38,641 nt of DNA from Thermodesulfobacteriales bacterium (lineage in GTDB: Bacteria > Desulfobacterota > Thermodesulfobacteria > Thermodesulfobacteriales > Thermodesulfatatoraceae), in the NCBI GenBank assembly GCA_026988575.1, contig JALSKZ010000067.1, positions 1-38,641 on the forward strand, given 5' to 3'. The notes below the pieces were generated by a model, which did no database searches, was not told where the DNA came from, and saw only the letters and a list, made by a program, of their open reading frames with translations. Position numbers and translations under genes: made by a program. Shown piece by piece: positions 1-38,641 of the stretch (position 1 is its first letter; each line of letters begins with the position of its first letter).

Positions 1-297
1 TCGAAGGGCTCGCTCTACCTCCACTGTAAAGTCAACGTGACCAGGAGTATCTATTATGTTGATACGATGATCTTTCCAAAAGCAAGTAGTTGCCGCAGAA
101 GTAATAGTAATACCCCGCTCTTGCTCCTGGGGCATAAAGTCCATGGTAGCCGTACCCTCGTGGACCTCACCTATCTTGTGGGTACGACCCGTATAATATA
201 GAACACGCTCGGTGGTAGTGGTCTTACCTGCGTCGATATGAGCCACTATACCGATGTTTCTAGTCTTTTTGAGGATACCTAAAGACTTCTTATCCAT
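1..297 (-). CDS. fusA: Elongation factor G, N-terminal part (cut by window edge)
   Basis: Reading the minus strand from the ATG at 295-297 gives 99 residues starting [20 protein letters not shown]. The G1 loop [10 protein letters not shown], the switch I region with [10 protein letters not shown], and the G3 motif DTPGHVDF are all present, which identifies translational GTPase EF-G (ribosome translocation, cytoplasm). The [17 protein letters not shown] stretch is typical of EF-G rather than EF-Tu or LepA. The gene runs off the left edge, so only the start of the GTPase domain is visible. It is the third gene of the str operon after rpsL and rpsG, separated from rpsG by 92 bases that hold a hairpin. 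Confidence 0.97.
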
Positions 298-334
298 AAC
301 CCTTCAACCCCTTAAATAAAACTGTCTAAACACA

Positions 335-368
335 AAGAATGGGGAAACGTCTAAGTCTCCCCATTCTT
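335..368 (-). promoter_or_regulatory. Inverted repeat between rpsG and fusA
   Basis: An 11-base arm AAGAATGGGGA (335-345) is matched perfectly by TCCCCATTCTT (358-368) with a 12-base loop. It lies in the only sizeable gap of the str operon, just after the rpsG stop. Read on the minus strand it is followed by TGTGTTTAG, not a clean U-run. A partial terminator, an RNA-processing site or a regulatory hairpin fits better than a full terminator. Confidence 0.6.
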
Positions 369-389
369 CGTATGGGTACTATAGAAAGC

Positions 390-869
<480 letters not shown>

Positions 870-877
870 CTACCCTC

Positions 878-1249
878 TTACTTAGGTTTCTTTGCCCCAT
901 ATTTGGAACGAGACTTACGACGATCCTGGACACCTGCGGCATCCAAAGCACCACGAATAATCTTATAACGCACACCCGGTAGATCTTTCACACGACCACC
1001 ACGCACCAACACCACCGAGTGTTCCTGAAGATTGTGTCCAATACCAGGGATATAGGCCGTAACCTCTATGCCGTTAGTTAAACGCACACGGGCTACCTTT
1101 CTCAGGGCCGAGTTGGGCTTCTTGGGAGTAGTAGTATAGACACGCGTACACACCCCACGGCGTTGAGGACACGCCATCAGCGCCGGCGATTTAGATTTCG
1201 CCTTTCTCTTCTCTCGACCAAGCCTCACTAATTGGTTGATCGTCGGCAT
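878..1249 (-). CDS. rpsL: 30S ribosomal protein S12
   Basis: The 123-residue protein begins [20 protein letters not shown] and carries the highly conserved [30 protein letters not shown] and GVRYKIIRG blocks, diagnostic for S12, the decoding-centre protein. The lysine of KPNSALRK, a known streptomycin-resistance position in this family, is wild type. It is the first gene of the operon. A near-consensus sigma70 promoter lies upstream, leaving an untranslated leader of about 65 bases. An AGAGG-type ribosome-binding site precedes the start. Confidence 0.98.
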
Positions 1250-1320
1250 AACTAACCTCTTTAAAAAAATAAAAAGTCAATAAAGACCCTCTAGGCCACT
1301 TTTGCCCAGCGGGCCGCTGT

Positions 1321-1349
1321 TATATAACGGCCTCTGGCGGTCTTGTCAA
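1321..1349 (-). promoter_or_regulatory. Promoter of the rpsL-rpsG-fusA operon
   Basis: On the minus strand TTGACA (1349-1344), a 17-base spacer and TATATA (1326-1321) form a near-perfect sigma70 promoter. Transcription would start near 1314. The -10 sits inside the palindrome GTTATATAAC with GC-rich flanks. The strength fits a ribosomal-protein operon. Confidence 0.75.
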
Positions 1350-1426
1350 GACGTAAGAAATAAATCCCCGCTGGAGGGGATAACTTAAACGACCGATCAA
1401 AATTATCATATAAATCCTCTGGTAAT

Positions 1427-1454
1427 TTGACAAGAAAAAATACTTGCCTAGGAT
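1427..1454 (+). promoter_or_regulatory. Probable promoter of the NSS transporter gene
   Basis: TTGACA at 1427-1432 is followed after 16 bases by TAGGAT (1449-1454). Initiation near 1461 would give a leader of about 33 bases with an AGAGGA ribosome-binding site before the ATG at 1494. The -35 is consensus and the -10 matches at four of six positions. Confidence 0.5.
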
Positions 1455-1493
1455 AGGTATCTCAAATATTACTAAGCAAACGAGAGGAAAACC

Positions 1494-3062
1494 ATGGGAC
1501 GTGAACGTTGGGCCTCACGTATTGGTCTCATTTTAGCTATGGCGGGAAACGCAGTGGGCTTGGGAAATTTTTTGCGTTTCCCGACGCAGGCCGCCCAAAA
1601 TGGAGGGGGAGTTTTTATGATCCCCTACATGATCTCCCTCCTCTTGATTGCCATCCCTTTGATGTGGGTAGAATGGGCCATTGGTAGGTATGGGGGAGTT
1701 AGAGGTCATGGCACCACCCCGGCCATCTTTAGACTTCTCTGGAAACATCCCCTGGCCAAATATGTAGGGGTGCTGGGACTCTTTGTCCCCTTTGTGGTAT
1801 CTTGTTACTATGTGTATATCGAAAGCTGGACCTTGGGCTATGCCCTACTTTCTTTATTTAACAAGCTACCTCAAGTGTCTGCTTCAGCTATAGGACACCC
1901 TCAGGCCTATCTCGCCCCCTTTGCCGAATTTCTCAGACATTATACCGGAATGGGGTCACAGAAAATATTCCATCCAGCCCTTTTGGCCTATGTGTTTTTT
2001 ATCGTAACCATAGCCTTAAACGTGACTATCCTCCTAAAGGGCATATCTAAGGGGATAGAAAAACTGGCCAAAGTAGCCATGCCCCTTCTTTTTCTTCTGG
2101 CCTTCATTTTAATGATCAGGGTTATAACTCTAGAAACACCCTGTGGCACAGCTGTTGAAGGGCTCAATTTTTTATGGGAACCCCGCTGGCAGGAATTAGC
2201 TAACCCTAAGGTATGGCTTGCCGCTGCAGGCCAGGTCTTTTTTACTCTGAGCTTGGGCTTTGGGGCGATAATAACCTACGCCTCTTACTTAAAACGTTAC
2301 GATGACCTTACCCTGTCGGCCCTCACCGCCTCTTCGCTAAATGAGTTAGCCGAAGTAATTCTGGGAGGCTCTATAGCTATCCCTGCTGCCGCAGCCTTTT
2401 TTGGTGTCGCCGCCGCCCAGGCTATTGCCGCAAGTGGTGCGTTTAACCTGGCCTTTGTAAGCTTGCCGGCCATCTTTGCCAATATACCCTTAGGGCATCT
2501 TTTCGGTTTTACCTGGTTTATTTTGCTCTTTTTTGCCGGACTTACCTCCTCGGTAGCCATTATTCAGCCGGTGATAACCTTCTTAGAAGACGAATTCCAT
2601 CTCTCCCATTACCGCGCTGTAGTAACCACCATGTTCACCCTTTTTGTCCTGGCCCACGTACCTATCTTTCTGTCTGGCGCCTTAGACGAAATGGACTTCT
2701 GGGCAGGCACTTTTTTTGTGGTCCTTTTTGCCCTCTGTGAGGTACTGATCTTCTTCTGGGGCTTTAGCCCTTCTAAGGCGTGGGCCGAAATAAATCGCGG
2801 AGGCTTTATAAAACTACCCCGTATCTTTTTTTACATCATGCGCTACGTGACCCCTATATTCTTAGGTCTTATACTAGCTTGGTGGCCCTTACAAATGATC
2901 TATAAAATCTGGAAGGCCGCTACTCAGGCGTCCTTGGTCAAGGTCCTCCAAGAGACCTTCTCGGCCCCCTGGACTATCTGGCTCACCAGAGAACTTCTCT
3001 TGGCCATTATTTTAGTCTTTTGCTTTTTGGTGTATCTTCAAGAAAAAAGGAGGCGGTCATGA
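1494..3062 (+). CDS. NSS (SNF) family sodium-dependent symporter
   Basis: The 522-residue, strongly hydrophobic protein has the signature TM1 of the neurotransmitter:sodium symporter family: [16 protein letters not shown] at about residues 15-30, followed by [11 protein letters not shown]. The G-N-x-x-R-F-P segment forms the sodium and substrate site in LeuT. About twelve membrane segments can be counted, as in most bacterial NSS proteins. Members import amino acids or related solutes with sodium across the inner membrane; the substrate cannot be read here. The stop overlaps the ATG of a 49-residue membrane peptide (ATGA). That arrangement resembles NSS transporters that need a tiny MetS-type subunit, and methionine or alanine import is one possibility by analogy. 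Confidence 0.9.
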
Positions 3063-3208
3063 AGGGGTCGGCCCTGCTTTTTATGCTTTTTTCCTGGACC
3101 ATGGTGTCTAGTCTATGTACGTTTTGCTTTACAAGACTCTTCTTAGCCACCCCTAAAACCTCCTCGAAATCCACCAAAGGTAAAAGAAAGAAACGTGGCT
3201 CAAGATAA
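3059..3208 (+). CDS. Tiny single-pass membrane protein, probable MetS-like NSS transporter subunit
   Basis: The 49-residue product begins [20 protein letters not shown], with one hydrophobic segment (about residues 3-28) and a very basic tail ending [10 protein letters not shown]. Its ATG overlaps the transporter stop as ATGA, with an AGGAGG ribosome-binding site at 3049-3054, so translational coupling is likely. The 3' end overlaps rarA by 14 bases. In Corynebacterium, NSS transporters such as MetP require the small partner MetS, and many NSS genes are followed by similar peptides. Position, size and topology fit this. Sequence similarity is too short to judge by eye, so the role is inference. 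Confidence 0.65.
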
Positions 3209-4520
3209 ACTTTTGGGTTTATTTTCCCCGTTAGCCCCCCTGGCCGAAAGAGCACGCCCCCAGAGCCTTAAAGACTTTGTGGGACAGACCCACCTCCTTG
3301 GCCCCCACAAGATACTCACTAGGTTTATAGAAACAGGCAAGCTCCCTTCGCTTATTTTATGGGGACCTCCAGGTACAGGTAAGACCACTTTGGCTCGCTT
3401 GCTGGCCAAGGAAATTAAGGCCCATTTTTTGTCTATTTCCGCGGTAGACTCGGGCATTAAAGAAATGCGTGTGGTGGTCAAAAAGGCCCAGCAACACAGG
3501 AAGGCCGGAGGACAGACCATACTTTTTGTCGACGAGATACACCGGTTTAACCGGAGCCAGCAAGACTTTCTCTTACCCTTTGTGGAAGACGGCACCCTTA
3601 TCCTCATAGGGACCACTACGGAAAACCCCTCTTTTAAAGTAGCGGCCCCTCTCCTTTCGCGCTGTAGGGTCTTGGTCTTAAAACCTTTACGCCCAGAAGA
3701 AATAGTTCTCATCTTAAAGCGGGCCCTTAAATTAGAAGCGCAACGGTTGAGAGCAGACATCCAGATCGAACCAGAAGTGATCCATCTCCTGGCGCAAACA
3801 GCTCAAGGAGACGCCCGAGTGGGCTTAAACCTATTGGAGGCCCTGTTAGAAATAGCACCTCAAGAAGGGCCCCAAAGGATAATTACCAAGGACTTACTCA
3901 AAGAAGTCCCGGTAGAAAGGCCTCTCCTTTATGATCAGGCAGGAGAAGAACATTTTAATCTCATCTCTGCCTTTCATAAAAGCCTTCGGGGAAGCGACCC
4001 AGACGCCGCCTTATATTGGTTAGTAAGGATGCTTGAAGCCGGAGAAGACCCCCTTTATATAGCCAGACGCATGATTGTCATGGCCGCGGAGGACATTGGT
4101 AACGCCGATCCGCAGGCCCTATTGGTAGCTGTAGCCGCCAAAGAGGCCTTTGAGGCCTTAGGCCGACCAGAAGGCGATATACCCCTGGCCCAAGCCGCCC
4201 TATATTTGGCCTTGGCCCCAAAGAGCAATGCGGTCTATAAGGCCCTTAAAGCCGCCCGAAAGGACGTAAAACACTATGGGGCCCTGCCTGTACCCTTACA
4301 TTTACGAAACCCCGAAACGGCCTTGATGAGGGCCTTGGGCTACGGTGAGGGATATAAATACCCCCACGATTTTCCCGAAGGAATAGTAAAACAGGCCTAC
4401 CGCCCCCCAGAAATCCAAAATCATCCCTATTATAGACCTTCCTCCAGGGGCCTAGAAAAAATTTTACGTCAAAGATGGACCACTTGGCGAAAAATCTTTG
4501 CTAAATCTGAGGAAGAATAG
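3195..4520 (+). CDS. rarA: Replication-associated recombination protein A (AAA+ ATPase RarA/MgsA)
   Basis: The 441-residue protein has the RarA architecture. [19 protein letters not shown] opens the AAA+ domain, with Walker [10 protein letters not shown] at residues 57-65, Walker B LFVDEIHR near 115, sensor [10 protein letters not shown] and a box VII arginine in LLSRCRVL. The C-terminal helical part contains [11 protein letters not shown] and [16 protein letters not shown], which are specific to the RarA/WRNIP1 family and separate it from RuvB and clamp loaders. RarA acts at stalled replication forks with SSB. The chosen start is GTG at 3195 inside the preceding small gene. The length matches the family. 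Confidence 0.95.
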
Positions 4521-4537
4521 CTCAAAAAAGCACTTGC

Positions 4538-4561
4538 CATACCGCGGTCTTTTTCGGTATG
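4538..4561 (+). promoter_or_regulatory. Inverted repeat covering the first ybeY start codon
   Basis: CATACCG (4538-4544) and CGGTATG (4555-4561) are perfect complements around a 10-base loop. The right arm contains the ATG at 4559. In mRNA it could mask that codon or leave the in-frame ATG at 4571 as the used start. Short stem, so moderate support. Confidence 0.4.
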
Positions 4562-5773
4562 AGCTTAACTATGCCTGTAGAGATTACTAATAATAGCCGA
4601 AGGCGCATACCTTCTTCTTGGCTCAAAGAGAAACTGGAAGAGGCCCTCAAATTATTGAACTTAGGAGAAAAGGAACTCCACGTACTGTTCTTAGACGACG
4701 AAGGCATCACGCATTTGAACACTCTCTATCTGGGTCGCCCCTATCCCACAAACGTAATTTCCTTCTCCCAGTGGGAAGGGCCCATCCCTGGAGGGGCAAA
4801 CCCCCATTTAGGGGACATAGCCGTCTCTTGGGAGACCGCTATGCGCGAAGCCCAATTATACGACCTGCCGCAAAGGCATTATTTGCTTGCGTTGTTAGTC
4901 CATGGACTTATGCACCTTTTGGGACATGAACACGAACGGCGCCCCGAGGCTGCTGCTCTCATGGTGCGTAACGAAATAAGGCTTTTAAAAAGGCTCCTTG
5001 GCCCACGAGGACAAAAAATTATCAACTTCGTAAGGAGGAGGGAATATATGCCGGCCAAACTCGCGGTAAACGTAGATCATGTGGCCACTGTCCGTGAAGC
5101 CCGTAAGGTTAACTACCCTGATCCCGTCCATGCTGCTGTACTGGTAGAGTTAGCTGGAGCACACGGGGTAGTGGTACACTTGCGAGAAGACAGACGCCAT
5201 ATACAAGATAGAGACGTGCGTTTGATAAGAGAAATTGTCCAGACCAAGATGGTCCTTGAGATGGCGGCCACCGAAGAAATGATAAAAATCGCCAAGGAAA
5301 TAAGGCCCCATCAGGTGACCTTGGTACCCGAAAGACGCCAGGAAATCACCACCGAAGGGGGACTCAAAGTAAAGGGGCGGGTAGCTAAAGTGCGCGAGGC
5401 CGTAGAGGAACTAAAAGAGGCAGGCCTCAAGGTGAGCATATTTATTGACCCTGAGGTAGACCAGATAAAAGCGGCCTCAAAGACCGGAGCCGATATCGTT
5501 GAGCTCCATACCGGAAACTATGCCGAGGCCCCCGGAGAGGAAGAACAGGAACTGGAACTAACCAGGATAGAAGAGGCCGCTAGAGTAGCCCGCGAATTGG
5601 GCTTTGAAGTCCATGCAGGTCATGGACTTCACTACGGAAACATAGGCCCGGTAGCGGCGATACCCGAAATAGAAGAATTCAGTATTGGCCATGCTATTAT
5701 TGGCCGGGCCATTATGGTTGGCCTCAAGGAGGCCGTAAGAGAGATGCTCTGCCTCATAGAGGAGGCTCGTTAA
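4559..5773 (+). CDS. ybeY-pdxJ: YbeY endoribonuclease fused in frame to pyridoxine 5'-phosphate synthase (PdxJ)
   Basis: One frame of 404 codons without a stop encodes two complete enzymes. Residues 1 to about 155 are YbeY, the metal-dependent RNase of 16S rRNA 3' maturation and ribosome quality control. It has the NVISFSQ block, LGDIAVS and a His triad in [12 protein letters not shown] (H115, H119, H125). Residues 164-404 are PdxJ, which condenses 1-deoxyxylulose 5-phosphate with 3-amino-2-oxopropyl phosphate. It shows [30 protein letters not shown] and [11 protein letters not shown]. Almost no linker separates them. A strong ribosome-binding site precedes the methionine at 164, so PdxJ may also be made alone. 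The first start is weak; ATG 4571 (MPVEITNN) is an equally good N-terminus. Confidence 0.85.
5032..5050 (+). promoter_or_regulatory. Internal ribosome-binding site and start codon for pdxJ
   Basis: AAGGAGG at 5032-5038 stands 9 bases before the ATG at 5048, an ideal arrangement, inside the YbeY-PdxJ reading frame. A TAA at 5031-5033 overlaps this site but is one base out of the YbeY frame, as though an ancestral ybeY stop had been bypassed. Confidence 0.8.
5048..5773 (+). CDS. pdxJ: Pyridoxine 5'-phosphate synthase, separate product from internal start
   Basis: Starting at the internal ATG gives 241 residues beginning [20 protein letters not shown], the normal PdxJ length and N-terminus. PdxJ makes pyridoxine 5'-phosphate in the deoxyxylulose-5-phosphate-dependent route to PLP and forms TIM-barrel octamers. 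Active-site motifs seen are NVDHVA, the HLREDRRHI loop, VTLVPE and HAGHGLHY. The perfect AAGGAGG upstream supports independent translation alongside, or instead of, the fusion. The cofactor product serves several PLP enzymes in this window, including alr and the cobD-like gene. The stop overlaps the converging 73-residue gene by a few bases. Confidence 0.8.
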
Positions 5774-5991
5774 GAGGCCTCCTGTAGCTTGGCACTTTCC
5801 AAACGTTTGCGGGCTTCCTCTAAGGGCATTATTCCCTTGGCCACGGCATAAGCTACATAGGAATAGACCCGCGGATCATACCCTTCGGGACGAGGGAATA
5901 GCCCTTTGGCCCGTAGTTTGGCCAGCTTAAACCGACGGCGGCGGCGGCGTTGAATTTCGCGCATGCGCTCGATCTTTTTGTGTCTAGCCAT
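5770..5991 (-). CDS. Small, highly basic protein of unknown function
   Basis: The 73-residue product starts [20 protein letters not shown] and continues with lysine/arginine-rich [11 protein letters not shown]. Its C-terminal half, with [21 protein letters not shown], looks helical. A strong GAGGAGG ribosome-binding site directly upstream supports expression. The arginine-rich N-terminus suggests nucleic-acid or ribosome association, but I recognise no family with certainty. It faces pdxJ tail to tail, the stops overlapping by 4 bases. Confidence 0.7.
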
Positions 5992-6068
5992 AGCTTTCCT
6001 CCTCTAGAAAGTGTATGCTGAGCATCTCTCCTATAAAAGATAACCGGGCTCTCGTCAACGATAGAGGC

Positions 6069-6080
6069 CCTTTTAAAAGG
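6069..6080 (-). terminator. Small palindrome at the 3' end of the outer-membrane protein gene
   Basis: CCTTTTAAAAGG is a perfect 12-base palindrome overlapping the stop codon of the barrel gene, with partial GC extensions (GGCC on both sides). It could close a weak terminator on the minus strand, but no clear U-run follows. Confidence 0.3.
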
Positions 6081-6858
6081 CCCCTCCAATGCCGACAAAA
6101 GGCCCCCCAATCTCTAAAGACCCTGTAACATCACCAATATCGCTTAGTTTTATCTTCTGGTAGCGGTACCCCCCTTCGACAAAGACACTACCCCCTAGAG
6201 GAAACCGCAGGGCCTTGATTTTTACCCGCCCAAGGAGGTCATAAAAGTAACTACCGTCATAAGAAATACCGCGTCCCTCGGCCTCAAAGGCCAGCCGCCA
6301 GAGCTCTAACCCCGCACCTACATACAACATGGGTATAGGTATGGTAATGCTTTTTTGTTCGGTTAGCGTGCCTTGTGTTATCCTGGCCTCAAGATCTACT
6401 ATCTTTACATCGAGCCCCAAATCCATACCAAAGCCTATTTGTCCAAGGGTGGCTGTTTGGGTAGCGGCTTTCAAAAAGGGAAGGCCCCAATAAAGGCCTA
6501 CGTCGTATTGATTCAGGTCTAAACGTGAAGAAAAGGGAATGTTAGCCGAAAAGGTCCTTCCTCCAAAGGTAAAAGTCTTATTTAAGGTCCCTGAACCTTC
6601 AAACTTTACCGGCGTAACCATCAGGTATAGGTTGATTAAGGGTAAATCTATCTTTGCTCGTCCATAAACCTTACTTTTTTGACTAAAACCTAAATCTTCT
6701 GAAGTTAAATTGTCGCCCTTGTAAGAAATAAAGCCGTTGGGATCTTGAGACCATATGCCCGCCGCCACCTCTAGCCCCAGGGCCCAACTCGGGGAGACAG
6801 ACCATAAAACAAGGCCCAAACACAAAAAAATACCCGAAAAAAATCTAAAAGATCTCAT
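6073..6858 (-). CDS. Outer-membrane beta-barrel protein, TIGR04219-like
   Basis: The 261-residue protein has a clear signal peptide (hydrophobic residues 5-24, cleavage near SWALG). The mature start, GLEVAAGIWSQDPNGFISYKGD, closely resembles the TIGR04219 outer-membrane barrel family. The rest alternates polar and hydrophobic residues and ends with aromatic-flanked strands finishing in GIGGAF, consistent with a C-terminal barrel strand. The function of this family is not established. An AAGGGGG ribosome-binding site lies before the ATG, and on the minus strand a TATAAT box at 6886-6881 may be the -10 of its own promoter. It is divergent from the ABC exporter genes. Confidence 0.75.
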   Translation of the reverse strand: MRSFRFFSGIFLCLGLVLWSVSPSWALGLEVAAGIWSQDPNGFISYKGDNLTSEDLGFSQKSKVYGRAKIDLPLINLYLMVTPVKFEGSGTLNKTFTFGGRTFSANIPFSSRLDLNQYDVGLYWGLPFLKAATQTATLGQIGFGMDLGLDVKIVDLEARITQGTLTEQKSITIPIPMLYVGAGLELWRLAFEAEGRGISYDGSYFYDLLGRVKIKALRFPLGGSVFVEGGYRYQKIKLSDIGDVTGSLEIGGPFVGIGGAF

Positions 6859-7070
6859 AAAAACCCCCTTCGATACAATAATTATAAAATAATTTTTGTT
6901 TCCATAGAAAAATTAGGCCCTAAAGACAAGCCGTGTCTTATACAACACCTGTACATCCTGTATCCTTAAAAAAGGATTTCGCCTTCAAAGGTCATTTATA
7001 TGCGCAATTATTGTCTTATATTTCGTTTTTTATTTACATATCCATTAAAAACAGATTAGAGTTTTCTTCC

Positions 7071-7919
7071 ATGATGGCCGTGGAGGTTAAAGACCTTCGC
7101 AAGAGTTATAACGGGTTTGAGGCCTTAAAGGGGATCAGTTTCCATCTAGAAAAAGGGGAAATCTTTGCCTTATTAGGCCCCAACGGAGCCGGGAAGACCA
7201 CTACTATTCGGATCTTATGTGGTCTTACCCGTCCGGGAGGAGGACAGGCCTTCTTCTTTGGTATGGATATATTTAAAAACCCCCTAAAGGCCAAAAAATT
7301 AGCCGGATTAGTCCCCCAAGCCCTAAACCTGGATCTTGATCTTACGGTCTGGGAAAATCTATTGATCCACGGCCTGCTCTTTGGTCTTTCTCTCCAGGAG
7401 ATAAAAGAACAAGGGCAAAGCTTGATGGAATTCTCAGGGCTAAGAGCCCGTCTACACCACAAAGTACGCACCCTATCCGGGGGAATGCGTCGCCGGGTGC
7501 TCATTACACGGGCCCTCTTACACCGGCCCCGAATCCTCTTTTTAGATGAACCCACTGTGGGTCTTGATCCTCACATAAGACGCAAACTATGGGGCCTTAT
7601 AAAGCGCATACAACAGCAGGGGACAACCATCCTCCTTACCACCCATTATATAGAAGAGGCTGAGTTCTTGGCCAACAGGGTGGCCTTTATTGATAACGGT
7701 ACCCTGGTCATCGTAGATAAACCCCAAAACTTGACCTCTCGGTTGGGGAAATATGCCGTAGATATCGTCCAAGAAGACGGCCTGGAAACAAAATATTTTC
7801 CTGACCGACAATCGGCAGAAGACTTTATTCTTTCTAGGCGCGAAACAGGAACCACCGTAACCCTAAGGCGCGTCAACCTGGAAGACGCCTTTGTTTACTT
7901 TACGGGAAAGCGGGTATGA
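7071..7919 (+). CDS. ABC transporter ATP-binding protein (ABC-2 exporter)
   Basis: The frame is open from 6933, but homology starts at the adjacent ATGs 7071/7074 (AVEVKDLRKSYNGFEAL), giving about 282 residues. Visible are Walker A GPNGAGKTT (36-44), a Q-loop around VPQAL, signature LSGGMRRRV, Walker B ILFLDEPTVGLDP and the switch histidine in TTHYIEEAE. The C-terminal segment after IVDKPQNL is the accessory domain seen in drug or polysaccharide exporters of the CcmA/DrrA type. It couples to the downstream permease by an ATGA overlap, forming a two-gene inner-membrane exporter. The substrate is unknown. Confidence 0.9.
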   Translation: MMAVEVKDLRKSYNGFEALKGISFHLEKGEIFALLGPNGAGKTTTIRILCGLTRPGGGQAFFFGMDIFKNPLKAKKLAGLVPQALNLDLDLTVWENLLIHGLLFGLSLQEIKEQGQSLMEFSGLRARLHHKVRTLSGGMRRRVLITRALLHRPRILFLDEPTVGLDPHIRRKLWGLIKRIQQQGTTILLTTHYIEEAEFLANRVAFIDNGTLVIVDKPQNLTSRLGKYAVDIVQEDGLETKYFPDRQSAEDFILSRRETGTTVTLRRVNLEDAFVYFTGKRV

Positions 7920-8650
7920 AGGGGTTTTTGGCGGTATATCTACGGGAGTTGCTCATTATGTGGCACCGTCTACCGCGCATGGTACTGTCTTTTTCTGTAT
8001 CTCCTGTACTTTACTTGGTGGCCTTTGGGTTAGGCCTTGGTAAACACATAACCATACATGGCCGTCCTTATTTAGAGTTCTTGATACCTGGACTAGTAGC
8101 CGCCTCTTCCATGATGCAAGGCTTTGGCATTAATGTAGAAATAAACGTAGCCCGTTTTTACATGAGGGTATTCGAAGAGATTCAAGCGGCACCCGTATCT
8201 AACCTAGCCTATGTCTTGGGCGAGATATTAGCCGGGGTAAGCAGGGCCTTTCTTTCGGTCTCGATAATACTTTTCATCACGGCCTTGGCCCGGGTTTCTT
8301 TTTCTTACGGACCCGCCTTTTGGGCCGGGGTCTTTTTGAATTCGTTCATCTTTGCCGCTCTGGGTGTTACTTCGGCCATGCTCATCAAATCTCACGCTGA
8401 CCAGGCCCTGGTAAGCAACTTTATCATTACCCCCATGGCCTTTTTAGGGGGTACCTTTTTTCCTGTAGGCAACATGCCTGGCCCCGTACAGATCATCTTA
8501 AAGACCCTCCCCCTTACCCATGCCTCCCGCCTTATTCGCCAAGCAGCCTACGGCCAAAAAATATTATGGAACGACTTGGGGATTTTGGTGGCCCTGGCCG
8601 GAGCCTCCCTGTTGCTGGCTTACTGGTCGGTGGACAAGGCCCGCGATTGA
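7916..8650 (+). CDS. ABC-2 type transporter permease
   Basis: The 244-residue membrane protein shows about six hydrophobic segments and the ABC2_membrane features FLIPGLVAASSMMQ and MAFLGGTFFPVGNMP, the usual conserved loop before the last helices. Its ATG overlaps the stop of the ATPase gene (ATGA), so the two are translated together and a homodimeric permease with two ATPase subunits is expected. Drug, lipid or glycan export are all possible; nothing specifies the cargo. The 3' end overlaps the converging HTH gene by 31 bases, so no terminator fits between them. Confidence 0.9.
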   Translation: MKGFLAVYLRELLIMWHRLPRMVLSFSVSPVLYLVAFGLGLGKHITIHGRPYLEFLIPGLVAASSMMQGFGINVEINVARFYMRVFEEIQAAPVSNLAYVLGEILAGVSRAFLSVSIILFITALARVSFSYGPAFWAGVFLNSFIFAALGVTSAMLIKSHADQALVSNFIITPMAFLGGTFFPVGNMPGPVQIILKTLPLTHASRLIRQAAYGQKILWNDLGILVALAGASLLLAYWSVDKARD

Positions 8651-9267
8651 TGCTTACGGACCTCCTCGGCCAAAAAACGTAGCAACTCTCGCGGGTGGGC
8701 GACGTCTCCCGGATATCTTCTAATTAATTCACCTAAATCCTGCCCCTGGACCAGGAGACCAGAGAGTCTTTGAGCAAGGGCCTCTGGTGAAGCCGGCCAA
8801 GAAAACCCCTTGAGACGGGCAAGCACCTCTGCCGGCCACCCCACACCTAGCACCTGCGCCCCGGTCTCCAGGGCCGTAGAGAAAAAGACAAGGGCATCGC
8901 GGCCCTCTTTGATTTCTCTATAGGCCAATTTAGCCAAACCACCAGCCGTATGGGCCCGGGGAGATTTCTCCTGGAGCTCACCTTCTAATTTTTTTAGTAC
9001 TAGTTCTGGTTCGGCACGCAGGATATTACGCACCGTCTGGCGTGTAAGACCTAGAAATTCGGCTATATCGTCTTCGGTTTTAAAGGCCTCCTCCGCTAGT
9101 ACCACCGCGTAAGCCGCCTCCATGAGACTTGTAACCCAAGTAAGGTTTCTTAGCACTATGAGTTTACGCGGCCCGCCTAATATCTCTAAGGCCTTCAAAA
9201 ATACCCGCAGGGCCAAGCCATCCACATCGAATTCCTTTATCTCTTGAGGACCTATGACTATGGGCAT
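8620..9267 (-). CDS. Helix-turn-helix regulatory-domain protein
   Basis: The 215-residue soluble protein has a probable HTH at residues 63-85 (KTEDDIAEFLGLTRQTVRNI), preceded by a helical segment with LTWVTSLMEAAYAVVLAEEA. The part after the HTH is mostly helical and has no recognisable catalytic motif. It resembles the 'probable regulatory domain' proteins common in archaea and some thermophilic bacteria, although I cannot name a family with certainty. It converges on the ABC-2 exporter genes with a 31-base overlap and is divergent from lgt; either may be a target. The ATG is preceded by an AAGGGGG ribosome-binding site. Confidence 0.6.
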   Translation of the reverse strand: MPIVIGPQEIKEFDVDGLALRVFLKALEILGGPRKLIVLRNLTWVTSLMEAAYAVVLAEEAFKTEDDIAEFLGLTRQTVRNILRAEPELVLKKLEGELQEKSPRAHTAGGLAKLAYREIKEGRDALVFFSTALETGAQVLGVGWPAEVLARLKGFSWPASPEALAQRLSGLLVQGQDLGELIRRYPGDVAHPRELLRFLAEEVRKHQSRALSTDQ

Positions 9268-9338
9268 ACCTACACCCCCTTTTTATTAAATTTTCCTTAT
9301 AAGACTATGAGCACGCTGTAAAATTTTTCCAGACCCAT

Positions 9339-9344
9339 TATAAT
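9339..9344 (+). promoter_or_regulatory. Consensus -10 box immediately before lgt (possible leaderless transcript)
   Basis: TATAAT lies 6 bases before the lgt ATG at 9351, which would place the transcription start at the start codon itself. No Shine-Dalgarno sequence is present in the gap. The -35 region is poor. Confidence 0.5.
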
Positions 9345-9350
9345 GGCCCC

Positions 9351-10145
9351 ATGATCCCTTACCCCCATATAGATCCAGTCATTATAAAGATCGGCCCCCT
9401 GGCCTTGCGCTGGTATGGGCTGATGTACCTGGTAGGCTTCTTGGCGGCTTATTACCTGGTACGCTACCAACTAAAAGAACAGGGCCGCACCGATCTCTTC
9501 CCTGTACTCGATGATCTCATCTTTTGGCTGGCCCTGGGACTCATTATAGGGGCCCGCTTAGGACATGTCTTTTTATATTTTCCCGGCTATTATCTACACC
9601 ATCCCTGGGAAATCCCGGCTATATGGCACGGGGGAATGTCCTTCCACGGCGGCCTGCTTGGTATCACGATAGCGGGTTTGATATACGCTCGGCGGCACAA
9701 CCTAGACTTTTGGTATTGGGCAGACCTGTTTGTAGTGCCTGCTCCTATAGGTCTTGGCTTCGGCCGTCTAGGAAACTTCATAAATGGCGAGCTATATGGT
9801 CGTCCTACCCACGTACCTTGGGCCATGATTTTCCCTGCAGGGGGGCCTATCCCTCGCCATCCTTCACAAATATACGAGGCCTTAGGAGAAGGCCTTCTCC
9901 TTTTTCTCCTTATGTGGAAGACGCGCCGAAGACCCTGGCCTGCTGGATATAAGCTGGCCCTCTTCCTCGTAGCCTACGGTACTATTCGGTTCTTCATAGA
10001 GTTCTTCCGTGAACCCGATCCAGGGGTAGCCCTGGCCTTCGGGTGGATGAGCCGGGGGCAGGTCTATTGTCTTCTGATGGTCATTGTAGGGTGTTTTTTA
10101 TTTATTTGGCGCCAAAAAGAAAAAAGCCCCAAGGGGAAAATTTAA
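9351..10145 (+). CDS. lgt: Phosphatidylglycerol-prolipoprotein diacylglyceryl transferase
   Basis: The 264-residue, seven-helix inner-membrane protein begins MIPYPHIDPVIIKIGPLALR, the typical Lgt N-terminus, followed by RWYGLMYLVGF. The Lgt signature is visible as GRLGNFINGELYGRPT, and WHGGMSFHGGLLG and HPSQIYEA contain the conserved His and Arg/Glu positions. Lgt transfers diacylglycerol from phosphatidylglycerol to the lipobox cysteine, the first step of lipoprotein maturation. The start is fixed by homology although it has no ribosome-binding site; a TATAAT box just upstream suggests leaderless translation. It converges on tyrA with 10 bases between. Confidence 0.97.
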   Translation: MIPYPHIDPVIIKIGPLALRWYGLMYLVGFLAAYYLVRYQLKEQGRTDLFPVLDDLIFWLALGLIIGARLGHVFLYFPGYYLHHPWEIPAIWHGGMSFHGGLLGITIAGLIYARRHNLDFWYWADLFVVPAPIGLGFGRLGNFINGELYGRPTHVPWAMIFPAGGPIPRHPSQIYEALGEGLLLFLLMWKTRRRPWPAGYKLALFLVAYGTIRFFIEFFREPDPGVALAFGWMSRGQVYCLLMVIVGCFLFIWRQKEKSPKGKI

Positions 10146-10155
10146 AACCCAGGCT

Positions 10156-10953
10156 TTAAGATCCTTCGGTTTTCAAGCGTCGACCAAGCTCCTGAACTTG
10201 GCGAAAAATTTTTAAAAAGGCGTCCATGTCCTTCCGGCGCGCAATCTCGGCTATTTCTTGGGCCAAAGTCAAATATTTCTGGCGCATCTCTTCGCCCTGA
10301 GGATTGGCATATTGAATAGTGCCGTAGAGGTAAGGATCTTGGTCGGCAAAACGACATAATATGTCTATCTGGCGGGCGAAGCTTGGGGTAGCAAGCTCTT
10401 TAACGAGTTCCAAGGGGACCTCTGCCTCGTTAAGCAAACGCCCCAAGGCCAGGAGCATGAAGTGATTGATGACCTGCACAATGGCCATGGTCTTGTCGTG
10501 CTCTTCGGGGTCGACCAAAATGGGTTTGGCCCCCTGGGACAGTAAGAAATCCCAAAACCAGCGGAACCAAAATTGACCTCTAGCAGGCCACAAAGCTACT
10601 TTTTGACCGGCCAAATGCGGCTCTCCCGGGCCAAAAAGGGGATGGGCAGCCACTACTTCACAAGAAGTATGGGCCAACATGACCTCGGTTTCGCGCTTTT
10701 TTAGAGAACAAAAATCTATAAGGGCCTGATCTTTTCTAAGTAAGGGTCCTACTTCTCTGACCAGATCCGCAAAAGTGGACATGGGAACAGAGACAAAAAT
10801 AACCGCACAATCCTGAACCAGGTCTTGGGGTTTAAGGGGGGTGTTAAGGTCAGCCACCAATACCTCGTGGCCGGCCTTCTCAAACGCACGCTTGAACCAA
10901 CGGCCCATCCGCCCCAAGCCACCAATAATACCTATCTGTGGTTTTTGTTGCAT
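10156..10953 (-). CDS. tyrA: Prephenate (or arogenate) dehydrogenase
   Basis: The protein opens with a Rossmann NAD(P) motif, QIGIIGGLGRMGRWF. It continues with VLVADLNTP, VIFVSVPMSTF, the conserved LIDFCSLKK and AAHPLFGPGEPH (the TyrA substrate-binding HPLFGP). VDPEEHDKTMAIVQVINHF matches the helical dimerisation domain. TyrA oxidatively decarboxylates prephenate to 4-hydroxyphenylpyruvate in tyrosine synthesis. There is no fused chorismate mutase or ACT domain. I chose ATG 10953 (265 residues, starting MQQKPQIG); an in-frame TTG at 10974 would add seven residues. It follows the TraB-like gene after about 40 bases on the same strand, so it may be cotranscribed. Confidence 0.9.
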   Translation of the reverse strand: MQQKPQIGIIGGLGRMGRWFKRAFEKAGHEVLVADLNTPLKPQDLVQDCAVIFVSVPMSTFADLVREVGPLLRKDQALIDFCSLKKRETEVMLAHTSCEVVAAHPLFGPGEPHLAGQKVALWPARGQFWFRWFWDFLLSQGAKPILVDPEEHDKTMAIVQVINHFMLLALGRLLNEAEVPLELVKELATPSFARQIDILCRFADQDPYLYGTIQYANPQGEEMRQKYLTLAQEIAEIARRKDMDAFLKIFRQVQELGRRLKTEGS

Positions 10954-10993
10954 ACAGAGGCAGGTTAACCTCAAACCCCTCTCAGGACAAGAT

Positions 10994-12805
10994 TTAATCT
11001 CCTTCTATGTAGTGATGGGCATATAAACGTACGTGGTGTCCTTCTAACACATGGAAAGTCTGGATCTTCTTGAGAAATAGGGGAGAAAATTGCCCTAAAG
11101 GGAGATAGATAATCTTTTTATCCTGACGAGCAGCAAAATTTTTGGCCAAGCCACTAGGAGGCGTTTTGGCAATGTAGACAATATACCTTTCCAGGGAATA
11201 ATCTACAGCAGCCAGCAGGAGACGCTCGGGTTTATTACGGGCGATATCATAAAGAGGATCTTCCCAAATATCCAATACGCGCATGGGGGGGTAGGTGAGC
11301 ATAAATCCCCCGTAATGGCAACGGGATATCCCTGGCCCCACTACTACTTCCCCGGCCCTGGTAGCATAGAAGGCCATATCAGACTCTTGGGAGTGTTCTC
11401 CGTGCCAGGTAAGCTTCCACGGATAACGTTCTTGACCCCTGGCGTCGGGTAAATCTTCGTCAAAGATCACCACCACCGAGCCCACCTTGCCAGAAACTGG
11501 TCGATCTTCTCGTACGTATATGCGTCCTTCATACCAGTGTCTGAGGGTCTCGCGCATATCGATACCGTCTTTCATAGAGGCCAAAAAGGGCTCTACGCGA
11601 CGGAAATCTTCGGCCAAAACCCGTAAGGCCTTTTTCATGACCTGCCGACCAAAACCTTCCACGACCAGGTCTTCAGGGGGAAAAGAACAAATATTGATCC
11701 CCTTCCAGGCATCTTTCCATTCCCCTGGTCTTTTCTCCACCGGCTTCTTACGCAGGGGCCACCAGCGACGACGTTTTTGTTTGAGTTTACGAAAAAGCCT
11801 AATTTTGCGTTGAGGACGATGGAGGTCTTCAAGGCTTAGCCGCAAAGGCATTAAATCGGGCTGCTCCGTCTGAAAGGGGTACCTCGTCCCTATTTCCCAT
11901 ACTTCCCAAGCAAACTCATCGCTTACACTCCCCTTGCTGGCTACCAAAAACTGGTAAAAATCTGGACAAAGTCGCCCCTCAAGCAAGGCATAATTGCGAG
12001 CGAATTGGAACAAAACACGTAGGTAATGGGCTGGTACTTCTTCGCGATTCTTTTCTTTGTGTTGCCTCAAGGCCTCTTGTAAGAGGCGCTGATAAAGTTG
12101 CCAACGATCCAGAAGGGCCTCACCCTTTCCCCGGGCCCTTTCGTAAGCTCCCTGGAAATAGCCAATTTCTGAGAGCACTTCTCTACTGGAGAGGGCATCC
12201 AGATGATACACCTCTACCCCTTCTCTATTCAGACGTTCAAAAGGGCGGGGGAGATCCTCTTGGAGAAACTGGGCAATGGCCTTTATATGAGCGAGCCCGC
12301 CTACAAAAACAATGCGTCGAAAATCACGGCTAAGTCTCTGGAGATGATAAGCAATGGTCCTTTCTCGGTGCACATCCAGGGGAGATTTAGAAAAAGAAAA
12401 CCGTAAGGCTTCCTGACAAAATCGTTCGTAACCAATCTGCGTAAGGGCATAGGAATCGGGAAAGACTTCTTTATAGCCGGGATGCCCCTCTACATCGAGA
12501 TCGACAAAACGCACCGGCACCCCCATTTCGCGGCCTAACCTTACGGCCTCAATCAAGGGCTCAGCCGGTTCAATAAGGAGATAAATTTGACTACCATCGC
12601 GCTCTTTATAACCGACCACCGATAGATAAGGAAGACGTCGGACCCCCCGTTGGATCTTGGGAGTAAGGGTAGAAGGATATTCTACTGCTATGACGTCTGG
12701 GTTCAGGTGGGGTACTTTCTCGTGGACCACAGCCGCGAACTCAAGTTTGCCGTGCAAAATAGGCAATAAAAAGATATCTGCTTTACCGATTTTTAGCTTT
12801 AACAT
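10994..12805 (-). CDS. Large protein with TraB-like N-terminal domain, partner of a MoxR-type ATPase
   Basis: This 603-residue protein is not one I can name. Residues 1 to about 190 resemble the TraB/PrgY/Tiki-like fold: H18 and E22 in an LHGKLEF motif, NPDVIAVEYP with E42, then AYHLQRL and VFVGGLAHIKAI with H173, which match the conserved Gx(2)H/E positions and the late GxGH motif. The middle is helical with a basic patch near 350-370 (KQKRRRWWPLRKK). The C-terminal third, including VVVIFDEDLPDA and YGGFMLTYPPMRVLDIWEDP, looks globular and has no motif I know. It has no signal peptide or membrane segment. It starts 3 bases after the AAA+ gene, so the two products probably act together. Confidence 0.6.
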   Translation of the reverse strand: MLKLKIGKADIFLLPILHGKLEFAAVVHEKVPHLNPDVIAVEYPSTLTPKIQRGVRRLPYLSVVGYKERDGSQIYLLIEPAEPLIEAVRLGREMGVPVRFVDLDVEGHPGYKEVFPDSYALTQIGYERFCQEALRFSFSKSPLDVHRERTIAYHLQRLSRDFRRIVFVGGLAHIKAIAQFLQEDLPRPFERLNREGVEVYHLDALSSREVLSEIGYFQGAYERARGKGEALLDRWQLYQRLLQEALRQHKEKNREEVPAHYLRVLFQFARNYALLEGRLCPDFYQFLVASKGSVSDEFAWEVWEIGTRYPFQTEQPDLMPLRLSLEDLHRPQRKIRLFRKLKQKRRRWWPLRKKPVEKRPGEWKDAWKGINICSFPPEDLVVEGFGRQVMKKALRVLAEDFRRVEPFLASMKDGIDMRETLRHWYEGRIYVREDRPVSGKVGSVVVIFDEDLPDARGQERYPWKLTWHGEHSQESDMAFYATRAGEVVVGPGISRCHYGGFMLTYPPMRVLDIWEDPLYDIARNKPERLLLAAVDYSLERYIVYIAKTPPSGLAKNFAARQDKKIIYLPLGQFSPLFLKKIQTFHVLEGHHVRLYAHHYIEGD

Positions 12806-12808
12806 CCG

Positions 12809-13672
12809 TTAATTCACCGGGTGCAAATGGGAACCACCCTCGGGCCTTTGAGGCCAAAAGAGTAAGGCTCCAGGGCCTAATATCTGGGCAATGGCTGTCT
12901 TTATAATCTCCTTTTTCTCCTCCTCCTTATCCTCACTCCTGAGCATTTTTAGGGCATAGCGTGCAATGTTCACCCCGTCGCGCACCGAAAAAGTCTCTCC
13001 GGCCTTGTGGGCCGTTTGTAAAAAGCGCACCACATACTCTAAGACCTCTTCGTCTCCAAAGGGGAGATTGGCCTTCAAAATAGCCCTTTCCTCCTCTTCA
13101 TCAGGGAAATCCACGTAGATTTGGGGTTGCAAGCGGGAATGGATATATTCAGGCACTTCAAAAGTAGAGGCGTCTTCGTTCATGGTGACACAGATACGAA
13201 AATCAGGATGGGCTTTTATTTTTATCCCGGCCACGATAGATTCGATATATCTCCTGGAATCTAACAAGGGAGCCAATGAGGCCCAACTCTTTTCACTCAT
13301 CCGGTTGGCCTCGTCGATAATGGCCACTCCGCCCTTGATCATAGCGGTTACTATGGGGCTGGCCATATAACGAATACGTCCCTCATCGGAAATTACCGGC
13401 GTGATTAGCAGATCTTCGGGACGCGTGTCTACCGTGGCCTGAAAAATATAGACCTCTTTACCCAGACGCCTGGCCGCCGCATAGGCCAAAGTAGTCTTGC
13501 CCACCCCCGGCTTTCCTACTAAGCGGGGATTAAGGGGGAGATCTCTTTCATCCACCACCATCCAGGCCGCTAAAACTTGACGGATTACTTCCTCTTGCCC
13601 TACACATATCAGAGCTAAATCATCTGGGTGGGCCAGATATAAAGTAACACCTTCTATGTTAATCTTTTCCAT
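12809..13672 (-). CDS. MoxR-type AAA+ ATPase
   Basis: The 287-residue ATPase has Walker A GKPGVGKTT at 53-61, Walker B AIIDEANRM around 117-125, sensor I in TMNED (N165) and an arginine-finger region IHSRLQPQ (R180). The motif FQATVDTRPEDLL matches the MoxR/CbbQ/NorQ group, in which QxTxDTxPEDL is typical. Such ATPases are chaperones that remodel or activate a partner, usually encoded next door and often carrying a VWA domain. Here the partner slot, 3 bases downstream, holds the 603-residue TraB-like protein, and no VWA gene is visible. It is divergent from ysxC with 61 bases between. Confidence 0.88.
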   Translation of the reverse strand: MEKINIEGVTLYLAHPDDLALICVGQEEVIRQVLAAWMVVDERDLPLNPRLVGKPGVGKTTLAYAAARRLGKEVYIFQATVDTRPEDLLITPVISDEGRIRYMASPIVTAMIKGGVAIIDEANRMSEKSWASLAPLLDSRRYIESIVAGIKIKAHPDFRICVTMNEDASTFEVPEYIHSRLQPQIYVDFPDEEEERAILKANLPFGDEEVLEYVVRFLQTAHKAGETFSVRDGVNIARYALKMLRSEDKEEEKKEIIKTAIAQILGPGALLFWPQRPEGGSHLHPVN

Positions 13673-13733
13673 AAAGGCTCCCTCAAAAACAATTTTTCTA
13701 TTATTTTAACGAGAAACCAGCGATAAGGCATCT

Positions 13734-14339
13734 ATGAAGGTGAAGAAACCATTTAAAGAAATATCTTTAACCAAACGCGTCTTTCGGGTCGAAGACCTTC
13801 CGGTGGGCACTCTGCCAGAAATCGCCTTTCTAGGCCGGTCAAACGTGGGCAAATCTTCCCTTATAAACGCCTTTATAGGGCAAAAGCGCTTGGCACGGGT
13901 CTCTTCTCGCCCCGGTTTCACCCAAGCGTTACACTTTTTCCGCGTAGACCATCGCTTCTGGGTGGTAGATTTGCCTGGATACGGCTTTGCCAAGGCCCCT
14001 GCTGATGTGCAAAAGAATTGGTCTCTCTTGATCGAAAAATACCTCACTTCCCCCCGGCCTATCAAACTCTTGATCGTTATCTTTGACCTGCGTCGCAAAC
14101 CAGACGACCTGGATAACCTCTTAATAAACTATATAACACAACAAAGACGACCCTTTGTAATGGTCTTGAACAAGGTGGACCGGGTCAAAAAGACCTCTCG
14201 CCCCCACTACGCCAAAGCGTGGGTTCAGGCCTTTGGCCCTCGCGCACGGCACACCTTTTTGACCTCGTGCCGTACAGGCGAAGGCATAAAGGAGTTCAGA
14301 CATTTTGTATTGCAAGAGATCTTTCCCCAAAAAGGTTAA
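13734..14339 (+). CDS. ysxC: Ribosome biogenesis GTPase YsxC/EngB
   Basis: The 201-residue GTPase shows G1 GRSNVGKSS (34-42), the EngB-typical SSRPGFTQ switch I, G3 DLPGYGFAKA (79-88) and G4 NKVD. The GYGFAKA after DLPG is specific to EngB. It is an essential factor in late 50S subunit assembly. AAGG upstream of the ATG is the likely ribosome-binding site. The stop overlaps the converging diguanylate cyclase gene by 4 bases. Confidence 0.97.
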   Translation: MKVKKPFKEISLTKRVFRVEDLPVGTLPEIAFLGRSNVGKSSLINAFIGQKRLARVSSRPGFTQALHFFRVDHRFWVVDLPGYGFAKAPADVQKNWSLLIEKYLTSPRPIKLLIVIFDLRRKPDDLDNLLINYITQQRRPFVMVLNKVDRVKKTSRPHYAKAWVQAFGPRARHTFLTSCRTGEGIKEFRHFVLQEIFPQKG

Positions 14340-16498
14340 AGAGGAGGGCTGTGTTCGTTTTGGAGAAACTCCTTACGAAAACGCACTACACAATTACGCC
14401 CTCTCGACTTGGCCTGATACAGGGCGATATCGGCATATTTTATCACTTTATCTACATGTTCGTCGTCTTCAGGAAAGATGGCTACCCCTATGGAAACCGT
14501 TATCTTTAAAGGCTGTCCTTCAAAAAACAGGGCCTCTTGGGCCACTCGTTCACGAATACGTTCCGCCGCGGCCTCGGTACCCTTGGGTGTAGAATCAGGG
14601 AGCAAGAGCAAGAACTCCTCTCCCCCATAGCGCACGGGTAAATCGCTTTTGCGCAAGATTTCACGTACAATCTGGGCCACCCTTGCCAGCACACGATCGC
14701 CAAAACTGTGTCCATAGGTATCGTTTACCAACTTAAAATGGTCTAAATCGAGCATCATAACCCCCATAAGGGTCCCCCGACGACGCACCCCCGCCTCTAA
14801 TTGGGGTAATAAATCATCTAATACCCTCCTGTTGTAGAGGCCTGTAAGGGGGTCGCGTAAAGACATCTCTTTGAGGCTTCGGGCAAAGCGCTTGGCCTCC
14901 AGAATGGGAGCGGCCTCGTTTAAATAGGCCACAATTTGGTCAATCTTGGTCTTTTTTATCTCTAAATCGTTTTCTTTAGATAACAAGAAGTGAACTACTG
15001 CAATCACTTTCCCGTTGGTTATTAAGGGCAGACAAATATAGTCGGCATCACTTTCTTTAAAGAATTCGCAACTTTCTGTAAAATGAAAAGAAGAAGCCTG
15101 TTTAGCACTCCTCACCACTCTACAAGAAGCAGCATTAAATTTAGGAGAATGACAAACTAAAAAATTAACTACCTCTTTAGGTTCCGCTATTTTAAGAACC
15201 ATTTGATTTTTACTATTAGAAATTTCATAAATAGCAAAATTAAATAGACCAAATTTTTCTTTAAAAAGACAAGATAGGCGATAATATACCGTATCGGGAT
15301 CTGGATCTATTTCTATAGCTTGTCTGAAAGACGACAATTCATCAAGCTCATATATCAAATTATTCACACTATTAGCCAATCTTACAATCTCTTTAGAGCC
15401 ATTTATATGGAAAAACCTTTTTTCTACTCTCTCGCGAAGCTTCTTACCTACAGTAAGAGCAAGTGCGTCTATTTCTTCTTTCATTCTACTCAAAGGAAAA
15501 ACAACTCCTAAACGAACAACAAAAGAAATGACCAAAAGAGACATAAAAAGAAAGAAAAAGGCGGGCAATATATTCTGTTTTAAAAGCATTTTTTTGTCTT
15601 TATTTAGGAAGTAAAGATCGTGTAATCGCACGTAAACTCCTACTTTTTTCCCTGCATAATCGATTAGAGGTATACCTACTACGGCATGGGGTTTATCTTC
15701 GGAACCTTCTTCTATGATGACCGTGGGTTTCTTTAAGGACTGTTGCAAAAAAGAAAGGGATAAACGGATATCTTCATGCTCAGAAGGGGCTTTAAGCTCA
15801 ATAAAAGGACCTATACGGGGATAATGAGTAAATTTGGGGTAATTATTCTGGACAATGACGAAAACACCTGGCGTCTCCTCTTCTTCAAAGGTCAGGTGGC
15901 TTATGAAATCTTTTAACAGACAAAAGACCTCCACGCTGCCCAGAAGTCTCTTGTGATCATCGAATATAGGGCTAATGCCTCTTAGGGCAAGCCCTACCCG
16001 CCCCAATTCTAAACCCCAGGCCGGCTTCATGGTACTCAAAACCGAAGCCACCATGGGACGATATTTAGTAAGATCCTCATCGACGTGAAGGTTTGGGGCC
16101 CACACACGCAAAAAAGACCGGCCTGGCGGCACATGAAAGTGAATAAATAAGGGATAAGGCCCCTCTTCATTTAAGACCTCATAGAGGGGCAAAATGGCCT
16201 GCAAAAGATATTTTCTATCCCTTCGGGCCAAGGCCTCTTTGACTTCTGGCAAATGGGCAAACAGACAGGCCAACCGGAGATTGGCCCGCGCCTTTTTTTG
16301 AAAGAGACTAATATCGTAAGAGGTCTTGGAAAGGGCCTCCTCGATCTTTATCTCTTTTTTTAGTTTTAGCCCCCTATAAGCCAACCAACTGGAAAACAAA
16401 AAGGCACAAATACAGAGGACGATAACCGGCAGGAGAATGAGTAAACAAAGGGGGAGGTGGCTTAAATTAAAAAAAGAATAGTATTTTCCCCTATTCAT
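14336..16498 (-). CDS. Membrane diguanylate cyclase with periplasmic double-Cache sensor
   Basis: The order is a membrane segment (about 18-40), a periplasmic region resembling dCache_3 (FIHFHVPPGRSFLRVWAPN, ELGRVGLALRGISPIFDD, LLGSVEVF), a second membrane segment near 311-335, a HAMP-like stretch, a probable GAF domain around 390-520 and a C-terminal GGDEF domain. The active site is intact: GGEEF at 627-631 (numbered from the upstream TTG), with the RxxD inhibitory site RKSD at 618-621. It should make c-di-GMP in response to a periplasmic ligand and be feedback inhibited; pilus function is a plausible output. The TTG at 16504 is in frame, but ATG 16498 is preferred. The GAF part is clearly more AT-rich than the rest. 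Confidence 0.92.
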   Translation of the reverse strand: MNRGKYYSFFNLSHLPLCLLILLPVIVLCICAFLFSSWLAYRGLKLKKEIKIEEALSKTSYDISLFQKKARANLRLACLFAHLPEVKEALARRDRKYLLQAILPLYEVLNEEGPYPLFIHFHVPPGRSFLRVWAPNLHVDEDLTKYRPMVASVLSTMKPAWGLELGRVGLALRGISPIFDDHKRLLGSVEVFCLLKDFISHLTFEEEETPGVFVIVQNNYPKFTHYPRIGPFIELKAPSEHEDIRLSLSFLQQSLKKPTVIIEEGSEDKPHAVVGIPLIDYAGKKVGVYVRLHDLYFLNKDKKMLLKQNILPAFFFLFMSLLVISFVVRLGVVFPLSRMKEEIDALALTVGKKLRERVEKRFFHINGSKEIVRLANSVNNLIYELDELSSFRQAIEIDPDPDTVYYRLSCLFKEKFGLFNFAIYEISNSKNQMVLKIAEPKEVVNFLVCHSPKFNAASCRVVRSAKQASSFHFTESCEFFKESDADYICLPLITNGKVIAVVHFLLSKENDLEIKKTKIDQIVAYLNEAAPILEAKRFARSLKEMSLRDPLTGLYNRRVLDDLLPQLEAGVRRRGTLMGVMMLDLDHFKLVNDTYGHSFGDRVLARVAQIVREILRKSDLPVRYGGEEFLLLLPDSTPKGTEAAAERIRERVAQEALFFEGQPLKITVSIGVAIFPEDDEHVDKVIKYADIALYQAKSRGRNCVVRFRKEFLQNEHSPPL

Positions 16499-16583
16499 AA
16501 CCAAAATTATTTATCGGACACTGGGGAAAATAATTTAAACTTATGGCAAGGAGACTAGGGGGCGAGATAAATAAGCTAAAGAT

Positions 16584-16620
16584 AAGAAGAAGCCCCTTTT
16601 CTCAAAAGGGGCTTCTTCTT
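16584..16620 (-). terminator. Strong rho-independent-type hairpin after the redox operon
   Basis: Two 17-base arms, 16584-16600 and 16604-16620, are perfectly complementary around a 3-base loop. The hairpin touches the stop codon of the NrfD gene. Read on the minus strand it ends in CTTCTTCTT followed by ATCTTT, a weak U-rich tail. It should end transcription before the diguanylate cyclase gene. Confidence 0.8.
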
Positions 16621-17827
16621 AGTGTTTTGCTATGTGTCCCTTAAAAAGGTGTTCACCAGCTACGAAACCAAAGCAGATAAGTCCTAAAGCACCCAAAAAT
16701 ACGAGGAACTCGGAGACCGAAGGGACATAGGGGTAAAACTTGGTGGCCAATTCAGCTGGCGCCACCACGTTAAATTGCTGGTAGTGAGGGATGGTTTGCG
16801 GCACTACGATGAGATCATAGCGATTTATAAAACCGCCTATCATAGCCGACAACCCGGCCCAGGCCATGGCCGAAATTTCTCTACCCTTATACACGATAGC
16901 CGCTATCAAGGGGACTAAAATACCCAAGACCACCTCAAAAAACCAGAAATTTAAGGCATAGGGCCCGGCCACCAGGGCCTTGGCCGTATCGTATTGACCA
17001 AAAACCTTTCCCGCTAAGGCGTTTACGATCCACCAGGATAGTAAAAAGAGTACTAAGGCCGCAAAGAGCCCTATAAATTTTCCGGCTGTTTTCAAAGCCT
17101 TTTGTAAGGGTTCGTCCATCTCCCAACCAAACATAGAATAGGCGGCCCAGGTAAAAAATACTATGGCCGAAAAGCCCATTAGACAGGCATTGGAAATAAA
17201 ATAAATAGAAAGGAAAGGTCCATACCAATAGGGCTTGGCATTGATGAATCCAAAGACCTCACCCAAATTACTGTTGGCCAGGATGTCGGTAATGAGACCT
17301 ACAAGCCCCGCTACCGAAGCTACAGAAGCCAGCCCCGCGGCTACGGCCGCAGCCTTACGCTGTGCTAATTGTCCCAAGACGAACTCTACAATCATGAGCA
17401 CTACTGCTACCGCGTAAAAAAGCCCCATCCACATGATGTTGGAGGTGAGGTTAGGAGACAGGACCATCCATATGGCCATACGCCAGGGATTTTCAAGCTC
17501 CAACCCAATGGCCAAAAAAGCCGCTAAAATGGCAATTATGGCCATATAAAGGGCCCTTTGCGACAAAGGCTCCAAGGTTTTGGCCTTGAATAAGTGTCCA
17601 ATGGCCGCTACTATGCACAGCCCCGTGGAAATAATGGCAAACGAAGCATAGGTTACGATCAGTAACCCCCACGGCACTTCCCTGGTTACACCATATAATA
17701 AGTGGTGTCCTAGATAAAAAGATAAAAGACCAGTGGTTATACCTAGAAGTAATGCTCCTCCCCCCAATACGTAAAATAACGCGATGATTTTGTTTTTTGG
17801 TGGGTTTATCTGTTTGAGGGCAGTCAT
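16619..17827 (-). CDS. NrfD-family membrane quinone oxidoreductase subunit
   Basis: The 402-residue protein is almost all membrane helices (about ten) and has an NrfD/PsrC-like look: TREVPWGLLIVTYASFAI, LENPWRMAIWMVLSPN, then VPLIAAIVYKGREISAMAWA. NrfD proteins bind menaquinone and partner with a four-cluster Fe-S subunit in complexes such as Hmc, Qrc, Dsr and Psr. It is the last gene of a four-gene operon, 12 bases after the triheme cytochrome, with an AAGGAGG ribosome-binding site. No molybdopterin subunit accompanies it, so electrons probably pass between the quinone pool and cytochromes. Which named complex it belongs to cannot be settled by eye. Confidence 0.85.
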   Translation of the reverse strand: MTALKQINPPKNKIIALFYVLGGGALLLGITTGLLSFYLGHHLLYGVTREVPWGLLIVTYASFAIISTGLCIVAAIGHLFKAKTLEPLSQRALYMAIIAILAAFLAIGLELENPWRMAIWMVLSPNLTSNIMWMGLFYAVAVVLMIVEFVLGQLAQRKAAAVAAGLASVASVAGLVGLITDILANSNLGEVFGFINAKPYWYGPFLSIYFISNACLMGFSAIVFFTWAAYSMFGWEMDEPLQKALKTAGKFIGLFAALVLFLLSWWIVNALAGKVFGQYDTAKALVAGPYALNFWFFEVVLGILVPLIAAIVYKGREISAMAWAGLSAMIGGFINRYDLIVVPQTIPHYQQFNVVAPAELATKFYPYVPSVSEFLVFLGALGLICFGFVAGEHLFKGHIAKH

Positions 17828-17839
17828 AAAAAAACCTCC

Positions 17840-18229
17840 TTAGTGGTGCACCTCTTCTTTGATGCCAAGAATCCTTTTCATACCCAAAACCCCTATGTGA
17901 CAGCGAGCACATTGCGTGTTGGAGGCAAAGGCCGTATCTCCATCGTGACAAGCACCACAATATTGTCCATCATAGAGGGCCTTCATGTTGAAATCTGGTT
18001 TTTCTTGGGTAGAGCCTGCTTCCATCTCAAAGGGATCATCGTGACATGAATCACAACTAAGGCCATTATCTTCCACGTGTACTTTGTGATCAAAGATAAC
18101 TGCCTTTACCGGTTTGGTGAAAATTATAGGTTCTTGGGGATAATCCTCCTCGTCTTGTGACCAGGTAGGAGGATGAATCAAGAGACACCCCAAGAAAACG
18201 GCCAGCAAAAAAATAAAATAGCGCTTCAT
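17840..18229 (-). CDS. Periplasmic triheme c-type cytochrome
   Basis: The 129-residue protein has a signal sequence (hydrophobic 5-20, cleavage probably near TWSQ) and three CXXCH haem sites at 59-63, 91-95 and 107-111. The spacing, with FDHKVHV before the first haem and QYCGACHDG before the second, resembles the c7/c3-type cytochromes that accompany NrfD/Fe-S modules. Three haems also recalls DsrJ, but the sequence around the haems does not look like it to me. The gene sits between the Fe-S and NrfD genes, 16 bases after the former, with a strong AGGAGG site. It is expected to carry electrons on the periplasmic face. Confidence 0.85.
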   Translation of the reverse strand: MKRYFIFLLAVFLGCLLIHPPTWSQDEEDYPQEPIIFTKPVKAVIFDHKVHVEDNGLSCDSCHDDPFEMEAGSTQEKPDFNMKALYDGQYCGACHDGDTAFASNTQCARCHIGVLGMKRILGIKEEVHH

Positions 18230-18245
18230 AGGAAAGACCTCCTAA

Positions 18246-19013
18246 TTAGCCCTTTGTATAGAATACATTTGGTCTAGCCCCGGTTTCAGGACGAAGGACC
18301 CATACCACCCTTGTCTCACTGTGTACCATCTGGAATACTTCTGATTCTGGATCCGAAAGATCGCCAAAAATACGTACGCCAGCAGGACAAGCCTCAGCAC
18401 AAGCAGTAAGCTTCTTTCCTTTGGAAAGACGGCTTTCCCAGCAAAAATCGCATTTGTCCACCGCTCTCTTCTCTTCGTTGAAATAGCGCATGTCATAGGG
18501 GCAGGCCACCATACACGTCTTACACCCTATACATTTTCGATAATCCATACGCACAATTCCCGTACGGCTATCTTTATATGTGGCCTGGGTAGGACAAGCG
18601 CGTACACAGGGTGGATTATTGCAGTGATTACACAAAATGGGCATAAATTCTCTATACCATTCCCCTTCCCCCAAAGGTATGTGCCGTTCTAGGATCTTGG
18701 TCCGCCAACCATATTCAGGTACATGGTTAGTCCGACGACAGGCCTCCATACAGCGTTCGCAGTCGATACAACGATCTACCCGTAAGACCATAGCGTAGTG
18801 GGGTTTGTAAGGATAGCGTTCTGAATATCCCCCTATGGAACCAAATACGTCATCTACTTTGGAAACAAGAGAAAGGAGAGTGCCCCCGGCAAAGACCCCG
18901 GTGATTGTAAGTCCCATTTTTAAAAAACGTCGTCTTTCCTCAGAGGGGAGATTCTCCACCCCTTCGTTTTTGTCTTCTAAGCTATCAAGCCATTGACTAA
19001 ATTTCTTGAACAT
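18246..19013 (-). CDS. Tat-exported four-cluster Fe-S protein of an NrfD complex
   Basis: The 255-residue protein has a twin-arginine signal (RRRFLKMG at 28-35 followed by a hydrophobic stretch). Sixteen cysteines form four [4Fe-4S] sites: C82/85/88/92, C128/131/136/140, C161/164/167/171 and C188/191/205/209. This is the DmsB/PsrB/HmcB/QrcC arrangement, in which the protein relays electrons between a quinone-reacting NrfD subunit and a partner. The Tat signal places it in the periplasm. It is the second gene of the operon, after cytochrome c3, and tatB-tatC lie less than 1 kb upstream on the same strand. A GGGGGAGG ribosome-binding site precedes the ATG. Confidence 0.9.
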   Translation of the reverse strand: MFKKFSQWLDSLEDKNEGVENLPSEERRRFLKMGLTITGVFAGGTLLSLVSKVDDVFGSIGGYSERYPYKPHYAMVLRVDRCIDCERCMEACRRTNHVPEYGWRTKILERHIPLGEGEWYREFMPILCNHCNNPPCVRACPTQATYKDSRTGIVRMDYRKCIGCKTCMVACPYDMRYFNEEKRAVDKCDFCWESRLSKGKKLTACAEACPAGVRIFGDLSDPESEVFQMVHSETRVVWVLRPETGARPNVFYTKG

Positions 19014-19109
19014 AAAGTTTGACCTCCCCCTCGCGGTTTCAAAGAGTCAAATATGTGCCTTGATGGAAGGAGCAAAAGGGGGGACAGGCAGACCTGCCCC
19101 CCTTTTCAT

Positions 19110-19502
19110 TTATTTTTTCTTTACGTGACACTGTTTACACTTTACAGGGGCTTTGGGATACTTCTTGTGCATCTTTTTGTGACAGCCCTTACAATTCTTA
19201 TGCATGGCTTTCGATACTTTATTCAACTTTTTATTAGGCATTTCCTTATTGTGGCATTCCTTACATTCATGGATTTTCATGCCCTCTTTATAGGGTACCT
19301 GCTTCCAATCTGCTGTCTTGCCATGGTGGCATTCGCCACACTTGATCTTAAGTTTGTCTTGATGTTCCCGGTGGTGAAAGGTAACGTTACCCTTTTTGGC
19401 CTTAAGGACTATGACTTCCGGCCCTTTATCAAGGGAATAAGCCGCTGTTCCTAAAAACAGTCCTACCACCAAGGCCAATAAACATACAATCAATTTGCGC
19501 AT
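19110..19502 (-). CDS. Tetraheme class III cytochrome c3
   Basis: The 130-residue periplasmic protein has a signal peptide (cleavage near AAYS) and four CXXCH motifs at 55-59, 80-84, 104-108 and 122-126. It is very rich in lysine and histidine, which fits bis-histidinyl haems and a basic docking surface. That is the class III cytochrome c3 pattern of sulfate reducers. These proteins accept electrons from periplasmic hydrogenase or formate dehydrogenase and pass them to membrane complexes, here probably the Fe-S/NrfD module downstream. The start has a GAGGAGG site. A 96-base gap separates it from the Fe-S gene, so its transcript level may differ. Confidence 0.88.
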   Translation of the reverse strand: MRKLIVCLLALVVGLFLGTAAYSLDKGPEVIVLKAKKGNVTFHHREHQDKLKIKCGECHHGKTADWKQVPYKEGMKIHECKECHNKEMPNKKLNKVSKAMHKNCKGCHKKMHKKYPKAPVKCKQCHVKKK

Positions 19503-19547
19503 ACAAGCACCTCCTCACAGGAATTTATCCCATGCAGGTTAAAACTC

Positions 19548-19565
19548 TTGGTCAAATTGGTCAAA
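19548..19565. repeat. Tandem 9-base repeat upstream of the cytochrome operon
   Basis: TTGGTCAAA occurs twice in immediate succession (19548-19556 and 19557-19565), about 50 bases upstream of the cytochrome c3 start. Nine-base phasing is close to one helical turn and is compatible with a regulator binding both copies. On the minus strand each copy also offers TTGACC, a possible -35. Confidence 0.5.
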
Positions 19566-19680
19566 AGACATATTTACTAAGATTTTGGTAAATTCATAGA
19601 AAAAACAGAAAAGAAATAGATTTTAAACGTTATTTTTTCGCCTATACATCCTGGTTCTCTCAAAGGTAAGGCCTAAGACC

Positions 19681-20391
19681 TCAAAGGATCTTTGCCAGGA
19701 GAAAACCAGCTTCAAACAACAAAAAGAAAATGGAGGCCAGGATTATTTGGGAAAGAAGGTCGGTAGGGGCCAAAAAAAGGCCTATTAAAAAGGAAGCCCC
19801 TAAGACATAGAGGTGACACCTTTTCATTGAGCTTGGCGATAGTATGCCCCCCTTGACTAGCAGGACCGTAATCCCGGGCACCTGGGCCACAAGACCAGCT
19901 ATAAATATGCCTTTGCCCAAAAAGTTCAAGTAACTTTGAATACGCAGATATGGTTCAAAGCGTCCGTAACCTAGCCCCAAAAAAAACCGGAGCAAATGGG
20001 GAAGGACCAAAAAATAGGCCACCCCTACCCCTATAAAGGAGAAAAAAAAGACTAAAAAGAGTAATTTCCGGAGGAACCTCTTTTCGGATTTGTAAAGAGA
20101 AGGGGCGATAAACCTCCAGGCCTGCCAAAGTACAAGGGGCAAAGTGGCAGAGAGGGCCAAAAAAAAGGTGGTCTTTAAGGCTGCTATCATGGCCTCGGGC
20201 AGAGACGTAAACACTAGAGAAAGGGGTTGACCAGGGAAGGCCCTTTGGTAAGGCCAGATCAAAAAAGGCACCAAGTGAGAAAAAAGACTAAAAAGTGCTA
20301 ACCACCATAGAAAAAGCCAACCTAGGGTAAAGAGCAGGCGTTTGCGTAACTCATCAAGGTGATCAACGACGGGATCAGATCGTTTTTTCAT
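19681..20391 (-). CDS. tatC: Twin-arginine translocase subunit TatC
   Basis: The 236-residue, six-helix protein begins MKKRSDPVVDHLDELRKRLL, with the HLDELRKR motif that contacts the twin-arginine signal. It continues with LPLVLWQAWRFIAPSLYKSEKRF and the acidic-region loop FFLGLGYG. TatC is the receptor for folded, cofactor-loaded exports; the Fe-S protein downstream is a clear substrate. The start overlaps the end of tatB by 17 bases, so translation is coupled. Confidence 0.95.
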   Translation of the reverse strand: MKKRSDPVVDHLDELRKRLLFTLGWLFLWWLALFSLFSHLVPFLIWPYQRAFPGQPLSLVFTSLPEAMIAALKTTFFLALSATLPLVLWQAWRFIAPSLYKSEKRFLRKLLFLVFFFSFIGVGVAYFLVLPHLLRFFLGLGYGRFEPYLRIQSYLNFLGKGIFIAGLVAQVPGITVLLVKGGILSPSSMKRCHLYVLGASFLIGLFLAPTDLLSQIILASIFFLLFEAGFLLAKIL

Positions 20392-20752
20392 GAGAATCTT
20401 GAGCGTCTGAAATACTGTTCTCTAGAGCTTGATCTTTAGGATCCTCAGGGGGCTTATCTTCCTTCTTTTGGTCTTGCGCCTGGCCTTTTAGGTCTTTTAC
20501 TTGCTCGGGCTCAGGCGCTGCTGGTGGCACATAGACTTTTTTTAGGAGCTCCTGCCGCACCTTTTCCAGTTCCGAACGTCCTTCTTCAAGGGCATCTGCC
20601 CCCAACTCTTTTTTGAGTTCGTCGGCGGCGTGCCTAAACTCGTTGACCAACTTGGCTAAACTACGCGCCACCTCGGGGAGGCGTTCAGGCCCTAACACTA
20701 CTAAGGCTACAATAAAAATGACCACCAGTTCTGGAAACCCAATACCAAACAT
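20375..20752 (-). CDS. tatB: Twin-arginine translocase subunit TatB
   Basis: The 125-residue protein opens MFGIGFPELVVIFIVALVVL, with the glutamate in the membrane helix and the GPERLPEVARSL hinge of TatA/B proteins, then an amphipathic helix and an acidic, glutamine-rich tail. Length and N-terminus fit TatB better than TatA. It starts 2 bases after alr. No tatA lies nearby, so this subunit may serve both roles or tatA may be elsewhere. Confidence 0.88.
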   Translation of the reverse strand: MFGIGFPELVVIFIVALVVLGPERLPEVARSLAKLVNEFRHAADELKKELGADALEEGRSELEKVRQELLKKVYVPPAAPEPEQVKDLKGQAQDQKKEDKPPEDPKDQALENSISDAQDSHEKTI

Positions 20753-20754
20753 AA

Positions 20755-21867
20755 CTATTCTTTATAAACCTTTACGGCCTTACTTCCAAGGGCACAAAAT
20801 AACTCGTAGCAAATAGTGCCCGCCTTAAAGGCTAGCTCCTCAGCCGGGACTAAACGCCCCCTACCGCCCAATAACAACACCTTGTCTCCAGGACGTACCC
20901 GAGGGACTTCGGTAACATCAAGGGTCAAACACTTCATGGAAATAGCACCTATTACCGGGATCCTTTTTCCAGCTAAAAAGGCAAACCCTCGGTTAGAAAG
21001 AGACCGAAGATAGCCATCTTCGTACCCCACAGGGACCAAGGCCACCCGCCTTCGGGTCAAGGCGGTATAGGTTGGTCCGTAGCCCAGGCTTTCGCCTGGA
21101 GGAAGCTCTCTAATACTTAAGATGCGGGCCCAAAAGGTCATCACCGGCTCAAGGCAGAGTTTGTGGGCCGCCCCTTGAGCTGGATAGGCACCGTAGAGGG
21201 CCAGCCCTGGTCTTACTAATTCAAAATGGGCCTCAGGCAGGAAGATAATACCCCCGGAATTTACCAAATGACGAAAACGGGGACGCAGACCAGCCCCTCG
21301 TACAAGCTTTTCCATCTTCAAAAAGCATTCTATCTGGTTTCGGGTTAAGGGGTCCTGAGGTCTTTCACTACAACTCAGATGGGACATGAGGCCTTCCAAG
21401 AGCAAATACCGGTTATCTTTTAGGATTTTTAAGGCTTTTTGGAGATCTTTTTCTCCCAGGCCAAAACGGTTCATACCTGTATTTACTTTTACGTGTACAG
21501 GGCAAGACTTGTCTTTTAAGCGCAAAAAATCGTTCAGGATCTCAAGTTGCCAAAGATCCGTAATCACCGGAGTAAGACGAAGACGGACAATCTCTGGGAG
21601 CCACGCCTTTTCAAAGCCAGAAAGTAAGACCAAAGGCCCTTTAAAACCCGCCCCTCTTAATTCCAGGGCCTCGGTTATCTCGGAAATACCAAAACCATAG
21701 ACCCCTTCCTCGTATAAAACCCGGGCTACAGGTAAAAGCCCGTGACCATAGGCATCACTTTTTATTACGGGCAGCACAACGGTCTTGGGGCCTAAAAGGC
21801 CCTTAAGGGCCCTTAAATTGTTGCGCAAGGCCTTCAAATCAATTTCTGCCCAGCGTGACCACCGAAT
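20755..21867 (-). CDS. alr: Alanine racemase, apparent ATT start
   Basis: The PLP-dependent enzyme makes D-alanine for peptidoglycan. Visible are the PLP lysine block VIKSDAYGHG (K36), MSHLSCSE, the GYGPTY region and RPGLALYG. The usual N-terminus (RWSRWAEIDLKALRNNL) is encoded upstream of the first conventional start, TTG 21837. It is preceded in frame only by ATT at 21865-21867, with a GGGAGG site 6 bases before it, then a stop six codons upstream of the initiator. I therefore take ATT as the initiator (370 residues). Compared with the family consensus Met-Asp after the late GxxS/C motif, this protein has SMKC. It is the first gene of alr-tatB-tatC. Confidence 0.88.
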   Translation of the reverse strand: MRWSRWAEIDLKALRNNLRALKGLLGPKTVVLPVIKSDAYGHGLLPVARVLYEEGVYGFGISEITEALELRGAGFKGPLVLLSGFEKAWLPEIVRLRLTPVITDLWQLEILNDFLRLKDKSCPVHVKVNTGMNRFGLGEKDLQKALKILKDNRYLLLEGLMSHLSCSERPQDPLTRNQIECFLKMEKLVRGAGLRPRFRHLVNSGGIIFLPEAHFELVRPGLALYGAYPAQGAAHKLCLEPVMTFWARILSIRELPPGESLGYGPTYTALTRRRVALVPVGYEDGYLRSLSNRGFAFLAGKRIPVIGAISMKCLTLDVTEVPRVRPGDKVLLLGGRGRLVPAEELAFKAGTICYELFCALGSKAVKVYKE

Positions 21868-21879
21868 AAAAGTCCTCCC
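21865..21879 (-). promoter_or_regulatory. Ribosome-binding site and ATT initiation codon of alr
   Basis: On the minus strand GGGAGG (21879-21874) is followed by six bases and ATT (21867-21865). The only other candidate, TTG 21837, has no ribosome-binding site and would delete the conserved AEIDL strand. Confidence 0.65.
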
Positions 21880-21946
21880 AGAAAAGACTTACTGGAAACT
21901 TAAACCCTTTTCTAGCTCCGAGAAAGAGTGGGTAAAGAACAAAGAT

Positions 21947-22894
21947 CTAAAAACGGGCCAGATAAAAAATAAGGGTCTCTCCTTTTTGTAGATCATGGTT
22001 TTGGGGCTGCGAAACGGCCTCAAGGAGAGATCTCGTTTCGTAGGGTAGACGCCATAACTCAAGCCTTGGCCCCGTGGTAGACTCTCTCATTTTGCCAGAA
22101 AGAAAGGCTTCTATCTTCTGGAGGCCTTCAGGGGAATCAAAAGGTCTTTGGCGTTTTTTGACACTTTCGGGCAGGTCCTCAAGAGAAAGGGCCTCAAGGG
22201 CCAGGCTCGCTTGAGGGGAAAGGTCTTTACCCACAAGGTCTAGGATCTCCTCCACCACCGGCCACTGATCAGTGAGGACCCATGAGGGGAGACTAGGGAG
22301 AAGGGGTACAAGGACAGACCAGGCCCGCAGGCGCTCTTTCAAAGCCATCAATTCCCAATGGGGCTCTTGGCCCTCGGTCACCCACTTAGGGAAAGATTTC
22401 GGCCCTGGATCAATACCCAATACAAATTCCGCCAGCTTAGAGGCACGCTTACGTAGGGACTCGTATTCTTGATCGAGCTCTTCCAAACGCTTATCCAAAT
22501 CGTGGGCCAGTTGAAGGATCACCCTGGCCTTTAAAACAGGATCTTCTTTAGCTCCGGGTTCCTTTCCCAGGAGCAGGGCCTTGATTTCCGAAACGCTCTC
22601 TTCTACTGCTTCAGGCCAGGCCTTAAACATGGAGAGATTTTCGGGCCAACGCATCATTTGACCCCATTCTTCATAGCTCTTAACCAGCCTTTCAAACCAA
22701 TCTAGTTTTTCTCCAAAGGGTGGCGGCGTAACCAGTTGTAAAAGCCCGTCCTCCAAAAAGGTGCTTAAGTGGACAGGTCTTTTTTCACTGGGCTGTAAGA
22801 GTATTAGCTGGTCAAAAAAGCAAAAGGCTAGTCCAGCTAAATCTTGACGAAGATAAGTGTGTGGATAAAGCAAGGCAACCCTTTCTTTTTCCAA
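21947..22894 (-). CDS. Unrecognised 315-residue soluble protein
   Basis: I do not recognise this gene. The product is mostly helical and acidic, with a probable coiled coil around residues 130-155 (LDKRLEELDQEYESLRKRAS), several proline-rich loops and a tail ending GETLIFYLARF. No signal peptide, membrane helix or catalytic motif is visible. A TTG start at 22894 is supported by AAGGAGG seven to eight bases upstream. It precedes alr on the same strand with about 80 bases between, and is divergent from the peptide-binding protein. Coding appearance (no stops, even composition, good start signal) argues that it is real. Confidence 0.65.
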   Translation of the reverse strand: MEKERVALLYPHTYLRQDLAGLAFCFFDQLILLQPSEKRPVHLSTFLEDGLLQLVTPPPFGEKLDWFERLVKSYEEWGQMMRWPENLSMFKAWPEAVEESVSEIKALLLGKEPGAKEDPVLKARVILQLAHDLDKRLEELDQEYESLRKRASKLAEFVLGIDPGPKSFPKWVTEGQEPHWELMALKERLRAWSVLVPLLPSLPSWVLTDQWPVVEEILDLVGKDLSPQASLALEALSLEDLPESVKKRQRPFDSPEGLQKIEAFLSGKMRESTTGPRLELWRLPYETRSLLEAVSQPQNHDLQKGETLIFYLARF

Positions 22895-22972
22895 AAGGCC
22901 CCTCCTTGTTTTTGGTTTAGCGGCATTTTAAGTTAGCCAATGAAGACCAATAATCAAGCCCAAGGAGCAATT

Positions 22973-24559
22973 ATGTGGTTATGGTACGCTATAATAATTT
23001 TCTTGCTGGTTTTTATCTCTCCTTTAAGGGCCCAGGACTACGGCGGAGCCCTGGTGATCGGCTCCATAGGAGACGCTAGCATACTTATACCCATGTTGGC
23101 CACCGACGCCACAAGCCATGAAGTGGCCGGTCTTATCTTCAACGGGCTCGTAAAATACGACAAAGATTTAAACCTGGTGGGGGATCTGGCCCGAGATTAT
23201 AAGATCTCTGACGGCGGTAAGACCATAACCTTTTATCTACGTCGAGGGGTAAGATGGCAAGACGGAGTGGAGTTTACCGCCCAGGACGTATTATTTGGCT
23301 TCAAGCTCATTACCAACCCCAAAACACCTTCTGCTTATGCCGGCGACTTTCTTGAGGTAAAAAAGGCCGAGGTTCTCGATCGCTATACCTTTCGCGTACA
23401 CTACAAAGAACCCTTTGCGCCGGCCTTAGGTTCTTGGGGCAATTTGGTCGTCCTGCCCAAACACCTCTTGGCTGGAAAGGATATCACCAAGGTAAACTTT
23501 GGTCGCCACCCTATTGGTACAGGACCTTTCAAATTCAAGGAATGGCGCCCTCAAGAAAAGATAGTCCTTGAGGCCAACCCAGATTATTTTGCCGGGCGCC
23601 CTTACCTCAATTACATAATCTTTCGGATAATTCCCGACCCCGCCACCATGTTTATGGAACTAAAAACAGGCGGCATAGACTGGATGGACCTAACCCCATT
23701 ACAGTACGCCCGCGAGACTAATTACCCCGGCTTTAACCAACAATTTAGAAAATATAAATATCTGTCTTTTTCTTATACCTATCTCGGATACAACCTGCGA
23801 CACCCGCTTTTTAGAGACAAAAGAGTCCGCCAGGCCCTCTCGTACGCCATAAATAAAGAGGAGATCATACGGGGAGTCCTTTACGGCCTGGGCGTCGTGG
23901 CCACAGGACCTTACAAACCAGATACCTGGTTTTATAATCCCAATGTAAGACGCTACCCGTACAACCCCGAAAAGGCCCGGGAGCTCTTAGCTTCTGCCGG
24001 CTGGCGGGATACCAATGGGGACGGCATTTTAGATAAAAACGGCCGCCCTTTTGAGTTCACGGTCTTGACTAATCAGGGCAATACTTCGCGCTTGCTTACG
24101 GCACAGGTCATCCAATATAGATTGGCCCAAATTGGTATCAAAATGCACATCCGTACGGTGGAATGGACTGCTTTTATAAAAGAGTTTATCGATAAGAGGA
24201 GGTTTGAGGCCGTAATATTAGGATGGACCACCTCTCCAGAACCAGACCTTTATGATATATGGCACTCCAGCAAGATAAACCCCCCGGGGTTAAATTTTGT
24301 GGGGTATGCCAACCCCGAAGTAGACCACCTCTTGGAAGAGGGACGCCACACTTTCGACCGCGCTAGGCGGAAAGAGATATACGATAAGTTTCAAGAAATA
24401 TTGGCCGAAGATCAGCCATACACCTTTCTTTACGTACCCATGGCCTTACCGTGTATCCATCGTAGATTTCGTGGTATAAAGCCCGCGCCCATAGGGATAT
24501 CTTATAATCTTGAACGTTGGTGGGTACCAAAAGACCAACAAAAATATTATGCCCCTTGA
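22973..24559 (+). CDS. Peptide-binding ABC transporter substrate-binding protein (SBP family 5)
   Basis: Starting at ATG 22973, where AAGGAG stands 5 bases upstream, gives 528 residues with a signal peptide (hydrophobic MWLWYAIIIFLLVF, cleavage near LRAQ). The family-5 pattern is clear: LVIGSIGDASILIPMLATDA, GLIFNGLVKYD, TITFYLRRGVRWQDG, HPIGTGPFKF and a C-terminal YVPMALPCIH. Such proteins bring oligopeptides or other solutes to Dpp/Opp-type importers in the periplasm. No permease or ATPase genes lie beside it, so it is an orphan that must use a transporter encoded elsewhere. There is no lipobox cysteine. The 3' end overlaps ttuA by 13 bases. Confidence 0.92.
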   Translation: MWLWYAIIIFLLVFISPLRAQDYGGALVIGSIGDASILIPMLATDATSHEVAGLIFNGLVKYDKDLNLVGDLARDYKISDGGKTITFYLRRGVRWQDGVEFTAQDVLFGFKLITNPKTPSAYAGDFLEVKKAEVLDRYTFRVHYKEPFAPALGSWGNLVVLPKHLLAGKDITKVNFGRHPIGTGPFKFKEWRPQEKIVLEANPDYFAGRPYLNYIIFRIIPDPATMFMELKTGGIDWMDLTPLQYARETNYPGFNQQFRKYKYLSFSYTYLGYNLRHPLFRDKRVRQALSYAINKEEIIRGVLYGLGVVATGPYKPDTWFYNPNVRRYPYNPEKARELLASAGWRDTNGDGILDKNGRPFEFTVLTNQGNTSRLLTAQVIQYRLAQIGIKMHIRTVEWTAFIKEFIDKRRFEAVILGWTTSPEPDLYDIWHSSKINPPGLNFVGYANPEVDHLLEEGRHTFDRARRKEIYDKFQEILAEDQPYTFLYVPMALPCIHRRFRGIKPAPIGISYNLERWWVPKDQQKYYAP

Positions 24560-25455
24560 TACTCCTCTTTTAGGCGACAGATAAAACAAGGACTAGAGAT
24601 GGCAGGCTCTCCACACCGGGCGCACGTTACCAGCTTATGATCTAAAAAATCTTCTACCTTTTCCTGAAAGATGGGAAAGGCCCGACGCAAGTAGTCTAAA
24701 TAAAAACGCAATTTAGTACCAGGCATTTGCTCTTCTAATTGATCCATCATCTCGGCGAAGACAAGGCGCTTGGCCTCGGAGGAAAGGGGACAACTCTCCT
24801 TGATATATTTAATTTTTTGCCTTTTGGCGTATTCCTGTATCTCAAAGGAAGTAAAACGACACAAAGGTTTGGCCTTTTGCGGAAAACCACTATGGGCCGG
24901 GAGTACCGGATATTTACGGCCCAAATATTTAATGCTCCAGTTGATCACATTACCCAACAAGGCCGAGGCCTCATCATCGAGATTATGCCCGGTAAGAAGT
25001 ACCTCGTAATGGAACTTACGGGTGGCCCAATTCAGAAAATAGCGTTTAATACTGCCGCAGAGCGAACAATACTTTTTAGTACGCCTTTTTAAGGCAGGTA
25101 TGCCAAAACCCAACTCCTTTTGTAGGGAAACGACGTAGAGTTTGCGCCCCAAAGTAGCGGCAAAATCTTCTACCACCCGCCTGGAGAGAAAAGAAAAATC
25201 TTCTATACCTAGGTCAATAAAGACCCCGTCAGCCGCATAACCAAGCTTTACCAAGGCCTTCCAAAGGACCAGGCTATCTTTACCGCCTGAAACCGCAACC
25301 AAGATCCGGGCCTCACGGGAAAACATCCTGAACTTCTGAATGGTACGCCGTAGATAGTTTTCAAACCACGAGACAAAGTGTTCATCACATAGTGGTAGCC
25401 TATGATGAGGGATAAAAATGCTTGCTTTTTGACGACAAATACGGCAACGAGCCAT
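24547..25455 (-). CDS. ttuA: tRNA 5-methyluridine(54) 2-sulfurtransferase, TtuA-type
   Basis: The 302-residue protein has an N-terminal zinc site (C4, C7, C23, H26), the PP-loop SGGKDS at 56-61, cysteines C130 and C133 (KKYCSLCG) and C222 (KESCPL), and a C-terminal zinc site (C278, C281, C290, C293). C130/C133/C222 coincide with the residues that hold the [4Fe-4S] cluster in Thermus TtuA. The enzyme thiolates ribothymidine 54 in the tRNA T-loop, stabilising tRNA at high temperature. TtcA-type paralogues lack this pair of zinc fingers. The gene follows the BrkB gene by 3 bases. The ThiS-like sulfur carrier TtuB is not in the window. Confidence 0.88.
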   Translation of the reverse strand: MARCRICRQKASIFIPHHRLPLCDEHFVSWFENYLRRTIQKFRMFSREARILVAVSGGKDSLVLWKALVKLGYAADGVFIDLGIEDFSFLSRRVVEDFAATLGRKLYVVSLQKELGFGIPALKRRTKKYCSLCGSIKRYFLNWATRKFHYEVLLTGHNLDDEASALLGNVINWSIKYLGRKYPVLPAHSGFPQKAKPLCRFTSFEIQEYAKRQKIKYIKESCPLSSEAKRLVFAEMMDQLEEQMPGTKLRFYLDYLRRAFPIFQEKVEDFLDHKLVTCARCGEPAISSPCFICRLKEEYQGA

Positions 25456-25458
25456 ACG

Positions 25459-26679
25459 CTACTCCTTTGGTGGGCACTCTTTTGAAGCCCCTTTGTAGGT
25501 CTCCAGACGGTCTAGAAGGTCCTTAAGCGTTAATTTTTGCCAGCCACTGCAATCAGCGTTCAAAAACTCATAAGCCACACGCAAAGAGACCTCTTCTGGT
25601 GGTTCAGGAGGTAAAGTTCCAGCCAAGGCCTCGCGTATCTCCTGCAACAAGATACAGTCGGCATCTCGGGCAGGAAAGAGCCTTTCTTCAAAGAGAAAGA
25701 TAATTCCTGCTTCTCTCAAATTTTCGAGTATGGGCTCCAGTTCGAAGGGAGAAACCTTTAATTTGCGGGCTAAATCTGCCTCCCTAGGCCCTGGCAGCCC
25801 CTTGCGGTGGTGAATAAAGATCTCTAGGAGACTAGCCAAGCCGATTAGGGGTAAAAATTGACGTTTGGGATAGCGATAATGGGCTATAATGAGCTCTTTC
25901 TGGTGGAGTACTCCGGTAATTTCTGCCCCAAAAAGGACCACACTCCAATTGATAAAAAGCCATAATAGAAAAAAGGGGATGGTGGAAAGAGAACCATATA
26001 TACGCGAATAGGTTACTGCTTTAGAGGTATAAAAGGCGTAAAGATTGGCCATAAAAAACCAGATAATCCCGGCACAAAGGGCCCCGATTAAGGCTGGTAC
26101 AAAGCGTATTTTTTGAGCGGGCAAATAGAGAAAGGTACCTAGAAAAAGGGCCGAAACAAAAATAAGGGTCCAAAAACGAGAAAAAGAGGCCACCAAGGTC
26201 ATGCCTTTAAAGCCCAAATGGGTGAGATATAAAGTGGTTCCCAAAGGAAGGGCGATAAGGAGAGGCCCCAAAGTTAACCCCATCCAGTACACCGTAACCC
26301 TTTGTAGCCACCCCCGGGAGTTACGTACCCTGAATATTTCGTTAAGGGTAGTCTCAAATTGCATAAGAAGTCCTACGGCCATTGTCACAAATACCGCCAT
26401 ACTGGCGGCACCCAGAGGAGCACTTTGGGCACGATCAATCAATTCCAAAAAGGTAGAGCGGACTTTACTAAGGGCTCCCGGGTTTAGAAACTGAGATAGC
26501 ACCTTATTTATTTCTATAAGTAAATCATTAGTACCAATAAACAGTCTTATAACAGAAAGCCCCAAAGCCAGAAGAGGGACCAGGGCAAATACGGTATCGT
26601 AGGTCAAGGCTTGAGCATTAAGGAAACAACGATCTTTCCAAAAACGCTTAAATATTTCGCGCAATAAGATGCGATACAT
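25459..26679 (-). CDS. YihY/BrkB-family inner-membrane protein
   Basis: The 406-residue protein opens with a short cytoplasmic stretch, then LTYDTVFALVPLLALGLSVI, the typical first region of the BrkB (formerly 'RNase BN') family. About six membrane helices follow, including GSLSTIPFFLLWLFINWSVVLFGAEI, the most conserved part. A soluble C-terminal extension of about 140 residues contains a winged-helix-like segment (READLARKLKVSPFELEPIL). The molecular role of the family is uncertain; the old RNase BN assignment is wrong. It is cotranscribed with ttuA (3-base gap). Confidence 0.9.
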   Translation of the reverse strand: MYRILLREIFKRFWKDRCFLNAQALTYDTVFALVPLLALGLSVIRLFIGTNDLLIEINKVLSQFLNPGALSKVRSTFLELIDRAQSAPLGAASMAVFVTMAVGLLMQFETTLNEIFRVRNSRGWLQRVTVYWMGLTLGPLLIALPLGTTLYLTHLGFKGMTLVASFSRFWTLIFVSALFLGTFLYLPAQKIRFVPALIGALCAGIIWFFMANLYAFYTSKAVTYSRIYGSLSTIPFFLLWLFINWSVVLFGAEITGVLHQKELIIAHYRYPKRQFLPLIGLASLLEIFIHHRKGLPGPREADLARKLKVSPFELEPILENLREAGIIFLFEERLFPARDADCILLQEIREALAGTLPPEPPEEVSLRVAYEFLNADCSGWQKLTLKDLLDRLETYKGASKECPPKE

Positions 26680-27379
26680 ATCTAATGATCTAACATCCTT
26701 CGAAATCTTTTATAAGGCCTCTTATTGTTCAATCGCAAAAAGGCTCCCAGGCAAACAAAAGCATCTCTCTTTTCCCCGAGACTACTGCACTACGCTCACC
26801 ATGATACTCCGCCTGAGTGTCACGAGAAGTCTCTAAGGCCCCTTTTCCGTCATCACAGGAAGACCAGCAGGGCAGATTAGGCATGCGCACTTCGCTCCTT
26901 GAGATTACTTCGCTCACTGCGTTCGCTCGCAACGACCGTGAAAAATGACCGTAAAAAAGAAGCTCGCTCGCCATGACAAAAAAATGCGGCGCTCGCCATG
27001 ACGGATAAAAAGATAGAGCCCCATAAATGACAAAAAGATGTCCTTCTGGCCACGACAATGTCTAAATATCCTCTGTTTTTGTGTTTTGTGCTCCTAGAGC
27101 TTACCCTTTATGAACTATGATTTAGATCTTTTAGCCCTTTACTTTGATTTGTTCTTTAAAAAATCGGGAACAAATCCTTTAAGCCGCCTTCTACAAAATA
27201 GACCTATTTAAAAGAAATGGATAGCTGTATTTTCTTAAGTGATTTTTGTAATTTTGGCAAACCTTTAAGGAAGGTAAAAGAAATTTGCCGGCTAAGACTA
27301 AATATTGTCGCCCGAGACGATAAGGCCTTTTAGAAAAAAGGACCCAGACAAAAAGTAGCTCTTATAAGGCCTATATCTT
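26680..27379. repeat. Intergenic repeat cluster between the BrkB gene and pilQ
   Basis: This 700-base gap contains no credible gene. Between about 26901 and 27004 there are degenerate copies of the common 'GTCATTGCGA...GAAGC...AATCTC' dispersed repeat, here in reverse orientation: GAGATTACTTCGCTCACTGC at 26901, then shorter GCTCGCCATGAC copies ending near 26976 and 27002. At 27083-27098 lies GTTTTGTGCTCCTAGA, the reverse complement of a motif found beside the same repeat near 37908. The rest, 27100-27379, is AT-rich with only weak hairpins, such as CCTTTT/AAAAGG at 27326-27341. Confidence 0.65.
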
Positions 27380-29200
27380 TTAATAATCTACATCTTTTAT
27401 ATCCGCGCTTACTACGCGAGCAGTGATAAAAATTAGTAGTTCTGCCTTTCGGTTCTGGTACTCCTTATTACGGAATAGTTTACCTAGGCCTGGAATGTCT
27501 CCAAGGCCTGGTACCTTGCCGTGCGTCTCAGACAAGTCCTCGGTCTTAATACCACCAATAACAATAGTCTCTCCGTTTTCCACCAACACCTTACTTTTGG
27601 CCGCACGCGTAACAATTGTGGGGACACCATTTACTGTATTGCTCCAATCCGGGGCACTTTTTTCCACGTTGATCTCAAGGCCGATTCTATTGTCTGGCGT
27701 AACGTGGGGAATAACCTTTAAGGAGAGGCCTGCGTCTATAAATTTGGTAGATATTCCGTCTTGCGTCTGTTCCAGATAAGGGATTTTAAACCCCTGATTA
27801 ATTTCAGCCGGTAAGTGATCCATAGTAATAATTTTGGGCGAGGAGATAATCTTCGCCAGCCCCTCTTCTTCCATGGCACTCAGCTGAACATCAAGCAAGA
27901 GGGCCGAATGTTGGGAAATAGTACCCCAAGTAAGCCCCAAACTGGTCTGGCCTATGACCCCTAAGTCCACTATGGCTGAAGGGCCTATCCCCGTAGTGCC
28001 TGTACTACCAGAGGAGGAAGAGCTCGTCGTGGTAGAACTGGAAGTTGAGGTAGAAGTAGAAATAGGAGGACTCACCCCCGTGACACCAATGGTAGCCCCG
28101 TTTAGGGTCTTGTTGGACAAAGTAACCGTATTAGCCGGGCTAGCACTAACAAAGGAACCATTGTTGATCTGCATAGCCGCCCCGGTCCAACGAATACCCA
28201 ACCGGTGTTCAAAATTATCACTAATTTCTACAATTTTGGCCTCTATAAGGACTTGTTTTACCGGCTCGTCTAGTTTGGCTATCAAATCCTTGGCCTTCTT
28301 TATGACACTTGGCACATCCTTCAAAATTATCTTGTTGGTGCGCTCATCATAGGTGACACTACCCCTTTCCGTAAGTAAGGCCTGAATTTGCTTGGCCAAG
28401 TCCCCTGCTTTGGCGTAATTAACTTGTAAATACGCCGTTTTTAACGGGGCCACACTTTCCTCCTTGGATATGGAGGCCTTAATTTGGGCCAGTTGTTCGG
28501 TTTCTGCTTGTAATGTCTTTAAAGGGGCAATCCGTATAACATTTCCTCGTTTGACCATTCCCAGGCTTTTAGAAGCCAAAACTATATCAAGCACTTGATC
28601 CCAAGGCACATTGTGCAAAGACAAAGTAATCTTGCCTTGGACATCATCACTCAGGACTAGATTAAAGCCCCCGATTTTGGCGAGCAGTCGCAAAACATTT
28701 TGTACATCAGCATCCTGCACATCAATAGAGATTTTTTGTCCGTGATAGGTGGATTTTTTATTAGGGAATAAGATTCGTTTAGGGGCCTCAGGGATTATAA
28801 ACGGTTCTTTAGAAGCATCTTTGGGAGACGATTGGGGCTTAAAAGCGAAAACAATACAGTTTTTCACTTTAGAATACGTCAAACTTACAGGCTTAACAAA
28901 GGTTAAAGACAATATTAGGTTACTGTCTTTTCTCGTTATATCGATATTATCTAACATTCCTTCTTCTATACTTTTTGGATAAGCAGAAACATCTATAATG
29001 GCTCTTTTAAAAATTAAATGAAATTCTCTATCATTATTTTTTACTATACGAAACGGGGGCAAACGATCAAAAGATAAAATAACTTTGGCTAATTCTGAAC
29101 TATTATGAATATCTAAAGACTTTAGAGTTAACGCCCAAGAAGAAGCGGTAAAGCATATAAAAATGCCTGCTAAAAAAACACATTTTTTTATCATCGACAT
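27380..29200 (-). CDS. pilQ: Type IV pilus secretin PilQ
   Basis: The 606-residue protein has a signal peptide, an AMIN-type N-terminal domain (about 25-125), an STN/secretin N0 region (SIDVQDADVQNVLRLLAKIGG), one N1-type domain (VNYAKAGDLAKQIQALL) and the secretin core with VLIEAKIVEIS, VTRAAKSKVLVENGETIVIGG and VPGLGDIPGLGKLF. A serine/threonine-rich tract occupies about residues 378-404. PilQ forms the outer-membrane pore through which type IV pili pass. It is last in pilMNOPQ, one base after pilP, with an AGGA site before the ATG. Confidence 0.96.
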   Translation of the reverse strand: MSMIKKCVFLAGIFICFTASSWALTLKSLDIHNSSELAKVILSFDRLPPFRIVKNNDREFHLIFKRAIIDVSAYPKSIEEGMLDNIDITRKDSNLILSLTFVKPVSLTYSKVKNCIVFAFKPQSSPKDASKEPFIIPEAPKRILFPNKKSTYHGQKISIDVQDADVQNVLRLLAKIGGFNLVLSDDVQGKITLSLHNVPWDQVLDIVLASKSLGMVKRGNVIRIAPLKTLQAETEQLAQIKASISKEESVAPLKTAYLQVNYAKAGDLAKQIQALLTERGSVTYDERTNKIILKDVPSVIKKAKDLIAKLDEPVKQVLIEAKIVEISDNFEHRLGIRWTGAAMQINNGSFVSASPANTVTLSNKTLNGATIGVTGVSPPISTSTSTSSSTTTSSSSSGSTGTTGIGPSAIVDLGVIGQTSLGLTWGTISQHSALLLDVQLSAMEEEGLAKIISSPKIITMDHLPAEINQGFKIPYLEQTQDGISTKFIDAGLSLKVIPHVTPDNRIGLEINVEKSAPDWSNTVNGVPTIVTRAAKSKVLVENGETIVIGGIKTEDLSETHGKVPGLGDIPGLGKLFRNKEYQNRKAELLIFITARVVSADIKDVDY

Positions 29201-29201
29201 A

Positions 29202-29717
29202 TCAATCCTCCGCAGGCCGCAGTTTTAATATTATTTCATTAGAGGTAATCTTTCCCATAAAATTCCTAATATGTTGAACAATATGTACTTCATTTTCTGT
29301 TATTTTAACTACCTTTCCATCACCAACATGAACTCCCACTTCGATAAAGTAGCCTCTTCCCGTACTATCCTCAATAAGTGCAATATATTTTCCATGTACC
29401 TTAGATATTCCTACTAGCTTTATCTCATTGAGGCTTAGTTTTTCCAATGGTGACAGTTTTTTATGCTCCTCTTGTTTTATTTTTACAGTAAAAGGAACAA
29501 AAGGGTCAACAGTCTTTGATGGGTCGTAAATATAGTTATCTTTACTAAATAAAATACGCATCATTTCTTCGTCAGACATTTTTACTAAAGAATTATCTTT
29601 CTTCTTATTAAGATCTTTTTTACTAGCCGCCGCACAACTATAGGCCCCAAAAATTATAGATAGCAAAAAAACTCCAAAATAGCCTATTACTATTAATTTA
29701 TTATTTCTTCTTAGCAT
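29202..29717 (-). CDS. pilP: Type IV pilus assembly lipoprotein-like PilP
   Basis: The 171-residue protein has an N-terminal hydrophobic signal (residues 8-28, ending AYSCAAAS), so lipidation at the cysteine is possible. A disordered, lysine-rich linker follows, then a PilP-type beta domain: DPFVPFTVK, LSLNEIKLVGI, YIALIEDSTGRGYFIEVG and GKVVKITENEV. PilP bridges the inner-membrane PilN/PilO pair and the PilQ secretin. Order and overlap (17 bases with pilO) confirm the assignment. Base composition is markedly AT-rich. Confidence 0.9.
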   Translation of the reverse strand: MLRRNNKLIVIGYFGVFLLSIIFGAYSCAAASKKDLNKKKDNSLVKMSDEEMMRILFSKDNYIYDPSKTVDPFVPFTVKIKQEEHKKLSPLEKLSLNEIKLVGISKVHGKYIALIEDSTGRGYFIEVGVHVGDGKVVKITENEVHIVQHIRNFMGKITSNEIILKLRPAED

Positions 29718-30351
29718 TTTTTTTCTTTTCTTCCTGTTGTTTTTGTTCTTTCTCGGTCAAAAAACGATAAGTTTCTAATCTACAGTTAGCTCTTACTCTC
29801 CAAACACCATTTTCTTCTTTAGGATCAAAGAAAGTAATTTCTCTAGTATTAACAATTCGTTCAAGACGACGGATTTCATCTAAAAAGACAACAATTTGTT
29901 GGAATGGACCTTCAACTTGTAATTCAACCGGTATAACACTATAATAATCTTTAACTTGTTCCTTCTCCGGCTGAAATAAGATAATCTTCAGACCAGATCT
30001 AGTAGCTTTTGTAGATATAGATGTAAGCAACTCTGGTATCTCGTTTCTAGTAGGCAATATGGCTTTTGCCTTAAGCAATATTTTCTCTTTTTTATCTAGT
30101 TCCTTTTTGATCTTAGCCAAGAAAACTTTTTTAGTTTGCAAATCTGTTATTTTTTTAATTAGATCTTGTTTCTTTTTATTCTTTTTCTGAATATTATCTA
30201 TTTCAGGGAAAAAGAATAACTTAACATATAAAAACATCGGAACCACAAACAATAATATACAGACTAAAATTTTATCTCTTTTAGATAATTTACTCCACTG
30301 CTGTCTCAAATTATCAATAGCTAGTTGTATTTGCAACTTTATTTTATCCAT
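29701..30351 (-). CDS. pilO: Type IV pilus inner-membrane protein PilO
   Basis: The 216-residue protein has one membrane helix (about 28-48), a lysine-rich coiled coil (50-100) and a ferredoxin-like periplasmic domain containing ILFQPEKEQVKDYYSVIPVE and LEGPFQ-type QVEGPFQQIVVFLDEIRRL, the PilO signature. It dimerises with PilN in the alignment subcomplex. The lysine-rich tail (EEKKKNAKKK) overlaps pilP. The gene is AT-rich with AAA and ATA codons frequent, unlike most genes here. Confidence 0.93.
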   Translation of the reverse strand: MDKIKLQIQLAIDNLRQQWSKLSKRDKILVCILLFVVPMFLYVKLFFFPEIDNIQKKNKKKQDLIKKITDLQTKKVFLAKIKKELDKKEKILLKAKAILPTRNEIPELLTSISTKATRSGLKIILFQPEKEQVKDYYSVIPVELQVEGPFQQIVVFLDEIRRLERIVNTREITFFDPKEENGVWRVRANCRLETYRFLTEKEQKQQEEKKKNAKKK

Positions 30352-30353
30352 AA

Positions 30354-30884
30354 TCAGTGATTAAACTCCAGCTCAAAATTCACTAAATTATAATCATTAA
30401 TTTTTTTCATAATGGTCTTTTTAATTGTTAAATTTTTGAAGCCACTCGCTTCAAGCCTTTTCATATAGCTAGCAATAGTAGTTAAATCTACTGAATAACC
30501 ATCCATATCAACCTTATCCCAATCAACATACAACTTAGTAAGGTACATTCTGCTTATTGGAAAATAGCTTATACTTTTATCTATAGTTTTTACTATTTTT
30601 CCTCTATTTTTCTGTAAATTAACTATCGTAATTATTCTTCTTTCAACCTGTTTTTGTTTATCTTTTATTTCTTTAAGTTTAACTAATACCATATTTTCAG
30701 TATTTATTTTTTTGGTTAATTTCTTAATCTCTCTATCAACAATACTTTCATTATGCTTCAAATATAAAGCAGACGCAATACAAAAGATAATACTAAACAA
30801 TAAAAAGATGATATATAGACGTATATATAAACCTTCTTTACTCTCTTTTCTTTTAGTTTCTGGTAATAGATTTATTCTTATCAT
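30354..30884 (-). CDS. pilN: Type IV pilus inner-membrane protein PilN
   Basis: The 176-residue protein begins MIRINLLPETKRKESKEGLY. The INLLP motif binds the groove of PilM. A membrane helix (about 24-46), a coiled coil and a small ferredoxin-like domain (YLTKLYVDWDKVDMDGYSVD) follow. Its start overlaps the pilM stop by 4 bases and its stop is 2 bases before pilO. The gene is AT-rich. Confidence 0.95.
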   Translation of the reverse strand: MIRINLLPETKRKESKEGLYIRLYIIFLLFSIIFCIASALYLKHNESIVDREIKKLTKKINTENMVLVKLKEIKDKQKQVERRIITIVNLQKNRGKIVKTIDKSISYFPISRMYLTKLYVDWDKVDMDGYSVDLTTIASYMKRLEASGFKNLTIKKTIMKKINDYNLVNFELEFNH

Positions 30885-31927
30885 AACACCAATTCTCTCA
30901 ATGCTAAACCCAAAGCTACAGAGCCTACCCTTGATACATCTTTCTTATAAGACTGATCCCAGTCTTTAGTTACTTCCAACTTAATAAAAGGATCAATTAC
31001 TTCTACCTTTTTACCAAAAGCTTTGGACAAGATTTCGTCTATTTTGGGCAAATAACTACCACCACCACACAAAAATATCCTTTTATGCTCTACAACTTCT
31101 TTAAGACTAGAGAAATAATCAAAGGTATTTTCTAAATCTTTAATAAACTTTTTATAAAAGTTTTTAACCACCTTACCCAACGCTTCTTCTTGTGTTTTGT
31201 CTTGAGGACCGTTTATCTTTAATTCTTCAGCTTCTTCCAAACTAATATTTAATTCATGCCTTAACTCTTCACTAATATTATAGGAACCCAGAGGAATATC
31301 TCTAGAAACTAATAGCCCTGCATCTTGCCATAATAAAACGGAAGATTTTGTTGCCCCCAAATCAATAACAACAAACGGTTCCTTTTCTCCATAGACATAT
31401 TCTACTAAATTCCCTAAAGCTAAAATATCTACATCTATTATTAAAGGCCTAAGCCCTACACCCTTAACAATATTTATTAGTTCCTCTATTACTTCTTTCC
31501 TCGCTGCCACTAATAAAACATCTTGTTTCTGATCTTCATAAGAAAGTATCTGATAATCTAAATAAACGTCTTCCAGATTAAAGGGAATTTGGGCCTCGGC
31601 TTCTTCGTAAATAGCACTTTCTAAATCATCGTTTTCACCAACACTTAGTTTGATCCGTTTTATAATGGCCGCGTAGCTGGAAAGTGAGATGGCCGTCTTT
31701 TTTTGAGTAAGACGCAAATTGGCTACTAGTTTACGTAAATTTTCTGCCACGGCCTCAGGCTCTTTTAAGACACCCCCGGTAATACACCCGGCAGGCAGAC
31801 GAACCTGGCCAAAGGCCTTTACCCGCAGGCCTCCCTTACCCGAAACCACCTCTACTGCTTTCAGGGCATAGGATCCCAGGTCAATTCCCACAAAACCTTT
31901 TGTGTTAAAGTGTGCTAAAATGTCCAT
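30881..31927 (-). CDS. pilM: Actin-like type IV pilus assembly protein PilM
   Basis: The 348-residue cytoplasmic ATPase of the actin/FtsA fold has phosphate 1 GIDLGSYALKAV, phosphate 2 FVVIDLGATKSSVLL and the adenosine motif FLCGGGSYLP. It caps the PilN tail and links the pilus motor to the envelope complex. It is the first gene of the pil operon, divergent from lepA with 125 bases between them. The first third, near the promoter, has ordinary composition; AT content climbs sharply afterwards. Confidence 0.96.
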   Translation of the reverse strand: MDILAHFNTKGFVGIDLGSYALKAVEVVSGKGGLRVKAFGQVRLPAGCITGGVLKEPEAVAENLRKLVANLRLTQKKTAISLSSYAAIIKRIKLSVGENDDLESAIYEEAEAQIPFNLEDVYLDYQILSYEDQKQDVLLVAARKEVIEELINIVKGVGLRPLIIDVDILALGNLVEYVYGEKEPFVVIDLGATKSSVLLWQDAGLLVSRDIPLGSYNISEELRHELNISLEEAEELKINGPQDKTQEEALGKVVKNFYKKFIKDLENTFDYFSSLKEVVEHKRIFLCGGGSYLPKIDEILSKAFGKKVEVIDPFIKLEVTKDWDQSYKKDVSRVGSVALGLALRELVL

Positions 31928-31957
31928 TATCTACGGTCTTTTTTAAAGTACGCTTTT

Positions 31958-31987
31958 GTGTTACGCTTTCTTTCGCTCAATTGTCAA
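31958..31987 (-). promoter_or_regulatory. Probable promoter of the pil operon
   Basis: On the minus strand TTGACA (31987-31982) is followed by 18 bases and TAACAC (31963-31958). The -35 is consensus, the -10 weak. Start near 31951 gives a leader of about 25 bases before pilM. Confidence 0.45.
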
Positions 31988-32052
31988 GCTCCGTTAAACT
32001 ATTACCTTATATCGTAAAAAAATCTCAAAGGCTAAAAACTCGAGTTTAATTT

Positions 32053-33855
32053 ATGAAAAAATTTCCCCAAGAAAGGATACGAAACTTTAGTATTATCGCC
32101 CACGTAGACCACGGCAAGTCTACTCTGGCAGACCGCTTATTAGAAAAAACAGGGGCCGTATCCGAAAGAGAAATGCGGGCCCAGTTTCTAGATCGGTTAG
32201 ATTTGGAACGTGAACGAGGCATTACCATAAAGGCCCAAGCGGTTCGCCTCTACTATAAGGCTAAAGATGGCTTGGTTTACCAACTTAATCTCATCGATAC
32301 CCCTGGTCATGTCGATTTTTCCTACGAAGTATCCAGAAGCTTAGCCGCCTGTGAGGGTGCTCTGTTGGTGGTAGATGCCTCTCAAGGGGTAGAGGCTCAA
32401 ACCCTGGCTAATGTCTATCTGGCCTTGGAAAACGATCTAGAAATCATCCCTGTCCTAAATAAGATAGATCTCCCCCAAGCGGATCCCGAACGAGTAAAGC
32501 AGGAAATAGAAGATATTATCGGACTAGACACCTCTGAAGCCATCCTAGCCAGTGCCAAGCACGGTATAGGTACCACAGAGATCTTAGAAGCCATTGTAAA
32601 ACGCATTCCTCCCCCCAAGGGCGATCCCAAGGCCCCTTTACGGGCCCTTATCTTTGACTCTTGGTACGACCCCTATCTGGGCGTAGTCGTGCTTATTCGG
32701 ATGATAGACGGACGACTTTATCCCGGGCAAAAGATCCGTCTCATGTCTACGGGAAAGGAATTTGAAGTCACCAAAGTAGGGGTTTTCTCTCCCAACCCCA
32801 CGGCGGTAGATGTACTAGAAGCAGGAGAGGTGGGTTTTTTTGCCGCTGGCATAAAAGAAGTACGAGACACAAGGATTGGAGACACGGTAACCCAGGCCGA
32901 TCAACCGGCCCGGGAGCCTTTACCGGGCTTTAGAGAAGTAAAGCCCATGGTCTTTTGTGGTCTCTTCCCTGTAGAAAGCGATGATTACGAGGAGCTACGC
33001 GAAGCGGTAGAAAAACTCTGGCTAAATGACCCGGCCTTTACCTACGAACCAGAAACTTCAGCCGCCTTAGGTTTTGGGTTTCGTTGCGGGTTCCAGGGAT
33101 TGCTGCATATGGAAATAGTTCAAGAAAGATTGGAAAGAGAATTTGGACTCAAGCTCATCAGTACTGCCCCAGCCGTACGTTATCGCATAAAGCTAACTGA
33201 CGGCACGCAAAAAGAGGTGGACAACCCTGCTCTTTGGCCTCCACGGGATAAAATCTCTCAGGTACTTGAACCCTATATCCGGGCTGAAATATTTACGCCC
33301 AAGGAATATGTGGGCCCTATTATGCGCCTGTGCGAAGAAAAAAGGGGCCTGCAACGTGATATGCGCTATCTTTCGCCCCAGCGAGTTCAATTAATATATG
33401 ATTTACCCCTGGCCGAGGTGGTGCTTGACTTCTTTGATAAGCTTAAATCTTATTCTCGCGGCTATGCCTCCATGGATTACCAACTCCTGGACTATCGCCC
33501 GTCTGACTTGGTCAAATTAGACATATACATCAATAAACAACCTGTAGATGCCCTCTCTTTAATCGTACACCGGGAAAAGGCTTACTACCGCGGGCGAGAA
33601 CTCGTCTCCAAGCTCCGGGAAGTAATCCCTCGTCAGTTATTCGAAGTCGTCATCCAGGCTGCCATTGGCTCGAAAGTGATCGCCCGCGAACGAATACCTC
33701 CGTTGAGGAAAGACGTCTTGGCCAAGTGCTACGGTGGAGATGTAACGCGTAAACGTAAGCTCCTTGAAAGACAAAAAGAGGGGAAAAAGCGCATGAAAAG
33801 CCTGGGACAGGTTGAAGTCCCGCAGGAGGCCTTCCTGGCTATCCTAAAAATTTGA
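32053..33855 (+). CDS. lepA: Elongation factor 4 (LepA)
   Basis: The 600-residue GTPase has G1 [15 protein letters not shown]3 [13 protein letters not shown]4 NKIDLPQA and the LepA-specific C-terminal block [21 protein letters not shown], ending [16 protein letters not shown]4 back-translocates or rescues stalled ribosomes and aids initiation-complex assembly. Length is normal (about 600). No Shine-Dalgarno sequence is evident before the ATG; the upstream bases are AT-rich. lepB follows 75 bases later, the common lepA-lepB order. Confidence 0.97.
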
Positions 33856-33930
33856 GCCATAAGGCTTGAATTACCCTTATAAAAGGAGAATAATACAAGG
33901 TCTAAACCTTGAAAAAAGGAGGTCTCCCTC

Positions 33931-34578
33931 TTGTCCCAAAGAAATTTAGAAGGTCTCCTAGAAGAGGAAAAAAGCTATCTTGATATAGTACTCGAATGGG
34001 CCAAAACGATAGTTCTTGCCTTATTACTGGCCCTTTTTATCCGTACCTTTTTTATCCAGGCCTTTAAGATCCCCTCTGGGTCCATGATCCCTACCCTTTT
34101 GATAGGAGACCATATACTTGTAAACAAGTTAGTCTATGGAGTGCGTAACCCCATCACACGTTCGGTTTGGATCCACGGACGCATGCCTAGACGCAAAGAA
34201 GTAATTGTTTTTATCTGCCCCAAAGAACCCAAACTAGACTTTATAAAACGCGTCATAGGGTTACCTGGTGATCGTATCGAAATTCGCAACAAAAAAGTCT
34301 ACCTTAACGGTAAACTATTGAACGAACCATATGTTCAACACACGGACAAACATATATTGCCAGCTGATGTAAGCCCGCGGGATAATTACGGCCCGATAAT
34401 AGTACCCAAAGATCACTTATTCGTTATGGGTGATAACCGGGACCAAAGTTACGATAGCCGTTTTTGGGGTTTCGTACCCTTACGAAACGTAAAAGGTAAG
34501 GCCTTTCTTATCTATTTTTCCTGGGATAGACAGCATTTCAGAATTAGATGGAATCGTATAGGCAAGATTATCCATTAA
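33931..34578 (+). CDS. lepB: Signal peptidase I
   Basis: The 215-residue membrane protease has a single N-terminal membrane segment (about 24-44) and the serine/lysine dyad S51 in PSGSMIPT and K106 in FIKRVIGLPGD. VMGDNRDQSYDSRFWG is the conserved box near the end. It removes signal peptides from exported proteins. Start is TTG 33931, fixed by AAGGAGG 8 bases upstream; no ATG fits. A small hairpin CAAGGT/ACCTTG (33896-33911) lies just before the ribosome-binding site. Confidence 0.95.
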   Translation: MSQRNLEGLLEEEKSYLDIVLEWAKTIVLALLLALFIRTFFIQAFKIPSGSMIPTLLIGDHILVNKLVYGVRNPITRSVWIHGRMPRRKEVIVFICPKEPKLDFIKRVIGLPGDRIEIRNKKVYLNGKLLNEPYVQHTDKHILPADVSPRDNYGPIIVPKDHLFVMGDNRDQSYDSRFWGFVPLRNVKGKAFLIYFSWDRQHFRIRWNRIGKIIH

Positions 34579-34628
34579 TAAAGATAATTTTTTACCCAAT
34601 ACGAAGATCTGCCGAATCAACTTTTAAG

Positions 34629-35204
34629 ATGAAAAGTCTCACTTTTTTATTTGTGTTTCTTTTTTATTTTAGTACCCCTATCTGGGCCCTGGTCTTGTAT
34701 CAATGGGTAGATAAACAGGGGCACATTCATATCGTAGACGACCCGAGCAAAATTCCTCCCCCTTACCGGGACAAGGCCAAAGTTTTAGAATTTCTTCCCT
34801 CTGCCTCTAAGTCTCCTCCAAAAAGGGTCGAGGCTGGCCCGCCAGAACCAACTAAAGATATTTATGGGCGCGACCTAAAATGGTATCTAGAACAAAAGAA
34901 ATACTGGCTCAAACAGGCTGAAATACTGCAAAAACAAATCAAAGAAAACGAACGGGTAATGCAGCTACTCCATCGCGGAGTACCAAAAGCACGTCGTGGT
35001 GTGCGCACTCCGTATGGTCTGCAGTTGGGTAAAGGGCCCTTATTGAGACGCTGGGCAGAATATAAAAGGCTACAGCGCCTTAATAAAATACTTGCCCAAA
35101 AGCTTAAGAAGGCCCGTTATATGAGCCAAAAAGGCATCTTGCGCCAGGCGGCAAAGGCCCAAGCCCCCAGCTCCTGGCTAGAAGCTATTCGGAATGACCC
35201 CTAA
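34629..35204 (+). CDS. DUF4124-domain periplasmic protein
   Basis: From ATG 34629 the 191-residue product has a signal peptide (MKSLTFLFVFLFYF..., cleavage near IWALV). Directly after it comes YQWVDKQGHIHIVDDPSKIP, a DUF4124 pattern (short beta-strand repeat with W-x-D-x-x-G). The remainder is a basic, helical region with a probable coiled coil around 100-130. The frame is open upstream to 34548, inside lepB, but homology and the signal peptide favour the later start. The function of DUF4124 proteins is unknown. Its end overlaps comB by 20 bases. Confidence 0.75.
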   Translation: MKSLTFLFVFLFYFSTPIWALVLYQWVDKQGHIHIVDDPSKIPPPYRDKAKVLEFLPSASKSPPKRVEAGPPEPTKDIYGRDLKWYLEQKKYWLKQAEILQKQIKENERVMQLLHRGVPKARRGVRTPYGLQLGKGPLLRRWAEYKRLQRLNKILAQKLKKARYMSQKGILRQAAKAQAPSSWLEAIRNDP

Positions 35205-35874
35205 GGGGGACAAAACCATCGTTGGTAAGTATTGGTATTATGGGGTATAGATCAACCCGAGCACAAAGGCTTACGTCATCTCCTAACCCTAAGGCCTTTA
35301 AAGCCTTGGCGTGATGGGCCTGCCAGAGATTTTTTTCAATATTTTCGATATGGCGAGCATAATCATAGGCAATCAAGGCTGTATCGTTTAGCGCCTGAAA
35401 GCCGGGAAAATTTTGGGCTAATTTGCCGGCGAAAAAGAAATCCTCCAGGGCCACTTCTCCTTCACTACCGGCGCACAATATAAAGACCTCTTCAAAGCGT
35501 TTAGCAAAGGTAACCACCGCCGAAAGATTTAAAAAACAGGCGGCAATTACCACCTTGGCCCTTTGAATAAAGCTAAGGGCCCGTGTACCATTGGTAGTGG
35601 AGATCACTACCTTGTGCCCCTTAACGCTTCTGACTTCTCTAGGGGAATTACCAAGATCAAAGCCTTCAGGAGGCAAACCGTTTCTCTCTCCCATGAGGAG
35701 GTAACCTTGTTCTTTGAAAAGAAGGGCCTCTTCTATGGTGTCTACCGGTTTTACCAAAATAGCCTCGTGGGCCAGAGCCGAGGTGATCGTAGAGGTAGCC
35801 CTCAAAATATCCACCAGGATAACTAACCCCTCTGTCTTGATGGGACGAGGTACCGGGGCTATATAAATCTTCAT
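35185..35874 (-). CDS. comB: 2-phosphosulfolactate phosphatase family protein (ComB)
   Basis: The 229-residue protein matches ComB: VILVDILRATSTITSAL with the conserved D-x-L-R-A, ERNGLPPEGFDLGNSPRE, VISTTNGTRAL and LCAGSEGEVALEDFFFAG. In methanogens ComB dephosphorylates phosphosulfolactate during coenzyme M synthesis. Bacterial homologues are widespread and their substrate is often unproven. No comA or comC is visible here. Its start overlaps the end of the cobD-like gene as ATGA, so the two are cotranslated. Confidence 0.88.
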   Translation of the reverse strand: MKIYIAPVPRPIKTEGLVILVDILRATSTITSALAHEAILVKPVDTIEEALLFKEQGYLLMGERNGLPPEGFDLGNSPREVRSVKGHKVVISTTNGTRALSFIQRAKVVIAACFLNLSAVVTFAKRFEEVFILCAGSEGEVALEDFFFAGKLAQNFPGFQALNDTALIAYDYARHIENIEKNLWQAHHAKALKALGLGDDVSLCARVDLYPIIPILTNDGFVPLRGHSE

Positions 35875-36938
35875 TTCAAGATCTCCTCCAGGGCCTTTAG
35901 TAGATATCTATTCTCCTCTCGGGTCTTTAGGGCTATGCGCAGATAGTTTGGCCCTAGCCCTAAAAAATTATGGGCCAAACGTACCAGAATATGATAGCGA
36001 CGTAAAAGGAGTTCCCATAAGCCCTGTGCTGGTTCATCCAAGGCGAGAAGAAAAAAGTGTACCCGTCCAGAAAAGACTTTAACGCCTGGCAAAGAGGACA
36101 GCCGAGGGAGCCAGTATTTTTTTTCGCGCACCACCAAACCCTGCACTCTCTTTAGATAATCGGCCTTGGATAGCAACCAAGGACCAGCCATTTGGGCCAA
36201 ACGGTTCATATTCCACGGCAAACAGGCCTTCTTTAGCACCGTAACTAATTGTGGAGCCGCAACGGCATAGCCCAAACGTAGGCCTGGGACACGATATATC
36301 TTGGAAAAAGAGCGTAAAACTATCAAATTTCGGGGAAAAGGCCGTTGGTAGAGCAGGGAGGCCTTTTCATCAATAAACTCTATGTAAGACTCATCTACCA
36401 AAAAAATAATCTCCGGGAACAAATTGAGCAAACCGACCAGTTGATCACGCCCTATAAAAGTCCCTGTAGGATTATTGGGGTTACAAATAAAGACCATTTG
36501 CGGTCTTTGTCGGCAAATCTCTTTTTCCACTTGGACCAAATCAAATTCAAAATTTTCTTCTGGCCTTGCTATAAAAAACAATACTTGAGCTCCGGCCCTT
36601 TTTAGAGCACAGGCATAATCTGTATAGGTAGGGGCCAAAATAAGCCCTTTAGAAGGGCACAAAAGTCTAGGTAAGGCAAAAATCCACTCCGTGGTTCCTG
36701 AAGAGGGGAAAAATATATCTGGATCAAGATCAAAAAAACTCCCCAGGGCCTGGCGCAAAGAAAAATTATCTTCTTCAGGCAAAATCTCTATTTGTTTAAG
36801 GTGTCTCTTAATAAAGGAATAGAATCCCTTAGGAGGAGGCAGAGGACTGACATTGCTACTGTAGTCATTTATCTGTTGGACTTCTAGGCCGTATCGACGG
36901 GCCAGGGTATAAACCGCCCCTCCGTGACCAAAAGGCAT
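35871..36938 (-). CDS. PLP-dependent aminotransferase, CobD/HisC-like
   Basis: The 355-residue fold-type I enzyme begins FGHGGAVYTLARRYG and INDYSSNVSPLPPP, the HGG...A...G...D-S-N-x-x-P opening typical of CobD (L-threonine-O-3-phosphate decarboxylase). NPNNPTG (153-159), D182 and Y185 of VDESYIEF, and the PLP lysine K213 in SFSKIYRVPGLRLGY are present. HisC shares these motifs, so CobD versus histidinol-phosphate aminotransferase is not decided by eye. Neighbours are a purN-like gene (upstream, 0-base gap) and comB, not cobalamin genes. Confidence 0.82.
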   Translation of the reverse strand: MPFGHGGAVYTLARRYGLEVQQINDYSSNVSPLPPPKGFYSFIKRHLKQIEILPEEDNFSLRQALGSFFDLDPDIFFPSSGTTEWIFALPRLLCPSKGLILAPTYTDYACALKRAGAQVLFFIARPEENFEFDLVQVEKEICRQRPQMVFICNPNNPTGTFIGRDQLVGLLNLFPEIIFLVDESYIEFIDEKASLLYQRPFPRNLIVLRSFSKIYRVPGLRLGYAVAAPQLVTVLKKACLPWNMNRLAQMAGPWLLSKADYLKRVQGLVVREKKYWLPRLSSLPGVKVFSGRVHFFLLALDEPAQGLWELLLRRYHILVRLAHNFLGLGPNYLRIALKTREENRYLLKALEEILK

Positions 36939-37760
36939 TTACCACTCTCCCGTACGCACATGTTGCTCGATACGTCCCGTTAGGTCATAAGGTCCAGCCA
37001 GCACCTTCCCCGTGCTGTCTACTAGCTCTCTATCTTTCAGCGACACCTCTCCCTCGGCAAAGGCCTTTAAAGTATAAACGATAAGGGGCAACTCCCGTTT
37101 CACACCTTCTTGTCTTATAAGTGCAAACAAAGGCTCCTTTTCCCCCTCTTTCTGTTTGATCCCTTCAAGCCCCAAACGCCTCTTTTTGGCCCTAAAGGTC
37201 TCCCATAAAGGGTCAAATTTAGGCCCCCTAAGGGAAAAACGGCCAAAGGTAACTGCTGGCCCCCTATCGAGCTCTGGAGTTACTAAATGCATCATCACTC
37301 CTGTCTCTTCGGCTTCCTGCTCCAGGAGTTGCCAAATTACCTCTTGCCAGGTCCCCTGAGGCCCTCCAGGTAAGGCCGGATGAAGGTTTATCATAGGCAG
37401 GCGCTGACAAAGATCAGCAGAAACCACCCACATGTATCCGGCCAAGACGATCAAATCCACCTCCTCAGCAGCGAGTAAACGATAAACCTCTTCGTGATAA
37501 AGGTGTCTCCACTTAGAACGGTCTTGCTTGCGCCACTCAGGCTCAAATTCTTTGGCCGATAAATAAAACACCTTAAAAGAAAGGTCTTGACATAAATTAA
37601 AAAAAAGATCGCTTTCCGGATCTTCCCCGGGCCTTCTACTCAAAAAGACGTAAGCAATCTGGCCCGGGATAAACCCCTCTTTTATGCGTTCCCATACAAT
37701 ACGCAAGAGATCTCTAGCGGCCTTGTCTCTGCCCGTAGAAAACCATCCCAAACGAAACAT
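36939..37760 (-). CDS. PurN-like formyltransferase-family protein
   Basis: From ATG 37760, preceded by GGAGG 5 bases upstream, 273 residues are read. The fold resembles glycinamide ribonucleotide formyltransferase: VLAGYMWVVSADL, INLHPALPGGPQGTW with N125 and H127, and ELDRGPAV with D165 matching the catalytic Asn-His-Asp. The protein is about 80 residues longer than PurN and lacks the usual GSNLQ start (here GWFSTGRDKAARD). It may be a paralogue with another acceptor. It ends 0-1 base before the cobD-like gene. An in-frame TTG at 37775 is really part of the ribosome-binding site. Confidence 0.78.
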   Translation of the reverse strand: MFRLGWFSTGRDKAARDLLRIVWERIKEGFIPGQIAYVFLSRRPGEDPESDLFFNLCQDLSFKVFYLSAKEFEPEWRKQDRSKWRHLYHEEVYRLLAAEEVDLIVLAGYMWVVSADLCQRLPMINLHPALPGGPQGTWQEVIWQLLEQEAEETGVMMHLVTPELDRGPAVTFGRFSLRGPKFDPLWETFRAKKRRLGLEGIKQKEGEKEPLFALIRQEGVKRELPLIVYTLKAFAEGEVSLKDRELVDSTGKVLAGPYDLTGRIEQHVRTGEW

Positions 37761-38134
37761 ATCTGCCTCCAACACACTCTAAAAACTATTGTTATGATAC
37801 AAAACTAATCTCTACCAGCAAAGTTTAAGCCTCACCGAGCGCTCAAACCAATCAAAAATAAAGAGATTAACACCTGCTGAATAAACAAAACAACCATTGT
37901 TCTACTTTCTAGGAGCACAAAACAGCTGAGACTCAAACATGGTCATAACCAGCGCTCCCATTATGGTCATGCGGATGATGTAGCCACGGCAAGCCGCTGG
38001 CTTGCCTCGCGATGAGAAAAAAGGAGAAGGCCTCCTCGTGGTGACCAGGTGCCAGGTCCTACTGGCCTGTTAGCTCTTGCGTGGATGTATAAGTTGCCTT
38101 GCGGCAATTTTTTCTGGTAAAAATGTTTTTAAAG

Positions 38135-38214
38135 AGACCTTTGCAAAATGGCCGAGATCAGCGCTACAAGCACGACCGCAAGGGGGGCCGTTCTTAGGTG
38201 TTTTACAAAGGTCT
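38135..38214. mobile_element. MITE-like or IS-remnant element with terminal inverted repeats
   Basis: AGACCTTTGCAAAA (38135-38148) and TTTTACAAAGGTCT (38201-38214) are inverted with a single mismatch, bounding 80 bases that also contain GGCC on both sides. No open frame fits, so it would be non-autonomous. Clear target-site duplications were not found. Confidence 0.4.
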
Positions 38215-38260
38215 TCTAAATTATTACCAGGAGCACAAAACAGATGAAATTTTGAACATT

Positions 38261-38326
38261 GTCATTGCGAATGAAGCGAAGCAATCTCATGGGACCGCGC
38301 GGACGTACAAGTCGCCTTGCGATGAC
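38261..38326. repeat. Dispersed GTCATTGCGA-type palindromic repeat
   Basis: The element begins GTCATTGCGAATGAAGCGAA, continues GCAATCTC and ends CCTTGCGATGAC; the outer ten or so bases are near-perfect inverted complements. This is a REP-like repeat seen in many bacterial intergenic regions; degenerate reverse copies occur at 26901-27004. Confidence 0.7.
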
Positions 38327-38372
38327 TCTTTGTCGGATAAAACATGCTCCTAATAATATAAGGAGGAACGCT

Positions 38373-38641
38373 ATGAAAGTAGTTGCCTTTAACGGAAGTG
38401 CCCGCAAAGACGGAAATACTGCCATCCTTTTAAAGATTGTTCTGGGTGTCCTTGAAGAAAACGGCATAGAAACAGAGCTTATCCAGCTTGCCGGCCTTAA
38501 TCTTTCAGGCTGTATTGCTTGCTACAAGTGCTTTAAAGAAAAAAACAGGCGCTGTGCCCAAAAAGATGACCCCATAAACGATTACATTGCCAAGATGGAA
38601 GAGGCCCACGGCATTCTCCTTGGCTCGCCGGTCTATTTTGC
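38373..38641 (+). CDS. Flavodoxin-like NAD(P)H-dependent FMN reductase, N-terminal part
   Basis: An AGGAGG site at 38361-38366 precedes ATG 38373. The 89 visible residues open MKVVAFNGSARKDGNTAILL, with the FMN phosphate loop GSARKDGNT. ACYKCFKEKNRRC and GILLGSPVYFA (the flavin-binding GSPVYF) follow. This is the NADPH-dependent FMN reductase / iron-sulfur flavoprotein group; the CxxC-like cysteines (SGCIACYKC) suggest the ISF-like type. The gene continues past the right edge, so neither the full length nor any cluster motif can be checked. Confidence 0.85.
   Translation, partial: MKVVAFNGSARKDGNTAILLKIVLGVLEENGIETELIQLAGLNLSGCIACYKCFKEKNRRCAQKDDPINDYIAKMEEAHGILLGSPVYF

Follow-up and report, generated by a model that had tools for sequence, protein, structure and literature searches.

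A MoxR-clade ATPase gene co-inherited with a gene for a predicted TraB-fold partner that carries a strongly conserved, uncharacterised C-terminal domain

Results

Gene layout of the pair

In the window (the whole 38,641-nucleotide stretch analysed, contig JALSKZ010000067.1 of a Thermodesulfobacteriales bacterium), a gene for an AAA+ ATPase is followed on the same strand by one for a larger partner protein (Table 1). The ATPase gene opens with an ATG at 13672 and its TAA ends at 12809, while the partner ATG lies at 12805. A sequence-only reading of this DNA had described two genes 3 bases apart, the first with full AAA+ motifs, and the coordinates, the CGG spacer and the motifs in 88 relatives agree with that description. 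The pair occurs as a single copy in its genome, and the genes around it are housekeeping genes. A prephenate dehydrogenase-like (TyrA) gene (window 10156-10974, same strand) begins 20 bases past the partner gene, and in some relatives a gene of ~100 amino acids lies between these two; a link to tyrosine biosynthesis was rejected because TyrA is downstream in only 7 loci. On the other side, an EngB-like GTPase gene (window 13734-14339, plus strand) lies between the pair and a nearby dCache-GGDEF diguanylate cyclase gene (window 14336-16504, the pair's strand), and genes for an NrfD-type membrane subunit and a 4Fe-4S protein (window 16619-19013) probably form a respiratory module.

Table 1 Features of the gene pair in the window
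Feature	Position	Strand	Basis or remark
Likely ribosome-binding site for ATPase gene, GAGGGAG	13678..13684	-	Sequence
MoxR-clade AAA+ ATPase gene, 287 aa, first in pair	12809..13672	-	Pfam, nearest structures, motif conservation
Walker A GKPGVGKT, ATPase residues 53-60	13493..13516	-	Near-invariant in 88 relatives
Walker B IIDE, ATPase residues 118-121	13310..13321	-	D120/E121 near-invariant in 88 relatives
Spacer between ATPase and partner genes, 3 bases, CGG	12806..12808	-	Sequence
Partner gene, 603 aa: TraB-like domain, helical region, linker and conserved C-terminal domain	10994..12805	-	
Predicted TraB/TIKI-fold domain, residues 1-190 (H18, E22, E42, R89, D102, H173)	12236..12805	-	Foldseek, hhalign
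Helical region, residues ~203-327	11825..12199	-	AlphaFold2 model
Basic, poorly ordered linker, residues ~328-371	11693..11824	-	pLDDT mostly <50
Uncharacterised C-terminal domain, residues 372-603	10997..11692	-	Most conserved part of partner

Assignment of the ATPase

Judged from its intact core motifs and its similarity to MoxR-type models, the ATPase is a member of the MoxR clade of AAA+ proteins. Sensor-1 N165 and the arginine-finger-like R180 are all but invariant among the 88 relatives, the Pfam matches are AAA_5 (1.4e-18) and AAA_3 (3.2e-8; 34 bits, cut-off 27), and the closest solved structures in the PDB are the AAA part of Midasin (E 1e-26), CbbQ and NorQ. Membership of the YehL subfamily finds no backing: a YehL-type HMM does not pick up the ATPase, not even at E 100, and BLASTP against YehL gives 23% identity at E 0.025. 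Identity as GvpN was also rejected (37.1 bits against an NCBIfam equivalog cut-off of 266.8). Among PADLOC models, the ATPase has weak general AAA matches alone and the partner is unmatched. As the sequence-only reading had remarked, no VWA partner is recognisable in the window, and no VWA gene is conserved near the pair among ~120 loci. For MoxR ATPases in general, a gene for a VWA-domain cofactor close by is the rule, though not without exceptions.

Conservation and co-inheritance

Comparison across genomes shows the pair to be a genuine module whose two genes are strictly inherited together. A neighbourhood search, proposed earlier as a test of the pairing, found the two genes conserved as neighbours, with the ATPase gene upstream of the partner, on the same strand and at most three genes away in 104 of ~120 loci, which are not all independent since some genomes were entered twice. 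The genes are directly adjacent in 98 loci, where they usually overlap or lie a few bases apart. There is no third conserved neighbour, the next commonest family being near only 18 of the 120 loci.

A partner homologue is present in 50 of 148 related genomes. Phylum-wide (395 genomes), the partner occurs in 66, the ATPase in 65 and both in 64, against ~11 shared genomes expected by chance. Two of the three mismatches (G401 and G431) are decayed partner remnants in genomes lacking the ATPase (L258:3541-4316 and L260:5367-6332), and the third (G395) is a divergent pair, with the ATPase immediately before a partner that fell below the search threshold (L259:2-3073, the partner running off the contig start). 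In eight genomes in which the ATPase had not been seen beside the partner it is encoded elsewhere in the genome, or, in one of them (G115), is in fact adjacent. Ten sampled genomes without the partner also lack the ATPase, and a mirror-tree comparison of partner and ATPase distance matrices gives r = 0.90 (36 loci).

The genes are inherited jointly in many sulfate-reducer-type bacteria, cultured thermophiles among them (Thermodesulfatator, Thermosulfurimonas), and are also found in Omnitrophota and on a Neochlamydia plasmid (Chlamydiota). Because the pairing is conserved across families, across phyla and on a Chlamydiota plasmid, it is not due to chance. The plasmid, pS13 (231 kb), carries an intact pair at L031:6127-9830, and a TtcA-type gene for tRNA thiolation lies just ahead of it; this is a single case, and a link to tRNA thiolation was rejected. 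A single-protein scan of genome contigs gave no match, and an alignment query of genome contigs returned at least 569 matching stretches, with two patterns per locus, so there are probably several hundred loci. A phage origin was set aside (no match among phages; 2 contigs in IMG/VR), as was recoding, since the in-frame stops in some matches (L098, L108, L016 and others) look like the normal stop at the end of the gene, which the alignment ran past.

Anatomy of the partner protein

The whole partner has no assignment in Pfam, NCBIfam or PADLOC and no PDB relative by sequence. An AlphaFold2 model built with 51 relatives predicts residues 1-190 confidently (pLDDT mostly >85) and the C-terminal domain moderately. 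As modelled, residues 1-190 have a TraB/TIKI fold: the best viral match is a TraB family protein of Marseillevirus LCMAC201 (Foldseek E 5e-6, probability 1.00), and in the PDB ChaN (2g5g), a member of the TraB superfamily, is matched weakly (Foldseek E 0.27). The sequence-only reading had proposed a TraB/Tiki-like N-terminus with H18, E22, E42 and H173, and had named a fold unrelated to TraB as the finding that would speak against it; the residues are present and the fold search returned TraB. Structure prediction and fold search, suggested for both ends of the protein, thus succeeded for residues 1-190 and gave no significant fold match for the C-terminal domain.

The N-terminus is also homologous to DUF5682/YehM (hhalign E 2e-11 to 6e-11 against nine DUF5682 proteins), which makes YehM/DUF5682 beside YehL-type ATPases the concrete counterpart to the earlier statement that TraB-fold partners occur at some other MoxR loci. 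The signal is confined to partner residues ~9-190 (hhalign E 1.1e-11; best decoy 0.017), and the helical part compared alone is not significant (hhalign E 0.08). The conserved HH, EGP, D, RE and GxxH of DUF5682 align with partner H18, E42, D102, R147-E148 and H173. The window partner does not match the DUF5682 Pfam model (PF18934); 18 of 27 relatives match its N-terminus, mostly weakly (best 5.4e-10), and one relative scores 38.7 bits against a cut-off of 26, its best stretch spanning only model positions 1-79 of 727.

All four residues, H18, E22, E42 and H173, are kept in 41 of 56 relatives as well as in the window partner. One whole genus in the window's order has lost H18, E42 and H173; H18 and H173 are gone from two genomes belonging to another family, and E42 from two Omnitrophota genomes. 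These losses amount to at least three changes on the tree, with well-supported branches forcing three, and the lineages without TraB active-site residues have kept both the ATPase and the C-terminal domain. The putative TraB hydrolase site is thus not the indispensable function.

A strongly conserved C-terminal domain

By alignment, the strongest constraint in the partner is on residues 372-603, and the TraB fold is its less conserved half (mean pairwise identity 0.57 for the C-terminal domain vs 0.36 for the TraB part). The domain in the window contains CSFPPED, DGIDxRET, VVVIFDED, WHGEHSQESDMAFY, GPGI, YGGFMLTYPP and FHVL, and the corresponding family motifs are CS(Y/F)PPED, DGIDxRETxR, VVVIFDED, TWxGEHxQESDMAFY, GPGI, YGGFxLxYPPxR and FHVL. 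C373, E378, D379, D451, E470, H471, E474, D476, E527 and H585 are all identical in 51 of 56 members, and ~60 residues of the domain are invariant or near-invariant among divergent members. Divergent members do not retain all of D451, D476 and E527, so that, of the residues checked, H585 alone survives throughout. Two divergent partners (those of G395 and G167) have GI(D/H)xKxTLxAxARGEQxLYV in common.

Folded alone, the domain reaches a pLDDT of 75 and a pTM of 0.70. No relatives were found in Pfam (74 members), in the PDB by profile or in the PDB by fold (best E 0.19, not significant), and there is no kinship between the C-terminal half and DUF5682 (E 0.37). The earlier admission that this part could not be assigned therefore holds across Pfam, NCBIfam, PADLOC, the PDB and Foldseek.

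By eye, DGID-RETIRxWxEGxIYV...VVVIFDED resembles the stretch before the VWA of YehP (DFKRTLRANLRHWHP...LYIE...IILLIDQSGSM). Compared with YehP, the domain scores hhalign E 0.02-0.3, and decoy families score as well; against the YehP VWA in the decoy comparison it scores E 0.02-0.05, rank 3-7 among ~60 decoys. The partner sequence has a strand-1-like VVVIFDED and lacks a MIDAS DxSxS, and no VWA folds are among the best Foldseek matches of the domain, none of which is significant. These comparisons lend no support to a derived VWA, though the domain may still be one. An RNase H/PIWI-like domain was likewise considered, given several weak Foldseek matches (short Argonautes, RNase H3 and UvrC; E 0.19-1.4) and a beta-beta-beta-alpha-beta-alpha-beta order of secondary structure, and these signs were discounted as evidence because divergent members do not retain D451 and E527.

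Discussion

MoxR ATPases have been described as chaperones with a client-binding VWA cofactor (PMC7159879, PMC3893208), and according to a report cited in PMC11432383 the VWA of NorQ/NorD plugs the ring. By the same logic, and with about even confidence, we suggest that both genes encode one MoxR-ATPase/cofactor remodelling machine. The 287-residue ATPase would form a ring on which the 603-residue partner docks while holding a client protein or complex, and ATP hydrolysis would remodel that client, either maturing or disassembling it. The TraB/TIKI-fold domain could serve as a client-binding head, perhaps once hydrolytic, of a kind common to the YehM/DUF5682 partners of YehL-type ATPases, and the C-terminal domain would couple to the ATPase, the job that VWA does in other MoxR systems. 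Adjacency, co-occurrence, the mirror-tree result, the intact ATPase motifs, the TraB fold and the DUF5682 kinship count in favour of such a machine. A more specific form, which we hold somewhat short of evenly, is a MoxR machine independent of VWA, in which residues 372-603 would be either a new MoxR-coupling module or a VWA derived past detection and the TraB head is perhaps dispensable as an enzyme.

Counted against the remodelling machine are the many invariant polar residues of the C-terminal domain, which number in the dozens (C373, E378, D379, D451, E470, E474 and H585 among them) and could equally mean an enzyme. The C-terminal domain would then be a new enzyme, with the ATPase as its activase and the TraB domain as an accessory. 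Many of the ~60 invariant or near-invariant residues are catalytic in type, and activating a metalloenzyme is a common role of MoxR ATPases (PMC3893208); nevertheless, we consider this unlikely, as no fold or sequence link ties the domain to any enzyme and, apart from H585, its candidate residues are unevenly kept in the divergent members.

The sequence-only reading had proposed that the ATPase activates or disassembles the TraB-like protein, perhaps a metalloprotease or esterase-like enzyme. In an ATPase-gated hydrolase of this kind, the TraB/TIKI domain would act as protease or esterase through H18/E42/H173, and the ATPase would activate it or supply its substrate. TIKI enzymes do work with a 2His/2Glu site (PMC6254334), the window partner has the predicted fold, and the four residues are present in it and in most relatives. 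However, the repeated loss of those residues from lineages that still have the pair and the C-terminal domain favours the remodelling machine over an ATPase-activated hydrolase, and evolution has been faster in the TraB part than in the C-terminal domain; we now regard the proposal as improbable.

We give a similarly low probability to a role in defence (conflict) like that of the MoxR-VWA ternary systems, which draws on the many plasmids that carry DUF5682 loci and on a divergent pair (G167, L246:6052-9304) set among ThsB-type TIR, SLATT, TIR-NB-ARC and SLOG/TIR genes, but sits poorly with a main family that is mostly single copy and whose tree order follows taxonomy, with housekeeping neighbours in the window and no conserved neighbour family, and with a partner that fits no PADLOC model. 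That divergent pair has a ThsB-like TIR gene directly upstream and a TPR protein gene directly downstream, and its island (L246:435-15278) encodes a SLATT protein, an AAA-RyR protein and SLOG/TIR and TIR-NB-ARC genes; since it is of conflict type, a role in conflict is possible for one distant branch.

In the prevailing view, MoxR ATPases act together with VWA cofactors, and here a widespread, obligate MoxR pair comes without a recognisable VWA. The most interesting part is the partner's very strongly conserved domain, which no library searched names; if the VWA-independent form holds, there would be a second kind of dedicated cofactor for MoxR ATPases. The pair is also a small counterpart, of two genes only, to the unexplained YehLMPQ type, in which the contributions of the TraB fold and the ATPase clutch could be studied apart from each other, and relatives that lack the TraB active site occur naturally.

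Comparison with known systems

In E. coli, the related gene set comprises yehL (MoxR), yehM (DUF5682), yehP (VWA) and yehQ (SWIM), and we found no established function for YehLMPQ. At seven plasmid loci from four phyla, an AAA ATPase gene precedes DUF5682, either directly or with one small gene between them, and VWA, SWIM and DUF5691 or DUF4132 genes are present at most of these loci. On a Streptomyces plasmid (L176:4947-8720), the gene next after that for a MoxR-type ATPase encodes a DUF5682 protein that ends in a fused VWA domain (DVSGSM). A genome (G236) congeneric with a pair-bearing one has a yehLMPQ-like set. Like YehLMPQ and the SWIM-DUF5691-MoxR-DUF5682-VWA loci, the present pair has a MoxR ATPase gene and then a protein with a TraB-like N-terminus. 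Unlike them, it has no VWA, SWIM, DUF5691 or DUF4132 genes, its ATPase lies outside the YehL subfamily and its partner's C-terminal half is not related to DUF5682, and for these reasons it is not a YehLMPQ system. It appears to be an undescribed variant resembling part of yehLMPQ; a literature search found no paper naming DUF5682 or a MoxR-TraB pair of the present kind, which is weak evidence given that most subscription journals fell outside it.

The fold of residues 1-190 and its His/Glu positions are shared with the TraB/PrgY/GumN, TIKI and EreA/ChaN superfamily, from which the partner differs in that the domain is joined to a helical region and to a C-terminal domain of a unique kind, is tied to an ATPase and can dispense with its putative active-site residues in some lineages. 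The VMAP/MoxR-vWA ternary conflict systems (PMC7159879) likewise combine a MoxR ATPase with a multidomain partner, and one divergent branch of the pair lies in a TIR-rich island, but the pair lacks vWA, VMAP and effector genes and its main family is vertically inherited. Lastly, as in NorQ/NorD, CbbQ/CbbO, RavA/ViaA, CoxD/CoxE and Midasin, a MoxR-clade ATPase is joined to an obligate neighbouring cofactor, which here, unlike in the MoxR/VWA couples, has neither a MIDAS DxSxS nor a detectable VWA domain.
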